Assembly (NCBI RefSeq): GCF_007748175.1
Contig: NZ_CP037422.1
Span: 1,652,528 to 1,716,527, forward strand
DNA length: 64,000 bases
Source of the DNA: Gimesia aquarii
Lineage (GTDB): Bacteria; Planctomycetota; Planctomycetia; Planctomycetales; Planctomycetaceae
Direction of reading: 5' to 3'
A model generated the notes under the pieces. It saw nothing but the letters and a program-made list of their open reading frames with translations. It had not been told where the DNA came from and did no database searches. The position numbers and the translations under genes were made by a program. Every line of letters starts with the position of its first letter. The stretch's first letter is position 1. This document shows positions 1 through 64,000 of the stretch, one piece after another.

Positions 1-1171
1 TGGCATCCTCGCGTTTCTCATTAGCTTTTTTGTCATAGCCAACCGATCCATCGGGTTTGATCGGGTTAAACTCATCCATCAATTTTTTGTTATCTACCGG
101 TAATAAGGTTTCGAGTTCACCAGACAAGACAAGTTGAGCAGCAGCACCATACGATAGCATATTGAGTCGATACTCTTCTTCCGAGAGCTGAGATTTGATA
201 GTCTTCATAAATTTAATATTTTTCAGGACACTTTTGTAATTTTTTTCCGTTAAGCCCTCAACATAAATAGCTTTCAGTTTATGTTCCTTTATCAAAGCTC
301 TAAGAATCTTCTTCTGCTGTTTCTGAATTTCTTCAATATTGTTGAGATAATTGATGTATTTTTCGTCAATCTGCTCATCAGTAAGTTTGTCTGATTGGTC
401 CTTCAGGTCAGCAGTATACACCTCTTGTGAGATATAGTGAAAATTCATGATGTGGATAATTGACTTGGCATTTCTCCTATTAATAGCCTCCTTATACTTT
501 GGGACCGCAAACTGTTCATACCTGCGAACGTTGGCCAGTCGTTTTAAATTATCAGACAAATCATGATCACTATTCAATATGATTACTGCAGTAAGACTAT
601 CAGAATTAAGCAAGTTCTTAACTATAGCATCCTCACGCGCCTCATTAGCTTTCTTATCAGAGATGACCTTTCCATCAGGACCGATCAGGTTAGTGGCTTC
701 CAATGCCTTTGAATCGTCTGCCGGCCGTATTGCTTCGAGTTCACCAGACACCACAAGCTGGCCAGCTGCCCCAAGTTTAAGAAGATCGATTTTATTTTGT
801 GCTACTGCAAAATAATCTTCAGGATTTTTGTTTTTCTCATACGCTTTAAGTTTTTCGATAAACATCATCGTTTCTTTATAATTTTTCTCGGTCAGCTTTT
901 GAACGTATATCTCCTTGAGATTGTGTTTCTTGATCAGCATTCTAAACACTATCTTTTGTTGATCTTGAACCGCTTCGACTTCTTTAAGGAACTTCATGTA
1001 TTCCTTAACTCTCTCCCTGACTGGGAGTTGATAATTAGAATGGCTACCCAGATCGGATGAGAAGTCTTCCATTTTGACATAGGGTAAGTCTAGAAATTGC
1101 ATTACTGCTTGGGGCTCAGCATACGCAAAAGTAGGAAACATCAACAGTATCAGTGTAATTAATCGATTCAC
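1..1171 (-). CDS. secreted repeat protein of unknown function (partial, runs off left edge)
   Basis: An open minus-strand frame runs from a GTG at 1171 to the window edge, giving 390 residues without a stop. Residues 1-18 (MNRLITLILLMFPTFAYA) form a good Sec signal peptide. The mature part holds two copies of a charged, helical module about 210 residues apart. Copy 1 has LTEKNYK at 93-99, VSGELE at 141-146 and GPDGKV at 164-169. Copy 2 has LTEKNYK at 307-313, LSGELE at 349-354 and KPDGSV at 371-376. Between them lies ILNSDHDLSDN (198-208), a His/Asp-rich stretch that could bind metal (inference). GGGAGCG precedes the start. The GTG overlaps the TGA of the upstream small ORF (GTGA), so translation may be coupled. 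I do not recognise the family. The C-terminus is outside the window. Confidence 0.8.
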   Translation of the reverse strand, partial: MNRLITLILLMFPTFAYAEPQAVMQFLDLPYVKMEDFSSDLGSHSNYQLPVRERVKEYMKFLKEVEAVQDQQKIVFRMLIKKHNLKEIYVQKLTEKNYKETMMFIEKLKAYEKNKNPEDYFAVAQNKIDLLKLGAAGQLVVSGELEAIRPADDSKALEATNLIGPDGKVISDKKANEAREDAIVKNLLNSDSLTAVIILNSDHDLSDNLKRLANVRRYEQFAVPKYKEAINRRNAKSIIHIMNFHYISQEVYTADLKDQSDKLTDEQIDEKYINYLNNIEEIQKQQKKILRALIKEHKLKAIYVEGLTEKNYKSVLKNIKFMKTIKSQLSEEEYRLNMLSYGAAAQLVLSGELETLLPVDNKKLMDEFNPIKPDGSVGYDKKANEKREDA

Positions 1172-1419
1172 TGAATCGCTCCCAAAAGTCGCAGTTGTAG
1201 AAAGTCTAAATTTTCGATTATTCGCAGTTCAAATTGTATTTGATTCAATTTGCATCTGTGTTCTACCGCTTTGAGATAGTTGACAACTCTGCTAATAAAT
1301 TTGATTCTAAACGTTTCGCCGATTCCACATTCTGAAGTTGAGTGACCAGTCTCGGCCCTGAAGGTTAGTATGCAACTCAGATTAATAGATTTTGTTTTGG
1401 TTAATTGTTTCATAGACAC
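1168..1419 (-). CDS. small hypothetical protein coupled to the downstream repeat protein
   Basis: This 83-residue ORF begins at a GTG (GTG TCT ATG; the ATG two codons later is an alternative start) and ends in a TGA that overlaps the GTG start of the secreted repeat protein. It has no signal peptide or recognised motif. The C-terminal half is rich in Leu, Ile and Glu and probably helical; the N-terminal half contains two cysteines. An AAGTGA-like sequence precedes the start. The overlap is the main argument that it is translated. It could instead be a leader ORF or a chance frame. Confidence 0.4.
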   Translation of the reverse strand: MSMKQLTKTKSINLSCILTFRAETGHSTSECGIGETFRIKFISRVVNYLKAVEHRCKLNQIQFELRIIENLDFLQLRLLGAIQ

Positions 1420-1559
1420 TCACTTCAATCAGCTTTATCAGTAATTCTACAGTTCAATTCTCTGCGGTTCTGGTGTGATGAAAGAAATTCTATCAGGCCC
1501 TTTTCAGAAACACCACTTTACTCTTGATTCAGAAGCACAACTTTATGTACTCTTAGCGA

Positions 1560-1874
1560 ATGAAATATTTACTACTACTCATCATCTTCGTCGTTGGCTG
1601 CTCTGAGACAACTGATCCAGGAACAGCTTCAAATGCCACTTCCGAAAATCTTGGCGAACGAAATATTCCCGTTCCTGAAGACGATAAAATCGCCGCTGCC
1701 GCATTAGCTACCATCAAAACAAAGCTGAAATGCGAAAGATGTGGCATTAAACGAGACGAAGAAGACAAAACCGGGTTTCGATATTATGTCGACTGTGATG
1801 GCATCAAGTATGTAGTTACTTACGATCCCGAAAAAGACGAAGTCTTGAGTTCGGAACTAATTTCAGCGAAGTAG
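1560..1874 (+). CDS. small putative lipoprotein
   Basis: The 104-residue product starts MKYLLLLIIFVVGCSE, a lipoprotein signal with a lipobox ending at Cys14, so it is probably lipid-anchored after export. The mature chain is acidic and contains a CERCG pair followed by a stretch with alternating aromatic and charged residues (RYYVDCDG, KYVVTYDPEKDE) that suggests a small beta domain. The cysteines in CERCG and VDCDG could form disulfides or bind metal (inference). I do not recognise the family. It stands alone between the divergent small-ORF/repeat-protein pair and the isomerase gene. Confidence 0.65.
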   Translation: MKYLLLLIIFVVGCSETTDPGTASNATSENLGERNIPVPEDDKIAAAALATIKTKLKCERCGIKRDEEDKTGFRYYVDCDGIKYVVTYDPEKDEVLSSELISAK

Positions 1875-2142
1875 ATGTCGTTTTGATCGTTTCATGCTGC
1901 GCAATAGATATAGATTGACGTTCTCGTCTCTCAATCTACCGTAACTCCCTCAGCGCACCGCATGTTCTGGCACAGTGATTACTAACAGCAGCATTTTCAT
2001 TCAAGATTCTTTCCACCAAACCCGATCGGCTGATAATCGTTGCGAACAAGCAAGCTGAATCATTCACTAGAGATCGAATCACTTCGCCATTCTCATCAGC
2101 TCTTTGATGAATCGATCATCATGCATTTAAGGATCAACGGAT

Positions 2143-3087
2143 ATGTCTATCAGCCGTCGAGAATTTCTCAGCAGTTCCGCAGCCGCCGCAACAGTCTTGG
2201 GTGCGACCTCATCTGGTACCGCGGGAGAAAAAGAACCAGTTCAAGCGCAACCACGTCGGGCCAGGATTGGGATCTCTACGTATTCGTATTGGCGCTACAA
2301 TGCGCGTACCAAGCTGTCGATTGAAAAATGTATCGATCTGGCGGCGGAATCCGGTTTTGATGGCGTGGAAGTGTTGCACGTGCAGATGAAAGGCGAATCG
2401 AATAAGAAACTGCAAAACATCAAGCGCCGTGCGTTTCTACACGGGATTGATTTGTGTGGATTTTCAACTCACCAGGGCTTTGTATCTCCCGACAAAGCGA
2501 GACGCCAGAAAAATGTAGAGAAGACCTTACATCAGATTGAATTGGCTTATCAAATGGGGATTCCCACGATGCGCGTCAATACAGGCGGGTGGGGGACCTC
2601 TGCCAATTTTGATGAGTTGATGCGTAATCGTGGCATCGAACCCCGATTGAAAGGGTACACCGATGAAGACGCCTATGGCTGGGTGATTGGCAGTCTGGAA
2701 CAATGTTTGAAAAAAGCAGAAGAGTGCGGCGTTCTACTCGGGCTGGAAAACCACTGGGGAATGGCACGCACACCTGAAGGGTTAATGCACATTGTAAATG
2801 CCATCGATTCCCCCTGGCTGCAAGTCACCATGGACACCGGCAACTTTCTGGAAGACCCGTACGAAAAACTGGAACAAATTGCCCCGAAGACCGTTTACGT
2901 ACAAGCCAAAACCTACTACGGCGGCGGGAAATGGTATACGTTGAATCTGGATTACAGTCGCATCGCCCAAATATTGAAAAAACAGAATTACCAAGGCTAC
3001 ATCACGCTGGAATTCGAAGGCAAAGAAGATTACGAAACTGCGATTCCCAAATCACTGGCGATGCTCCGCAACGCCTTTGATGGTTGA
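2143..3087 (+). CDS. Tat-exported sugar phosphate isomerase/epimerase-like protein
   Basis: The protein has 314 residues. The N-terminus has a twin-arginine motif (SRREFL, residues 4-9) followed by an Ala/Ser-rich hydrophobic stretch, indicating Tat export. The rest fits the xylose-isomerase-like TIM barrel (AP endonuclease 2 superfamily): GISTYSYW at 43-50, GFDGVEVLH at 71-79, GLENHWG at 200-206, VTMDTGNF at 228-235 and a terminal YITLEFEG at 286-293. Glu202, Asp231 and Glu290 sit where this superfamily places metal ligands. Planctomycetes encode many such exported isomerases, probably for periplasmic carbohydrate processing. The substrate cannot be predicted. The start is fixed by the Tat signal. 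Confidence 0.85.
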   Translation: MSISRREFLSSSAAAATVLGATSSGTAGEKEPVQAQPRRARIGISTYSYWRYNARTKLSIEKCIDLAAESGFDGVEVLHVQMKGESNKKLQNIKRRAFLHGIDLCGFSTHQGFVSPDKARRQKNVEKTLHQIELAYQMGIPTMRVNTGGWGTSANFDELMRNRGIEPRLKGYTDEDAYGWVIGSLEQCLKKAEECGVLLGLENHWGMARTPEGLMHIVNAIDSPWLQVTMDTGNFLEDPYEKLEQIAPKTVYVQAKTYYGGGKWYTLNLDYSRIAQILKKQNYQGYITLEFEGKEDYETAIPKSLAMLRNAFDG

Positions 3088-3157
3088 AATTGGAAAATGA
3101 ATAAAAGGAACAAGCTCTATTACACTTCTCTAAAGATTTTGTATTTTGAGCACCAGT

Positions 3158-3823
3158 TTAGTTGAGTTCAATAATTTGATTTGACGTCCCTGCTATTGAG
3201 TTCAAATTCTGGTTTAGAGACTTCTGGTCTGCAATTTCCATTAACTTAAAGTGAGAAGTATCAACACGCCGTAGTATGTCCCAATTAAAAATTCCGAACC
3301 AAATTAAGAAAAGTATTCCACTAACACCACTTGTTGGATCCAATATGTTGAGTGGTTCATTTAACAAACGATAAAGACCAGTTGCATATCCACCTAGTAA
3401 GCCAATTTGAATATACACAATCAGATAAAGACGGAGTGATGAGCCACAGTTTTGTGAAATCAGCCAAAGGTAAGATAGAATCACACTCAAAATGTAGAAA
3501 TGCATAGGTCCGACAAATGCCTCATACCAGACATGTGTCGTGTAGTCGAGTTCTTCAACAATGAGTGTTTTGAACGCGACTGCTGTCACGTTTGTTGCTA
3601 GAAAACAAAGACTGTAATACATCACAAACCAGAGCTTTGACTTTCTGGCAGATGTTTTGAATTCTTCGCAACGGATAAGGCTCAAGAAGATTGGAATCGA
3701 GATTGCCGTCATCAATGGCATGAAGACATAAGGCTCAAAAAAATAGGTTGATCGCACGAAGACAAGCAATGGGCCAAGAGCCTCTCCAAAAGTGTTTGTG
3801 AAAGTGGTTTCTTGTAAATCCAT
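3158..3823 (-). CDS. multi-pass membrane protein of unknown function
   Basis: The 221-residue product has about six hydrophobic segments, including YVFMPLMTAISIPIFLSLI, LWFVMYYSLCFLATNV, FYILSVILSYLWLI, LYLIVYIQIGLLGGY and GILFLIWFGIFNW, and a polar C-terminal tail. No enzyme or transporter signature is visible. The start ATG at 3823 lies 38 bp from a perfect TetR-type palindrome (3862-3875) and about 380 bp from a TetR C-terminal remnant. The gene may therefore once have belonged to a TetR-controlled cassette (inference). Confidence 0.7.
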   Translation of the reverse strand: MDLQETTFTNTFGEALGPLLVFVRSTYFFEPYVFMPLMTAISIPIFLSLIRCEEFKTSARKSKLWFVMYYSLCFLATNVTAVAFKTLIVEELDYTTHVWYEAFVGPMHFYILSVILSYLWLISQNCGSSLRLYLIVYIQIGLLGGYATGLYRLLNEPLNILDPTSGVSGILFLIWFGIFNWDILRRVDTSHFKLMEIADQKSLNQNLNSIAGTSNQIIELN

Positions 3824-3861
3824 GCCATTTTACCCGGTAAAATTAAGGTTCAACCAAACAG

Positions 3862-3875
3862 ACGGACCAGTCCGT
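3862..3875. promoter_or_regulatory. TetR-type operator palindrome
   Basis: ACGGAC-CA-GTCCGT is a perfect inverted repeat with 6-bp arms and a 2-bp spacer. Its form matches operators of many TetR-family regulators. It lies just upstream of the membrane protein start at 3823, where a bound repressor could block the promoter. Confidence 0.5.
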
Positions 3876-4205
3876 GCCGCTTTATGTGATATCGTTCCAG
3901 AAATCAGAATTTTGAAATCTCTGTCTCAAAAAATTGAGATAACTTTTTTTACTCTGTGTGTAGACTTTTTTTGAGAAACTCAAGAAGTAAATCACTGAGA
4001 TGTCGAAGTCAGCTGAGATGAAAATCGAAAGATAAACAAGCAAGTTCTGTAATGACGTGACTGTATATTGGAGATACTTTGTTACCAGAATACCCCAAAA
4101 TAGGGAATAGCAAAATTCATTCGTCTTCTCCATCCCCATTCAGAAAACTCCCTAATTTGAACAGGGTGCAAGACCGTTCAAATAGAGGTAGATAGCAGAC
4201 TTGAC

Positions 4206-4493
4206 TCAAGCAACGGGATTCCATGTTCTGCCCTCGACAAAGCCATTTATAACGCTGCCGAACAACAGATCGGTAAATGTATATGTCGCCTTACCGACGT
4301 CAACATCACGAATTTCACTCCAATTAATGGCAGCCCGCAGGAAATTATCCATGCATTTGCGTTGTTCTTGACGGTATATGAGGTGCGATGGGAAAACGGA
4401 GTCTCGAAACTCGGCTCGTTCCTGGATCATGATTTCCATCGCTTCAGGGTTGAGTTCATAGAACTTGGCATAAGCGATGGCAATGGCTCGCAA
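4206..4493 (-). pseudogene. TetR-family regulator remnant (C-terminal domain only)
   Basis: The 95 residues resemble the ligand-binding C-terminal half of TetR regulators: AIAYAKFYELNPEAMEIMIQ, a run around FLRAAINWSEIRDVDV, and YTFTDLLFGSVINGFVEG. No helix-turn-helix precedes it. The frame is closed by a TGA about 20 codons upstream of the TTG start, and the neighbouring frame upstream (about 4500-4610) encodes something unlike a TetR HTH. The simplest reading is a decayed regulator that lost its DNA-binding domain. It could also be a short translated fragment. The TetR-like palindrome at 3862-3875 fits this history. Confidence 0.5.
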
Positions 4494-5218
4494 GATGGAG
4501 AGTGCACTTAACTGATATCTTTGGATTGAGCCCTTCGTTTTTCAGCCCACTATGTCTCAGCAACTTGTTCAACGAGTTCATGATTTTCACTTCGTCGGCA
4601 GAAGGCATATCGAGTAGAATAGAGGTTAGAATTGGCTTGCTACTTCAATCTTCATGACCTCGTGCGTCATGCAAGTAATCAAATTTAGATAGTATTGAAA
4701 CTCGTTTGGACAAGGTTCTGGCATGAGCGTGTCATGATGGAGAAGGGCGGTAAGCTGATGAGTTTCAGATTTGCGCAACATTGTCTGAGATGTGGTTTAA
4801 TCGGAACGAAAATTTGCATGAATTGTACTCAGAGCGATTCGAAACGTAGTGCTCATGTTGCACTCGTTTTCGTGACATATTTCGTTAACCCTACAATACC
4901 AGTGTTTTTCATAGTGCTGAAAACCTCACGCGTTTTCCTGTTCATCTACAAAATAAAATTCGCTCGCGCGCGCGACGCACAAGTGGGAACTCTCGCGAAG
5001 GGCTCGGCGGTGTCAAGTTGAAAATGAGTACTGAAAATGGGGAATGTATCTTGAGATTTTCATTCAGGTGATCAAACTGAGCTATGCTCAAAGCAGCCTC
5101 TGTTTATGATGTGTTTGATGCATGACGACTATCCGGATAATTCATTAGACATCTTGACTCCTGGCCAATATAGTTCACTAAGAATCAAATTCTAAGGACC
5201 TTTCGAGGAGCAAAGAGA
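4494..5218. other. intergenic, possible gene remnants
   Basis: No convincing intact gene. On the minus strand a short frame from about 4609 (MPSADEVKIMNSLNKLLRHS) looks coding-like but is under 60 codons and matches nothing I recognise; with the TetR remnant it suggests decayed DNA. A short CG-alternating run (cgctcgcgcgcgcgacg) lies near 4962-4978. The last 60 bp hold the catalase leader, with a TTGACT near 5154 as a weak -35 candidate. Confidence 0.5.
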
Positions 5219-6655
5219 ATGAATAATAAGCCAAAACTGACCACAACAGGCGGCGCGCCGATCGCCGATAATCAAAATTCAATCACAGCAGGCCCCCGTG
5301 GTCCGGTTCTGTTACAGGATTACCAGTTGATCGAAAAACTGGCTCATCAAAATCGCGAGCGGATCGCGGAACGGGTTGTGCATGCCAAAGGCTGGGGCGC
5401 GTTTGGGACATTGACCATCGAACATGACATCAGCAAGTATACCAAAGCGAAAGTGCTGCAGCCGGGAGCTCAAACCGAAATGATCGCGCGCTTCTCGACA
5501 GTGGCTGGCGAAGCAGGTGCCGCCGACGCAGAGCGGGATGTGCGTGGATTCGCCTTGAAGTTCTATACGGAAGAAGGAAACTGGGACCTGGTCGGCAATA
5601 ACACCCCGGTCTTCTTTGTGCGAGACGCTTATAAGTTTCCCGATTTTATCCATACACAGAAGCGGCACCCGCGCACTAATTTACGTTCCCCCACCGCAAT
5701 GTGGGATTTCTGGTCGCTCTCACCAGAATCATTGCATCAGGTCACGATCCTGTTTTCAGATCGTGGGTTGCCGATCAGTGTGCGTCATATCAATGGTTAT
5801 GGGAGCCACACTTTTAGTTTGATCAACGATCAGAACGAGCGGTTCTGGGTCAAATTTCATTTCAAAACAGAGCAGGGGCATAAACACTGGACGAACGAAG
5901 AAGCCGAGCAGGTTGTCGGCAAGACGCGTGAAAGTACTCAGGAAGACTTATTCTATGCCATCGAAAAAGGTGACTTTCCTAAATGGAAGTTTCAGGTACA
6001 GATCATGCCGGAAACCGATGCCGACCTGACGCCTTATAATCCGTTCGACCTGACCAAAGTCTGGCCGCACAGTGATTATCCCTGTATCGATGTCGGTACC
6101 ATGGAATTGAATCGCAATCCGGATAATTACTTCGCGGAGATCGAACAGGCCTCGTTTTCTCCGTCCAATATCGTGCCGGGCATCGGATTTTCTCCTGATA
6201 AAATGTTGCAAGCCCGCATCTTCTCCTACGCGGACGCACACCGTCATCGTTTGGGCACGCATTATGAATCGCTACCGGTCAACGCACCGAAGTGCCCCGT
6301 GCACCACTATCATAAAGACGGTGCGATGTGCTTTAAGTCGAACGGTACGAATTCGGATGCGTACTACGAACCAAACTCCTTCAACGGACCTGTAGAGCAA
6401 CCCGATGTAGCAGAGCCCCCACTCAAAATCTCAGGTGATGCCGACCGCTATGATCATCGTGAAGGCAACGACGATTATGCACAACCACGTGCTTTGTTCA
6501 ACCTGTTTGACGACGGGCAGAAAGCTCGCTTGTTCTCGAACATCGCCGCAGCCATGCAGGGTGTTCCCGATGAGATTGTGGAACGACAGCTCAAGCATTT
6601 CGAACTGGTTGATCCTGCTTATGCAGCCGGTGTGCGAGAGGCTCTGAAAGGTTGA
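5219..6655 (+). CDS. katA: monofunctional heme catalase
   Basis: The enzyme decomposes hydrogen peroxide to water and oxygen using heme. The 478-residue length fits small-subunit (clade 3) catalases. All key residues are present: catalytic His55 in [13 protein letters not shown], distal Asn127 in [13 protein letters not shown], and heme-ligating Tyr337 in [27 protein letters not shown] (91-103) is the usual heme-pocket stretch. There is no signal peptide, so it is probably cytoplasmic. A strong GAGGAG lies 9 nt before the ATG. A bidirectional terminator follows. It appears to be a single-gene unit; no OxyR or PerR gene is adjacent. Confidence 0.96.
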
Positions 6656-6676
6656 TAAGATCGAATGAAAATTAAG

Positions 6677-6714
6677 AACCACTCTCCGCATAAATGGAGA
6701 GTGGTTGGTTTATT
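6677..6714. terminator. bidirectional terminator between catalase and the 783-aa gene
   Basis: AACCACTCTCC-(8 nt)-GGAGAGTGGTT is a perfect 11-bp stem (6677-6687 with 6696-6706) followed by a T-rich tail. It sits between the two convergent stop codons. Confidence 0.85.
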
Positions 6715-6732
6715 TTTACTATTGAGGAAATA

Positions 6733-9084
6733 TCATCTACTACCTTCTGGTCCGAATAGCCAATGACGACCATTAGTCCATCCCAGAAAACGTCGTGCAT
6801 TCCGATCACTTTCGATCGACTTTTCACTTGCCGCAAGTTGAAGCCCTAGCAATGCAGGATGAAACTGAGACTGAAACACACTAGGTTGCTGACTGAGATA
6901 ATCTTGAGCCCAATCCAAAAAAAACAGAAGGTCATTTTCTGAAACTAACGAAAGGTAAAAAACCATCTGTCTCCAAGCATAAGCCGTGTTTTTAAAAGTA
7001 ATCAACGACGCATGCCATGAAGGTGATTTCTGCTGCAGCCGTGTAGAGATCCAAGTAAAACAACCACGCGCCATTGATAAGAGCCGGTCTTTTAGTTCAT
7101 TCATCAAGTTTAGATTTTGGAACAATACCGCTAAATTCTGAGTAGTCAATATTTGCTGTTGTTCAATAATCATTCCATTCACAGCAACATTCCAACCGCC
7201 ATATTCAACGCCTGCCCTTATTTCACAGAGTTTGGCAAAAGAGATCTTCGGAGTTCTTCCAAACCGTTTATAATCTGATTCCTGTCTTTCAAAAATTTTG
7301 CTGACTGACTTAAAATCGATTCCATAATAGAGTTCATAAAGTGTACCCGAAAGCATTTCTGCGGACTGTTTTGCTGCTTTGTTAAATTGATTGGAAAAAT
7401 CGCCCATAAAGATATCTGCTGCAATTTCATTAACTAGCGGCAGATTCAATTGAGATACTTTTGCCAGCGCTTTCAGTTCCTGCAGTAACTTATTAGGAAT
7501 GATTACATGCGGGAACGATAGCAAAGTCAGAGCACTCACTTCACGCAGGGTCTGTGTTGCAAGTTCCTGCGATGGTAAATTGTCATGGCGAAATTGATCG
7601 ACAACAGATACCCAAGGAAGTTCCTCGATCTGGACTTGATGTTCTAAATTCAAAAGTAACAGTGATCGGCGCCGACGAAAGGCTCTATAAATAGATGCAT
7701 ACAATTGCTGTAACTGAGGATCGGTAATCCCAGCAGCACGTAGATCAGACGTAATCTGCGGCAATACTTGGGCGAGAGTTTCACCAGATTTAATCACTCC
7801 GTTTCGTACCAAAATTTCAATTGATTCGACACAACAACGTTCAATTTTACGTAATAAAAATACCGGAATCATTGTAGAAACAGGAGGTCCAAACTGTTGG
7901 GACTCCTGTTCGTTGATCAAATCAGTCACCGGAAAAAGATCTTCGATACCACTTTTAAGTGGATATTTTTCAAGTCGAGATATCACAACTCTGGATAGCT
8001 CAAAATAGTTGGCGCCATTGGCTTGACTAACTTGTCTTTCTCGAGCTTCTTGGCAGATAGAAGAATCTGGTGTTCCTCTTCGACTAATATATCGTGCCAA
8101 TAGTAAACGAATTCGCTTCACTGCTCGTTCATCAATTAGGTTCGAATCATCCAGATATTGTTGTAAATAAAATCTTAACTGTGAAAAGTTCTCTTTTTTT
8201 CGTTCTGGTTTACCACACAATTGATGCACACAACGTTTTTCGACATATTCGTCCAATAGGTTCTGTGCGCGTTCCTCCCACCCAGTTGGAAAAGTCTGGC
8301 AAGGCCATCCTCCCAACAACGCTTGGTCCTCATTCAAAAACGGTGGAACACCTTCCACTGTTTCCAAAAAAAGGCTCACCGTCTTATCGTACAGAGGTGC
8401 CCAGATGGTAATGGCCTCTAGCTGTGCAAGAATTCGAGGATTAGGACGAATTTTATTGAGATTTTCCAGTGTCGACTCAACGTCTTGTAAGTAAACACGA
8501 GAACCAAATCGGCAAGGCTGATCTGTTGGAATTGGATAGAAACGCAGTTTACTGAAGTAGGGACCGATCACCTCAAGCAGTTCTCGAGCTGCTTGCGAGT
8601 GTCCCTGACCAAGCAGCCATGCAACTACAAGTAAAGCCCCCTCTTCCGGAACTTCGACTTCAAACCGTCCTGTAGCAAGAATTTCCTGCAAATGAGATAC
8701 CCCATTGTCAGTCAAAAAAAATTGATTCAAAGTTTGTCTTGGGTTTCCATCGGAGGTGAGTGAGAAATCTGAAAGCAGTTTTAATTCATGTTCACGAATC
8801 TCGCCGCCCGCTAACAGGTTACCAGTTGCGAAGCCTCCCGTAACCACTTCCAGTGTTGCCCATTGAGGAATTCCGGACACGGGGGTCCGTGAACCTACCT
8901 CATTGCCTCCCAGCATAATACCTTCAAAGACCTGCAACCATTTCTCAATTTTTGCCTGGGCACGCTGACGTGTTTTCGCATCTGAATGTTCTTCATATGT
9001 TTTCAGTGCTTTGGTTAATTGACCAATCACGAATCCAGGGTTTATACCGAGATTATTGGATTCCGTTGAGTATTCTTTTTCCAT
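6733..9084 (-). CDS. large protein of unknown family behind a tRNA-like gene
   Basis: I place the start at ATG 9084 (MEKEYSTESNNLGINPGF), giving 783 residues. The frame stays open a further 26 codons, but those codons are the tRNA-like gene read in another sense. The protein has no signal peptide or long membrane segment and is predicted mostly helical. Near the N-terminus is a lysine/alanine-rich helix (TKALKTYEEHSDAKTRQRAQ), then a Gly-rich segment (LEVVTGGFATGNLLAGGEI). The middle is Arg/Lys-rich (RAVKRIRLLLARYISRRG, YRAFRRRRSLLLLNL), which could suit RNA contact (inference). I recognise no catalytic motif. No clear Shine-Dalgarno is visible in the 21-nt gap after the tRNA-like gene. Its intact length and convergent terminator argue for a functional gene. 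Confidence 0.85.
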   Translation of the reverse strand: MEKEYSTESNNLGINPGFVIGQLTKALKTYEEHSDAKTRQRAQAKIEKWLQVFEGIMLGGNEVGSRTPVSGIPQWATLEVVTGGFATGNLLAGGEIREHELKLLSDFSLTSDGNPRQTLNQFFLTDNGVSHLQEILATGRFEVEVPEEGALLVVAWLLGQGHSQAARELLEVIGPYFSKLRFYPIPTDQPCRFGSRVYLQDVESTLENLNKIRPNPRILAQLEAITIWAPLYDKTVSLFLETVEGVPPFLNEDQALLGGWPCQTFPTGWEERAQNLLDEYVEKRCVHQLCGKPERKKENFSQLRFYLQQYLDDSNLIDERAVKRIRLLLARYISRRGTPDSSICQEARERQVSQANGANYFELSRVVISRLEKYPLKSGIEDLFPVTDLINEQESQQFGPPVSTMIPVFLLRKIERCCVESIEILVRNGVIKSGETLAQVLPQITSDLRAAGITDPQLQQLYASIYRAFRRRRSLLLLNLEHQVQIEELPWVSVVDQFRHDNLPSQELATQTLREVSALTLLSFPHVIIPNKLLQELKALAKVSQLNLPLVNEIAADIFMGDFSNQFNKAAKQSAEMLSGTLYELYYGIDFKSVSKIFERQESDYKRFGRTPKISFAKLCEIRAGVEYGGWNVAVNGMIIEQQQILTTQNLAVLFQNLNLMNELKDRLLSMARGCFTWISTRLQQKSPSWHASLITFKNTAYAWRQMVFYLSLVSENDLLFFLDWAQDYLSQQPSVFQSQFHPALLGLQLAASEKSIESDRNARRFLGWTNGRHWLFGPEGSR

Positions 9085-9097
9085 GATAGATTGGCTC

Positions 9098-9121
9098 AAA
9101 AAAAGTCCGGGGGCTGGACTT
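9098..9121 (-). terminator. terminator hairpin overlapping the 3' half of the tRNA-like gene
   Basis: On the minus strand AAGTCC-AGCCCCC-GGACTT forms a 6-bp stem with a 7-nt loop, and the T-run continues for five more bases. Its left arm uses bases of the T-loop/T-stem and its loop and right arm use the T-stem and 3' acceptor strand, so it cannot coexist with the folded tRNA-like structure. It lies just before the start at 9084 and could act as an attenuator. Confidence 0.5.
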
Positions 9122-9176
9122 GCACCAGCACCCTCTCGGTTCGAAGCCGAGCGTTCTAACATTGAACTACCCCGGA
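9105..9176 (-). tRNA. atypical tRNA-like gene, anticodon TCG (Arg-type)
   Basis: The minus strand folds as a full cloverleaf of 71 nt plus one discriminator base. The acceptor is TCCGGGG/CCCCGGA. The D arm is GTTC-AATGTTA-GAAC. The anticodon arm is CTCGG-CTTCGAA-CCGAG, which places TCG at 34-36 (reads CGA, Arg). The T arm is GCTGG-TGCAAGT-CCAGC. All stems pair perfectly. The elbow is abnormal: the D loop has GT where GG (18-19) is expected, and T-loop position 55 is G instead of T. The discriminator is C and no CCA is encoded. A T7 run follows directly. It may be a divergent tRNA, a decaying one, or a tRNA-shaped leader of the 783-aa gene. Confidence 0.65.
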
Positions 9177-9565
9177 ATATCTTAGCTCTATTGAACTAGC
9201 TAAACTAAATTGAAACACTTTTGAAACTCTGTGATCAGGGCAATTATATAAAAACACCTAATCTAATAATATGGGCTACTTGAGTCTTCCTCTACTTTAT
9301 TCCTTAGTCTTTTACATTAAAAAAAGACTGAGTAGAATCAGCTTCATCACATCTACAGACAATAAACATGTCTGTGAGAGAACTTGCAGGTCTCATTCTG
9401 CTTTCTAAGCTGTGATCGTGGTGAAAGACAATTCATTGATCGTTCAAGTTCAGGTCTCAGTATGAGAATCATTGGAAAACGATTAAAAAATTACACAATC
9501 TTAGTTACCCTCGTTTATAATGGCCTAGCTGTCGACGAGTTAGGACCTGAATCGTGGTTGTACAT
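9177..9565. other. intergenic upstream of the tRNA-like gene
   Basis: AT-rich. On the minus strand a TATAAT hexamer (9248 to 9243) is a candidate -10 for the tRNA-like/783-aa unit, putting the transcript start about 60 nt before the tRNA-like gene. No good -35 is visible at 17 bp. No gene seen. Confidence 0.4.
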
Positions 9566-10504
9566 TTAGTGTTTCTCTTCAGCCTGCACGCATAGTGCTG
9601 AAGGCAATGCCGCGTGGATTGACTCTAAGGCCGACTCGAAGATTTGAGTAAATCGCCGGCGGTCATCGGATTCAAATGAAGGGCAGTGGTGGCTGTTTTT
9701 TAATAAATGAGCACCAATTAAATTTGGAAAAATAGAATAGGAGCGTGCTATCAGAGGTTCTCCAGGGAATGAGAGATCTTTGTCGGCAGCGATTACAAAA
9801 ACGGGAGCGTTAAGAGATGCCATATCGTTCTTCGAAACAAGCGGTGGAACTGAAAAATCGACATTCCAGTACCGCATGGCATCCGCGATGTAAGGAGACC
9901 AATATTCATCGGACGTCGTAAATATTTTGCGAACTGCACGATCGCTGTTTTTCTGCGTGGGAAACAATTTAAATCGCAGCATGGGTAAACCGATTTCCCA
10001 GATCCCTTTCAGGACGGGTCCGCGGACAATTGAACCAGGTACGACTAAAATTAATCCACTGATACGATCGGGATTGTGCTTTGCCAATTGTAAAGCCACA
10101 CTTCCGCCCCAACTGACACCACAGACAGTCGCGCGTTCGATTGAAAGTTGATCCAAGACTTCGCAAAGCCAGCAGCTATATTCGTCCGTTCTAAAATCCA
10201 GACGAACCTGCTCGGCACGTGTTGATTGACCGGGTATGTTGACGGTATAAAACCGTTGGCGTCCCGGTAAGTCTTGGAGTTCACCCAGGGCGAACGGTGC
10301 TCCCGCCGTCGCACCATGAAGGATTACTATAGAGCTCGAATCTTGAGACTCTTCAGGCCCCGTGATCATTACATCTGTGAATCCAAATGAAGTATTAACT
10401 CTTTCGGTACGTGTTTCGAATGATAATCTCGATTCGAATCGATCATGCCATTCGTTTAAGATTCGGAATCCATCGTCACTCTTAGCAAGTTTTACTGGCT
10501 TCAT
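9566..10504 (-). CDS. alpha/beta hydrolase
   Basis: The 312-residue protein is a cytoplasmic alpha/beta-hydrolase. The oxyanion-hole stretch is ILHGATAGAP (61-70). The nucleophile elbow is CGVSWGGS (128-135), making Ser131 the nucleophile. The acid is in VIAADKD (Asp241 or Asp243) and the base in KNSHHCPS (His272 or His273). The substrate is unknown. Its ATG overlaps the stop of the TetR gene by 4 bp (ATGA), so the two form one operon under the tandem palindrome upstream. It is probably a small ester- or lactone-hydrolysing enzyme induced by the TetR ligand (inference). Confidence 0.88.
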   Translation of the reverse strand: MKPVKLAKSDDGFRILNEWHDRFESRLSFETRTERVNTSFGFTDVMITGPEESQDSSSIVILHGATAGAPFALGELQDLPGRQRFYTVNIPGQSTRAEQVRLDFRTDEYSCWLCEVLDQLSIERATVCGVSWGGSVALQLAKHNPDRISGLILVVPGSIVRGPVLKGIWEIGLPMLRFKLFPTQKNSDRAVRKIFTTSDEYWSPYIADAMRYWNVDFSVPPLVSKNDMASLNAPVFVIAADKDLSFPGEPLIARSYSIFPNLIGAHLLKNSHHCPSFESDDRRRFTQIFESALESIHAALPSALCVQAEEKH

Positions 10505-11118
10505 AATTTGATTCCCCGATAATGCTGATCAATCAGCAGCTTAAGTTGTGTTGTGCCAGATTCGACGTCTGAGAATTTTGATTTGATTTGGATCATCAAC
10601 ACAAAATAGTAGTGAGCAAAAAACTCCAACACGGCTGCTTCGATATTGACGTCATCGCGAATTTCCTTACGTTGGATTGATGCAATGTAAATCGCGGCGA
10701 TTCGAGTGCCCGCCTCTTTCACCTGGTTTGTGAATCGTTCACCCCAGTCGCCTCGTGCAAACAACGAATGCTCAAGAAAATCGGTATACAACTCTGACTC
10801 AGACGCATAATGATTCAAAAATGACGCTCCAATGTGAAATAGCTGTTTATCCAGTGGCCTGGCCGGTTTTAAAGTCGTAAAAACTTCGTCAGCAAACTGT
10901 TGAATATCGCCATGGAAAACTTCATACAACAAATCTTCTTTCGATCCAAAATGAGCCATGACCGTTCCGACAGCAACTTTGGATATCGAGGCGATTTCAC
11001 GAATCGTTGTATTCTTGAAACCTCGCTTTCGCATAGTGGATCGCACAGCAGAAAGGATCGCAGAGTGTGTCGCCTGCCGTTGTTTTTCACGTTTTGACTC
11101 TGGTCGCAAATCAGTCAT
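10501..11118 (-). CDS. TetR-family transcriptional regulator
   Basis: The 205-residue protein has the N-terminal TetR helix-turn-helix at roughly residues 18-64 (THSAILSAVRSTMRKRG, TTIREIASISKVAVGTVMAHFGSKEDLL). A helical ligand-binding and dimerisation domain follows. The stop overlaps the hydrolase start by 4 bp, so the pair is cotranscribed. Two adjacent palindromes 20-50 bp upstream of its start are probable binding sites, suggesting autorepression. The inducer is unknown. Confidence 0.92.
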   Translation of the reverse strand: MTDLRPESKREKQRQATHSAILSAVRSTMRKRGFKNTTIREIASISKVAVGTVMAHFGSKEDLLYEVFHGDIQQFADEVFTTLKPARPLDKQLFHIGASFLNHYASESELYTDFLEHSLFARGDWGERFTNQVKEAGTRIAAIYIASIQRKEIRDDVNIEAAVLEFFAHYYFVLMIQIKSKFSDVESGTTQLKLLIDQHYRGIKL

Positions 11119-11137
11119 AAAATAATATTAGCTCATT

Positions 11138-11168
11138 AATTGAACACGTTCAATGAACATGTTCAATT
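11138..11168. promoter_or_regulatory. tandem TetR operator
   Basis: Two perfect inverted repeats abut: TTGAACACGTTCAA (11140-11153) and TGAACATGTTCA (11154-11165), with centres 13 bp apart. The half-site TGAAC is shared. They lie just upstream of the TetR start at 11118 and are the likely site of autoregulation. Confidence 0.7.
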
Positions 11169-11351
11169 AATTTTGACCTGATTCTAACTTAGTGAGTACA
11201 GAACAAATCGCCCTCAACATTCTACTACGATACTTTGAGCGCGACTCCGTGTTTAATGTAGAGTTCACGCCATCGGCAGAAGAGAATTTCAACATATCAT
11301 GTCGCAACGAGTTCGTCTGACTCGTGTTTTGTCGTTAGATTGGAAATCAGA

Positions 11352-12560
11352 ATGAAAAGACTGCTTGTTATTGGACTTTGTGTTGGCATATTCGCTTTGG
11401 CTGTTGGAATCACTGGCTCTCTGTTTTCACAAAGACCCCATCGTGCGCGACAACAACAGCAACAACGCGAACAGTCTCTCGCTGAACCGTTTCAGGGAGT
11501 GACGACTACTGGCAAAGCCAAAACAGGGCTCTTCAAAATCAAATCCACGGGTGTCTCGACGGAGCCGGTGCGGGTCGCGGCACAGGCTTTCCTGGAAAGT
11601 CTCTCGAAAGAGCAGGTTAGCCGCACGAAGTTCCCGGTAGACGATCTGGAATGGCGGAAATGGGATAATCGTCATCGGTACCCACGTCAGGGAGTCGGAT
11701 TCAATGAGATGTCGCAAAAGCAACGAAAGCTGGCGTTCGCCATGCTTCGCGCCAGCTTGAGTGCAAAGGGGCTCAAGAAGACTCAGGACATCATGAAACT
11801 CAACGGCACACTGGCAGAGTTGACCAAACGATTTGACGAGTATGGCGAGTGGCTGTACTGGATCACGATTATGGGAGAACCATCGGCAAACAAACCCTGG
11901 GGTTGGCAGTTGGACGGTCATCATGTCGTCATCAACTATTTCGTTTTGGGCGATCAGGTGGTGATGACTCCGGTCTTCATGGGTTCCGAGCCGGTCAAAG
12001 CAGAATCAGGCAAGTTCAAAGGCACAATGGTTCTGCAGAAGGAGCAGAACAAAGGGCTTGAGTTGATCAAGTCTTTAAATGCCACTCAGCGGGCTGACGC
12101 CATGATCCGCAGTTCGAAGGGACCAACCAATAATCTCACTGAAGCATTTCGTGATAATGTTGTGCTTGAATATGCTGGCATCAAGGCCTCTCAATTAGAC
12201 GCCCAACAACGGGAGCTATTGCTTGAATTAATTTCCGAATACGTTGGTAACATGGACGCAGGACATGCCCAAGTTAAGATGAGTGAGGTCAAACAGCATC
12301 TGGATGAAACCTACTTTGCCTGGATGGGTGGTACGACATCTAACAGCGTCTACTATTATCGTATTCAGAGCCCGGTGATCCTGATCGAATTCGATCACCA
12401 ACGACCAATTGCCCTGGGTCGTTCAGGCACTCCGACGCGTAATCACATTCACACCGTTGTGCGTACTCCCAACGGAAATGACTACGGCAAAGATCTCTTG
12501 CGACAGCATTATCTGAAGCACCATCATGCGACAAGTTCAAATTCACCTTCGCGTAAATAG
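11352..12560 (+). CDS. exported DUF3500 protein
   Basis: I start at ATG 11352 ([19 protein letters not shown]), which gives 402 residues, rather than at the TTG four codons upstream. The N-terminus is a signal peptide or anchor followed by a Gln-rich stretch. The body matches the DUF3500 family: [32 protein letters not shown], an [21 protein letters not shown]-like strand, and [20 protein letters not shown]. Near the C-terminus are [11 protein letters not shown] and [17 protein letters not shown]. The His pairs (DGHH, FDHQ, NHIH) could bind metal, but the family's biochemical role is not established to my knowledge. It stands alone, with a small ORF in the same frame after its stop. Confidence 0.85.
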
Positions 12561-12581
12561 CCAATAAAATTACTCCTTTTC

Positions 12582-12767
12582 ATGATGCGATACATGTACG
12601 AGTTCCCGGATAGTATTATCAATGATCAACTCACTTATTATGGCGTTCAAAACGATACTGAGCCATTGGTCAGATTCCTGACCACTCTCGGTCTGCATCA
12701 AGTGGATGGGACACCCCGAGAAAGTTGGAGTGTGTTCGAACAGCGAGCTAAAGAACTCAAAAAGTAA
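12582..12767 (+). CDS. short hypothetical ORF, possible gene remnant
   Basis: This 61-residue ORF lies in the same frame as the DUF3500 gene and starts 21 bp after its TAG stop. Composition is protein-like (EFPDSIINDQLTYYGVQND, LGLHQVDGTPRESWSVFEQR). No Shine-Dalgarno is visible and no family is recognised. It reads like the C-terminal end of a larger protein, so a decayed gene is as likely as a functional small protein. Confidence 0.35.
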   Translation: MMRYMYEFPDSIINDQLTYYGVQNDTEPLVRFLTTLGLHQVDGTPRESWSVFEQRAKELKK

Positions 12768-12842
12768 CTACATCATTCAGGTCGATGAGTGTTTTTATTC
12801 AAACAATATAAAGGAGAACCAAGACTTGAAACACACTGTCAT

Positions 12843-13622
12843 TTATTGATGAGTTGCTTTTTGTTTGTGCCTGGGCGCTATGGTGGCCAAACCACCGTCA
12901 ACACCCAGCACTTGACCTGTGATCCAACTAGTTGCAGGTTGCAATAACCATGCGATCATCGAAGCAACGTCAGAGGGTTCACCTATTCGGTCCAGTGCAT
13001 GCATTGCAGCCGAAGTAGATTGAGCAGTCGGAGTTTCCCATAGTTTTTTTGTCATATTCGATTTGATCAATCCCGGAGCAACCGCATTGACTCGTATTCC
13101 ACGATTTGCATACGTCGCTGCAGACGAAAGAGTTAAGCCGATGATCCCTGCTTTGGCAGCGGCTATGGCTTCATGGTTTGCGAAACCTATCCGGGCTGCT
13201 GCGGAAGAGACTAATACAATAGCTCCTCCCGTCTGCCGCATGACTTTAGATGCACTGCGCACAGTCACGAATGCAGAACTAAGATTCGTCGTCAAAGTCT
13301 CCTGCCATTCTTCATCTGAAGTCAGATGCGCAGGTTTTAATAGCACGGACCCGATGCAATTCACAACCCCGTCAACTCGACCGTATTCAGTATGTGCTGC
13401 CTGTAGGCATTCCTCGATGGAACTGAATTCAGATGCATCAATATTAGCGAAAGGTGCGTCTAACTCCGCCCCCAATTCCTGAAGTTTATTTTTGTCACGA
13501 CCGCCGAGTAATACATGATGACCAGCACTAATCAGTCTACGACTTAAATCCGAACCAACGGAACCCGTTGCCCCTAAAACCACGAAATTTTGTTGTTCTA
13601 TCTCAGAATGGGAGCTATTCAT
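12843..13622 (-). CDS. SDR-family oxidoreductase without the catalytic tyrosine
   Basis: The 259-residue Rossmann protein has a nucleotide-binding loop GATGSVG (17-23), a VVNCIG stretch (87-91) in place of NNAG, the VSS strand (138-140), RVNAVAPGL, and the C-terminal ITGQVLGVDGG. In classical SDRs the active site is Ser-Tyr-x3-Lys. Here Ser140 and Lys157 are present but position 153 is Ile (HEAIAAAKAG). I have seen this HEAIAAAK form in other SDR proteins, so it may be a subfamily trait rather than a mutation. The gene diverges from an SRPBCC gene. Its substrate and whether it is catalytic are unknown. Confidence 0.88.
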   Translation of the reverse strand: MNSSHSEIEQQNFVVLGATGSVGSDLSRRLISAGHHVLLGGRDKNKLQELGAELDAPFANIDASEFSSIEECLQAAHTEYGRVDGVVNCIGSVLLKPAHLTSDEEWQETLTTNLSSAFVTVRSASKVMRQTGGAIVLVSSAAARIGFANHEAIAAAKAGIIGLTLSSAATYANRGIRVNAVAPGLIKSNMTKKLWETPTAQSTSAAMHALDRIGEPSDVASMIAWLLQPATSWITGQVLGVDGGLATIAPRHKQKATHQ

Positions 13623-13815
13623 ATTCTCGCTTTATCTTAATTTAAAAATGGAGATTAGACCTTCTTAAACAAGAAAAGCCTTCTATAAATCTCCATAGTT
13701 AGAAACGTAGAATTGTCAATAAGAGAATTTTTGATTTACTAGTTCTTCTCTCATTATTTGTAGAAGTTCGGCTCTTAATCCAAATATTTGTTCAATTATT
13801 AAGCTGAGAATTTAT

Positions 13816-14298
13816 ATGCTCACATTCAGCAAATCAGATTCAGGAGTTTATAGACTGCAATCGGAAATATTAATTCCTTTCCCACTCTCAGTCGTTTTTG
13901 ATTTTTTTGCGAAAGCGGAAAATCTGGAGGTCATTACACCTCCATTTTTAAACTTTCAAATTCTGACACCCAAACCGATCGAGATGCATCAGGGGACGTT
14001 AATAGATTACCAGATTCGACTTCATGGATTTCCCCTGAACTGGAAAACGGAAATTACAGACTGGGAGCCACCCCATCGATTTGTTGACAATCAAATCAAA
14101 GGGCCATATCGCTTATGGCGTCATGAACACACATTTCAAGAGCAAGAGAAGGGAACGCTCGTGATCGATAAAGTAGACTACTCGGTTTATGGTGGCCCGT
14201 TAATAAATTGGCTGTTCGTCAGACGAGACCTAGAACGTATTTTTCGTTACAGACATGAACGACTAAAAGAATTTACTGCAGAGGGAATTAAGAACTGA
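13816..14298 (+). CDS. SRPBCC (START-like) ligand-binding protein
   Basis: The 160-residue protein matches SRPBCC/coenzyme Q-binding-like small domains: an opening strand LQSEILIPFPLSVVFDFFAK, AENLEVITPPFLNFQIL, the central LIDYQIRLHGFPLNWKTEI, and WEPPHRFVDNQIKGPYRLWRH-type strands, ending in a long C-terminal helix. These domains hold hydrophobic ligands in a cleft. It has no signal peptide. It is divergently placed from the tyrosine-less SDR, and both may share the AT-rich control region between them. A terminator follows. Confidence 0.82.
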   Translation: MLTFSKSDSGVYRLQSEILIPFPLSVVFDFFAKAENLEVITPPFLNFQILTPKPIEMHQGTLIDYQIRLHGFPLNWKTEITDWEPPHRFVDNQIKGPYRLWRHEHTFQEQEKGTLVIDKVDYSVYGGPLINWLFVRRDLERIFRYRHERLKEFTAEGIKN

Positions 14299-14315
14299 GA
14301 CAGTCATTATGTGAA

Positions 14316-14343
14316 AAACAAATCACTTGTATGTGATTTGTTT
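14316..14343 (+). terminator. hairpin terminator after the SRPBCC gene
   Basis: AAACAAATCAC-TTGTAT-GTGATTTGTTT is a perfect 11-bp stem (14316-14326 with 14333-14343) ending in Ts, 18 bp after the stop codon. Confidence 0.65.
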
Positions 14344-15119
14344 GGGTTGAGTTGATTCGATTAATTTTCAAAGCTCAAAATTTAAGACTTTCAACGCTTC
14401 CCTGAAAATGACTCTGCTTCAAAACGATTGATCCATACCTTAATGTCTACTCTGACGTTAAGTAACAATTCAATAATCACTTAAGTCAATTCTAGATTCA
14501 TCGTATCAACGTGATAAATTCCTTTTCCTGCAATTGACCATAAATATATTGACATATTTGTGCAGCTCTGTAGACTGTAATTAATCGAATGTATATTAAT
14601 GAACTATTGTATTAATTTCACCTACATATCAAAGCAGAAGTACCTATAAGTATTCAAAAAGATACTCATTTATTTGTTTTTTCATTGAACTTAATTCGCT
14701 GAATATACGTCTAAAAATATATCTTACCTATTTAAGACTGTGGGCTACTTCTCAATCCCAAAAACAGACCTCGTTTTGAACTCAGCAAACTCTCCGAAGT
14801 AAGACGTATTTTTGAAAAGGAAAGTTCATACAAATCTCAAGAAAATCAGCTTCTCACCGAAATAAAGAGAAAATCTAAGCATTTTCTTTAGAGACTAAAT
14901 TGTTCTACCAACTTATTCGACAACTTTATTTGTGATGAATTTTACATATGCCCAACTGAAGTTGAATCTGGTTGAGCTTAGCTTGTCGAAAACCCATTTT
15001 GAAATAAGAAAGCGTAATCAATTTTAACTGATTTTTAAGTATTGAAAGACAACTGAAAAACGGCACTACATTAACAGTTTGCTTCAAGATACGACTGTAG
15101 ATTAAAAAGGAATAAAATA
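14344..15119. other. long AT-rich intergenic region
   Basis: About 780 bp, strongly AT-rich, with stops in all frames. I see no recognisable RNA gene, repeat or regulatory site apart from short A and T tracts. Confidence 0.5.
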
Positions 15120-15320
15120 ATGTGGGTTGTTACTCATTTGCGAAAAGATAGATCATCAGACTGCTTCGAGGTGATTGGCTCGTATGGGCCTATATATGAC
15201 ATTGATCTGGCTCATCAAATTCAAACTAAATTGGCAGATGAGAGTGAAAATCTCGAGGATAAATATGTACTTACCCCTCTCAATGAAGTTCTTGACATGT
15301 TTTTCAATGAATGTAAATGA
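15120..15320 (+). CDS. small hypothetical protein
   Basis: The 66-residue product starts MWVVTHLRKDRSSDCFEVIG and ends LNEVLDMFFNECK. It looks like a compact soluble protein: a beta start, then a helix around IDLAHQIQTKLADE. A GGA-containing ribosome-binding site (AAAAGGAAT) lies before the ATG. No family is recognised. The frame stays open for 56 codons after the TGA stop, which is described under findings. Confidence 0.55.
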   Translation: MWVVTHLRKDRSSDCFEVIGSYGPIYDIDLAHQIQTKLADESENLEDKYVLTPLNEVLDMFFNECK

Positions 15321-15465
15321 TACGATCGGCTGCCTGGAGATCAGATAAAATATTATTCGAACATTGATATCTTGCTTCCCGCTTCCTTTGCAGGAGTTCC
15401 ATCACAGACAGGATTGAAGTCTGAGTTGATCCAGGAGAACGAGTCTTTGAAAGCGGACATAAATG

Positions 15466-16470
15466 TTAGAACCATTGACGTTTATCAGCTGGTGTAACGA
15501 AAGGCTTTCCAGCAAGAAAGCAACGCAGATTTTCTAACATTGTTTCCAGGTGTCGTTCTGGTACGCGAGTCGAAGCAGCCGCGATATGGGGTGTAATCAT
15601 CACATTTTCCATGCTCCATAAAGGGTGCTCTTTCGGTAAAGGTTCGATTTCAAATACGTCTAAACCAGCACCAGCAATTTCGCTGTTTTGTAACGCAGAA
15701 GTTAAATCCTGCAGATCGACGATGGCTCCACGACCAATATTGATCAGATATCCGGTCGATTTCATTTGTTGGAACTGTTTTGTTCGAAACATTTTTTCGG
15801 TCTGAGGAGTATGTGGGGCAGCGATCACGACAAAATCACTGACGGCTAATAAATCCTCTAAACGATTAACCTCCCAAACTTCATCGATGACTCCAGGAAC
15901 TTCTTTTGTATAAGGATCGACGGCGTACACTGTCATACCGAATGCAGCAGCGCGCTTGCAAATTTCACTACCGATGCTACCTGCTCCAATAACTCCCAGC
16001 GAACAGTCTGACAGATGTAAATGACTTCGATCGACTTCACTCTCCTGACCTGGCCCCGTCACAAAATTGGGTTTACCCGCTTGGCCTCCAATAGGCTGCC
16101 AGTGAGATTCAGTTTGTTGCCAGATATAGAGATGTAAATTCCGAGCGAAGCAAATTACAAAACCGAGTACATGATCGGCAATAACATCGTAAAATAGACC
16201 GCGCATGTTGGTAAGCTGGCATGGATGTTCTACCAGTTCTGGAAAGACATAATGCTCTAAGCTTGCCGTCGGGGTCTGCACCCACTTTAAATTCTCTGCC
16301 ACTGCCAGCAATTGTGGAGTTATTTTTCCAAAGAATGCCTCGGCTGTTTTTATTTCCTGTAATGCTTCGGAAATCTCTTTTGCATTACAAATAGATAACT
16401 CATCAGAAATTTTTTGTATTTTTGAGATTCTTTCAGAATCGATTTCGGGATAGATTAATAATTTTGTCAT
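15466..16470 (-). CDS. D-2-hydroxyacid dehydrogenase (NAD-binding)
   Basis: I start at ATG 16470 (MTKLLIYPEIDSERI), giving 334 residues; a TTG seven codons upstream overlaps the birA stop. The protein reversibly oxidises a 2-hydroxy acid with NAD(P). The Rossmann motif GAGSIG is at 162-167, with Asp185 (AVDPYT) probably setting cofactor preference. The active-site set is Arg247 (NIGRGAIVD), Glu276 (FEIEPLP) and His295 (TPHIAAAS). The catalytic His context favours the phosphoglycerate/glyoxylate-reductase-like branch. It is the second gene of a birA operon. Its substrate is unknown. Confidence 0.88.
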   Translation of the reverse strand: MTKLLIYPEIDSERISKIQKISDELSICNAKEISEALQEIKTAEAFFGKITPQLLAVAENLKWVQTPTASLEHYVFPELVEHPCQLTNMRGLFYDVIADHVLGFVICFARNLHLYIWQQTESHWQPIGGQAGKPNFVTGPGQESEVDRSHLHLSDCSLGVIGAGSIGSEICKRAAAFGMTVYAVDPYTKEVPGVIDEVWEVNRLEDLLAVSDFVVIAAPHTPQTEKMFRTKQFQQMKSTGYLINIGRGAIVDLQDLTSALQNSEIAGAGLDVFEIEPLPKEHPLWSMENVMITPHIAAASTRVPERHLETMLENLRCFLAGKPFVTPADKRQWF

Positions 16471-16487
16471 GTCTATTAGGAGCAGTT

Positions 16488-17294
16488 TCAAAAATGTTCT
16501 ATAGTTCCGCTGATAATTCTTTCGATTCCATCAGTAGTTTTTAGAATCAAAAAACCCTCGTCATCGATTTCAATGCAGTTACCCTCTTTTGTAATTGAAC
16601 CTGTTGTCACACGAATCTTCCTTCCGCTTAATAAACAATAGCGACGCCATTCACTCATAAATTCCTTATTTCTATTTGCGACATCATACAGCCGATTCTC
16701 AATACCATTGATGAGATCAATCAGAGTAGTCGCCATTGAGTATCGCTGGTGGGTCACCTCGTAAAGCGATGTTCCCATTGATTGCAAGTCTTCAGTGGCT
16801 GACTGAAATGAGTTATTCAGATTCAGTCCCACCCCTATGACAACCAGCCCTGGTTGATCGGCTGTGGTTTCTACCAGAATTCCACATACTTTTTGCTGCT
16901 GTAAATAAACATCATTTGGCCATTTCAATGCCAGTTTAAATTCAGAAAGGTATTTTTTAAGTGTTTCGCAAACCGCTAAGCCTGTTGCTAATGCAATCAG
17001 TGGTTGCCGCTCGATTGAAATCTGAATTTGCCCAACATCGACAACCAGAGAAAAGGCCAACGCCCCTTCAGGTGACCACCAGGAATTACTACCTCGGCCG
17101 CGGCCTGCAGTTTGCTTACCAGTCAAAACCAAACTTGGTAACGTCATTTTACTTGATGAATTTGACTTTTCAGGTGAGCAGAGTGTATTTAGCGCCCACG
17201 TATTAGTCGATGATAGACTTTCAAAATAGTCTAGATGCTCAATGAACGTTTCCGTCTGGATTGCTTTTAAATCATCAGCAGTAAACGGCAACAT
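16488..17294 (-). CDS. birA: biotin--[acetyl-CoA-carboxylase] ligase
   Basis: The enzyme activates biotin with ATP and transfers it to the biotin carboxyl carrier lysine of acetyl-CoA carboxylase and related enzymes. The 268-residue protein carries the biotinyl-AMP loop GRGRGS (64-69), WWSPEGALAFSLV (72-84), KWPNDVYL (124-131) with K135-V-C-G, and GVGLNLN (154-160). A small C-terminal SH3-like domain follows. It lacks the N-terminal DNA-binding domain of E. coli BirA, so it is a mono-functional ligase and not a repressor. The hydroxyacid dehydrogenase gene follows in the same direction; the STAS gene is upstream. Confidence 0.93.
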   Translation of the reverse strand: MLPFTADDLKAIQTETFIEHLDYFESLSSTNTWALNTLCSPEKSNSSSKMTLPSLVLTGKQTAGRGRGSNSWWSPEGALAFSLVVDVGQIQISIERQPLIALATGLAVCETLKKYLSEFKLALKWPNDVYLQQQKVCGILVETTADQPGLVVIGVGLNLNNSFQSATEDLQSMGTSLYEVTHQRYSMATTLIDLINGIENRLYDVANRNKEFMSEWRRYCLLSGRKIRVTTGSITKEGNCIEIDDEGFLILKTTDGIERIISGTIEHF

Positions 17295-17326
17295 TCCAAG
17301 CTCAATTCAAGCGAAGAGATCAAAGA

Positions 17327-17698
17327 TTATGAATTTTCAGTCAAAGCAGTGATGGCTGCTTCTCTTGAATCATACAATGGCCAGAGTGTTCCAATTTTAA
17401 TACACTTCAAGATATTTTGCATATTTTCACATGCATTACAGAAAACGGCTTGTCCCCCGCTTTGCTTCGCGCGCTGTAATAGACGAATAATAGCCCCAAT
17501 AATAATGGAATCCAGATACTCAACATAAGTCAGATCAATGATGACATTTCTCACTTCAGGAGCATCTAGCATGCGTAGAACCTTATTCGATTCAATCTGA
17601 ACGTTACTGTATTGAAATTGAAGAGTCGAACCTTGAGGGACTACGATCAGATTTTGTTCAACCTGTTCCACCTCAAAAATATCCAATTTTTCTATCAT
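17327..17698 (-). CDS. STAS-domain protein (anti-sigma-factor antagonist type)
   Basis: The 123-residue protein is a single STAS domain: IIDLTYVEYLDSIIIGAIIR (53-72) is the strand-turn-helix carrying the usual phosphorylated Ser, here Ser64. The usual DSSG is DSII here. Members act in partner-switching with anti-sigma kinases. No kinase or sigma gene is adjacent. It precedes birA by 32 bp and may be cotranscribed with it. Confidence 0.82.
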   Translation of the reverse strand: MIEKLDIFEVEQVEQNLIVVPQGSTLQFQYSNVQIESNKVLRMLDAPEVRNVIIDLTYVEYLDSIIIGAIIRLLQRAKQSGGQAVFCNACENMQNILKCIKIGTLWPLYDSREAAITALTENS

Positions 17699-18192
17699 CG
17701 ATCAATCCCAGTATGAAACGAATTCAAGGATCTCCAAGAAGTTACCAATGTATTAATTTGCTATGAAGAATAAACGAAATGTTTTACAGAGCATAACTAA
17801 CCTTTATTCAAATTTCAGTCATTGGATTCGAAACTCTCAAAAAAATCGAAACGATTACTCTAAAATGTACAGTCTGTACCTTATTACGGCTATATAAGGC
17901 GGCTAACACTTTCTCAATCCCCATCTTCAAATGTGTTATTTCAGTTGCCTAATGTGAAATATCTTCACTAGAATGGGAGTTTGCTGGAGAAAATTAGATT
18001 TTGTTCCATTGAATCTGGTTGTAATACCTATAATCAGGCGTATTAAAAGAGTTTTCTGATTTCGAATTATCGCTTCAAACCGATAATTCCATAAATCTGA
18101 AGAATTTTGCTAGGAACCAGCCGATAAATTTATCGAAACCATCGATAAACTCATCTGGACAGCCTCTAGCTAAACTTACCTGAATCAGCCTG
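17699..18192. other. intergenic between STAS and DUF2062 genes
   Basis: AT-rich and without a convincing gene. A short inverted repeat GTACA-GTC-TGTAC (about 17867-17879) is the only visible symmetry. Confidence 0.4.
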
Positions 18193-18795
18193 TTGAAAAG
18201 CCGTATGTCAGCTTCAAATTTATCATGGAAAAGTAGTCCACGAAGACTCTTACGTTCAATTTTAATGTTGGACGACACTGCGCATTCTATTGCCTTAGGC
18301 ACTGCAATAGGCATGTTTATCGCGCTCACACCTACTGTTGGCATTCAGATGTTGATGGTGATTTGCTTTGCTTTTGTGACACGACCTTTATTTCGATTTA
18401 ATCAAATTGCCTCGTTGATCACAGTATATATTTCCAATCCGCTGACAATGATCCCAATCTATTGGTTTGATTATAAAGTAGGTACTTACTACGTCGGTGG
18501 GTCGATGAATCAGCAAGAGTTCGCCAAAATTTTCGAATTCGAAGGCTTCAGCGGATGGTGGGAGACGGTCAAACAACTCATTCTGGAAGTGGGTTCTCCG
18601 CTCATCATAGGATCTTTAATCGTGGCCACGTTTTGCTCTTTGGTAACCTATCCTATTATGCTCAGGTTAGTCATGCACTTTCAAAAAATGAGGCCCACAG
18701 CCACACAGGATGAATCTGAGACTCAAACTGTAATACCACATAAGCCTGTCGATTCAGACCAGACCACAAAATCTGTTCACATCCATTCCAGTTAA
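18193..18795 (+). CDS. DUF2062 membrane protein
   Basis: The 200-residue protein begins at TTG 18193 or, equally plausibly, ATG 18205. It has the DUF2062 pattern: a basic N-terminus (SPRRLLRSILML), then HSIALGTAIGMFIALTPTVG, a second hydrophobic stretch (MLMVICFAFVTRP), the conserved FNQIASLITVYISNPLTMIP, and a C-terminal membrane segment (PLIIGSLIVATFCSLVTYP). The family is an inner-membrane protein of unknown function. A polar tail follows. Confidence 0.85.
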   Translation: MKSRMSASNLSWKSSPRRLLRSILMLDDTAHSIALGTAIGMFIALTPTVGIQMLMVICFAFVTRPLFRFNQIASLITVYISNPLTMIPIYWFDYKVGTYYVGGSMNQQEFAKIFEFEGFSGWWETVKQLILEVGSPLIIGSLIVATFCSLVTYPIMLRLVMHFQKMRPTATQDESETQTVIPHKPVDSDQTTKSVHIHSS

Positions 18796-18875
18796 GCGTT
18801 GAACTCAACCTTAACTCTCTCATAATAGTCAATCGACGATTTATTTGATTTTATTGAGATTTTAAGGGACAGTAA

Positions 18876-19838
18876 ATGTCATCTACAAAGTATGACTGCT
18901 TATGCGCGGGGATCATTGTTGCAGACCATATCTGTAAAGCCATTGATCATATGCCGAAACCGGGAGAGTTAGTGCTTACAGATGAGATGGAGCTGGCTAT
19001 CGGCGGCTGTGCCTCAAATGTGGCAGCTGATTTAGCCAGACTTGAAAGACAAGTCGCTATCGCCGGAATTGTCGGTCAGGATGTTTTTGGGCGTTATGTC
19101 GAAGAAAGCTTGATCCAATCTGGCGTCCACTGTGATTACCTCTTGAAATCAGATCAGCTCCCCACGAGTGGTTCTTTTGTGATCAACGTTCAAGGGGAAG
19201 ATCGTCGATTCATTCATTCGGTTGCCGCCAATTCATTGTTTACAGGAGCAACAGTTACAGAAGATCAAATACAATCCAGCCGGATTCTCTATTTGGGTGG
19301 ATATTGCCTTTCAGAAAAATTATCCCCTGAAAATGTGACAAATATGTTTCATATTGCCAAAAAAGCCGGAGTGACAACAGTGCTGGACGTTGTGACTCCC
19401 AAACAAGACGACTACTGGAAAATGCTGAAACCGGTTCTGCCTCTCAGTGACTATTTTCTGCCCAACAATGATGAAGGAGAGCTGATCACCGGAAAATCAG
19501 ATCCGATTGAACAGGCGCGCGAATTTAAGGCAGCAGGAGCAAACACAGTCATCATTACCTGCGGGAGTGAAGGCAGTATCTTGATGAGTGAGAACAAGAC
19601 GATTCAATCTGAAATTTATCCTGTGAATCTGGTAGATGGCACCGGAAGCGGCGACGCATTTGTCGCAGGGTTCATCCACGGCTTACTGGAAGAAGGAAGT
19701 CCGGAAGAATGTCTTCAGTTTGGCTCTGCACTAGGGCATAGTTGTGTTCGTGCGACCGGCGCAACTGCCGGTATTTTTACCCGAAATGAATTGAATCAGT
19801 TTGTCAGTTCTCATGAGTTACCAATTGAAACCGTCTGA
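18876..19838 (+). CDS. PfkB-family carbohydrate kinase
   Basis: The 320-residue kinase phosphorylates a sugar or nucleoside with ATP. PfkB signatures are GGCASNVAADLARLE (43-57), and the anion-hole/catalytic motif DGTGSGDAF (254-262) with Asp260 as base. The N-terminal GIIVADHICKAIDHMPKPGE stretch is the substrate-lid region. Substrate is unclear; ribokinase- or adenosine-kinase-like are both possible. It has no signal peptide and stands as a single gene. Confidence 0.9.
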   Translation: MSSTKYDCLCAGIIVADHICKAIDHMPKPGELVLTDEMELAIGGCASNVAADLARLERQVAIAGIVGQDVFGRYVEESLIQSGVHCDYLLKSDQLPTSGSFVINVQGEDRRFIHSVAANSLFTGATVTEDQIQSSRILYLGGYCLSEKLSPENVTNMFHIAKKAGVTTVLDVVTPKQDDYWKMLKPVLPLSDYFLPNNDEGELITGKSDPIEQAREFKAAGANTVIITCGSEGSILMSENKTIQSEIYPVNLVDGTGSGDAFVAGFIHGLLEEGSPEECLQFGSALGHSCVRATGATAGIFTRNELNQFVSSHELPIETV

Positions 19839-19863
19839 TTTTCAACAAATTCCTATCGATATT

Positions 19864-20547
19864 TTATTGACATAAATAAGGCTTAACGACTTTCGTCCAG
19901 ACCAGGTATCCTTCGTGATTTAAGTGCAAACCATCTGATTTGAACAATTCAGGACGCGGTTTACAATCAGCTCCTAACATCGGGTTCCAGATATCGGCAT
20001 AATCCAGAAAATTATGATTTGCACATTGCTGGCAAATCAGTTGATTCGCTTTCATAATCGTATCAGCCAGTTCCCAACGTCGAAGACTTGGTTTGATAGC
20101 AATAAAAACGATTCGCGTTTTGGGAAGCCGTTTATGGATGACTTCTGTAAATTTCTGGAAATCGCCAGCCACTTCCTCCGCCGTCCGATCACGTGAAAGA
20201 TCGTTGTCACCTGCATATAAAAAAATCAACCGCGGTTCGTGATTCAGAATAATGCGATCAGCAAAATGAGTTGAATCGACGATTTCGGATCCGCCAAATC
20301 CTCGATTAATGGCCTTTTGATTGGGAAAATATTTTTCTAAGTCCCAAAGCCGAATACTTGAACTGCCGACAAATAAAATCCCCTGTTTTTGAACTCCCTG
20401 TTTTTGATCCTTCAATTCAAACTCTAAAATTGAGCGTTCCCACCTCTTAAAATCATGTTCAGATTTCTCAGCCGCCCAACTATCTAGTGAAAAGAGAAAG
20501 AACAAAACCACTATGATCATACATTGATTAATGACTCTTGTTTTCAT
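19864..20547 (-). CDS. exported SGNH/GDSL-type hydrolase
   Basis: I choose ATG 20547 (MKTRVINQCMIIVVLFFLFS), which has GAGGAA 4 nt upstream and gives a signal peptide ending near SWA; the product is 227 residues. An ATG at 20610 overlapping the folP stop is less likely. The SGNH blocks are visible: FVGSSSIRLW (nucleophile Ser block I), RGFGGSEI (Gly block II), YAGDNDL (Asn block III) and the terminal SDGLHLNHEGY (Asp/His block V). It is likely a periplasmic acyl-esterase acting on carbohydrate or lipid esters. It follows folP in the same direction. Confidence 0.88.
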   Translation of the reverse strand: MKTRVINQCMIIVVLFFLFSLDSWAAEKSEHDFKRWERSILEFELKDQKQGVQKQGILFVGSSSIRLWDLEKYFPNQKAINRGFGGSEIVDSTHFADRIILNHEPRLIFLYAGDNDLSRDRTAEEVAGDFQKFTEVIHKRLPKTRIVFIAIKPSLRRWELADTIMKANQLICQQCANHNFLDYADIWNPMLGADCKPRPELFKSDGLHLNHEGYLVWTKVVKPYLCQ

Positions 20548-20606
20548 TGCGTTCCTCATCATTAAAATGCCAGAAAGATTTCGTTTTCTGAATTCCTGAA
20601 ATGAAA

Positions 20607-21494
20607 TCATGAAACTCGCTGAGAAATTGCATCCCAGGCCGCCAAAGCATCTCGATTGGCGGCTACATCGTGAATACGCAGGATATCAACAGATTGATTT
20701 GCTAAAGCGAGTGAAACTCCAATTGTACCTGCAAGACGTTCTTCAACTGATCGATTTAGTAATTTCGATAAAAAGCGTTTACGAGAATGACCAATGAGGA
20801 TAGGAAAACCCAACTCTTTAAAATCTTGAATGTGTGACAGAATATCTAAATTATGCTCAGCAGTCTTCCCAAACCCCAGACCGGGGTCGAGTACAATCCG
20901 ATCCTGTTCAATTCCAGCCTGAAACAATAATTGCAGACGTTCACCAAACCATGCTTTGATATCAGTAACTACATTCTGATATTCAGGATTTTTTTGCATG
21001 GTTTGTGGAGTTCCCTGAATATGCATGCAAATCAAGCCAGCCCGGGTTTCAGCGGCGAGAGGGATCATATCCTGGTCAAAAGTAAAACCCGAAATATCAT
21101 TTATGATGGTGGCTCCCGCCTGGATTGCCTGCCGGGCTACCTCTGCTTTTGTTGTGTCTATGGAGATGGGAGCCTGAGTTTGTACTGATAATGCTTTAAT
21201 GGCTGGAATCACTCTTTTTAGTTCTTCATCTAAAGAAACCGGCTCTGCACCAGGACGAGTAGACTCTCCACCAATATCTAAAATATCAGCCCCCTCCTTA
21301 ACAAGCTGCAAGCCTTTTTTAACAGCAGTCTCAAGTTTGACAGCTTCTCCTCCATCTGAAAAACTGTCGGGAGTGACATTCAGAATTCCCATCAGAAGTG
21401 GTAACTGACCGAAAAGAATTGATTGTGAACCACATTTCCAGGCTGGCAGAGAACCTGATTGTTCGGTTGAGCTTTCGAGAGGGTGTGAATTCAC
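20607..21494 (-). CDS. folP: dihydropteroate synthase
   Basis: The enzyme condenses p-aminobenzoate with the pterin pyrophosphate in folate synthesis. The 295-residue protein carries both family signatures: GILNVTPDSFSDGG (36-49) and DIGGESTRPGA (about 72-82). Others are SIDTTKAEVA, INDISGF, DPGLGFGK and the C-terminal GHSRKRF. It is cytoplasmic and of normal family length. It is followed by the SGNH hydrolase gene. Confidence 0.96.
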   Translation of the reverse strand: MNSHPLESSTEQSGSLPAWKCGSQSILFGQLPLLMGILNVTPDSFSDGGEAVKLETAVKKGLQLVKEGADILDIGGESTRPGAEPVSLDEELKRVIPAIKALSVQTQAPISIDTTKAEVARQAIQAGATIINDISGFTFDQDMIPLAAETRAGLICMHIQGTPQTMQKNPEYQNVVTDIKAWFGERLQLLFQAGIEQDRIVLDPGLGFGKTAEHNLDILSHIQDFKELGFPILIGHSRKRFLSKLLNRSVEERLAGTIGVSLALANQSVDILRIHDVAANRDALAAWDAISQRVS

Positions 21495-21814
21495 TCAGTA
21501 ATCCATCAAATCAATAGCAATGTTGATGAGGTAAAACTTCATTAGACCTACTTTTACTTTCCATTCATCACTCTTGCAAGCCGTAAGCAAATGAGACCGC
21601 ACTTATCAGGTTTAATCAGACATTATAACTTTTTGAGCAATCAAAACCTGTCTATTGTTTTATGATTCTGCTTGAAAACGTCAGGTCTCGCTCAGATTCT
21701 GTTTGGATGAAAACGCTCAATCATCACTATTTTCGGTATGAAACAGCCAAAATAGAGTTACTTCAGGAAATTGAGGATTTTTAGAGAAACTTAACTTTTT
21801 GTATTGTCTTTACT

Positions 21815-21842
21815 TTGACAACGTAATTCGTTCTGGTATTGT
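21815..21842 (+). promoter_or_regulatory. candidate sigma-70-type promoter for the Cys-rich protein
   Basis: TTGACA (21815-21820) and TATTGT (21837-21842) are separated by 16 bp. They would give a leader of about 150 nt, carrying the hairpin at 21901-21924, before the start at 22002. Confidence 0.4.
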
Positions 21843-21900
21843 AATCAGCGTATTTGCTGTAACCGGCAAATCTTACCAAACTAGAAAAACAGACCTGTTT

Positions 21901-21924
21901 TCTCTAAGTACGTAGGCTTAGAGA
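21901..21924. other. inverted repeat in the leader of the Cys-rich gene
   Basis: TCTCTAAG-TACGTAGG-CTTAGAGA is a perfect 8-bp inverted repeat with no T-run after it. It could be an mRNA hairpin or a binding site. The rest of 21495-22001 shows no gene. Confidence 0.4.
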
Positions 21925-22001
21925 CATCGCTGAAGAATGAGCAAGTGGCTTTTTTCAGCGAAGTGGAACCACTTTTAATTAAAGAATCTCAGGAGTACAC
22001 C

Positions 22002-22436
22002 ATGATTCGAAAAGCTGTCACACTCTCAATGATTGCTGCATTGACTTTGTTCGCTGCATCTTTCAGCACATCAAACACAGAAGCTGGTTTACTAAACCGC
22101 TGCTGTAAGCCAGAACGCGTTCGTTGCTGTAAGCCACGACGTGAACGCTGCTGCAAGCCAGAGCGCGTTCGTTGCTGCCGTCCTCAACGCGTTCGTTGCT
22201 GTAAGCCAGAACGCGTTCGTTGCTGCCGTCCACAACGCGTTCGTTGCTGCAAGCCAGCTCCCGTATGCTGCCCTGCTCCAGCACCAACATGCTGTGCACC
22301 AGCACCAAAGTGCTGCAATGCTTCACCTTGCTCAAGCTGCGAAGGTTCAACTGCACCAGTTAGCCCCGCTCCAAAAGCAGAAAACGCACCAGCTCCTCCA
22401 AAGAAAGCTCCTGCTCCCGCTCCTAAAAAAGCGTAA
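22002..22436 (+). CDS. secreted Cys-Cys octapeptide-repeat protein
   Basis: The start at ATG 22002 has an AGGAG 6 nt upstream and opens a signal peptide (MIRKAVTLSMIAALTLFAAS). The 144-residue product then has seven tandem octapeptides of the form R-C-C-K/R-P-x-R/P-x (residues 33-88). Further CC pairs follow in a Pro/Ala-rich region, and the tail is Pro/Ala/Lys-rich (APAPPKKAPAPAPKKA). The many CC pairs suggest either a disulfide-linked envelope protein or a metal-binding one; the basic tail may contact surface polymers. I do not know its function. It ends in a strong terminator. Confidence 0.8.
   Translation: MIRKAVTLSMIAALTLFAASFSTSNTEAGLLNRCCKPERVRCCKPRRERCCKPERVRCCRPQRVRCCKPERVRCCRPQRVRCCKPAPVCCPAPAPTCCAPAPKCCNASPCSSCEGSTAPVSPAPKAENAPAPPKKAPAPAPKKA
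22098..22265 (+). repeat. 24-bp tandem repeats inside the Cys-rich gene
   Basis: Seven in-frame 24-bp units (CGCTGCTGTAAGCCAGAACG-type) encode the R-C-C-K/R-P octads. Two unit variants (KPERV and RPQRV) alternate in the second half, giving a 48-bp super-repeat there, so local duplication is likely. Confidence 0.85.
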
Positions 22437-22502
22437 GCTGAGCTGATTTTGACGGGGAACGCTTTTGTGTGACAGCCGTCAGGAAGAGCTATGATAAATT
22501 CA

Positions 22503-22545
22503 AACAGCCTCTATTGTCTCGAGCAATAGAGGCTGTTTTATTTTT
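22503..22545. terminator. strong terminator after the Cys-rich gene
   Basis: AACAGCCTCTATTG-(7 nt)-CAATAGAGGCTGTT is a perfect 14-bp stem (22503-22516 with 22524-22537) followed by a T-rich tail. Confidence 0.9.
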
Positions 22546-22576
22546 CCAGGGGACGCCAACAGACTCAATAGAGTAG

Positions 22577-23017
22577 TTATGCTGACTTTGCATAGGTAAG
22601 ATCTGAATCGGGGCTCTCAGGATTACTTGCACTAGTAATCAGTTTCTCCAGCCTGGGAAGCATTTTTTCTCCCAAACGAGTCACTTGATAATACACTCCC
22701 GAATCTCGCCCGGAAAGCTGGAATTTTAGTAAATCGAAGGCGATCAGCTTACCATGAATACGGGGTAGCCGCTCCAAAACAACTCCTTCTACTTTATTCT
22801 GGCGACCAATCCAACCATCAAACTCAGGGTTTTGTTCCTTAGCCTGACGCTGTAACTGGCTGTAATGGTTGAGTACAAGACACCACTCGGGATTTTCCAT
22901 CATCTGTTCTAATTCTAAGTCGATCATAGTTTGTTCTATCGACTCTAACTTAAAATCAGTCGCATTGATTTTCCTCTGTCGACACGATCGACATAACAGG
23001 ACTTTAGTCTGGCACAC
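22577..23017 (-). CDS. conserved-looking hypothetical protein, possible winged helix
   Basis: The frame begins at GTG 23017 (146 residues), but ATG 22927 (MIDLELEQMMENPEWCLVLN) may be the real start. The C-terminal half, with VEGVVLERLPRIHGKLIAFDLLKF-like helices and a GVYYQVTRLGEKML strand-turn-helix, is reminiscent of winged-helix domains such as PadR or MarR. This is suggestive only. A CRSCRQRK cluster lies in the N-terminal extension and might be a zinc knuckle if translated. No partner gene is evident. Confidence 0.6.
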   Translation of the reverse strand: MCQTKVLLCRSCRQRKINATDFKLESIEQTMIDLELEQMMENPEWCLVLNHYSQLQRQAKEQNPEFDGWIGRQNKVEGVVLERLPRIHGKLIAFDLLKFQLSGRDSGVYYQVTRLGEKMLPRLEKLITSASNPESPDSDLTYAKSA

Positions 23018-23209
23018 TTAGGGAGAAAAACAGCAAAAACCCCTCAAGATTCTCAATTCCAACGAAATTTCATTTCGTGAACTCAGCTCGATTCTTGTTC
23101 AGTTCTATCAAGGCTCACAATGTTTTCATTGGAGAACAACTCACGGAGGCAAAAGTCTTGTGCAGTTCGGTGAATTTGTAGCGGATGAAGCGATTATTTA
23201 AAGCGGGCA

Positions 23210-24616
23210 TTACATGTTCGTTTTGGAATCCGAGACCTCTCCTAATGCAGCATTCATGGCGTTGGTAATCTCAAAATCGTGTTGATGGTCCTGAGTATAA
23301 ACTCGGAATATCAGAAAGCTCACCGGCAACGCCCGAAATAATTCATCATCGTTAAGCTCCTGTGTTTCCTCGGTGCCCGGATCAAGGAGGAAATTTTGGC
23401 CTCCTGCAGGTAATCTCCCACTAGGACGATGATAATGCTTGGCAACATCAATTCTTAGTGGAATCTGATTTAACTCCGCAGGCAGTTTGGCACGTACCCG
23501 CCTTTCGACCAGATCAGGCTCAGAATAAATTGAGGTATGGACGGCCGTTCCGGAATGAAAATTGATCGATCGTTCACAGGCCATCTTCCACTCGACATTT
23601 CGTGAAAGAATCCCCTGCCAACGTTTTCCTAAACTTTGAACATCCGGATCAGAACTTTTCTGAAACCTGCCAACGTCGACAAGAAAAGATGATTCTGTAA
23701 AACCCAAATACTCATCCAACTTTTCAAGAGGATTTCCATGGAACAGGTGCTCCATTGTATCAGGGAAAATCTCTTCCAAAGCGATGTCGACTGCGCGAAC
23801 AGTGCGATGATAATAAATCGTCCTGAAAAGGTTGGCTCGGGTTTCAATAAAATTGACTAACGCAGGTAACCCACGACCATGAATAGTTAAACCCTCTGAC
23901 GTAAAAAAACTATAGTGTACCAATCGTGATACATCGACTGCCCGCGTGTTATACCCCGACATATAAGCATCGCGTAAAACGAAGTCCATATTATCGACAG
24001 TATAAATTCCGCTGAACATTGCCCGCAGTTTGCAAAGCCAATCTGGATTTCCATCTTCGCTTTCAGAATCTCCAGCGGGTCGCCGAATGAGCCAACCAAT
24101 CTGTTTAGGATCCAATTCTTCAAGAGGATTTAAGCGCCCATTGGGATTTCTACGAATTCCTCGAATCAAATCACCCAATTCGTTTTCAATGATATAGGCA
24201 CCGATGTCTTCATGAGTCAGCTCAAACTGATCCAGGTAATGATCGTCAAAAAAATGTCCGAAGGGGCCATGGCCGACATCATGTAATAAAGCAGCCAGTC
24301 GAACCAGACTTTCGACATAGGGCAACGAAGGAACATTCCTGCAGGCGCTATTCAGAGAATCATACCAGGCATTTATCGTAACAGAAGCCAGATGCATCGC
24401 TCCCAATACATGCTGAAACCGCATATGCTCTGCAGACGGGAAGACCCACCACGCCGTTTGTAGTTGATGAATGTGCCTGAGCCTTTGAACCCAGGGATGA
24501 TCTATTACCTCCTGTTCAGAGACTTCATCATCAGGAATTCCTGTTTTAGAAGTAAAGGGAATGTATCCATGAATCGGATCATGAGTCAAACTTTCGGAAA
24601 TAAAATCGCGTACCAT
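23210..24616 (-). CDS. HD-domain phosphohydrolase (SAMHD1/dGTPase-like)
   Basis: The 468-residue protein opens like SAMHD1-type HD phosphohydrolases (DPIHGYIPF at 13-21, RLRHIHQLQTAWWVFPSAEH, then MRFQHVLGAMH at 65-75). Metal ligands of the HD fold are visible: His69, His112-Asp113 in ALLHDVGHGPFGH, and Asp208/Asp211 in TVDNMDFVLRD. Such enzymes hydrolyse dNTPs or related phosphate esters. No obvious regulatory SAM domain is present. The C-terminal 200 residues diverge and may form the oligomer interface. Substrate not predictable. It stands alone. Confidence 0.9.
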   Translation of the reverse strand: MVRDFISESLTHDPIHGYIPFTSKTGIPDDEVSEQEVIDHPWVQRLRHIHQLQTAWWVFPSAEHMRFQHVLGAMHLASVTINAWYDSLNSACRNVPSLPYVESLVRLAALLHDVGHGPFGHFFDDHYLDQFELTHEDIGAYIIENELGDLIRGIRRNPNGRLNPLEELDPKQIGWLIRRPAGDSESEDGNPDWLCKLRAMFSGIYTVDNMDFVLRDAYMSGYNTRAVDVSRLVHYSFFTSEGLTIHGRGLPALVNFIETRANLFRTIYYHRTVRAVDIALEEIFPDTMEHLFHGNPLEKLDEYLGFTESSFLVDVGRFQKSSDPDVQSLGKRWQGILSRNVEWKMACERSINFHSGTAVHTSIYSEPDLVERRVRAKLPAELNQIPLRIDVAKHYHRPSGRLPAGGQNFLLDPGTEETQELNDDELFRALPVSFLIFRVYTQDHQHDFEITNAMNAALGEVSDSKTNM

Positions 24617-24706
24617 TTTCTCACAGTTTCAATTGCATTATAGTGCTACAAGTGCTCTGAACATGTTTTCATAATTTTGAATTTTGTTGCAGATTAAAAA
24701 ATCCTA

Positions 24707-26518
24707 ATGGCATTGTCACATCTTCCAAGCCGCTTTGAATATCAAACCCACCATCCGCGGCGCTGCCGTGTATTGCGACGAATAGAAATCTTTGCGCTAA
24801 TCATCGCGGTGATCGCCCTTGTTATTCTACATGGCTTACTGAAGATTACCACTATAGTACATTGGGAACTAGGTGGCACTATTGTTCTCGCAATGCTGTA
24901 TTTTGGATTCAGCCTCTCACTACGCTATTTCTGGTATATCTCAAAAAAAGAGTTTATTAAGCGAAATCTGATCTATCTGTTGATTTCCGGCATATGGTTA
25001 CTCACTAGTCTGACGATTCTCATTTTTCACAATTTGATCCCTAACCAACTAGAATTGATTCTAGATGTTTCCGAATTTTGCATCATCCTCAGGAGCCTCT
25101 ATGAAACGATCATTTTAATTCGTCGTGTTTCATCTCGAGGTTGGAATCCAGCGTTAATCGTTGCCGCTTCGTTTCTCATCCTGATTGCCATTGGAACCAC
25201 CCTCCTGATGTTTCCTTCAGCACGAGTTCAGGACCTTACTGACAAAGATTCGGAAACGGCCCCTTTTCTGGTTGCCTTATTTACATCCACCAGTGCCAGC
25301 TGCGTCACAGGACTCACTATTGTTCCCACGGGCTCTTACTGGAGCAGAACCGGACACACCATTATCATGTTTCTCTTTCAAATTGGTGGTTTAGGTATCT
25401 TAACGTTCGGTGCTTTTTTTGCAGCCGCTTTTGGACGCACAATGCAAATTCGTGAGAGTGTCACGTTCAGCGAGATGCTGGAATCGCATCAAAGAGGAGA
25501 TGTCAGACGATTAGTATTGGCAATTTTGGGAATCACCATTTTTACGGAACTGACAGGCGCATTTTTCCTGTCAGGTCTTTGGCCTGAACTTCCCTGGGGA
25601 GATCGTATTTACCATAGTCTTTTTCATTCGATCAGTGGCTATTGTAATGCTGGTTTCAGTTTGATGGATGACAATCTACTCAACATGGGACATCACTGGC
25701 AAGTTTGGGGAGTAATGCCAATATTAATCATCATTGGTGGTTTAGGCTTTGCTGTTAACTATAACTTTATGCTATATGGAATTACCCATTTCTCAAATTT
25801 TTCAGTGCGAAAACCACTGTTTAATCACCCCACTCAAAAAGTAAGGCTTACAATTTCTTCACGACTCGTTTTCATAACAACCATCTTCTTACTCGCAGGT
25901 GGGACAATTGGAATCTACCTGCTTGAATCAATCCATATGCAAAAAGAAGTTTCTTCTGGAGAATTGCTCAATTCAGCATGGTTCCAGTCTGTTTCTTTCA
26001 GGACGGCTGGTTTTAACACAGTAGACTTAGGAGAATTACAGCCGCAGTCTAAACTGTTTGCAGTATTACTCATGTTTATTGGTGCCTCTCCCGGATCAAC
26101 TGGTGGAGGAGTCAAAACCGTCGTCTTTGCACTGGCGATTCTCTCAGTCTGGTCTCTTCTCAAGGGCAGGGATCGTGTAGAAATCATGGGCCGAACAATA
26201 CCCAGCGCTTTAATTAACCGATCTTTAACGATTATCTCACTGAGCATTCTGGTTCTGATGTCGTCGACACTTTTAGTCGTTTTGTTTGAAAACAGACAAG
26301 ACATTTTTCTGAACCACCTGTTTGAAACGACCAGCGCCTTCGCTACCGTTGGTGTTTCCACGGGGATTACCGCTGATTTGACGACGCCCTCACATTGGGT
26401 CATCATCTTTACGATGTTTATTGGAAGAGTTGGTCCCCTGACAGCATTGATAGCTCTGACGAATCGTGGTCCTTCATATCGATATAGTTATCCTGAAGAA
26501 AGTGTGAATTTAGGTTAA
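24707..26518 (+). CDS. trkH: TrkH-family potassium uptake channel subunit
   Basis: This 603-residue membrane protein is the ion-conducting subunit of the Trk/Ktr potassium uptake system. An N-terminal extension of about 150 residues with several membrane segments precedes the usual core. Pore-loop signatures of the repeated M-P-M units are visible: TSASCVTGLTIVPTG, SGYCNAGFSLMD, FRTAGFNTVDLG and TTSAFATVGVSTGI. A GASPGSTGGGVKTVVF stretch precedes the last unit. It is followed 72 bp later by trkA, so the two probably form one operon and complex. The length exceeds typical TrkH of about 480 because of the N-terminal extension. Confidence 0.93.
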   Translation: MALSHLPSRFEYQTHHPRRCRVLRRIEIFALIIAVIALVILHGLLKITTIVHWELGGTIVLAMLYFGFSLSLRYFWYISKKEFIKRNLIYLLISGIWLLTSLTILIFHNLIPNQLELILDVSEFCIILRSLYETIILIRRVSSRGWNPALIVAASFLILIAIGTTLLMFPSARVQDLTDKDSETAPFLVALFTSTSASCVTGLTIVPTGSYWSRTGHTIIMFLFQIGGLGILTFGAFFAAAFGRTMQIRESVTFSEMLESHQRGDVRRLVLAILGITIFTELTGAFFLSGLWPELPWGDRIYHSLFHSISGYCNAGFSLMDDNLLNMGHHWQVWGVMPILIIIGGLGFAVNYNFMLYGITHFSNFSVRKPLFNHPTQKVRLTISSRLVFITTIFLLAGGTIGIYLLESIHMQKEVSSGELLNSAWFQSVSFRTAGFNTVDLGELQPQSKLFAVLLMFIGASPGSTGGGVKTVVFALAILSVWSLLKGRDRVEIMGRTIPSALINRSLTIISLSILVLMSSTLLVVLFENRQDIFLNHLFETTSAFATVGVSTGITADLTTPSHWVIIFTMFIGRVGPLTALIALTNRGPSYRYSYPEESVNLG

Positions 26519-26589
26519 TCCACCCTTAGACAAAGATGCGTTTATGTTGAAGCAATCACACACTAATACTTGGTGGGAGAAATAATTCT

Positions 26590-27279
26590 GTGACAAAAGT
26601 AGCAGTAATCGGATTAGGACGATTCGGAATCGAACTGGCAAAACGTCTCGGAAACAGCGGTGTGGAAGTCATTGCTATTGACCATTCTGATAAACTGGTC
26701 AATGAAGTAAAAGACGATGTCGCCATCGCAGTCCGTCTCAATGCAACAGATGAATTAGCTTTAAAGAGCCAGGAAATTGATAAGGTCGACGCCTGCGTGA
26801 TTTCGATTGGTGAAAACTTTGAGGCTGCATTACTCATCACAGTGATAGTCAAAAAAATGGGAGTTCCCAAGATCATTTGTCGTGCACAGTCGAAATTTCA
26901 TGCTGAAATTTTTTCTCAAATCGGCGCGACAGAAGTCATTCAACCCGAAGTACAAGCGGGAACTCACCTCGCTCGGTTATTAGCAAACCCCCACCTAGAA
27001 GATTATCTCCAAGTCGGTGATGGGTATACCATGATTGAGCTTTTAACCCCGAATGAATTTGTGGGTAAAAACTTGATCGAACTTTCAATGCGATCCACAT
27101 ACTCGGTCAATGTGGTCGCAATCCGGAAACGTAATTCTGAAGAAGTCGAACAAAAAACGGGCAAGATGTACACAACCGACTGTGTGCCACACCCTGATTA
27201 TCAAATACAGGAATCAGATATTTTATTAATCATTGGTACCGACCAGAATCTGGCTCGACTCCCTACGAGCAATACCTAA
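26590..27279 (+). CDS. trkA: TrkA-family potassium uptake regulator
   Basis: This 229-residue cytoplasmic protein regulates the adjacent TrkH pore. It begins at a GTG with GGGAG upstream. The RCK-N domain starts with the Rossmann motif VAVIGLGRFGIELAKRL and the acidic end AIDHSDKLV, which binds NAD or ATP. The RCK-C domain follows from about residue 140 (YTMIELLTPNEFVGKNLIEL). It is a single-unit (KtrA-size) protein rather than a double TrkA. It lies immediately after trkH. Confidence 0.92.
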   Translation: MTKVAVIGLGRFGIELAKRLGNSGVEVIAIDHSDKLVNEVKDDVAIAVRLNATDELALKSQEIDKVDACVISIGENFEAALLITVIVKKMGVPKIICRAQSKFHAEIFSQIGATEVIQPEVQAGTHLARLLANPHLEDYLQVGDGYTMIELLTPNEFVGKNLIELSMRSTYSVNVVAIRKRNSEEVEQKTGKMYTTDCVPHPDYQIQESDILLIIGTDQNLARLPTSNT

Positions 27280-27368
27280 GTTAGATCTGGCGTTTTCTGT
27301 TTTCTCTAACTACCGGGAAAAAACGAGATCGTATTCGAGTATCAAAATAGTAACAACGAGTGCAAAAT

Positions 27369-28856
27369 TTATACCCAATCCTTCGAGCGTTCAATCGCTT
27401 TTTGCCATCGCTGATACAAGTGATCTCGCCTGCTCGCTTCCATGGATGGCTGATACTCTGCATCAAGTGCCCAGTTGTTAGTGACCTCTGCTTGATCCTG
27501 CCAAAATCCAACTGCGAGTCCCGCCAGGTAGGCGGCACCTAAAGCCGTTGTTTCGTGTACAACCGGACGTTGAACAGGCACGTCCAGCATGTCTGCCTGA
27601 AACTGCATTAATAAACTGTTGGCAGCAGCCCCTCCATCAACCTTAAGACTGTTCAGTTTAATATCTGAGTCTTGTTCCATAGCGTGTAATACATCACAGC
27701 TTTGATACGCCAATGATTCCAGCACAGCACGGGCAATATGCTCTTTCGTCGATCCGCGTGTTATCCCGATGAGAGTTCCACGTGCATCTTGATTCCAATA
27801 CGGGGCGCCTAAGCCAACAAAAGCCGGGATAAAAAAGACATCGCCGGAATCTTCAACTTGTGACGCTAACGCTTCTACTTCAGGCGCTGTCTTAATTATC
27901 TGTAACCCGTCTCGTAACCACTGAATGGCCGCTCCGGCAATAAACACAGAGCCTTCCAGACAATAAGTGACTTTTCCGTTGATGCTCCAACCAATGGTGG
28001 TTAATAAGCCTGCATCAGAGAGCACAGGCTGTTCGCCGGTATTCATCAACATGAAACAGCCAGTCCCATAAGTGTTCTTCGCTGAGCCCGATTCAAAGCA
28101 GCCCTGGCCAAATGTCGCCGCCTGTTGATCACCGGCGATCCCAGCAATTTTGATCGGAGCCCCAAACAGTTCGGAAGTAGTCTCTCCATAAACTTCGCTG
28201 GAACTTTTCACTTCAGGTAACATGTAACGGGGGATATCAAAGACATCCAGCAGTTCATCATCCCATTCATGAGTGTGGATATTATATAACAGTGTCCGGC
28301 TGGCATTGCTTGGATCGGTAACATGAACCTTTCCCCCGGTCAGTCGCCATATCAGAAATGTATCGATTGTTCCCATGAGAATCTTGCCCGCTTTGGCTTG
28401 ATCTCTCAGTCCACTGATTTCATTCAATAGATATTCGATTTTACTTCCGGAAAAGTAGGCATCGAGAACAAGTCCCGTTTTCTCACGAAACAATTTTTCG
28501 TAACCTTCTGCTTTGAGTTGATCGCATCGTCCTGCTGTCAGACGGCTCTGCCAGACAATGGCGTTTGAGACAGGCTTGCCCGTGTCACGGTCCCAAAGCA
28601 CAATTGTTTCTCGCTGATTCGTAATACCTATCGCAGCGATTTCAGACAAATCAGCACCAGATTGTCGAATGACTTTTTGAGCCGTTGCCAATTGTGAATC
28701 CCAAATCGCTTCCGGATTATGCTCTACCAATCCGGGAGAGGGAAAAATCTGCTCGAATTCTTGCTGTGCAGTCGCTTCGATTTGCCCTTGATGGTTAAAT
28801 AATATGGATCGGCTTGATGTCGTTCCCTGATCGAGGGCCAAAACGTACTTTGCCAT
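27369..28856 (-). CDS. glpK: glycerol kinase
   Basis: The enzyme phosphorylates glycerol to glycerol-3-phosphate with ATP. At 495 residues it is the usual length. FGGY-kinase signatures are visible: [14 protein letters not shown] (6-19), [16 protein letters not shown], the glycerol-pocket [12 protein letters not shown], and [18 protein letters not shown] near the C-terminus. No glpF or glpD gene is adjacent. It converges with trkA. Its substrate could in principle be another polyol, but the sequence is glpK-like throughout. Confidence 0.94.
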
Positions 28857-28991
28857 CTGATTGCTCCTTGGGCTGAATGCAGGCTCATTGAATGATCGTT
28901 ACTACTAGAGTTACTATTCACAGTAAGTAAGCGGAGCAAAGTTCTCAAGGAATTCTTCCGATTTCTTTGTCGAAGCGCTGCTCAAAGCGCA

Positions 28992-29035
28992 TAAAAAAAC
29001 TGATGGCGAGAGAAGTCATTTCTCAAGCCATCAGT
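28992..29035 (-). terminator. terminator downstream of amt
   Basis: On the minus strand ACTGATGGC and GCCATCAGT (28999-29007 with 29027-29035) form a 9-bp stem, extended by an inner GAGA/TCTC pairing, and are followed by TTTTTTT. It ends the amt transcript. Confidence 0.85.
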
Positions 29036-29100
29036 CAGTCACACTAAATGGTACCTCCTGCAAAGCACCAGTGTTTCTGCTGTCCTTTCAGATTTATAGC

Positions 29101-30459
29101 TTAGTGGTAAGCCTGCATTCCGTGCTCTGATAAGTCCAGACCCTTCAATTCGTCTTCTTCGGATACACGTAATTGTCCTATGACTTTCAATATGAAGAAG
29201 AGAACGAACATTGTGATAAATGCATAGACGGGAATCACAATTGATCCCAGGATTTGTACACCCAGGTCGTAATCACCAAAGATACCTGTGGCGACTCCCC
29301 CCCAGATGCCACACAGACCATGCACGGGAAACGCACCAACCGGATCGTCGATTCTCAATTTCTCCAGAGCGAGAATACCGCCAACCACTAATACTCCTGC
29401 AATGCCCCCTATGGCAATCGCCTCAACATTGGTCACACTATCACAGTTGGCTGTAATGCCAACCAATCCAGCCAAGACACCATTCAAAGCCATCGAGATA
29501 TCGGGTTTGCCATACATGAGCCAGCCCAAGACCATCGCCGCTACGCCACCCGTCGCTGCAGCGAGAGTCGTATTTGTTGCGATCAACATCACAGCGTTGG
29601 TATTATCAGTGCCTGCAAATGCCAATTGGCTACCAGGGTTAAATCCGTACCAACCGACCCAGAGAATAAAGACACCCAGCGTGGCTTGAGCTATATTATG
29701 ACCGGGAATAGGAGAGGATTTGCCTTCCTTGAAACGACCAATTCTTGGTCCCAACACAAGTGCTCCAGCTAAACCGGCAAATCCACCAACTGCATGTACT
29801 ACAATTGAACCGGCGAAATCATAAAAGCCTTTCGCATCTAACCATCCACCGCCCCATTTCCAGTATCCACTAATCGGATAAATAATCCCTGTGAGCACGA
29901 TACTATAGATGAGGTATGAGCTGAATTTCATACGACCAGCGACAGCCCCCGAAACGATCGTAGCCGCAGTTGCTGCAAAGGCGACCTGGAATAGGAAATC
30001 GACTTGAGGATGCAAGACGCCAGGTCCAGCATCTCCTGCCTCACCAATACCAAATTGCCCAAAACCGAAGTATCCATTCCCATTGTCACCCGGATACATT
30101 AACCCATATCCGATGGCATAATAAATGAGAACGCCGGCACACACATCCATAAGATTCTTGAAAAGAATATTGATTGTATTTTTCGAGGAGTTAAATCCGG
30201 ATTCGACCATCGCGAAGCCAGACTGCATGAAGAGCACCAGAACCGCACACAGGAACAACATACTGTTGTCGAGAGCGTAATAGATCTCAGATAATGACAG
30301 GGCGGGGGCTTCTTCCGTTTCCTCTACTGACTCTTCAGTAACTTCGACTGCTGGTGTTTCAGTCGACTCAGATTCATCAAATGCCATTGTCGGTTGTGTG
30401 AATGCTAACACTACGACAAGGCTAGACAATAAGCCCGTGAGCGCATTTTTCCAATTCAT
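29101..30459 (-). CDS. amt: ammonium transporter (Amt family)
   Basis: The 452-residue protein has a cleavable signal peptide (ALTGLLSSLVVVLAF...), an acidic linker and then 11 membrane segments. Amt signatures are FMQSGFAMVESGF, GSIVVHAVGGFAGL and GAFPVHGLCGIWGG; the two His residues of the pore are in VVHAV and PVHGL. DFLFQVAFAATAATIVSGAVAG and NPGSQLAFAG are also present. A PII gene is not adjacent. A sigma-54-type promoter match lies about 130 bp upstream, consistent with nitrogen control. Confidence 0.96.
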   Translation of the reverse strand: MNWKNALTGLLSSLVVVLAFTQPTMAFDESESTETPAVEVTEESVEETEEAPALSLSEIYYALDNSMLFLCAVLVLFMQSGFAMVESGFNSSKNTINILFKNLMDVCAGVLIYYAIGYGLMYPGDNGNGYFGFGQFGIGEAGDAGPGVLHPQVDFLFQVAFAATAATIVSGAVAGRMKFSSYLIYSIVLTGIIYPISGYWKWGGGWLDAKGFYDFAGSIVVHAVGGFAGLAGALVLGPRIGRFKEGKSSPIPGHNIAQATLGVFILWVGWYGFNPGSQLAFAGTDNTNAVMLIATNTTLAAATGGVAAMVLGWLMYGKPDISMALNGVLAGLVGITANCDSVTNVEAIAIGGIAGVLVVGGILALEKLRIDDPVGAFPVHGLCGIWGGVATGIFGDYDLGVQILGSIVIPVYAFITMFVLFFILKVIGQLRVSEEDELKGLDLSEHGMQAYH

Positions 30460-30590
30460 TTTTGTTGCAAACCTTTCCCGGAGTCTAAATCAATCGCTGT
30501 TTCGCTTGCTGTCTTAAGAATTAATAAATTTGATCTAGGCCCCTAATTACCAATCACTGATTTGAGCACTTTTTGGTTTTCAAGCCAAAA

Positions 30591-30606
30591 AGCAAACAGT
30601 GTGCCT
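30591..30606 (-). promoter_or_regulatory. sigma-54-type promoter for amt
   Basis: On the minus strand AGGCACACTGTTTGCT matches the -24/-12 consensus, with GG and GC 12 bp apart and only the leading T of TGGCAC changed. A TTACC-(6)-GGTAA repeat sits just upstream and could be an activator half-site, though it is closer than usual for NtrC. Nitrogen-responsive sigma-54 control of amt is known in other bacteria. Confidence 0.6.
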
Positions 30607-30740
30607 CATTACCTTTTCCGGTAAGAACTGCTAGTCTTATCTTCTTTATGAGAATAGACTTAAGGCGTTACATATTAAATTAATATTTTCTAAAACTTGA
30701 TTTGGGGGGGCTAGTCATGCATTTTGATCAGGCATTAAGT

Positions 30741-30777
30741 CTCTGAGTTGCCCGCTTATTAAGCAGGCAACTCAGAG
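30741..30777. other. long stable hairpin without T-run
   Basis: CTCTGAGTTGCC pairs with GGCAACTCAGAG (30741-30752 with 30766-30777), extended by GCTT/AAGC around a C-A mismatch, for about 16 paired positions. Neither strand has a T-run after it, so it is probably not a Rho-independent terminator. It lies between the two sigma-54 promoters. The rest of 30460-31163 holds no gene. Confidence 0.5.
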
Positions 30778-30971
30778 GGGTAGGAATGGCCGCACTCTGA
30801 TTAATTTTTGATACCAGCTACTCAACAAAAAGCAGATAGCCCAAACACAGCTGAGGTCAGAATTGCATTGATGCTGAAATGCTGCCAACTTGGCAGTCCA
30901 CTGAACCCTATTGAATCATCATTTCTCTGCAATCCCTTGTATCACAGACTCTTACGCCCCCTAAATTCAAT

Positions 30972-30987
30972 TGGCATGATGATTGCA
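30972..30987 (+). promoter_or_regulatory. sigma-54-type promoter upstream of groEL1
   Basis: TGGCATG-ATGA-TTGCA matches the -24/-12 consensus with GG and GC 12 bp apart. The predicted start is near 31000, giving a leader of about 165 nt before groEL1. I see no CIRCE element (TTAGCACTC-N9-GAGTGCTAA) here. Confidence 0.55.
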
Positions 30988-31053
30988 TTTAGGGGTTCGC
31001 ATGGTCGGGGTCTAAGGATGATCCTGCCAACTTTGTTATGAAACACCTAACGT

Positions 31054-31109
31054 ACTCACACGCTAATCTGCATGGGATTAGCATAGAAGTTCATCGTTCT
31101 TGTGTGAGT
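31054..31109 (+). other. nested inverted repeats in the groEL1 leader
   Basis: ACTCACAC (31054-31061) pairs with GTGTGAGT (31102-31109), and inside it GCTAATC (31062-31068) pairs with GATTAGC (31076-31082). The arms are adjacent on the left, so both stems could form one extended structure with an asymmetric loop. It may control groEL1 translation or transcription. Confidence 0.4.
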
Positions 31110-31154
31110 TATCGTGATCATGGGCAAATTTATTGGCCATTTATTGCTGGTTGA

Positions 31155-32882
<1,728 letters not shown>

Positions 32883-32957
32883 CATCGTTCGTAACTCTTT
32901 ACGAAATGATCACAGGGCCTATGCTCAACTTTCTTTGTAATACTTAACGTGACTTTT

Positions 32958-32978
32958 ATCCAGGAACTGATCCTGGAT
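32958..32978. other. hairpin between groEL1 and groES
   Basis: ATCCAGGA-ACTGA-TCCTGGAT is a perfect 8-bp inverted repeat without a T-run. It may be an mRNA processing or stability element between the two genes. Confidence 0.45.
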
Positions 32979-33023
32979 TCATAAATACAACTAGATCAAT
33001 TGGAATAATCGGGAGTTAACATA

Positions 33024-33314
33024 ATGGAACTGAATCCCCTTGATGACCGTATTGTCATTGAACCAAATGTTGCGGAAGAAACCACAGCCGGTGGAATTGT
33101 TTTGCCTGATACCGCTCAGGAAAAACCACAAAGCGGTACTGTTGTCGCCGTTGGTCCAGGACGACTTCTGGAAAGTGGTGAACGTTGCCCCGTTGCCGTT
33201 GGAGTAGGAGACGAAGTACTCTACGGCAAGTATGGTGGAACTGATATCGAAGTGAGTGGCAAAGAAGTCAAGATTTTACGTGAAAGCGATATTCTTGCCA
33301 AAATCATGAAATAA
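33024..33314 (+). CDS. groES: co-chaperonin GroES
   Basis: The 96-residue protein forms the heptameric lid on GroEL. LNPLDDRIVIEP (3-14) opens the beta barrel. ETTAGGIVLPDTAQEKPQSG (19-38) covers the mobile loop that binds GroEL. GDEVLYGKYGGTDI and the C-terminal LRESDILAKIM complete the fold. It lies between the two groEL genes and can serve both. Confidence 0.97.
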   Translation: MELNPLDDRIVIEPNVAEETTAGGIVLPDTAQEKPQSGTVVAVGPGRLLESGERCPVAVGVGDEVLYGKYGGTDIEVSGKEVKILRESDILAKIMK

Positions 33315-33339
33315 GGAACGTACATTTCCCGGAACATCA

Positions 33340-33370
33340 GACAGCTATCCAAAATGCTGATTGCTGTCTA
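33340..33370. other. inverted repeat between groES and groEL2
   Basis: AGACAGC (33340-33346) and GCTGTCT (33364-33370) are separated by 17 bp, without a T-run. It may be an attenuator or operator in front of groEL2. Confidence 0.35.
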
Positions 33371-33465
33371 ATCTGGAAATCTAATTCAAACCACAAAATC
33401 ACGCAGGGGAGAACGGAGTAATCCGATCACATGTTCGTTCCTGTTAAACAGAGGAGTTTATAAGC

Positions 33466-35085
33466 GTGGCAAAGCAACTATTGTTTGAAGATCGCGCACG
33501 TACTAAGCTTAAAAAGGGCGTGCAAACTATTAGCGACGCTGTAGCCATCACAATGGGTCCTACGGGACGCAATGTGATCATTGATAAAAGCTTTGGAAAT
33601 CCCTTGGTGACCAAAGACGGTGTTACAGTCAGTAAGGAAGTCGAACTCGAAGATCCCTTCGAAAATATGGGAGCCAAACTGGTCAACGAAGTCGCTTCTA
33701 AGACCAGCGACATTGCTGGGGACGGTACAACGACTGCGACTGTTTTAGCTCGTTCCATCTATCAGGAAGGCCTGCGAGGCATCTCCCTCGGAGCGAATCC
33801 TATGATCGTTCGCCGCGGAATCGACAAAGCTGTCGCTGCTGCGGTACAAGCAATCGAAGAACTCGCTAAACCTGTGACGGAAAAGTCAGAAATTGCTCAG
33901 GTCGGTGCGATCTCGGCGAATAATGATTCTGTCATTGGAGACCTCATCGCTGACGCGGTAGAGAAAGTGGGCCGTGACGGTGTGATCACTGTCGAAGAAG
34001 GCAAAGGGAATGAAACAGCCCTCAACTTTGCCGATGGGATGCAGTTCGATAAAGGCTACATTTCTCCTTACTTTGTCACCGACACGGAAGGCATGAAAAC
34101 GATCCTTGAGGATTGCTATATTTTGATTCATGAATCAAAAATCTCCGCATTGCGAGATTTAGTTCCTCTTCTGGAAAAAGTATCTCAAACGGGCAAACCT
34201 CTTCTAATTATCGCTGAAGATGTTGAAGGTGAGCCACTGACAGCATTAGTTGTCAATAAGTTACGGGGCGTCCTGAATGTTGCCGCAGTCAAAGCCCCCG
34301 GCTTTGGTGATCGTCGTAAAGCAATGTTGGCAGATATTGCTGTGCTCACTGGTGGTACTGTTATTTCCGAAGACCTTGGTATCAAACTGGAATCTGTCGA
34401 ATTAAGTCAGCTGGGCCAAGCCAAGCAGATCGAAATCACGAAAGACTCATGCACACTGATTGAAGGGGCCGGAGAGACTGAGGCACTGCAGGCGCGTGTT
34501 GCTCAAATTCGTGGACAACTGCAAAAAACCGATAGCGAATATGATCGTGAAAAATTCCAGGAACGGCTTGCCAAACTAACCGGTGGCGTGGCTATTATTT
34601 CTGTCGGTGCTGCCACCGAAACTGAAATGAAGCAAACCAAAGCCCGCATGGAAGACGCATTACACGCAACTCGCGCTGCTGTCGAAGAAGGAATTCTTCC
34701 TGGTGGTGGGGTGGCACTTCTGCGATCCATCGAAGCCGTTGAAAATGTCAAAGGCAAAAATGGCGATGAAAAGATTGGTATCGCCATCGTAGCCCGTGCT
34801 TTGGAAGGACCAATTCGCCAAATCGCCGAAAACTGTGGAACCGATGGTGCTGTCGTCGCTGACGAAGTAAAACAACTTACTGGGTCCAAAGGCTATAATG
34901 CCAACAGTGGCGAATACGTTGATATGTTTAAAGCAGGAATTATCGATCCAGCTAAGGTTGTGAAAAACGCCTTGAAGAACGCTGCTTCGATCGCTGGCCT
35001 GATGTTGACCACACAAGTCCTAGTGACTCGAAGTGACAGCACTGAAGGCGACAAACTGGCTGATGTCGAAGGAAGTGTTCGGTAA
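33466..35085 (+). CDS. groEL: chaperonin GroEL, copy 2
   Basis: The 539-residue protein starts at GTG 33466 and keeps the core chaperonin signatures ([60 protein letters not shown]). It ends in [19 protein letters not shown] and lacks the Gly-Met tail. It is clearly diverged from copy 1. Its tail suggests a different chamber interior and perhaps different substrates. A good terminator follows. Confidence 0.97.
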
Positions 35086-35143
35086 TTTCGATGTTTTCCT
35101 GAAAATCATCTCACTGATTTCAGTATTGACTTTGTGATATCAG

Positions 35144-35175
35144 ACGGGCCGCCGTAGAATGGTGGCCCGTTTTTT
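35144..35175 (+). terminator. terminator after groEL2
   Basis: ACGGGCC (35144-35150) pairs with GGCCCGT (35164-35170), with partial extra pairing inside, followed by a T6 run. Confidence 0.85.
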
Positions 35176-35260
35176 CAGTTCTAAGAGAATAACTGGCTTC
35201 AGAAATTTAACCTAAATGAGTTCGGTAAATTTCAAAACCTTTAACGACGAGTTGTAAGAA

Positions 35261-36391
35261 ATGGCATCGAAACGCGATTATTATGAAGTTCTCAATGTAT
35301 CGCGCGAAGTGACCACCGTTGAGATCAAGAAAGCATACAAAAAGCTGGCGTTAGAGAACCATCCTGACCGGAATCCTGGTGACGAAGAGGCTATAAAACG
35401 TTTTAAAGAAGCATCAGAGGCCTTCGAGGTCCTGGGGGATGAGAAAAAACGCGCCCACTACGACCGCTATGGCCATGCTGATTTTGGATCTGGAGGGAGT
35501 CAGTTTCATGACGTATCTGATATCTTCAGTGCGTTTGGAGACCTCTTTGAAGGGTTCGGATTCAAAAGTTCGTCACAAAGAGGTGGAAATCGTCCGCGAC
35601 AAGGCGAAAGCCTGCGAACGAGCATCCAAATTGATTTACTCGATGCTGCATCGGGCTGTGAACGGGAAATTAACATCACCCGTCAGGAAACCTGTGAAAC
35701 ATGTCATGGTTCTGGCGCCAAACCAGGCACACAACCAGACGATTGTGATTACTGCGGTGGAGCAGGGCAGGTCGTCCAATCACAGGGTTTTTTCCGAGTT
35801 CAAACAACGTGTCCTCGCTGCCGTGGTGCAGGCACCGTCATTTCAGATAAGTGCACCGATTGTCATGGGCAAGGCCGGGTTGCTCGTGACACGACGTTAG
35901 ACGTCAAAGTACCAGCGGGCATTGACAATGGAATGCAACTTTGCCTGAGAGGCGAAGGGAATCCGGGAGCCAATGGTGGACCACGCGGCGATCTGTATGT
36001 GGTAGTGGGCGTTGACGAACACCCTCTGTTCCGACGACAAGAACAAGAACTGAGTTGTCACGTTCCTATCACATATACCCAAGCGGTTCTCGGAGCCAAC
36101 ATTGAGATTCCCACTTTGGAAGGACGACACGATTTAAAGATTCCGTCCGGTACTCAACCGGGTGAAGTCTTTCGCCTGAAAGGCCTTGGTATGCCGAACC
36201 CTCATGGCGGTCGCCGAGGAGATTTGCATGTCGTAGTCCAAATTGATGTACCCAAGAAAATTTCAGAACGTGAAGAAGAACTGCTGCGTGATTTAGCTGA
36301 AATTGAACATACAGAAGTTTCACAGCATCGTAGTCCCAATCGAAATTCGTTTTTTGATAAACTAAAGGAATACTTTACACACTCAGATTAA
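35261..36391 (+). CDS. dnaJ: chaperone DnaJ
   Basis: The 376-residue DnaK co-chaperone stimulates Hsp70 ATPase and delivers substrates. The J domain has HPD at residues 34-36. A Gly/Phe-rich linker (about 75-110) precedes the zinc region with four CxxCxGxG-type motifs ([32 protein letters not shown]). The C-terminal substrate domains follow, including [18 protein letters not shown]. Type I DnaJ. grpE follows 80 bp later; no dnaK is in the window. Confidence 0.97.
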
Positions 36392-36471
36392 ACAAGATCG
36401 AATGTTGTGTCAGGATCATCCTTTTTAATCAGTTACAAATCTAATTTAAAGAGCGTTAATAGGTCGGAAGA

Positions 36472-37035
36472 ATGTCAGAAATGGAACAGCCTGAAGAAAT
36501 TCAGAATCAACCCGAAGAAAATCCCATAGAAGAGGCAGAAAAAGAAACGGTTGATGAAACGCCGACTATAGAAGAACAATTACAAACAGCACTAGCGGAA
36601 CGAGATGAAGCACAAGATCGCTTTTTACGTTCGCAAGCCGAGTTGGACAACACCCGCAAACGCTATCAGAAAGAATTGGCACAAACACGCCAATATGCAG
36701 CCGCACCTTTTATTCAGAGCTTATTGCCAGCATTGGACAATCTCAAACGAGCTATCGACGCAGCAGAAAGCGCGGACCACGTTGATGAACTCAAACAGGG
36801 TGTGGAAATGGTGGCAAAACAAATTGTGGATATCTTTTCACAGCATGACATCAAAGCCATTGATGCATTAGGAAAACCGTTTGATCCCAACCTGCATGAA
36901 GCATTACAACAGCTCCCCTCGGATGAACATCCTCCGATGACTGTGATGCAGGAACTCGAACAGGGCTTCATTCTGAATGACCGTGTGGTTCGCCCAACCA
37001 AAGTCATCGTTTCCTCTGGTCCTACCGAAAGTTAA
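36472..37035 (+). CDS. grpE: nucleotide exchange factor GrpE
   Basis: The 187-residue protein releases ADP from DnaK. An acidic N-terminal stretch leads into a long coiled coil (about 30-100, LAERDEAQDRFLRSQAELDNT). The C-terminal domain carries IKAIDALGKPFDPNLHEALQ and the ending GFILNDRVVRPTKVIVSSG, the family signature. It follows dnaJ. Confidence 0.96.
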   Translation: MSEMEQPEEIQNQPEENPIEEAEKETVDETPTIEEQLQTALAERDEAQDRFLRSQAELDNTRKRYQKELAQTRQYAAAPFIQSLLPALDNLKRAIDAAESADHVDELKQGVEMVAKQIVDIFSQHDIKAIDALGKPFDPNLHEALQQLPSDEHPPMTVMQELEQGFILNDRVVRPTKVIVSSGPTES

Positions 37036-37072
37036 ATTCATTTCATTATCTTACTTCAAGGGTATTTGATCG

Positions 37073-37369
37073 ATGCCAACCTACGACTATGAATGCTCCC
37101 AGTGTGAACATAAATGGGAAGAGTTTCAGTCTATTACTGCAAAACCACTGAGAAAATGCCCAGCCTGCGGCAAGCTTCGTGCAAAGCGAGTCATTGGTGC
37201 TGGTGCCGGTATCATTTTCAAAGGATCAGGATTTTACCAAACTGATTACCGCAGCAGTTCTTATAAAAAAGCAGCGGAGGCAGATAGTAAGGCTCAATCA
37301 GCGAGTTCCGAATCCAAAACCGGCAAAGATTCAGGTTCAACTGACAAGAGTTCCTCATCTGAATCCTGA
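37073..37369 (+). CDS. FmdB-family zinc ribbon protein
   Basis: The 98-residue protein begins MPTYDYECSQCEHKWEEFQS, with a CxxC pair, followed by RKCPACGK with the second CxxC pair. These four cysteines form the small zinc ribbon of the FmdB/CxxC family. A Ser/Lys/Asp-rich disordered tail follows. It lies 37 bp after grpE and is probably cotranscribed. Its function is unknown. Confidence 0.9.
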   Translation: MPTYDYECSQCEHKWEEFQSITAKPLRKCPACGKLRAKRVIGAGAGIIFKGSGFYQTDYRSSSYKKAAEADSKAQSASSESKTGKDSGSTDKSSSSES

Positions 37370-37448
37370 TTACCTTTGAAATTTTGCCCGGATTCATCTA
37401 TAAGAGAATCAAACCCTGCTATTGCTTCTCTTTCAGTCTGAGGCTTCG

Positions 37449-37655
37449 ATGATTCAACCTCAAACATGTCCCATATGTCGAAAAGTCGTCACAGTTAAAG
37501 CTAGTGATGAACAATCTCCGTTCCCTTTTTGTAGCAAAAAATGCCGCGATGTCGATCTGTTCCGTTGGTCTGAAGGAAAGTATGCAATCGTAGAAGACCT
37601 GGATCCTCGTTTGATTGAGTTACAACGGCTGGAACAAGAGGATGAAGACTATTAA
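37449..37655 (+). CDS. yacG: YacG-type zinc protein (DNA gyrase inhibitor family)
   Basis: I start at ATG 37449 (MIQPQTCPICRKVV), giving 68 residues; upstream in-frame codons are not typical of the family. Zinc ligands are Cys7, Cys10, Cys28 and Cys32 (CPIC and FCSKKCRD). The end of the fold is DVDLFRWSEGKYAI. In E. coli YacG binds GyrB and inhibits gyrase. The gene overlaps the start of the DMT transporter gene by 14 bp. Confidence 0.92.
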   Translation: MIQPQTCPICRKVVTVKASDEQSPFPFCSKKCRDVDLFRWSEGKYAIVEDLDPRLIELQRLEQEDEDY

Positions 37656-38733
37656 AGGGACTTCATCGAATACGCGCGTTCTCTCTCCGACTCACAACTC
37701 TGAAAGCCAGCATGAGAGCGGTCTCTCTCCTGGAGTACGTGGGACCCTGTTCGGACTGATATCAGCACTTGCTTACACAGCAGCCAATATTGCTCTACGA
37801 GAGGCTGCAGTCGATAACAATGCCGATTGGGCAATTTGGATCTCTGCACTCAAATCCATTCCTGCGGCGATCGCAGGCTGGGTCATTGTTGCTTATCGTG
37901 ATTTTCAAGGACTACCCTCACTACCCCCTCGTCGGCTCGTCATCCCATTAATCCTGACTGGCCTGGTAATGCAATTTGGTGGCAACGTTATGTTCCAGTG
38001 GTCGCTAAGTCTGGGTGGGTTGGCGCTTTCTGTACCTCTGTGTTTTGCCACGCTACTCACAACAGGTGCTTTATTAGGACGTATTTTTCTGGAAGAAGCA
38101 ATTACACGCCGCATGCTTGTATCTATGTTGGTACTAACTGCAGCCATCGTGCTACTCAGCCTGGGAGCCCATCAAGCAGAAGTTTCTGTTTACGAGCATA
38201 TGGAACACCATACGAATTCAATGAGCACCGTAGCGCTGACCATTTTTGTTGCCTGTTTCTCAGGCTGTGCTTATGGAGCTGGTGGTACTGTCATTCGTGG
38301 TTCCGTCAGAGGCGAACTTTCCATTTCGGCAACACTGGTTTTAATCAGCACGACCGGTTTAGTTTGTCTAACGACTGTTGCCATTTATAGACTCGGTTTT
38401 TCAATTCTATGGGAGACGACACCCTGGCAATATTTTGTCATGTTAATTGCAGGCATTATGAATGCGATTGCCTTCTTCGCCATCGGAGCATCCATGAAAT
38501 ACCTGAGTGTGACGCGCGTCAATTTATTGAATGCCTCTCAAACAGCAATGGCTGCTTTTGCAGGTGTGATTTTCTTTGGTGAAGAATTAACCGTCTGGCT
38601 ATTAACTGGTACTGCACTCACTATTGGTGGTCTCTTTTTAATGGAAAAAAAGAGACCGCCTATTCCCAATAGCCCCGTGGGTGAAACATCCCAATCGAAT
38701 GAAAATTTGCAAGAGGGTAATTCAAATGGATAA
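37642..38733 (+). CDS. DMT/EamA-family transporter
   Basis: I start at ATG 37642 (MKTIKGTSSN), giving 363 residues; the upstream TTG is less likely. About ten membrane segments are visible from around residue 30, in two EamA-type halves: GTLFGLISALAYTAANIALRE begins the first. FFAIGASMKYLSVTRVNLLNASQTAMAAFAG marks the second half. A His-containing loop (EHMEHHTNS) lies between. It is a drug/metabolite exporter-type carrier with unknown substrate. Its 3' end overlaps the gamma-carbonic-anhydrase-like gene by 8 bp, so the three small genes form an overlapping cluster. Confidence 0.85.
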   Translation: MKTIKGTSSNTRVLSPTHNSESQHESGLSPGVRGTLFGLISALAYTAANIALREAAVDNNADWAIWISALKSIPAAIAGWVIVAYRDFQGLPSLPPRRLVIPLILTGLVMQFGGNVMFQWSLSLGGLALSVPLCFATLLTTGALLGRIFLEEAITRRMLVSMLVLTAAIVLLSLGAHQAEVSVYEHMEHHTNSMSTVALTIFVACFSGCAYGAGGTVIRGSVRGELSISATLVLISTTGLVCLTTVAIYRLGFSILWETTPWQYFVMLIAGIMNAIAFFAIGASMKYLSVTRVNLLNASQTAMAAFAGVIFFGEELTVWLLTGTALTIGGLFLMEKKRPPIPNSPVGETSQSNENLQEGNSNG

Positions 38734-39367
38734 CTCGCATTCTGCTCCTGAATGGCCTCAAATCGCTTCTGAAATTCCTGCCCATCCCGAATTACCATAC
38801 CCCGAAGTCGGCTGCGATTGGAATGCTTTACATTGCCGGCCACTGATTGATTCAACTGTCTGGGTAGCCCCTGATGCCATAGTTACAGGTAGAGTTCGTT
38901 TGAAAGCACACAGTTCTGTTTGGCATCAGTGCGTATTAAGAGGCGATTTAGAATACATTGAAGTGGGGGAAGAGACCAACGTGCAAGATGGTTCCATTTT
39001 GCATACAGATTACGAGCACCCCTGCATTCTAGGAGATCGGGTTACGTTGGGACATTCTGCGATTGTGCATGGTTCAGTCGTCGAAGATGATGCCATGATT
39101 GCCATCGGCGCCACTATTCTCAGCCGGTGCGTCATAGGCAAAGGGGCTCTGATTGCTGCGGGCTCCCTGGTACGTGAAGGAATCCACATTCCACCCAATA
39201 CTCTTTGGGCTGGCTGTCCCGCACGACAAATTAAGGTGCTCACAGAACCGCAACAAGAACGTTTGAAGGCAACCTGGCAGCATTACGTAAATTTGGGAGT
39301 TGCCAGCCTGAAACGTTTTGGCCGCCAACATATCGACGCTCTCATTCAATCTGATGAATCGCGTTGA
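38726..39367 (+). CDS. gamma-carbonic-anhydrase-like hexapeptide protein
   Basis: I start at ATG 38726 with GAGGG upstream (213 residues). The central part is a left-handed beta-helix with hexapeptide repeats (WVAPDAIVTGRVRL, SSVWHQCVLRGDLEYIEVG, NVQDGSILHTD, LGHSAIVHGSVV, MIAIGATILS). The three His residues usual for zinc are seen in ILHTD and LGHSAIVHG, so it could be a zinc enzyme related to gamma-carbonic anhydrase. It could instead be an acyltransferase-like protein without that activity. It overlaps the transporter gene. Confidence 0.85.
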   Translation: MDNSHSAPEWPQIASEIPAHPELPYPEVGCDWNALHCRPLIDSTVWVAPDAIVTGRVRLKAHSSVWHQCVLRGDLEYIEVGEETNVQDGSILHTDYEHPCILGDRVTLGHSAIVHGSVVEDDAMIAIGATILSRCVIGKGALIAAGSLVREGIHIPPNTLWAGCPARQIKVLTEPQQERLKATWQHYVNLGVASLKRFGRQHIDALIQSDESR

Positions 39368-39494
39368 GAACATGTTCAAATCTCCATTGAAAATCCTGAA
39401 TTGAATCGCCTTTTTGACTCGAAAATAGTAGGGATGCTATGGTATCTTGAAAGGCTCAGTTTTATAACAAAGCTAATTTACTCAGGACCACCTT

Positions 39495-40823
39495 ATGAAT
39501 CCCAATCCTTCACAGACTTCAAACACAACACGACGTGAGTTTATTAAAAATGGTTCCGCGGCCGTTGCCGCTGTATCCACATTATCGAGTGCTGCTCTGG
39601 CCAGAACACCTCAAACGGCCGCGCTGCAATCTGGTTTGTTTGCGGGAGGCACAGACGTCATTCGTGTGGGCTTGATTGGATGCGGAGGACGTGGAACCGG
39701 TGCGGCAGCACAAGCACTTTCAGCCGACCCCAATGCGAAACTAGTGGCAATGGGCGACGCGTTTTATGACCATCTTGACAAGAGTCATAAAAACTTAAAA
39801 AAGAACCCTGTGGCGAAACAGGTGCAAGTCGATGCAGACCATAAATTTGTTGGTTTCGATGCTTATCAAAAAGTGATTGACTGTGTCGATGTTGTTCTGT
39901 TAACAACACCCCCTCATTTCCGTCCGATGCAAATGCGTGCGGCGATTGAAGCGGGTAAACATGTTTTTGCAGAAAAACCGGTAGCTGTGGACGCACCTGG
40001 CGTTCGTTCCATTTTGGAAACCTGCAAGTTAGCCAAGGAGAAAAATCTCTCTATCGTGTCGGGTCTCTGCTGGCGCTACCACCAGGGAATGCGTGAAACA
40101 TTTAAGCAGATCCATGACGGTGCCGCTGGCGATATAATGGCTATCCAATGTAGTTATAACACGCGTGGCTTATGGATGTTCAAGCGAGAACCGGAATGGA
40201 GTGACATGGAATGGCAGTTGAGAAACTGGCTGTATTTCACGTGGCTCTCAGGAGATTTTAATAATGAACAGCACGTTCATAGTTTGGATAAAATGGCCTG
40301 GGCAATGAAAGATCAGACTCCGATTTCCTGTAGTGGAACTGGTGGCCGTCAGACCCGGACTGGGAAAGATTACGGCCACATCTACGATCACTTTGCCATC
40401 GCTTATGAATATCCTAATGGAGTAAAAGGATTTAGCCGTTGCCGGCAACAGGATGGTTGTGCCGTTGATGTCTCTGATCACGTTTTTGGAACCAAAGGTC
40501 GCGTCGATGTGTTTAAACATCGTATCTATAACCCTAAAGGTGAAAAAACCTGGCAATTCCGAGGAAAAAGTAAAAACATGTACCAGGTTGAACATGATGA
40601 ATTCTTCGAAAGTATTCGCTCAGGAAAAGCAATTAATAATGGTGAGTACATGACGAAGAGTACGATGCTTGCCATTATGGGGCGAATGGCCGCTTATACC
40701 GGTAAAACCGTTACCTGGGAAATGGCGATGAACTCCACAGAAGATTTAACTCCAGACAGCTATGAATGGAGTTCATTGCCTGTTCCTCCTGTGGCGATGC
40801 CTGGAGTGACTGCCTTTAAATAA
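39495..40823 (+). CDS. Tat-exported Gfo/Idh/MocA oxidoreductase
   Basis: The 442-residue protein starts with a Tat signal (TTRREFIKNGSAAVAAVSTL, about 11-30). The Rossmann domain begins IRVGLIGCGGRGTGAA and continues to LTTPPHFRPMQMRAAIEAGKH with VFAEKPVAVD, the usual EKP motif. The C-terminal alpha/beta domain follows, ending SYEWSSLPVPPVAMPG. Members act on sugars with bound NADP. A strong terminator follows. Planctomycetes carry many such exported copies. Confidence 0.92.
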   Translation: MNPNPSQTSNTTRREFIKNGSAAVAAVSTLSSAALARTPQTAALQSGLFAGGTDVIRVGLIGCGGRGTGAAAQALSADPNAKLVAMGDAFYDHLDKSHKNLKKNPVAKQVQVDADHKFVGFDAYQKVIDCVDVVLLTTPPHFRPMQMRAAIEAGKHVFAEKPVAVDAPGVRSILETCKLAKEKNLSIVSGLCWRYHQGMRETFKQIHDGAAGDIMAIQCSYNTRGLWMFKREPEWSDMEWQLRNWLYFTWLSGDFNNEQHVHSLDKMAWAMKDQTPISCSGTGGRQTRTGKDYGHIYDHFAIAYEYPNGVKGFSRCRQQDGCAVDVSDHVFGTKGRVDVFKHRIYNPKGEKTWQFRGKSKNMYQVEHDEFFESIRSGKAINNGEYMTKSTMLAIMGRMAAYTGKTVTWEMAMNSTEDLTPDSYEWSSLPVPPVAMPGVTAFK

Positions 40824-40859
40824 GGGAAGCTTTTAAGGTCTTTTCATTTTTATTGAATT

Positions 40860-40890
40860 CGCTCGCAGTACTCTCTGCGAGCGTTTTTTT
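40860..40890 (+). terminator. terminator after the Gfo/Idh/MocA gene
   Basis: CGCTCGCAG-TACTCT-CTGCGAGCG is a perfect 9-bp stem followed by T7. Confidence 0.92.
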
Positions 40891-41222
40891 GTAGCAATTG
40901 TTTTAAGCCCAAGTCCTTTTAAAATGCCAGGCGTATTGAATACCACGCCAAAAGCGGGAAATCATCAATTGTTGTTTAAAAACTCATCTGTTAGAAATTC
41001 ATTCAGATTAATGAGTTTTTCGAAACATTTTCTCGTCCACCGTGTTAAATCTGAGTGGAAAATACGTTAGAGGTATGCCATCAATCATATTTTTGCTAAT
41101 TCATGAGTGCTTTTTGGAGCCAATGAGTTTTTCGTATTCTACCTCGTATCTTATCTAAAAAACTGTAAAGTATTCAAAGATAGACACTTATCACTTCTAA
41201 CAATCTATCCGGAGACACTCTG
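40891..41222. other. intergenic with an inverted repeat
   Basis: AAAAACTCAT (40978-40987) and ATGAGTTTTT (41011-41020) form a 10-bp inverted repeat, with CTG/CAG pairing inside. The sequence ATGAGTTTTTCG recurs about 115 bp later. No gene seen. Confidence 0.4.
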
Positions 41223-41993
41223 ATGCGTATCGCAAATCGTTTTTCTGTCTACACAACTTTACTTGCAATCTGTGCCACCACGCTTGTATTTGCCCAACCT
41301 CCTGAAGGGGAAAAACGTGATGCAGATCGGGGAGACCGACCAGAGCGTAGAGAACGCGGTGATCGTCCAGAACGAAGAGACTTTGGAGATCGGCCTGAAA
41401 GAGGAGACCGTGACCGAGGTCCCGGTCGAAGAGGTCTAGGAGGTCGTCCTAACATCATGACAATCATGCCCATTATTATTGTTTTAGACGCCAATAAAGA
41501 TGGAGAAATTTCCAAAGAGGAAATGGAAAACGCTACTGCCGCTCTTCAAAAGCTGGACAAAGATAAAAACGGAAAGTTGACCGAAGAGGAACTGCGTCCT
41601 GATTTTGGTAGACGAGATGGTGATCGACGTGGTCCTGGCGGTCCCGAGGGAAGAGGGCCACGTGATGGAGATCGTAGAGGACTACGCGACGGTGATCGTG
41701 GCAGAAATGATGGAGGCGACGGCGATCGAAATCGAAATCGCGGCGGAGACTTCATAGACCGGATTATGAAGAATGATAAAAATGAAGATGGAAAACTAAC
41801 AAAAGATGAGCTTCCAGAACGGATGCAACCTATCTTTGATCGGATTGATACCAATCAAGACAAGGTCATTGATAAAGACGAGTTAAAGAAAATGATGGAA
41901 CGGTTTCAATCACGTGGCCGATCAGGTGGTAGAGAACGTGGAAAGCGAGATTCTGGTAAAGAACGCCCTAAACGTCCCGAGTTAGAAGATTAA
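41223..41993 (+). CDS. secreted EF-hand calcium-binding protein
   Basis: The 256-residue protein has a signal peptide (MRIANRFSVYTTLLAICATTLVFA) and four canonical EF-hand loops: DANKDGEISKEE (89-100), DKDKNGKLTEEE (112-123), DKNEDGKLTKDE (185-196) and DTNQDKVIDKDE (209-220). The last has Lys where Gly is usual. The N-terminal segment (30-75) and the linker (128-175) are Arg/Asp/Gly-rich low-complexity repeats (GDRPERRE-type). It is likely exported and calcium-binding. It is followed 55 bp later by a PQQ-type propeller gene. The same pairing is seen in planctomycete genomes, I believe. Confidence 0.9.
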   Translation: MRIANRFSVYTTLLAICATTLVFAQPPEGEKRDADRGDRPERRERGDRPERRDFGDRPERGDRDRGPGRRGLGGRPNIMTIMPIIIVLDANKDGEISKEEMENATAALQKLDKDKNGKLTEEELRPDFGRRDGDRRGPGGPEGRGPRDGDRRGLRDGDRGRNDGGDGDRNRNRGGDFIDRIMKNDKNEDGKLTKDELPERMQPIFDRIDTNQDKVIDKDELKKMMERFQSRGRSGGRERGKRDSGKERPKRPELED

Positions 41994-42048
41994 CTCATAG
42001 TACCGTACATGCCGTTTCTTACTTCATTTCGTCTTGAGGTACGTCGTT

Positions 42049-43398
42049 ATGCCATTCAAGATTGCTGTATTCACTTTGCTGATACTGATCTCTTCAAACA
42101 CCCAGGCAGACTGGATGCGGTTTCGGGGACCCAACGGTTCAGGAGTTTCTGACGAAAAACAGGCAACTCCTACCAAATGGAGCGATCAGAAAAACCTGAT
42201 GTGGAAAGCGGCGTTACCAGGTCCTGGTTCATCCAGCCCGATCATCGTCGGTGACAAAGTATTTGTCACTTGCTGGTCAGGTTATGGATTAAATCGTAAT
42301 AATCCTGGGAACCAAAAAGATCTTAGACGGCATTTGATTTGCCTGAATCGTCAGTCCGGCAAGATCCTATGGGACAAGACTGTAGAACCTGTTCTGCCAG
42401 AAGACGTATACACAGGCATGTTCGCCGAACATGGTTATGCATCACATACACCTGTTTCTGATGGCAAGCGGGTGTATGCCTATTTTGGAAAATCAGGTGC
42501 AGTCGCCTTTGATCTCGATGGAAATCAGCTTTGGCAAACGATTGTAGGTGATGAACTGGACCCACGCAGGTGGGGTTCTTCCTCAAGTCCTATTCTATAT
42601 AAGAACCTTTTGATTGTGACCGCAACCGCCGAAAGCGAGGCACTGGTCGCTCTGAATAAAGAAACCGGCAAAGAGGTCTGGCGGCAGGAATCAACGGGGT
42701 TTAATGCGACTTGGGGAACTCCCATACTGGTTCCGATTGATGAGAACAGAACCGATCTGGTAATTGGTGTTCCCTACGAAATCTGGAGTCTCAATCCCGA
42801 TACCGGGAAGCTCCGCTGGTACTGTGAGGCGATGCCCACTGAAACGTATTGCTCAAGTGTCATCGCCCATGATTGTATCGTTTATGGAATTGAAGGACGT
42901 GGTGGTGGATCAATCGCGGTACGAGCCGATGGTAAAGGAGACGTAACGAAAACACATGTTCTCTGGTCTGGACGTGACGCCAATCGTATTGAAACCCCGA
43001 TCATTTACCAGGGTCGGATTTATTTCTTCTCTCGGGGTATTGCGAATTGTATTGATGCCAAGACAGGCAAACGTATCTTTCGAGGCCGTCTAGACAAGGG
43101 TGACGCTGAAATAGCTAACAATCGAGAGGAACAATCTGAAAGTCGCTCTGGCAGAGGTCGAGGCGGTTTTCGAGGAAGTGACTATTCCTCGCCGGTGATT
43201 GCCGATGGCAAGGTCTATTTCGTCTCTCGCTCAGGAGAAACCTATGTCATCAAAACCGGAGATAAACTGGAACAGCTTTCAGTCAATCGACTGACAAATG
43301 AAAATGAAGACTTCAGTGCGACTCCTGCGATAAGCGATGGGAAAATCTTTATCCGCTCAGATAAGCATCTATATTGTATCGGCAAAAAAGATACTTAA
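42049..43398 (+). CDS. secreted PQQ-like beta-propeller protein
   Basis: I start at ATG 42049 (MPFKIAVFTLLILISSNTQA) with GAGG upstream, giving 449 residues with a signal peptide. The body has repeated propeller blades: NLMWKAALPGPGSSSPIIVG, RQSGKILWDKTV, LNKETGKEVWRQES, LNPDTGKLRWYCEA and DAKTGKRIFRGR. The repeated G-K-x-x-W strands match PQQ-binding-like (WD40/YVTN-type) propellers. No catalytic motif is obvious, so it may be a structural or binding protein rather than a dehydrogenase. It is downstream of the EF-hand gene. Confidence 0.88.
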   Translation: MPFKIAVFTLLILISSNTQADWMRFRGPNGSGVSDEKQATPTKWSDQKNLMWKAALPGPGSSSPIIVGDKVFVTCWSGYGLNRNNPGNQKDLRRHLICLNRQSGKILWDKTVEPVLPEDVYTGMFAEHGYASHTPVSDGKRVYAYFGKSGAVAFDLDGNQLWQTIVGDELDPRRWGSSSSPILYKNLLIVTATAESEALVALNKETGKEVWRQESTGFNATWGTPILVPIDENRTDLVIGVPYEIWSLNPDTGKLRWYCEAMPTETYCSSVIAHDCIVYGIEGRGGGSIAVRADGKGDVTKTHVLWSGRDANRIETPIIYQGRIYFFSRGIANCIDAKTGKRIFRGRLDKGDAEIANNREEQSESRSGRGRGGFRGSDYSSPVIADGKVYFVSRSGETYVIKTGDKLEQLSVNRLTNENEDFSATPAISDGKIFIRSDKHLYCIGKKDT

Positions 43399-43416
43399 TT
43401 CCACTTGAAGAGTTAA

Positions 43417-43836
43417 CTACTCACCTTGAATCGTGACGACAAGCTGACGCCCGCTGGCGTGATTGCGGTGTTCACAAAGGTAAATTCCCTGCCAGGTACC
43501 CAGGCAGAGTCGGCCACCGCTGATAGGAATTGTAAGGGAATTACCAATCATTGATGCCTTGACATGAGCGGGCATGTCGTCAGGGCCTTCGCATGTATGC
43601 ACATAAGGTAGTGATTCGGGCGCAATAGTATTAAACGCCATCTCCAGATCACGCGGAACATCAGGATCGGCATTTTCATTGATCGATAAAGAAGCCGATG
43701 TGTGCATAATAAATACATGCATCAATCCCACCTCAATTTGCGAAAGTTCCGGGATTTCGCTGAGGACTTCATGGGTAATAATATGAAAACCACGTCTTAA
43801 GGCAGGCAATCGAATCTGTTTTTGTATCCAGGCCAT
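43417..43836 (-). CDS. yjbQ: YjbQ family (UPF0047) protein
   Basis: The 139-residue protein has the UPF0047 signatures HTSASLSINENADPDV (45-60) and GTWQGIYLCEHRNH near the C-terminus. Reported activities in the family include thiamin phosphate synthase-like activity, and the His/Glu-rich pocket could bind metal. It follows aroC by 15 bp, so it is probably its operon partner. Confidence 0.92.
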   Translation of the reverse strand: MAWIQKQIRLPALRRGFHIITHEVLSEIPELSQIEVGLMHVFIMHTSASLSINENADPDVPRDLEMAFNTIAPESLPYVHTCEGPDDMPAHVKASMIGNSLTIPISGGRLCLGTWQGIYLCEHRNHASGRQLVVTIQGE

Positions 43837-43851
43837 GATGATTTACTCTCT

Positions 43852-45000
43852 TCAGTTATCCTGAGTTCGATCAGGGGCTGCCGCACACTGAGCACGCCAA
43901 CGGAGCCAATGATCGGCCAGAGTGATCGCAATCATGGCTTCCGCAATGGGTACAAATCGAGGCAACAGACACGGGTCATGACGCCCCTTCGTTTTGATCG
44001 AAGTGGGCTCACCCTGTTTTGTGACCGTGGGTTGTTCGATCAGCAAACTACTTGTGGGTTTAACTGCAGCCCGAAAGACCAGTGGTTGCCCTGTTGAAAT
44101 ACCACCGAGACTCCCACCATGTCGATTGGAATCAGTCGTTATCACAGGAGTATCTACATTCGAATTTTCACCAGCGATAAAATGGTCATTATTCTCACTT
44201 CCTCGCATTGTGGCACATGCAAAGCCTGAGCCATATTCCACTCCCAAAACAGCAGGAATGCTGAATAACGCTTTAGCAATATCTGCTTTTAATTTGTCGA
44301 AGACCGGTTCTCCCAACCCCGCAGGAACATTGGTTGCCACCACTTCAGCAACTCCTCCGATGGAATCACCTTCCTTACGCACTTGATCGATCAGCTCGAT
44401 CATTTGGCTGGCGACTTTATGATCGGGACAGCGAACCGGATTCAATTCACCATCAGACATTTTCTCAACTTGATCGATGGTCACTGTGGCAGGATCTTTA
44501 ATTTGTGCCCGAAAATCGCCTACCTGCGTCACATACCCGACAACACGTCCACCGAAGGCCGCTTCGAGAATTTTTTTGGCAACCACTCCTGCGGCAACGC
44601 GAACATTCGTTTCTCTGGCACTTGATCGGCCTCCACCCCTGTAATCTCGAAAGCCATATTTCGCATCGTAGGTATAATCGGCGTGTCCAGGACGATATTT
44701 GTCTTTGATATCGCTGTAATCTTTACTTCGCTGATCTTCGTTACGAATCAGAATCGCGAGGCTGGTTCCTGTCGTAATCCCCTCAAAAACACCAGCGAGA
44801 ATTTCGGGATGGTCGGCTTCTTTGCGTTGCGTCACAATTTTACTTTGTCCTGGTTTCCGACGGTTGAGATCTACGAGTAAATCTTCCACGCTGATCGGGA
44901 TTCCCGGAGGAACACCATCTATAATCACCACATTGCCCGGACCGTGGCTTTCGCCTGCCGTCGTAATCCGAAACGCTTGTCCAAAAGAATTCCCTGCCAT
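43852..45000 (-). CDS. aroC: chorismate synthase
   Basis: The enzyme converts 5-enolpyruvylshikimate-3-phosphate to chorismate, the last common step to aromatic amino acids. At 382 residues it is of normal length. Signatures are [20 protein letters not shown] (3-22), [28 protein letters not shown], and the C-terminal [16 protein letters not shown]. It uses reduced FMN. yjbQ follows. Confidence 0.97.
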
Positions 45001-45229
45001 ACTATGATTGTAACCAGCCTTGAAGGAATTTCATCCTTCGCAAGCTGATCCCATAGATGAATTCATCGAGAAGGTAGGAATTGTTCCGAATATTCCCTCT
45101 AATAGCCTGCAGGAATCGTCGTGAAGTGACTAAAATGACTACCAGGAGTGACAAAATTCTACCTTGGCCTTAACTTAATACCACTACCCCAGATATCTCT
45201 GATCCAGCATCACAGAAAGAAAATAGACA

Positions 45230-45982
45230 GTGTCTAATCCGCAACCGAGTAATGTACAAGCCACCCAGTTATCCGGCTGCATGATCCTGACATTAATCGT
45301 CTTTTTTGGCTGTTTGATGCCATTGATCTTTGTTGATCTGGCGGAAACAGCCTTAACAAACCTGCACCTCTCTCCTCCCACTGCCATTTTGGTTTTAATC
45401 GGGATGATTTTCGGATCTTTGATCAATATTCCCATCTGCCGGTTTCCGCTTGACCAAGAAGTAAACGTCCCCGTTTTTGAATCGGTGGCAGGCTTGAATT
45501 TCATGCCTCAAATGAAACGATTAAGGCAGGAGGCCATTATTGCGGTCAACCTGGGTGGTTGTGTCATTCCTATTTTCCTGGCAATCTGGCTATCGCAATT
45601 TATTATTTCAGGTGGTTCGACTCCCATATTCGTCACCTTGGCAGGAATCATATTCAACACAGTCATATGCTATAACACGTCTCGCCTGGTCCCAGGTATG
45701 GGGATCGCGATGCCTGTGTTCATCCCTCCGCTTGTGGCTGTCCTGGCAACCTGGTTTGGATTTGCCATCATCGGTCCGATGACGGGAACAGTAGGAGCTG
45801 ACTTTGGTTCATTATATTCTCCCATTGCATTCGTGATAGGAATCTCTGGCCCACTGATTGGTGCAGACCTACTACACTGGAACGAATTTAAAAAACTGAA
45901 AGCACCGTGTGTCAGCATTGGTGGGGCAGGGACTTGGGACGGAATCGTGTTGTCCGGAATGATTGCCTCACTGATTGTTTAA
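45230..45982 (+). CDS. DUF1614 membrane protein
   Basis: The 250-residue protein (start GTG 45230) has several membrane segments and the DUF1614 signature SGPLIGADLLHWNEF followed by SIGGAGTWDGIVLSGMIAS at the C-terminus. ILVLIGMIFGSLINIPI is near the start. Function unknown. It lies upstream of a TauE/SafE transporter. Confidence 0.88.
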   Translation: MSNPQPSNVQATQLSGCMILTLIVFFGCLMPLIFVDLAETALTNLHLSPPTAILVLIGMIFGSLINIPICRFPLDQEVNVPVFESVAGLNFMPQMKRLRQEAIIAVNLGGCVIPIFLAIWLSQFIISGGSTPIFVTLAGIIFNTVICYNTSRLVPGMGIAMPVFIPPLVAVLATWFGFAIIGPMTGTVGADFGSLYSPIAFVIGISGPLIGADLLHWNEFKKLKAPCVSIGGAGTWDGIVLSGMIASLIV

Positions 45983-46075
45983 TCAAGTAAAATCGAAGAT
46001 AAAATGATGATCCAAAAGAATACTGGTGCGAAATCTGTTACTGGATTTCAAATCACTTGAGAGAAAGCAACAGAC

Positions 46076-46879
46076 TTGGACCTCTGGCAAAATCTATTAT
46101 TAGCGGGTGTAGGTATTATCGCTGGCATTCTGAATGTATTAGCCGGCGGAGGCTCATTGATATTAATGCCCACAATGATTTTCTTAGGAATGCCAGGGGC
46201 AACTACAAACGGGACGGCTCGTGTTGCCATATTGGGACAGAATGTGACCGCAATTGCCGGATTTCGGCAAAAAGGATTCTCAGACTTTCGGCTCAGTTTT
46301 TCCCTCGCGTTGTGCGCCATTCCTGGCACCTTCCTAGGCGCTTTTCTGGGAACAAAACTCAGTGGTGTCTGGTTCAATCGCGTATTAGCGGTGGTCATGC
46401 TGGGTGTACTGGTCACGATGATTCTGGGAGAACGCAAAAAGAAAAAATCGAAACTGAATCCAGAAAATGATGTAAAAAGTCTTGATCAAAATGATCTCGA
46501 AGCGAAAGATTCGATTGATCAGAGACGCAGGCTAACAGCAGGTCATTTTCTGATGGTACTGGTAGGTTTTTATGGTGGATTTATCCAAGCGGGTGTTGGA
46601 TTCATTATCATCGCCATCATAAATAATGTCATGAAATTAGACTTATTACGAACCAATATGCATAAAGTGTTTATTGTGGCGATCTATACTGTGGTTGCGA
46701 TCGGGATCTTTGCCTGGGAAGGCAAGATTGACTGGATTACCGGTTTGTTCCTCATGGCCGGTATGTCCCTTGGTGGCTGGATTGGATCTCATCTTGCTGT
46801 CAGTAAAGGAGACTCGTTCATACGCGCTGTGTTGTACACGGCAATTGTTTGTATGTCGATCAGACTATTATTAATGTAA
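46076..46879 (+). CDS. TauE/SafE-family permease
   Basis: The 267-residue protein starts at TTG 46076. It has about eight membrane segments and family features: LLLAGVGIIAGILNVLAGGG in the first segment and FYGGFIQAGVGFIII in the second half (the repeated G-x-x-x-G-x-G-G region). A polar loop (about 122-150) separates the halves. The substrate is probably a sulfur-containing or other anion. The following M28 gene begins 62 bp later. Confidence 0.88.
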   Translation: MDLWQNLLLAGVGIIAGILNVLAGGGSLILMPTMIFLGMPGATTNGTARVAILGQNVTAIAGFRQKGFSDFRLSFSLALCAIPGTFLGAFLGTKLSGVWFNRVLAVVMLGVLVTMILGERKKKKSKLNPENDVKSLDQNDLEAKDSIDQRRRLTAGHFLMVLVGFYGGFIQAGVGFIIIAIINNVMKLDLLRTNMHKVFIVAIYTVVAIGIFAWEGKIDWITGLFLMAGMSLGGWIGSHLAVSKGDSFIRAVLYTAIVCMSIRLLLM

Positions 46880-46941
46880 AATTCATAATTCAAGTTGATC
46901 ATTATTGTTTTACTCGGATCACTTCAATTAGCAGGGGATTA

Positions 46942-47901
46942 ATGAAGCGAATGAATACTTCGAAGCCTTCAAGGCAAATGATCCGATGCCTGATTTTAAT
47001 GATGCTGATCTCGGTAACTTCACTTGCCTGTGGTAATACCTCAGAGCCAAAAGTAACCCCGGTTTTTAGTGCAGAACGCTCTTATGGATATTTGAAAAAA
47101 ATTTGCCGTCTCAGATCTCGTATGAGTGGTTCTCCAGGAATGGCCGAACAACAAAAAATCATTTCGGAGCATTTCAGAAAACTCAAAGCGAAAGTTCATT
47201 TTCAATCATTTGATGCCCCGCACCCCTTAACGGGAAATCCGGTGCGGATGAACAATATGATTATCAGCTGGTATCCCGAAACGAAAAAACGGATACTTCT
47301 CGCCTGCCATTATGATACCAGGCCTTATCCCGATCTCGATCGAACACAACCACGTGGTCTGTTCATTGGTGCGAACGATGGGGCCAGTGGAGTCGCTTTC
47401 TTAATGGAGTTGGGAAACGTGATGCATGAACTCAAAATCAGTCACGGTTATGGGATAGATTTTGTTTTTTTTGATGGTGAAGAGCTTGTGTACCGCGAAA
47501 ATGATCCTTATTTTCTTGGCTCCAAGTATTTTGCCAATCAATACAAAACTCAGACACGAGATTTTGAATATGTCTACGGTATCTTGTTTGACATGATTGC
47601 TGATAAAAATCTCATGATCTATATGGAAAAGAACAGTATTAAATACGCTCCCGAGTTGACACGCAGCATCTGGCAAGCCGCTCAAAAAACAGGTGTCAGA
47701 CAATTTATTCCGAAAGTCAAATTTGAAATTCGGGATGATCATTTACCTTTAAATGAAATCGCCCACATACCAACCTGTGACATTATCGATTTTGACTATC
47801 CGGTCTGGCACACAACGCGAGACATTCCCCGGTATTGCTCTGGTACAAGCATGGCAAAAGTCGGGAAAGTCATCATTTACTGGCTGCAGAATATTCCCTG
47901 A
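46942..47901 (+). CDS. M28-type peptidase/glutaminyl cyclase-like lipoprotein
   Basis: I start at ATG 46942 with AGGGGA upstream, giving 319 residues; the longer frame begins inside the TauE gene. The N-terminus ends in a lipobox (LISVTSLACGN), so it is probably lipid-anchored. Zinc ligands of M28-type enzymes are visible: His in ACHYDTRP, Asp in GANDGASG, Glu-Glu in FFDGEELVY, Asp in DMIAD and the terminal His in VWHTTRD. The compact domain resembles glutaminyl-peptide cyclotransferases. An aminopeptidase is the alternative. Confidence 0.85.
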   Translation: MKRMNTSKPSRQMIRCLILMMLISVTSLACGNTSEPKVTPVFSAERSYGYLKKICRLRSRMSGSPGMAEQQKIISEHFRKLKAKVHFQSFDAPHPLTGNPVRMNNMIISWYPETKKRILLACHYDTRPYPDLDRTQPRGLFIGANDGASGVAFLMELGNVMHELKISHGYGIDFVFFDGEELVYRENDPYFLGSKYFANQYKTQTRDFEYVYGILFDMIADKNLMIYMEKNSIKYAPELTRSIWQAAQKTGVRQFIPKVKFEIRDDHLPLNEIAHIPTCDIIDFDYPVWHTTRDIPRYCSGTSMAKVGKVIIYWLQNIP

Positions 47902-47975
47902 TTTAGACTGTGAACAATGTTCTGCTCCACGATTTCCGAAAGCCAACACACCATCGACGAAATGGGATCAAATTG

Positions 47976-49334
47976 ATGATTGATTCACTTCTTCTGCATC
48001 GCGTCCAATTTGCTTTTACCGTTTCGTATCACTATTTGTTCCCGCAATTAACGATGGGTTTAGCGCTGTTGATCTTTATTCTCAAGAGCATAGGGCTGTG
48101 TGGCCACTCGTGGGCAGATACCGCAGCTCGCTTCTGGTTAAAAATCTTCGGTCTTACATTTCTGATGGGAGTTGTCACGGGAATCCCACTTGAATTTCAA
48201 TTTGGTACAAACTGGTCACAGCTCGTCAAATCGACAGGATCCATTTTGGGACAGACTTTGGCAATGGAGGGAATGTTTGCCTTTTTTCTCGAGTCGACGT
48301 TTCTTTATCTGTTAATTTTTGGAGAGAAAAAACTCGGAAAAACGGCTCATTGGGGTGTTTCATTTTTATTACTTTTCGGTACGTGGTTAAGCGGTTATTT
48401 CATTGTCTGCACCAATGCCTTCATGCAACACCCTGTTGGATATCGAATTTCCGAAGATGGAGTTTATCACCTCACAAGTATTGGAGCATTGCTTAGTAAT
48501 CCCTGGGCAATCAAACAATATCTGCACACGATGACCGGCTCTGTGATCACAGGTAGTTTTACGATGTCAGCGATTGCCGCCTATTATTTATTAAAAGGGC
48601 AACATGTTAAATTGACTCGGCGGTACCTTACGGTCTCAGTTATCGTCGGACTATTCTCCAGCATTATTGCTGCAGTCCCGACTGGCGACTGGGAAGCAAA
48701 ACAGGTACAGAAACATCAGCCCATCAAGTTCGCAGCGATGGAAGGCCACTTTCATACAGAAGATGGCGCTGGCTTAATTCTCATAGGCCAGCCGAATATG
48801 GACGAACTCAAAATTGACAATCCTATTATCATTCCTAAAGCGCTTTCTTTTTTGACGCACGCCAGTTGGGATGCGAAAGTGAAAGGCCTTACAGAATACG
48901 ATCGAGAGCTCTGGCCAGACAATGTTGAACTCTTGTATTTTTCGTATCATATCATGGCGGGGCTGGGAACGTTGTTTATCGCCTTAATGGGAATCAGCGC
49001 GTTCCTGCTTTGGCAACGAAGGTTACATACCAATCGCGTAATACTCTGGCTCTTAATGCTGTCACTCCCCTTCCCTTTTATTGCGAATACGGCTGGTTGG
49101 TTCACTACGGAAGTTGGTCGCCAGCCCTGGGTGATCTACGGTTTGATGAAAACGGCTGATGGAGCATCCCAAAATGTTTCGCAAGGTAACGTTCTCTTCA
49201 CATTGTTGGGTTTTATGGGCCTTTACCTGTTTTTATCAGTACTCTACTTTTTTCTCGCAACACGTATCATAAATCAGGGACCAGAACCAATTGAGACTGA
49301 TCAACCTGATTTAGCAACTGAGGCAGGAACTTAG
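47976..49334 (+). CDS. cydA: cytochrome bd oxidase subunit I
   Basis: The subunit carries the hemes and quinol site of the terminal oxidase. I start at ATG 47976 (MIDSLLLHRVQFAFTVSYHY), which places the heme-ligand His at residue 19, as in E. coli. The remaining signatures are LEFQFGTNW, the second His (YLHTMTGSVITG) and EVGRQPWVIYGLMKT. The Q-loop region between VPTGDWEAK and HIMAGLGTL is short. It precedes cydB by 4 bp. Confidence 0.95.
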   Translation: MIDSLLLHRVQFAFTVSYHYLFPQLTMGLALLIFILKSIGLCGHSWADTAARFWLKIFGLTFLMGVVTGIPLEFQFGTNWSQLVKSTGSILGQTLAMEGMFAFFLESTFLYLLIFGEKKLGKTAHWGVSFLLLFGTWLSGYFIVCTNAFMQHPVGYRISEDGVYHLTSIGALLSNPWAIKQYLHTMTGSVITGSFTMSAIAAYYLLKGQHVKLTRRYLTVSVIVGLFSSIIAAVPTGDWEAKQVQKHQPIKFAAMEGHFHTEDGAGLILIGQPNMDELKIDNPIIIPKALSFLTHASWDAKVKGLTEYDRELWPDNVELLYFSYHIMAGLGTLFIALMGISAFLLWQRRLHTNRVILWLLMLSLPFPFIANTAGWFTTEVGRQPWVIYGLMKTADGASQNVSQGNVLFTLLGFMGLYLFLSVLYFFLATRIINQGPEPIETDQPDLATEAGT

Positions 49335-49338
49335 AAGT

Positions 49339-50382
49339 ATGGAAACCCTCTGGTATATCCTGTTGTTGTTGATGATCTCGACCTACCTTGTGTTAGACGG
49401 TTTTGACCTGGGCGTTGGTGTGTTACATCTAGTTATCGCTAAGAATCGACAGGAACAAAAACAGGTTATCCAGTCGATTGCACCTGTCTGGGATGGAAAT
49501 GAAGTCTGGTTGATTGCCGCTGGCGGAACAATGATGTTGGCATTTCCCGCATTTTTGAGTTCCATGTTTAGTGGGTTTTATCTCCCTTTAACCATGGTTG
49601 TCTGGCTGTTACTCTTTCGAGCAATCAGTATCGAGTTACCTCACTATTTTTCTGATTCCCTCTGGGTTCATTTTTGGAACATCATGTTGTTTATTTCCAG
49701 TGGCTTGCTCATTGTGATTCTGGGAGCGGCATTAGCCAATATCTTTCGAGGAGTTCCGTTAAATGCAGAAGGGACATTCTTTGAGCCTCTCTGGACGGAT
49801 TTTCGAATTAGCAAACAGACAGGAATTCTAGACTGGTATACAGTCCTCAGTGGTGTCACCTCTGCTTCGATTTTTTTGCACCATGGTTCACTTTGGCTCG
49901 TTGCTAAAACTGATGGTCTCGTTCAACAGCGCGCTCGAAAATGTGCAACCAGCTTTTGGCTGACGACTGTCGGATTGATCATAGTGACTCTCATTGCCAG
50001 CTATGTCGTTCAACCGCACACCAAAGAAAATTTTGCTACTCACCCATGGCTCATCTTTCTCCCCCTGGGAGCTCTTATTTTCTTGGCAGGTTCACTTTTC
50101 TTTCGAATCAATAACTGGAACATGTCCGCGTTTTTAAGTTCTGCCTTTTTCATGTATCTGCTCTTCTTTAGTGGCGCGGCCGCCCTTTATCCTTATATCC
50201 TTCCTGGCTTAAACCCTGAATACAGTTTGACCATCTTTAATACATCTCCTCCACCAGAAGAATTACAGACAACACTTTATTGGTGGATTCCCGGTATTAT
50301 ATTAGTTGGTATTTATTTTACGATTATGTTCCGTTCTCTACCGAAAGTCATTTCTGTAATATCGAATCAGGAACACCATTAG
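49339..50382 (+). CDS. cydB: cytochrome bd oxidase subunit II
   Basis: The 347-residue membrane protein matches CydB: LVLDGFDLGVGVLH (17-30), PVWDGNEVWLIAAGGTMMLAFP (50-71) and YLPLTMVVWLLLFRAISIE. It has about nine membrane segments. It follows cydA by 4 bp and forms the same complex. No cydX or cydCD genes are seen nearby. Confidence 0.96.
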   Translation: METLWYILLLLMISTYLVLDGFDLGVGVLHLVIAKNRQEQKQVIQSIAPVWDGNEVWLIAAGGTMMLAFPAFLSSMFSGFYLPLTMVVWLLLFRAISIELPHYFSDSLWVHFWNIMLFISSGLLIVILGAALANIFRGVPLNAEGTFFEPLWTDFRISKQTGILDWYTVLSGVTSASIFLHHGSLWLVAKTDGLVQQRARKCATSFWLTTVGLIIVTLIASYVVQPHTKENFATHPWLIFLPLGALIFLAGSLFFRINNWNMSAFLSSAFFMYLLFFSGAAALYPYILPGLNPEYSLTIFNTSPPPEELQTTLYWWIPGIILVGIYFTIMFRSLPKVISVISNQEHH

Positions 50383-50666
50383 CGGAGATTGTCTATAGTC
50401 GAATCTATGTCACTTAACATTTTGAGGATTTTCAATTTGTCACTTGCTGACGTGAACAACCGGCTATAAAACCGAAATCGAAAATGTTCAAAAAATGCAA
50501 CATCTCCATTTATCCCTCTAAACTGGCTGTAATTATGAAGAAATGATCAATCAGCGGCCTTTCGCCGTGTTTCCACTCTCGAGCTGTCTACAAAATAATC
50601 CCATTAGACACGTTTCATCTCAACCTGATTTTGTTAGACTTAAATTGAGAAGATTGGAAGATTGAC

Positions 50667-51185
50667 TTGGTGACATTTCAACATTCAAAGGGATTTCCTC
50701 CACCACCAATCAAGGATGCAGATATTGTGACAGATACGATCCCGGGCATCATCGTCGGAACGCTTTTGGTTCTCTTTGGAGCTGGGTTAATTCAACTACA
50801 CCGTACGTCCTGGTTTCACCGTCAACTCGATGCAGACCTCAGTGATGACGATCTCAGTTTTTTCTCAAAACAATACCGCAGACGCATGCAAACTTCAGGT
50901 CTGCTGATTCTGATTGGTTTCCTGATCGTAGTGGGGGATGCACCTTACATGCCCTGGAAATCTTACCCGGGCTTGTTTGCAGCGTACTGGGGAGGCATTC
51001 TCTTGATTGCGTTCTGGGTCATTCTGTCTGCTATTGGAGATATGAGCGCATCCCGGATCCGGTCTTCCACAATGATTTCTCGAATTCAGGACCAGCAGCG
51101 CTTACTGGAAAAACAGATTCTGGAACTGAGAGAAAAAAAGCAGCAAACGACTGATAAGAAGTCTCATCCAGAGTCAGAGCAATAA
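50667..51185 (+). CDS. small membrane protein with C-terminal coiled coil
   Basis: The 172-residue protein has three hydrophobic segments (TIPGIIVGTLLVLFGAGLI, SGLLILIGFLIVVG, YWGGILLIAFWVILSAIG) and ends in a charged helix with heptad pattern (SRIQDQQRLLEKQILELRE). No family is recognised. It starts at TTG or GTG near 50667 and stands alone, convergent with the sulfotransferase. Confidence 0.65.
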   Translation: MVTFQHSKGFPPPPIKDADIVTDTIPGIIVGTLLVLFGAGLIQLHRTSWFHRQLDADLSDDDLSFFSKQYRRRMQTSGLLILIGFLIVVGDAPYMPWKSYPGLFAAYWGGILLIAFWVILSAIGDMSASRIRSSTMISRIQDQQRLLEKQILELREKKQQTTDKKSHPESEQ

Positions 51186-51221
51186 GCTGACTCAAGATTG
51201 CTGTTTGTGATGCAACGCGTG

Positions 51222-52382
51222 TTAGGAAGCAACGCGTGCTTTCACTAATTGTTCAGAAGGCAGGCGATCATAACCGAACATCTCAAATGCTTTTTGCCAA
51301 CGTTCGTAAATTTTCTTTTCCTGAGCTGCATCCATTTCGTATTTATTTTTCTTATACGACTTTTGATCTTTCAGATAAGGCTGCATATTTGTTTCTAGAT
51401 CATCAAAGCCGGAAAGATTCAGATGCTCGTAAACTTTTCTCAATTCTCCCACAGGGTCGGCCTCGAGTTCTTCAAAGCGAACTTCGTGTAATTGACCTTC
51501 TGGTACTGTTTTCCGATCGCGATCATAAACATCCAGGTGATTTAGATAAATATTGGCCATATCCTCTTCTAACTTTTGCATATTGAGAGGAGCAAAGCCA
51601 TTATCGCCAAACATGGTACGGCGTAAATGTAAAGTTGAGTTATAAACTTTGTAGGGATCCCGATAAATATAAATGAAACGAGCATCGGGAAACATTTTGA
51701 GCAGAAATGGTATTCGGAATGTGTGAGTAGGTGACTTCAAGAGAATGTGTTTTTTTATACCTTCCTTGTAGGTCAGTTTCTTCATAAAGTATAAAAATGT
51801 CTTTTTCCAACTTGCTTCTTCTTTTGGCGTCAGTTGATCCAACTCATAATAGCGATCATAAACCTCAGGTTGATCACTAAAACCAATCGCCAGATAGGGT
51901 GACATCAGGTGCAGCAGCATAATGGAAGTTTCATCTTCCTGAGGTAAATCCCAGTTCACCGGCATGTTATCCATGGGGCGCTGTTTTGGTAACAAATACT
52001 TCAAAACATGTTTAAATACAGGTTCAGTTAACAGAAAATGTGAAGGAAACAGCATTGCTCCCATATTAGGGTAAATGAACTGTTGATCCATCGACATAAG
52101 ATTATGGAGTAGTGTTGTACCACTTCGCCAATGACCGATGATGAATACGGGGGGTTCTAATTCCGTCCGATTGACTTTGCGACTGAAGACCAGATTTTCC
52201 AATAAGCCCAGACAGGAGTTGGAAATACTAAACAACCCGGAAGAAATCAAACGAAACAAGCCCGATGGACGAATTGTGGGACGCAGCCTCATTAGCTTGA
52301 TGAAATTAGTGATTCCAATCCCCGACCAGACACAAAAAGGGCCTTGAGTGGATCCACTATTATTTTGCTTGGGTTTAGTCAT
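51222..52382 (-). CDS. sulfotransferase (PAPS-dependent type)
   Basis: The 386-residue protein transfers sulfate from PAPS. The 5'-phosphosulfate loop is FIIGHWRSGTTLLHNL (about 80-95) with Arg-Ser-Gly-Thr-Thr. The 3'-phosphate region is LLKSPTHTFRIPFLLKMFPDARFIYIYRDPYKVYNS. It has no clear signal peptide. The sulfate acceptor could be a lipid or glycan; planctomycete genomes encode many such enzymes. No adjacent biosynthetic gene. Confidence 0.9.
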   Translation of the reverse strand: MTKPKQNNSGSTQGPFCVWSGIGITNFIKLMRLRPTIRPSGLFRLISSGLFSISNSCLGLLENLVFSRKVNRTELEPPVFIIGHWRSGTTLLHNLMSMDQQFIYPNMGAMLFPSHFLLTEPVFKHVLKYLLPKQRPMDNMPVNWDLPQEDETSIMLLHLMSPYLAIGFSDQPEVYDRYYELDQLTPKEEASWKKTFLYFMKKLTYKEGIKKHILLKSPTHTFRIPFLLKMFPDARFIYIYRDPYKVYNSTLHLRRTMFGDNGFAPLNMQKLEEDMANIYLNHLDVYDRDRKTVPEGQLHEVRFEELEADPVGELRKVYEHLNLSGFDDLETNMQPYLKDQKSYKKNKYEMDAAQEKKIYERWQKAFEMFGYDRLPSEQLVKARVAS

Positions 52383-52857
52383 CTGATGAGACTGTCCTAC
52401 TCTTTATCAACACAAGTCAAAGCCCAGCTAATCAAAATCTTGCCTGTCTTCAGATTTTGATAGTCAATGCAAATCGGCTGAAATGGAGAGACTATACTAT
52501 ATTCTGCTTAGACTGTCTTCAGGCAAATCGAAGAGATTCAGGACTAAACTGCTATTTTTCACCACTCTATCCAAATTTGAACTGATCAGGTTCATTGGAT
52601 CCATAATGAGTTTATTTCGGCATCCTGTGTGTGAGACTTCGAAGAACTCTTTCACCATCAACGGGAATGACCAAATACAACAGACGAGACACGTTATAAA
52701 GTGTGTCTACACTCCCCCTAAATTAACTGTTTATTCTCTCTTGTACAATTAACACGTCCAAAAATTGTTTTGAAACGTATTCTTTCAGTCCTGAAATACA
52801 AGACCGAACAATATTGTACTTTTTACATGAGAGGGACAGGAGCAAGTGAACACTCCT
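52383..52857. other. intergenic between the sulfotransferase and xylB
   Basis: No gene that I can support; a short plus-strand frame (52483-52752) has no protein-like features or good start. AT-rich. It holds the sulfotransferase promoter region and the 3' side of xylB. Confidence 0.45.
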
Positions 52858-54390
52858 TTAGTCCAACAGTTCTTTGATGTTCTGAAAATCACCTTTGAGC
52901 GATGTGTAGAGCTTACGAAATAGAGGATAAGCTTTGTTGTATACTTTTTTCCCTTTAGAGTTTACGTTCGTGCTCTCAACGACACGAATGCTGGCTGAGC
53001 AGGCTTCAACCACATCCTTAAAAGCACCAGTCCCTGCGGCCGCTAATAACGCGACACCATAGGCGGGACCTTCTTCGGCATTGATTGTCACTACTTTTCG
53101 GCCATAAATATCTGCCTGTATTTGACGCCAGAATTTGCTCCTGGCACCACCACCTGAGAGCCGAATCTCTTTCACAGGGATATTCAGCTCTCGGATAATT
53201 TCCAGGGAGTCTCGCATGGCATAAGTCGCTCCCTCAATCACGGCACGGCTCAAATGGGGACGCCCATGCCGCAAACTTAATCCAATCCAGGCAGCACGAG
53301 CATCAGGATCAGCATGAGGAGTTCGTTCACCCGTCAGATAAGGTAAGAAAAACAAGCTTTCACTTCCGGCGGGAGCTTCACCTGCCTGCTCGGTAATGAG
53401 TTGATAGGGATCGATCTTTTTTCGTTTGGCGCTAGCCACTTGTTGTTCACAGAGTTGATTTCGATACCATTGCAAACTGCCTCCCGCGGAGAGAACCACC
53501 CCCATCACGTGCCACTTATTACGCACAGCATGACAGAAAGTATGCACCCGCCCCGCGGGATCAATCTGTACCTCATCACTATGTGCAAACACAACGCCGC
53601 TTGTTCCCATGGTCGCTGAGATCACACCTTTTTTCACAATTCCATTACCGACAGCACCAGCGGCCTGATCTCCGCCTCCTCCTACAACGGCCACACCTTT
53701 CGAAAGGCCCAACAATCGAGCGGCCTGCTCCGTTAGATGTCCACTGACATCTTCTGATTCATAAACTTCAGGCAGCAGCGATTCATCCAATTCCAATTTT
53801 CTCAGCAATGGACGGCTCCATTTCCGCTGTTTGACATTCAACAGTAACGTTCCCGAGGCGTCGCTGACCTCAGTCGCGAATTCTCCTGTCAATCGAAATC
53901 GGACATAGTCTTTTGGTAATAGAACCTGAACTGTTTTATCAAAATTTTTCTTTTCATGATTGCGAAGCCAAAGAATCTTAGGAGCTGTAAAACCTGTCAA
54001 CGCCGGATTCGCCACCATGTTGATCAGTTTTTTCCGTCCACCGGCAAGCTGTTCGATTTCAGCACATTCCGCAGCGGTCCTCTGATCGTTCCAAAGCAGA
54101 GCTGGTCTGATCACTTCATGTTTTTTATTGAGAAAAACACTTCCATGCATCTGTCCGCTTAGTCCAATACCTTTGACATCGACAGGCTTGATTTTACCTG
54201 CTTTCAAAACTTTGCGAACACTTTTGATCGTGGCCTGCCACCAATCTTCAGGATTCTGTTCCGACCAACCGGGGCGAGGACTATAGAGTGGATACTCTAC
54301 GGTCGCAGAAGAAAGAATCCTACCATCTTCCTGCATTGCCAGTGTTTTTGTTCCACTCGTTCCAATATCCACACCCAAAAAAACAGCCAT
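52858..54390 (-). CDS. xylB: xylulokinase
   Basis: The enzyme phosphorylates D-xylulose. At 510 residues it is of normal length. FGGY-kinase signatures are visible: [15 protein letters not shown] (6-20), [70 protein letters not shown] and the C-terminal [19 protein letters not shown] xylose isomerase gene is not adjacent. A DUF1080 gene is upstream. Confidence 0.93.
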
Positions 54391-54466
54391 GCGATTATCC
54401 TCATCCCTCGGTTAGTCAATCAATTACTCAGATCAGCAATATTTGTTGTCTTGAATAAGATAGAAC

Positions 54467-55231
54467 TCACTCGGGACAAACACAACCGATGGGGTGAACT
54501 TCGGAAATTTCACGTATCCAGATATTACGAAATTTTGTCTTATTTTTGTGAAACTGAAGTCTGATGGGCAGTTTCTCTTCATGAGCAGTATAAAAAGGAG
54601 GTTGATGGTAAAAAGTACCACCTTGCAGTTCAGAATGATTTTGCACAACGACGCCATTCTGAATGACTGTAATATACGCGGGCTTTACCAGTTGTCCATA
54701 TACATCAAACCGGGGTGCGGTAAAGATGATATCATATGTTTGCCATTCCCCTGGTTTGCGGCAGGCATTAACCATCGGAGGCCACTGTTTATAAATCGCT
54801 CCCGCCTGACCATCAAAATAGGTTTTGTTCTGATAGGAATCGAGGACTTGAACTTCATATTGACCCATCAGGAACACACCACTATTGCCACGCCCCTGAC
54901 CTTTACCTTCGATTTTTTCTGGGGTCGCCCATTCTATATGAAGTTGACAGTCACCAAATGATTGCTTGGTTTCAATATCTGTATTTGTGGTAATTGCATA
55001 ACCATCCTTGATGATCCATTGATCGCCGTTTTTCCACTGATTCAGGTTTTTTCCATCGAACAAGACGATCGCGTCAGAGGGTGGTTTATTGGGACTTGTC
55101 GTCACAATAGCTGGCTCTTTCCAAACTAAACCGTTCTTATATTCTTCCACCAGATTTCCGTAAGTTTGATACGCCATCCCAAGGAAAACAGCAACAGCCA
55201 AAAAACGAAATACTCTGCGCATACCTGTCAT
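54467..55231 (-). CDS. exported DUF1080 (3-keto-disaccharide hydrolase family) protein
   Basis: The 254-residue protein has a signal/anchor (VFRFLAVAVFLGMAYQTYG). The DUF1080 core is visible: AIVLFDGKNLNQWKNGD, FGDCQLHIEWATPE, GRGNSGVFLMGQYEVQVLDS, AGAIYKQWPPMVNACRKPGE and QTYDIIFTAPRFD. The fold is a concanavalin-like beta sandwich. It is exported. The substrate is unknown. It follows xylB's upstream side in the same direction, separated by 76 bp. Confidence 0.92.
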   Translation of the reverse strand: MTGMRRVFRFLAVAVFLGMAYQTYGNLVEEYKNGLVWKEPAIVTTSPNKPPSDAIVLFDGKNLNQWKNGDQWIIKDGYAITTNTDIETKQSFGDCQLHIEWATPEKIEGKGQGRGNSGVFLMGQYEVQVLDSYQNKTYFDGQAGAIYKQWPPMVNACRKPGEWQTYDIIFTAPRFDVYGQLVKPAYITVIQNGVVVQNHSELQGGTFYHQPPFYTAHEEKLPIRLQFHKNKTKFRNIWIREISEVHPIGCVCPE

Positions 55232-55344
55232 ATCTTGTTCCTTCTCTCTCTATTTTCTGTTCAGTTTTGAATTAAACTAAGAATTAGAATTTCAAGTGAT
55301 CTACTTGTAAAGAGATCCACTTTGACATCGTATTGTCTAAGCTT

Positions 55345-56112
55345 TCAATAATCGAGACTGGCGCCTCCCTCGGCTTCGATTGCCTGGCCTGTGAGAAAGC
55401 TCGAATCCTCTGTCGCTAGAAACAGAGCCAGGCGGCCCATTTCTTCGATCGTTCCCATCCTTTTGAAAACCTGAAGATCGGCAACTCGCTTCAACGCATT
55501 TTCTGAATCAGGAAGTGTCGCAGCCCAATCACGCATTAGAGGAGTATCGATATTACTGGGAAGAATTGCATTCACTCTTACCCCGGCTTCGCCCAGTTCA
55601 ATCGCCAATGATTTGGTAAAGCTGACTTGAGCACCTTTAGTTGAACAATAGGCGGTTGAATGGTGTTGTCCTAACAAGGCCGTCATCGACGACATATTGA
55701 TGATAGTCCCTTTTGTTTTACGTAAATATGGCAAGGCATACTTAGCCCCAGCAAACGTACTGAGAAAGTTGACACGCATCAACTCTTCCATTTCCTCGAT
55801 ACTGGTCTCTTCAAGAGACATCGCTGGTGGATGGAACCCTGCATTATTAATAATACAATCCAGTCGGCCAAATTGTTCCACAACCATTTCGATGGCAGAT
55901 AAAATTTGTTGATGCTCGCCGACATCACATTGAACGAAGATCGCCTTCCCAGGGCCTTTTTCATTCAATTCGCGTGCTAAATCTTGCCCCGCTCCGATAC
56001 CTCGGGCCAGAATCGCGACCAGGCCACCCTCTTCACAAAACACGCGTGAGCAGCCTTCACCAATACCTTTACTGCCGCCAGTGACAATCACAACACGATC
56101 TTTGAATCTCAT
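55345..56112 (-). CDS. short-chain dehydrogenase/reductase
   Basis: I start at ATG 56112 (MRFKDRVVIVTGGSKGIG) with GAGGGAAGT upstream, giving 255 residues. TGGSKGIG (11-18) is the cofactor loop, NNAG is at 89-92, and the catalytic set is Ser142, Tyr155 and Lys159 (YCSTK). The C-terminal GRLALFLATEDSSFLTGQAIEAEGG is typical. Unlike the SDR at 12843-13622 the active site is intact. Substrate unknown; the fold suggests a polyol or 3-oxoacyl substrate. Confidence 0.92.
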   Translation of the reverse strand: MRFKDRVVIVTGGSKGIGEGCSRVFCEEGGLVAILARGIGAGQDLARELNEKGPGKAIFVQCDVGEHQQILSAIEMVVEQFGRLDCIINNAGFHPPAMSLEETSIEEMEELMRVNFLSTFAGAKYALPYLRKTKGTIINMSSMTALLGQHHSTAYCSTKGAQVSFTKSLAIELGEAGVRVNAILPSNIDTPLMRDWAATLPDSENALKRVADLQVFKRMGTIEEMGRLALFLATEDSSFLTGQAIEAEGGASLDY

Positions 56113-56312
56113 ACTTCCCTCAATCGATATGTTTCGCAGGTTCAAATTGGGAGTTAACAGTAACCTGTTATTTTACTAATTCCAATTTGGCATTTACGGT
56201 AACAATTACGGAGAGGGAATTCCAATCAAACCTTGAACTGAATTCAGAGACGGGGATTAATTAAGTGAGTTTAATTTTGCCAGACTGAGGCGAAGTTCGA
56301 ATAAATCATAGA

Positions 56313-57287
56313 TTATTGGAGAGATCCCAAACGTAAAATCTCGGGAAGTTCAGCCAGATTTAGATTACCGCCGCTTAGTATTGCAACGACTTTCTTACCT
56401 TGAAATCGTTCTTTGTTTTTGAGAATCGCGGCTAAAGCTGCTGCTCCCGCCCCTTCTACCAGATTGTGTGTCTCTTTGAGTGTATGATAAGCGGCGATTC
56501 GCATTTCGTCTTCACTCACCAGCAGAAAGTCATCTACGACCGACTTCATGATTTCCTGAGTCAACTCAGCCGAAGATCGGGTGGCGACTCCTTCTGCCCA
56601 GGTTTGAGCGGTTTCAGTTGTTTGTAATGAACCGGCTAGAAAGGATAACTGATTTGCAGGTGCGTTCTCAGCTCCTACACCAATGACTTCCGTTTTTGGG
56701 TTCAAGTGTTTGGCTACGATCCCAGTACCACAAACACCACTGCCCATACCCACAGGAACTATAATGACATCAGGCGCGTTCAGTTTTTCAAAAATCTCTA
56801 TCGCCTGAGTTCCTACCCCGGCAATCAGCTTCGGCTCATTCGCTGAATGCACGTAACGACGTTTTTCATCAACTAATACGCGTTCCAGATATTGTTTTGC
56901 TTCATCAAAGTCTTCGCCATGTTCAATGATGTCCGCTCCCAGTAATTTGATCGCACGGACTTTATCCGGGTTATTATTTTTCGGAACCACAATAGTACAT
57001 TTAATTCCAAAGATACGAGCCGCGTATGCTAACGACTGACCATGATTGCCAGTCGAACATCCCATGATTCCTGCTTCACGCTCGGTATTAGAAAGAGTAC
57101 TTACTAAATTAATCCCTCCTCTGATTTTAAACGCACCCACAGGCTGATGGTTTTCATGTTTTAAATAAAGTTGGGTCTCGGTTAACTGACTTAAGCCTGG
57201 CCACTCATAAAGTGGAGTAGGGGACAACACTTGGCGGACGCGGGGAACTGCTTCTTGAATATCCTGAAAAGTTGGTGGCTGCATCAT
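56313..57287 (-). CDS. threonine/serine dehydratase-like PLP enzyme
   Basis: The 324-residue protein belongs to the fold-II PLP family. The PLP lysine is in VGAFKIRGG (Lys54). Phosphate-binding features are CSTGNHGQSLAYAA (78-91), GVGTQAIEI, PVGMGSGVCGTG and SGGNLNL near the end. Members deaminate threonine or serine to a ketoacid. It lacks the C-terminal ACT regulatory domain of biosynthetic IlvA, so it is the catabolic or racemase-like type. It is read away from the exported PSCyt1 gene. Confidence 0.92.
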   Translation of the reverse strand: MMQPPTFQDIQEAVPRVRQVLSPTPLYEWPGLSQLTETQLYLKHENHQPVGAFKIRGGINLVSTLSNTEREAGIMGCSTGNHGQSLAYAARIFGIKCTIVVPKNNNPDKVRAIKLLGADIIEHGEDFDEAKQYLERVLVDEKRRYVHSANEPKLIAGVGTQAIEIFEKLNAPDVIIVPVGMGSGVCGTGIVAKHLNPKTEVIGVGAENAPANQLSFLAGSLQTTETAQTWAEGVATRSSAELTQEIMKSVVDDFLLVSEDEMRIAAYHTLKETHNLVEGAGAAALAAILKNKERFQGKKVVAILSGGNLNLAELPEILRLGSLQ

Positions 57288-57667
57288 AAACGCCTGCTTA
57301 TATAAATTAAATTTTAGAAATCAACTCATTTTCAATGACACATTCCGATTTATGAAGTTCGTTAGAAAAATGCCAATTGTTAAGTTATGAAACGCTGAAA
57401 TTCGGAACCAAACATGGGAACTCATTATTGCGTCATCCCAAATTGACTGGTATTATTAAATTATAGATTGGCAATGACCATACTCAAAAGTCAACTATTA
57501 TGATTCTACCTGCCGGGCTTTGGGAGTCTGGCTACCGTAAGCTCGTTTGATTACGGATCGGTATCACCAAACCAGTTTTCCACGTGTTTGATGTACCTGG
57601 ATTTCCAAGCTGTAATCGCTTACCACTCTCGGTGTATCTTCCACGTCTTTGGCTGAGGCGAATTACC
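57288..57667. other. divergent promoter region
   Basis: Lies between the threonine dehydratase gene (minus) and the PSCyt1 gene (plus). Nothing beyond AT-rich promoter-like sequence is recognisable. Confidence 0.4.
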
Positions 57668-60061
57668 ATGCATCGGGTAATCATAAGGTTTTTCTGGATC
57701 GGACTGACTGTATTTTTTTTGCTTCCCGTTCAAGTTTACTCTGAAGCGAAAGACATCAGCTTCAACCGTGACATTCGGCCCATACTTTCGCGAAACTGCT
57801 TTCATTGTCATGGACCTGATGCTACGCATCGAGAAGCAGACTTACGTCTGGATATTGAAAGTGGCATCAAAGCGAAATCGGGAACTGCTTTTATCATTGA
57901 GTCTGGCCAACCCGAGAAAAGTTTGCTCTTCGAACGCATCTCCAGTAATGATCCTGATCTTGTTATGCCTCCCGCTGATTCAGGAAAGTCGTTGAAGCCA
58001 GCCGAAATTCAATTGCTCAAACGATGGATCGAAGAAGGTGCCCCCTGGTCGAAGCACTGGGCCTATGTTAATCCACAACCCATTGCGACTCCAAAAGTAA
58101 AAAATCAGAAATGGCCCGTGAATTGGATCGACCATTTTATTCTGTCTCGATTAGAAAAACAGAACCTGAAACCAGCGGCTGAAGCAGATAAGATTACTCT
58201 GATCCGCCGTCTCAGCTTTGATCTGACTGGGCTGCCTCCCACTCCACAAGAAGTCAAAGAGTTTGTAAATGACCGTAGTGCTAAGGCCTATGAAAAACTG
58301 GTCGATCGACTACTGGCATCACCACATTACGGCGAGCGGATGGCCATATATTGGTTAGACCTAGTTCGCTTTGCAGACACAGTGGGATATCACGGCGATC
58401 AAGACCATCACATTTCGCCTTACCGTGATTATGTCATCAACGCGTTTAATGACAATATGCCCTTCGATCAATTTACGCGAGAGCAATTAGCGGGGGACTT
58501 ATTGCCGAATCCAACACTGCAGCAAAAAATTGCTACCGGATATAATCGCGTGCTGCAAACCTCACATGAAGGGGGTGTACAACCCAAGGAATACCTGGCT
58601 ATCTATGCAGCCGACCGCATCCGAAATTTTTCAGGCGTCTGGATGGGAGCAACCATGGGGTGTTGCCAATGTCACGATCATAAGTACGATCCTTACACCA
58701 TCAAAGATTTTTACTCACAAGTCGCTTTTTTTGCTGACATTGATGAAGCACAACATTTCACAAAAGCGACAAATGCTCTTCCAACAGCAAGAGAACCAGA
58801 ACTTTTCCTCTATTCTGAGGAAGAACAAAAACAAATTTCTGAACTCGAACCGAAAATAAAAACGCTGAAAAAAACTTTGAAATCAACAAAGCAGGCAAAA
58901 GAACAGGCGCAGCTCAAGCAAAGATTAGACGCATTACAAAAAATGCGAACGGCTATTGATAAAAAAGCATTGAAAACCATGATTACAGTTTCGATTAAGC
59001 CAAGGGACATTCGAATTCTCCCGCGCGGTAATTGGCTGGACGATTCGGGGCCTGTTGTTCAGCCAGCCATTCCCGAGTTTCTAGGTGCCCTGGGTAATGG
59101 AGACAAACGTCTGACTCGCCTAGATCTCGCTAACTGGTTATCAGACAAGGATGGTTATGGTTTATTAATGGCACGCGTGTTTGCGAATCGCTTTTGGTAT
59201 CTCTTCTTTGGGAATGGTATTGCACCCGTTCTCGATGATTTTGGGGGGCAGGGAGGACCACCGCATTCTCCGCAACTCCTTGATCAATTGGCACTGAAAT
59301 TTTTCAATGACAACTGGAACGTCAAACAAATGGTCAAGTTTATTGTGATGAGTAAAGCGTATCGCCAATCTTCACTTGAGTCACCAGAGCAACGAAAACT
59401 TGATCCATACAATCAATTGGTTAATCGTCAGGCACGTTTCCGGCTGCCTGCAGAAATGGTGCGAGATAATGCTTTAGCTGTCAGCGGCCTGTTGATTACC
59501 AAAATTGGTGGCCCAAGTGTGAAACCGTACCAGCCTGCCGGCTATTATCGTCACTTAAATTTTCCGAAACGAAAATATGTATCACATTCTGATGAACGGC
59601 AATGGCGTCGTGGGTTATATGTGCACTGGCAACGACAGTTCCTCCACCCTATGTTAAAGGCCTTTGATGCCCCAAGCCGTGAAGAATGTACGGCTCAGCG
59701 TCCCCGATCGAATACCCCTATTGCAGCAATCACGCTTCTGAACGACCCGACTTTCATCGAAGCCGCACGAAAATTCGCAGAAGAGGTTCTACAAAACGGA
59801 GGAACATCCGACACAGAAAAAGTCAAATATGCGTTCTCGAAAGCGACATCTCGTTCCCCGGAAGAAATAGAATCTAAAGCTCTTTTGGCGCTGTTGAATT
59901 TAAATCGCAAGGCATATCTATCAAAACCTGAAGATGCGGTATCACTGACACAATCTGGTTTAGCAAAAACAAAACAAGGTCTTGATAACGTTGAGTTGGC
60001 ATCATGGACGGAGGTCACTCGTGCGTTATTAAATCTGAATGAAGTGGTCACGAGGAATTAA
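57668..60061 (+). CDS. PSCyt1/DUF1549/DUF1553 exported protein
   Basis: I start at ATG 57668 with GAGGCG upstream, giving 797 residues and a signal peptide (RVIIRFFWIGLTVFFLLP...). The PSCyt1 region follows with the heme-c site CFHCH (44-48), in the usual order RDIRPILSRNCFHCHGPDA. DUF1549 (WPVNWIDHFILSRLEKQNLKPA, RRLSFDLTGLPPTP) and DUF1553 (YPLDLANWLSDKDG-type, ANRFWYLFFGNGIAPV, LDDFGGQGGPP, RGLYVHWQRQFLHPMLKAFDAPSREECTAQRP) complete it. A coiled coil sits between them. The DUF1501 gene begins in the overlap-spacing with it. The function is not known. Confidence 0.94.
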   Translation: MHRVIIRFFWIGLTVFFLLPVQVYSEAKDISFNRDIRPILSRNCFHCHGPDATHREADLRLDIESGIKAKSGTAFIIESGQPEKSLLFERISSNDPDLVMPPADSGKSLKPAEIQLLKRWIEEGAPWSKHWAYVNPQPIATPKVKNQKWPVNWIDHFILSRLEKQNLKPAAEADKITLIRRLSFDLTGLPPTPQEVKEFVNDRSAKAYEKLVDRLLASPHYGERMAIYWLDLVRFADTVGYHGDQDHHISPYRDYVINAFNDNMPFDQFTREQLAGDLLPNPTLQQKIATGYNRVLQTSHEGGVQPKEYLAIYAADRIRNFSGVWMGATMGCCQCHDHKYDPYTIKDFYSQVAFFADIDEAQHFTKATNALPTAREPELFLYSEEEQKQISELEPKIKTLKKTLKSTKQAKEQAQLKQRLDALQKMRTAIDKKALKTMITVSIKPRDIRILPRGNWLDDSGPVVQPAIPEFLGALGNGDKRLTRLDLANWLSDKDGYGLLMARVFANRFWYLFFGNGIAPVLDDFGGQGGPPHSPQLLDQLALKFFNDNWNVKQMVKFIVMSKAYRQSSLESPEQRKLDPYNQLVNRQARFRLPAEMVRDNALAVSGLLITKIGGPSVKPYQPAGYYRHLNFPKRKYVSHSDERQWRRGLYVHWQRQFLHPMLKAFDAPSREECTAQRPRSNTPIAAITLLNDPTFIEAARKFAEEVLQNGGTSDTEKVKYAFSKATSRSPEEIESKALLALLNLNRKAYLSKPEDAVSLTQSGLAKTKQGLDNVELASWTEVTRALLNLNEVVTRN

Positions 60062-60065
60062 TGTG

Positions 60066-61514
60066 ATGATTAATTGGAATCAAATTCAAACTGGCTTGAA
60101 TCGTCGAACGTTTCTTACCAATTCGGGAGTAGGACTGGGAGCGGCCGCACTGGGCTCTTTGTTAACGAACGAAAAAAGTGCTGTTGCGCAATCAGTAGCA
60201 AAACCATCTATAGTGAGAGGGTTACCGGGCTTACCACATTTTGCTCCCAAAGCAAAACGAGTCATATTTCTCTGCATGGCAGGTGGGCCTACTCATCTTG
60301 AAACGTTTGACTATAAACCAAAATTGGCTGAGATGGATGGAAAACCATTCCCTGAAAGTTACACCAAAGGTCAACCGATTGCGCAATTGCAGGGCAAAGC
60401 CCTCAAATGCCAGGGGCCATTGACTAAGTTCCATAAGTACGGTCAGAACGGGCAGGAAATCAGCGATTTTCTGCCTTGGACTGCAAAAATCGCTGACGAC
60501 ATCTGCATCATCCGTTCGATGGTCACCGAGCAGATCAATCATGATCCCGCACATACTTTTATGAATACAGGCACCGCCATCAGTGGGCGACCTTCAATGG
60601 GATCGTGGATCACATATGGATTAGGTAGCGAAACGGAAGAGCTGCCTGGTTTTGTCGTACTCACCAGTGTAGGAGGGCGAAACCCTCAACCAATCGCGTC
60701 ACGGCAATGGGGCACGGGGTTTCTTCCCAGCCGTTATCAGGGAGTTCAATTCAATTCAACCGGTGATCCGGTGAATTATTTAAACAACCCTGCAGGTGTG
60801 AATGCACGGCAACAAAAAGAACTGATTGAAACAGTTCAAAAGCTGGACCGATTCCGAAATCAGCGTGTCGCTAATCCGGAAATAGAAACACGTATAGCCG
60901 CCTATGAAATGGCATTCAAAATGCAAACCTCTGTTCCCGAACTCATGGACCTTTCAGGAGAATCGAAACAGACATTGGAAATGTATGGTGCCGAACCAGG
61001 CTCTGGAAGCTATGCCACTAATTGCCTGCTGGCGAGACGTCTGGCAGAACGAGGATCCCGATTTATTCATCTTTACCATCGCGGTTGGGACCATCACGGT
61101 GATCTAGTGAAATACATGAATACCTGCTGCGGTCTAACTGATAAGCCAACCTGGGCATTAATCAATGATCTTAAGCAACGAGGAATGCTAGAGGAAACAC
61201 TGGTGATTTGGGGAGGGGAATTTGGCAGAACTCCCATGTTCCAGGGAAAAGGAGGTGCAGGCCGCGATCACCACATTAAAGGTTTTTCCATGTGGATGGC
61301 CGGAGGAGGGATAAAAGGTGGAATTACTTATGGTGCAACCGATGAACTTGGGTATAATTCCGTAGAAAACATTGTCAACGTTCGTGATCTACATGCAACT
61401 ATGCTACACCTGCTCGGAATTAATCATCAACAATTCAGTGTGGAATTTCAAGGATTGGATACCAAACTCACAGGTGTTGAAGAGGCACATGTCATTAAAA
61501 ATATTCTGACGTAG
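60066..61514 (+). CDS. Tat-exported DUF1501 protein
   Basis: I start at ATG 60066 (MINWNQIQTGLNRRTFLT), giving 482 residues. The Tat motif is NRRTFL (12-17). The DUF1501 core is sulfatase-like: FLCMAGGPTHLETFDYKP, AHTFMNTGTAISGRPSMGSW, ATNCLLARRLAERGSRFIHL, GWDHHGDL and GGEFGRTPMFQG. The metal/phosphate ligands of sulfatase-type enzymes are partly kept (DHHGD, EFGR, GRDHH). It follows the PSCyt1 gene by 4 bp and forms the usual pair. A terminator follows. Function not established. Confidence 0.93.
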   Translation: MINWNQIQTGLNRRTFLTNSGVGLGAAALGSLLTNEKSAVAQSVAKPSIVRGLPGLPHFAPKAKRVIFLCMAGGPTHLETFDYKPKLAEMDGKPFPESYTKGQPIAQLQGKALKCQGPLTKFHKYGQNGQEISDFLPWTAKIADDICIIRSMVTEQINHDPAHTFMNTGTAISGRPSMGSWITYGLGSETEELPGFVVLTSVGGRNPQPIASRQWGTGFLPSRYQGVQFNSTGDPVNYLNNPAGVNARQQKELIETVQKLDRFRNQRVANPEIETRIAAYEMAFKMQTSVPELMDLSGESKQTLEMYGAEPGSGSYATNCLLARRLAERGSRFIHLYHRGWDHHGDLVKYMNTCCGLTDKPTWALINDLKQRGMLEETLVIWGGEFGRTPMFQGKGGAGRDHHIKGFSMWMAGGGIKGGITYGATDELGYNSVENIVNVRDLHATMLHLLGINHQQFSVEFQGLDTKLTGVEEAHVIKNILT

Positions 61515-61546
61515 TAGCATGGCACTATACAGTCCCTGAAGTGGAT

Positions 61547-61576
61547 GCCCCGATGGTCTTGATCATCGGGGCGTCT
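61547..61576. terminator. terminator between the DUF1501 gene and purB
   Basis: GCCCCGATG-(8)-CATCGGGGC is a perfect 9-bp stem between the convergent stop codons, with a weak T-rich tail on the plus strand. Confidence 0.75.
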
Positions 61577-61610
61577 TCATTTTGAGTGAGCCACCAAAGT
61601 CAAATCGATG

Positions 61611-63062
61611 CTATACCTTTAGATTCTCTGTACCCTGATTCAGATTGCTTTGATAACGCTGCCTGATTGGTTCGATGATTTCGGCAATGAACGCATCCAC
61701 TTGTTCCGGTGCACGCCCGATATATTTTCGAGCGTCGAGCGCACTTTTCAGATCACAATCTTTGAAAGCAGGATCTTTTTGCAGGCGTTCGATCAAATCG
61801 TTTTGTCCGCCATTCACTTTCACTTCTGCACCAGCAGCCTGGCTATGAACCCGAATGAGTTCATGCAATTCCTGACGATCACCGCCAGCCGCAACGCCAG
61901 CCATTAGAAATTCTTCGGTCGCCATGAATGGGAGCTCTTCATTGAGATGTTTCTCAATCACTTTAGGATAAACAACCATCCCATCGACAATATTCCGATA
62001 CAAAATTAATACAGCATCGATGGCCAGAAACGACTGAGGAAGAGACAGTCGCCGATTGGCACTGTCATCCAAAGTTCGTTCCATCCATTGAGTCGCAGCC
62101 GTATCTTCTGCGTTCGCGGTCAAGCTGATTGCAAACCGTGCCAGCGAACACATGCGTTCGGACCGCATCGGATTTCGCTTATAGGCCATTGCCGAGGAAC
62201 CGATTTGTTTTTTCTCAAATGGCTCTTCCAGTTCTTTCCGGTTCTGCAAAATTCGAATGTCATTACCTGCTTTATGTGCTGACTGACCAATGCCACTCAA
62301 CGTAGATAAAACTTGAGCATCCACTTTGCGCGAATAGGTTTGACCGGTCACTGCATAGCGATCACGGAAACCCATTTTTTCCGTCACGCGTCGATCCAGC
62401 TCATCCACTTTTGCATGATCGCCTTCAAAAAGTTGAAGGAATGTCGCCTGCGTTCCCGTAGTTCCTTTGACTCCTCGAAATCGGAGTTTTTCCAGACGAT
62501 GTTCGATTTCTTCCAGGTCGAGGATCAGATCATAACACCAGAGTGTGGCCCGTTTGCCGATCGTCGTCGGTTGAGCCGGTTGTAAATGAGTGAACCCCAG
62601 ACAGGGCAAATCACGATTCTCTTTAGCAAAACTAGCCAGATGATCAATCACCGAAATAAGCCTGGCTCGCACACACTCAAGACTTTCGCGAATCATAACC
62701 AGCTCGCTGTTATCAGTTACAAAACAACTGGTGGCACCGAGATGAATGATGGCCATCGAATCAGGACAACGGTCACCGTAAGTATGCACATGAGCCATCA
62801 CATCGTGTCGCAGTTCTTTTTCGTACTTAGCGGCCAGCTTGAAATCAATATCGTCGACGGCTTCTTTTAACGATTGAACCTGTTCCGCTGAAACCCCGAG
62901 CCCCATTTCATGCTGTGACTCGGCAAGTGCGACCCATAATCTGCGCCAGGTGGAATGTTTTTTTTGAGCCGACCAAATCTGACTCATTTCCTGGGACGCA
63001 TACCGAGTAATCAACGGATTCTCATAAATTAAATGACTCAATTTCTTCTCTTTCTTCAACAC
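61611..63062 (-). CDS. purB: adenylosuccinate lyase
   Basis: The enzyme acts twice in purine synthesis, cleaving SAICAR and adenylosuccinate. The 483-residue protein has the superfamily signature [15 protein letters not shown], the N-terminal [31 protein letters not shown] and the [18 protein letters not shown] stretch. The length is normal. It stands alone. The start used is ATG 63062; ATG-lacking alternatives further in are unlikely because the N-terminal NPLITRYAS motif is close. Confidence 0.95.
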
Positions 63063-63124
63063 GGAGGAGTTTCCTCAAACTCCGTTATGGTAAATCAAAA
63101 ATCCCTCTTATATATGAGGCATAA

Positions 63125-63823
63125 TTAGTTATTCACAGGCACGACTCGAACATTCTCGGCAACATGCACACCCATTGAAATGACTTGACCATTCCATTCC
63201 GAGACAACAATTCCAGCTTCCACATTTTTTTCCGTGACGCTGCCTTGAGAACCAATGGTTAAGCCTGATCGGGATAGAAACCGCAAAAATTCTGTTTCTT
63301 GATCAGTCACCTGAACGATTTTGATCGGGATTCCGATTTGGCAATCAGATAAATTCGTCAGGTTGGGATAAGCACGCCGCATCTGCCCATCAATGGATGG
63401 AATCGGATCACCGTGTGGATCGGTCTCGGGAAATTCAAGATACTCATCAATACGATCTACAAGAAAATCACTGACGGCATGCTCCATATTCTCTGCTTCA
63501 GAATGAACCTGATCCCAGGAAAGTTTAAGTGTCTGAGCAAGGAACAGTTCGATTAACCGATGTCGTCTAAGCACACGGATCGCCATCTGTTTGCCGCTCT
63601 CCGTTAAACAGGCTCCCTCATAAGGACGATACTCAACGTGATCAGAATGCTTCAAGGTTTTAAGCATACTAGTCACCGTTCCGGGGGCCACATCCATATA
63701 TTTGGCTAACTCACCGGTACTGATCCATTCTGAGTTCGATTGGAGGCTGATCTGTAAAATTGCCTTCAAATAATTCTCAACGGTTAAACTAGTGACATTC
63801 ACAAAATCATCCTGCCTCATCAA
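63125..63823 (-). CDS. DtxR/MntR-family metal-dependent regulator
   Basis: The 232-residue repressor has an N-terminal winged helix (SLTVENYLKAILQISLQ, ISTGELAKYMDVAPGTVTSMLKTL, VEYRPYEGACLTESG). The metal-binding and dimerisation region follows (RLIELFLAQTLKLSWDQVHSEAENMEHAVSDFLVDRID, with E, E, H ligands). The C-terminal SH3-like FeoA-type domain (about 160-232) makes it DtxR/IdeR-like rather than short MntR-like. It senses Fe2+ or Mn2+. Targets are not in the window. Confidence 0.9.
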   Translation of the reverse strand: MMRQDDFVNVTSLTVENYLKAILQISLQSNSEWISTGELAKYMDVAPGTVTSMLKTLKHSDHVEYRPYEGACLTESGKQMAIRVLRRHRLIELFLAQTLKLSWDQVHSEAENMEHAVSDFLVDRIDEYLEFPETDPHGDPIPSIDGQMRRAYPNLTNLSDCQIGIPIKIVQVTDQETEFLRFLSRSGLTIGSQGSVTEKNVEAGIVVSEWNGQVISMGVHVAENVRVVPVNN

Positions 63824-64000
63824 ACTATAAACCCTTTTATAATAGGGGCTTATTTGATTATGAAATGCATAATTACGATTTAAAAACGCACATGCGCTTC
63901 ATTTATGTCTTTATCCTATCAACATCACAAATCACTTGGAATAAATATCCCCGCTCTATTCTGATGATAATTTCAAGCCTTTTATAGATAAATACTTACC
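63824..64000. other. region upstream of the DtxR gene
   Basis: AT-rich. A run TTTATAATAGGGGC (about 63835-63848) may be part of the regulator promoter. No gene seen before the window edge. Confidence 0.35.

What the first reader, a model, noticed from the sequence alone, without database searches (positions are those of the whole stretch)
6733..9176. tRNA-like gene plus an orphan 783-residue protein as one candidate unit
Seen: a complete cloverleaf (9105-9176, minus) ends 20 nt before the start (9084) of a 783-residue protein with no recognisable domain, in the same direction, with only the tRNA-like gene between the distant promoter region and the CDS. The protein has Arg/Lys-rich helical segments. 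Inference: the RNA and protein may work together, for example as a tRNA-guided or tRNA-dependent factor, or the tRNA fold may control expression. Chance adjacency of an ordinary tRNA is the null.
Basis: partly seen in the sequence, partly recalled or inferred. Interest (0 to 1): 0.72.

Follow-up and report, generated by a model that had tools for sequence, protein, structure and literature searches.

The report
tRNA-shaped RNA paired with unknown protein
A tRNA-shaped RNA gene and the unknown protein gene right behind it travel together through very different bacteria, with a strongly conserved tRNA body and a changeable anticodon loop, so they look like one unrecognised two-part system, possibly tied to tRNA damage and repair.

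Summary
The tRNA (9105-9176, minus) lies 20 nt before a 783-aa ORF with no significant Pfam, NCBIfam, PADLOC or PDB sequence match and no confident fold match. Homologues are patchy: 11 of 392 Planctomycetota, 7 of 199 Pseudomonas, 36 of 246 Streptomyces genomes. A tRNA-like gene lies upstream on the same strand in 26 of 28 genome-contig loci, 5 of 5 plasmid loci fetched, 7 of 7 Pseudomonas carriers and 28 of 29 further Streptomyces loci, but only 6 of 11 planctomycete carriers. In 199 Pseudomonas genomes the close tRNA-like occurs in exactly the seven with the protein (one decayed). All 651 base-pair cells of 31 distinct cloverleaves pair. The body is strongly conserved; loop positions 34-38 vary freely in Streptomyces, little in Pseudomonas. 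Four loci carry two or three tandem copies. Three carriers lie beside Pnkp-Hen1 repair genes, one beside an RNA ligase; the window's genome has no Hen1. Best reading: a trans-acting tRNA mimic working with its protein in tRNA damage/repair conflict. Pairing near certain; mechanism about 40%.

The parts
9105..9176 (-). tRNA-like RNA (72 nt, full cloverleaf, TCG in the anticodon place, C at position 73, no encoded CCA)
   Evidence: model R1 86 bits, next best in this genome 64.1 bits
9140..9146 (-). anticodon loop CTTCGAA; first two bases C-T are invariant among relatives, the other five vary
   Evidence: alignments A4 and A7
9118..9124 (-). T-loop TGCAAGT; 21 of 24 non-actinobacterial rows start TTC
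9157..9163 (-). D-loop AATGTTA without GG; 22 of 24 non-actinobacterial rows have GG
9085..9104 (-). 20-nt spacer starting with a T tract; the 3' part of the tRNA plus this tract also reads as a terminator-like hairpin (9103-9121)
6733..9084 (-). 783-aa protein P0001 of a family found in no library searched, nearly all helical
7645..7680 (-). conserved segment FRRRRSLLLLNL (residues 469-480), partly a low-confidence loop in the model
7129..7164 (-). conserved segment EQQQILTTQNLA (residues 641-652)
6949..6984 (-). conserved segment AYAWRQMVFYLS (residues 701-712)

Best explanation
The two genes are one unit that spreads between bacteria. One transcript gives a tRNA-shaped RNA, released by ordinary tRNA processing, and the mRNA of its partner protein. 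The mature RNA works in trans as the protein's RNA partner. It is a tRNA body (nearest ordinary relative by score: tRNA-Asn) whose anticodon loop is no longer tied to decoding. I think it most likely serves as a bait, sentinel or substrate in tRNA-damage conflict: a ribotoxin that cuts anticodon loops, or a repair machine, meets the mimic, and the protein binds, senses or presents it, with the loop setting which attacker or tRNA class is addressed. Shown: repeated pairing, full cloverleaf, conserved body, changing loop, tandem copies, RNA-repair genes beside the unit in four loci. Inferred: processing, trans action, protein-RNA binding, the bait role.
For: Pairing: 25 of 28 genome-contig loci by ARAGORN, 26 with the model; 5 of 5 fetched of 6 plasmid hits; 7 of 7 Pseudomonas carriers; 28 of 29 Streptomyces loci not used to build the model. 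Co-occurrence: in 199 Pseudomonas genomes the same 7 have the protein and the tRNA-like at 97% or more, none of the other 192; among 99 relatives 3 of 3 carriers, none of 96 others at E below 1e-7. Cloverleaf: 651 of 651 cells paired, 14 of 21 pairs with two-sided changes; 588 of 588 in the Streptomyces set, aligned to the model. Conserved body: mean difference 2.4% in 91 Pseudomonas pairs whose fourfold sites differ by 57%; 8.0% in 300 Streptomyces pairs with fourfold 45%. Loop 34-38: 8.6% and 50% in the same pairs; 32 distinct loops, C32-U33 in 61 of 61 rows. CCA encoded in 15 of 15 Pseudomonas rows, in none of the 3 rows of the window's genus, as in ordinary tRNAs seen in each. Tandem copies: L040 two, L087 three, L095 two, L176 two. 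Repair neighbours: Pnkp (6.2e-182), two RlaP, Hen1 (4.2e-114) in L040; Hen1 and Pnkp in L065; Hen1 in L064 and a partial Pnkp match in G111, the same contig; RNA ligase (5.3e-12) beside the G004 copy. Hen1 in 5 of 11 carriers against 33 of 381 others, Fisher p 0.002, not corrected for kinship. PMC4411300 (abstract and passages): a Pnkp1-Rnl-Hen1 complex repairs ribotoxin-cleaved tRNA.
Against: The window's genome has no Hen1; its near genes are a catalase, a hydrolase and a TetR regulator. No repair gene showed among the neighbours scanned singly for L041, L043, L044, L042, four Pseudomonas loci (one neighbour each), G134 and G335. The wider tally covered 72 of 121 flanking ORFs from 16 loci and displayed 25 of 95 families. 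Five of 11 planctomycete carriers and 2 of 28 genome-contig loci lack the RNA nearby. In Streptomyces the loop changes about as fast as fourfold sites, so relaxed constraint is possible; in Pseudomonas 12 of 14 loci share one loop, so an arms race is not evident there. The loop here, CTTCGAA, differs from that of the native tRNA-Arg(TCG), CTTCGGA, so it is no exact copy. In 25 of 25 Streptomyces loci the start codon follows the model's end by 0-1 nt, in frame, which also fits a leader role. G070 has tandem tRNA-likes without the protein. No catalytic or RNA-binding motif is recognised.
Confidence: 0.4

Rival explanations
1. RNA-inhibited toxin: the protein attacks tRNA or translation, and the tRNA-like is an RNA antitoxin made from the same transcript, as in type III toxin-antitoxin loci.
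For: Same layout: RNA gene, sometimes in two or three tandem copies, upstream of the protein gene; patchy spread and plasmid copies; a terminator-like hairpin at the RNA's 3' end in the window; G494 keeps an intact RNA with a largely deleted protein.
Against: The protein is far larger than the type III toxins I recall and matches no toxin family in Pfam or PADLOC. L063, L067, L096 and L098 keep the protein without a detectable RNA nearby. By eye no T run follows the RNA in the Pseudomonas rows.
Confidence: 0.2
2. Hybrid-identity tRNA: the RNA is charged and mistranslates codons, and the protein charges, delivers or controls it, as with tRNA-ProX and ProRSx.
For: A tRNA-Asn-like body with other anticodons; CCA follows host custom; precedent of tRNA-ProX with ProRSx in Streptomyces (PMC11415595, passages and section 18).
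Against: No aminoacyl-tRNA synthetase family in 29 members. The T-loop starts GGC in 37 of 37 actinobacterial rows; 4 of 32 rows have loops shorter than 7 nt; position 73 is C, T or G by lineage.
Confidence: 0.13
3. Cis-acting leader: the tRNA fold only times processing or translation of the downstream gene.
For: The RNA stands 5' of the gene wherever found with it, and in 25 of 25 Streptomyces loci an in-frame ATG lies 0-1 nt after the model's end, so that processing would leave a nearly leaderless mRNA.
Against: The whole body, anticodon stem included, is conserved beyond what I would expect from processing alone; CCA encoded in Pseudomonas; tandem copies; in Pseudomonas even the loop is mostly fixed.
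Confidence: 0.12
4. Ro60/Y-RNA-like particle: a helical-repeat protein with a tRNA-like RNA used in RNA quality control.
For: Helical protein beside a tRNA-like RNA, with RNA-repair neighbours in some loci. That bacterial Y RNAs mimic tRNA is recalled; only listings were seen.
Against: No TROVE match in 29 members at E up to 1; TROVE proteins occur as another family in 15 of 59 relatives but not in the window's genome.
Confidence: 0.08
5. The pairing is an accident of a tRNA used as an integration site for a mobile gene.
For: Mobile-looking distribution; a serine recombinase gene near L041.
Against: The same distinct RNA lies at the 5' side on the same strand in most loci and is absent from relatives that lack the protein.
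Confidence: 0.02

Closest known systems
tRNA-Asn (ordinary)
   Same: Best-scoring ordinary relatives under model R1: a tRNA-Asn(GTT) at 76.7 bits in G460 and one at 73.5 bits in G512.
   Different: Anticodon GTT occurs in one of 61 aligned copies (L179); position 73 is C or T, not G, in the 24 non-actinobacterial rows; the gene is tied to one protein family.
tRNA-ProX with ProRSx
   Same: A tRNA body with changing anticodons next to a dedicated protein gene (PMC11415595, passages).
   Different: Here the protein has no synthetase family match and the spread is across phyla.
Type III toxin-antitoxin loci (ToxIN and kin)
   Same: RNA upstream of the protein gene, sometimes in repeats, presumably one transcript (recalled).
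   Different: The RNA is a full tRNA cloverleaf and the protein about 760-810 aa without a toxin family match.
Ro60/Rsr with Y RNA
   Same: Protein paired with a tRNA-like RNA (recalled).
   Different: No TROVE match; the RNA is a complete tRNA shape.
Pnkp-Hen1 tRNA repair
   Same: Its genes lie beside the unit in three loci; acts on ribotoxin-cut tRNA (PMC4411300, passages).
   Different: Separate genes; Hen1 is absent from the window's genome.

Membership tests
ordinary decoding tRNA-Arg | canonical elbow (GG in the D-loop, TTC in the T-loop) | tested here: not met
   window D-loop AATGTTA and T-loop TGCAAGT
ordinary decoding tRNA-Arg | anticodon kept among close orthologues | tested here: not met
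   TCG, GAT and TCA in the three copies of one genus
ordinary decoding tRNA-Arg | present in relatives regardless of the protein gene | tested here: not met
   no copy at E below 1e-7 in 96 relatives without the protein
ProRSx/tRNA-ProX or another synthetase pair | aminoacyl-tRNA synthetase domain in the protein | tested here: not met
   no synthetase family in 29 members, Pfam and NCBIfam
Ro60/TROVE | TROVE domain | tested here: not met
   not among the 13 weak families of 29 members; family found elsewhere in relatives
Ro60/TROVE | Ro-like ring fold | tested here: inconclusive
   no confident fold match of any kind
type III toxin-antitoxin | RNA upstream of the toxin gene on the same strand, often repeated | tested here: met
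   one to three tRNA-like copies upstream
type III toxin-antitoxin | known toxin domain | tested here: not met
   no toxin family in Pfam or PADLOC
type III toxin-antitoxin | protein toxic alone and neutralised by the RNA | not testable with these tools
   needs expression tests
Pnkp-Hen1 RNA repair island | Pnkp or Hen1 next to the unit | tested here: inconclusive
   met in L040, L065 and L064 = G111; not met in the window, whose genome has no Hen1

The most novel reading that the evidence does not exclude
A previously unrecognised, cross-phylum RNA-protein immunity module in which a conserved tRNA body carries an exchangeable anticodon loop as its specificity element, arrayed in one to three versions per locus, and a new helical protein reads the state of that loop (intact, cut or repaired) to answer ribotoxins or phages.
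Probability: 0.3. Interest if true: 0.95.

Novelty: categorically new. Interest (0 to 1): 0.84.

Why it matters
Such a pair is easily annotated as a spare tRNA next to a hypothetical protein and passed over. A conserved tRNA mimic with a changeable anticodon loop and a dedicated protein, seen in 36 of 246 sampled Streptomyces genomes (26 with a nearly full-length match), 7 of 199 Pseudomonas and 11 of 392 Planctomycetota, would be a new use of tRNA outside translation. It can be tested in tractable hosts and could add a player to tRNA-damage conflict between bacteria, phages and toxins.

Tried and rejected
Chance adjacency: rejected by the repeated pairing and by co-occurrence. Ordinary extra tRNA-Arg: rejected (loop change among orthologues, no copy in relatives without the protein). 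Conserved operon partner: an all-against-all comparison of flanking ORFs in 31 loci (first 80 rows shown) gave shadow ORFs opposite the protein gene, the repair genes of L040, L064 and L065, and scattered pairwise matches, but no neighbour shared by most lineages. Defence island: PADLOC matched 33 families in the 72 flanking ORFs given, 25 shown, at most 3 ORFs each (mad3, mad8, AriA, mad2, single QatC and DitA and many E1-E2); I did not examine these one by one, so defence-island context is open. Phage origin: no match in the phage collection; 27 pattern matches in viral contigs, none a relative. PDB by sequence: best E 0.56. Fold searches with the whole model and with residues 484-783 gave no confident match; this does not show that the fold is new. 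Ro-like: no TROVE. Positive selection on the loop: not claimed. A pyrimidine bias at positions 34-35 (24 of 28 seven-nt rows) weakened when Streptomyces was added (19 of 28 distinct seven-nt loops), so I do not lean on it. A minus-strand sigma-70 promoter before the tRNA in the window was not found by the consensus scan. Rows left out: L064 and L066, whose protein genes are broken, are not in the protein alignments A2 (29 rows) and A3 (27 rows); six of the 36 Streptomyces carriers (weak fragments) were given no locus and were not examined for the RNA. Literature: ten searches gave no listing whose title or opening abstract describes such a unit; papers outside the held library are not covered.
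Full report
What is in the window. ARAGORN reports a single tRNA, 9105-9176 minus, Arg(TCG), and Rfam agrees at 66.5 bits. Twenty nucleotides downstream on the same strand starts a 783-codon ORF, 6733-9084. None of 29 family members has a significant Pfam, NCBIfam or PADLOC match: the best E-values are 0.014, 0.0036 and 0.014, scattered over unrelated families. The best PDB sequence match has E 0.56. AlphaFold2 with 27 sequences gives a confident, nearly all-helical model (pLDDT 87.2, pTM 0.80) without a confident fold match, for the whole chain or for residues 484-783 alone. Strongly conserved segments (GSRTP, FRRRRSLLLL, AADIFMG, EQQQILTTQNLA, AYAWRQM) include stretches of low model confidence (63-67, 474-482, 555-560), as one might see in loops that order on binding; that is inference.

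Relatives. A search of 99 relatives with the single protein found it in the window's genome and in two of the same genus, G004 and G009, at 55% identity. Each has a tRNA-like gene 22-23 nt upstream; with the G009 copy as query the copies of G004 and of the window are 93% identical, yet ARAGORN reads Ile(GAT) in G004 and SeC(TCA) in G009. A profile search of genome contigs found 28 loci, whose records name Planctomycetota, Opitutia, Rhodocyclaceae, Pseudomonas, Melainabacteria, Anaerolineales and Chloroflexi, Deltaproteobacteria and Streptomyces. ARAGORN finds a tRNA just upstream in 25 of 28; the covariance model adds L061, so 26 of 28; L063 and L067 have none. Five of six plasmid hits (Embleya, Streptomyces, Curtobacterium) were fetched and all five carry it. 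In 392 Planctomycetota genomes 11 have the protein: six with the RNA (G000, G004, G009, G134, G335, G111) and five without (G141, G202, G242, G339, G157; the last is a 65-residue fragment, G339 starts at a contig end and G242 has stops). In 199 genomes of the genus of L047 (Pseudomonas) 7 have the protein, one of them decayed, all with the RNA. In 246 genomes of the genus of L061 (Streptomyces) 36 have a match, 26 of them nearly full length; one is L061 itself, 29 further loci were examined, and 6 weak fragments had no locus. Of the 29, none used to build the model, 28 have the RNA. Of these 28, 26 lie within 200 nt of the first matched residue; L173 was mismeasured because its locus is cut short, and there the ATG follows directly; L182 is a decayed copy; L183 has no RNA. 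These sets overlap (L047 lies in G457; L064 and G111 share contig length and layout), so I do not add them up.

Co-occurrence. In the 199 Pseudomonas genomes the tRNA-like at 97% identity or more occurs in exactly the seven genomes with the protein; the next match is a tRNA-Asn gene at 85% over 54 nt in G512. The search scored at most four candidates per genome. In 99 relatives it occurs in the three carriers and in none of the other 96 at E below 1e-7; the best of these is G070 at 75%. G070 is an exception of another kind: two tandem genes at 82.6 and 83.5 bits with loops CTCCCA (by eye) and CTCTGGA and no family protein in the 16 kb around them.

The RNA. In 32 aligned copies, 31 distinct, all 651 base-pair cells of the cloverleaf are standard pairs and 14 of 21 pairs show two-sided changes; slid controls reach at most 51%. 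The Streptomyces set gives 588 of 588, on an alignment fitted to the model. The model gives the window copy 86 bits; the next best in this genome has 64.1. The best-scoring ordinary tRNAs are tRNA-Asn(GTT) genes, 76.7 bits in G460 and 73.5 in G512, so a tRNA-Asn ancestor is plausible; tRNA-likes score 71.6-95 bits and 66.6-84.6, so the model alone does not separate the two kinds. Over all 91 pairs of 14 Pseudomonas loci the body differs by 2.4%, loop positions 34-38 by 8.6% and fourfold sites by 57%; 12 of the 14 share the loop CTCTTAA. Over 300 pairs of 25 Streptomyces loci the figures are 8.0%, 50% and 45%. Between G004 and G009 the body differs at 2 of 65 and the loop at 3 of 5, with fourfold divergence 0.16. 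The loop thus always changes more than the body, at about the neutral rate in Streptomyces and under clear constraint in Pseudomonas. C32-U33 is present in 61 of 61 rows and 32 distinct loops were seen, four of the 32 A4 rows having shorter loops. Position 36 has the highest entropy of the molecule in A4. Position 73 is C in 17, T in 7 and G in 8 rows, the eight being actinobacterial. In 37 of 37 actinobacterial rows the T-loop begins GGC instead of TTC, and 29 of 37 D-loops lack GG; outside this group 21 of 24 keep TTC and 22 of 24 keep GG; the window and L044 lack both. The encoded CCA follows host custom: present in 15 of 15 Pseudomonas rows and in none of the three of the window's genus. 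Tandem copies with different loops occur in L040 (two), L087 (three), L095 (two) and L176 (two).

Layout. The gap from RNA to start codon is 20-23 nt in the window's genus and 24-52 nt in the Pseudomonas loci measured. In 25 of 25 Streptomyces loci examined an ATG in frame with the protein follows the end of the model by 0-1 nt, so that tRNA processing would leave a nearly leaderless mRNA. In 13 of 14 Pseudomonas loci TTCACA and GACAAT or AACAAT, 16-18 nt apart, stand in the 60 nt before the RNA, which looks like a promoter for both genes; in the window the consensus scan found no promoter on the minus strand.

Neighbours. No gene is shared next to the unit across many lineages. L040 has, on the other strand, Hen1, a DUF5677 protein, two RlaP proteins and Pnkp; L065 has Hen1 and Pnkp upstream on the same strand, Pnkp ending 70 nt before the RNA. 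L064 has Hen1, and G111, the same contig, a 704-aa ORF with metallophosphatase and a partial Pnkp-ligase match (1-120 of 377) before the RNA, so that copy may be broken. G004 has an RNA ligase (PF09414) directly upstream. Hen1 occurs in 38 of 392 Planctomycetota, in 5 of the 11 carriers and 33 of 381 others, Fisher p 0.002. This is not corrected for kinship, and in G004 and G009 Hen1 lies elsewhere and is shared with non-carriers of the genus. The neighbours scanned for G134 and G335 and one each for four Pseudomonas loci show nothing of the kind, and the window's genome lacks Hen1. A tally over 72 of 121 flanking ORFs of 16 loci showed 25 of 95 Pfam families and 25 of 33 PADLOC families, so both repair genes and defence genes could have been missed or over-read.

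Tree. A tree of 42 proteins puts the window with G004 and G009 (100/97), then L040 (100/99); the 18 Pseudomonas copies are one clade with CTT, CTG and CCT loops inside it; the actinobacterial copies are separate; the four copies without RNA sit near the base of the rest (the root is a drawing device).

Interpretation. Selection on an entire tRNA body, including an anticodon stem that processing should not need, a CCA end encoded where the host encodes it, and tandem copies with different loops argue that the mature RNA acts in trans. The altered elbow of one lineage, odd loop lengths and a variable position 73 argue against ordinary decoding. The nearest functional pointer is RNA repair: a Pnkp1-Rnl-Hen1 complex mends tRNA cut in the anticodon loop by colicin D, and its 2'-O-methylation protects against a second cut (PMC4411300, abstract and passages). 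A tRNA mimic with a changeable anticodon loop and a dedicated protein fits a bait or sentinel in that conflict. I give this about 0.4, an RNA-inhibited toxin 0.2, a mistranslating tRNA with an unusual helper 0.13 (precedent tRNA-ProX with ProRSx, PMC11415595, passages and one section), a cis leader 0.12 and a Ro-like particle 0.08. The pairing itself I hold at about 0.97.

Literature. Ten searches of the held library listed no paper whose title or abstract opening describes this unit. Papers opened: PMC9976931 (passages), PMC11415595 (passages and one section), PMC4411300 (abstract and passages); all others were seen only as listings. That the organism is Gimesia-like is my guess from recall; the file names and tree labels that say so are mine. 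That its phylum is Planctomycetota follows from L064, a contig named so, which matches G111, listed as same phylum.

Noticed in passing
L141 7579-7773 (G070): Two tandem tRNA-like genes with similar bodies and different loops (82.6 and 83.5 bits) without any family protein in the 16 kb fetched: orphans, remnants or another partner.
   Followed up: partly
L037 9170-10738 and L036 8502-9644 (window's genome, about 3.87 and 4.82 Mb): Arrays of 15 and 11 tRNA genes, many of low Rfam score; in G009 an array sharing the order of several of these lies just upstream of the unit (L035 12764-14005).
   Followed up: partly
window 9103-9121: The 3' part of the tRNA-like plus the T tract also reads as a terminator-like hairpin (1 found, 0.2 expected in shuffles), which would exclude the cloverleaf.
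   Followed up: partly
window 6733-9162: The protein's frame stays open through the tRNA-like gene to an ATG in its D-loop (809 codons).
   Followed up: no
L181, L184 and other short Streptomyces matches: A diverged subfamily matched from about residue 92-117 on, also preceded by a tRNA-like gene in L181 and L184 (loop CTGCACA).
   Followed up: partly
L066 and G494 (L118, L119): Pseudomonas copies with a large internal deletion of the protein gene but an intact tRNA-like gene.
   Followed up: no
L040 6533-8053: A DUF5677 protein stands between RlaP and Hen1 in the repair locus next to the unit.
   Followed up: no
L041 12794-14386: A serine recombinase gene shortly downstream of the unit may hint at how it moves.
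   Followed up: no
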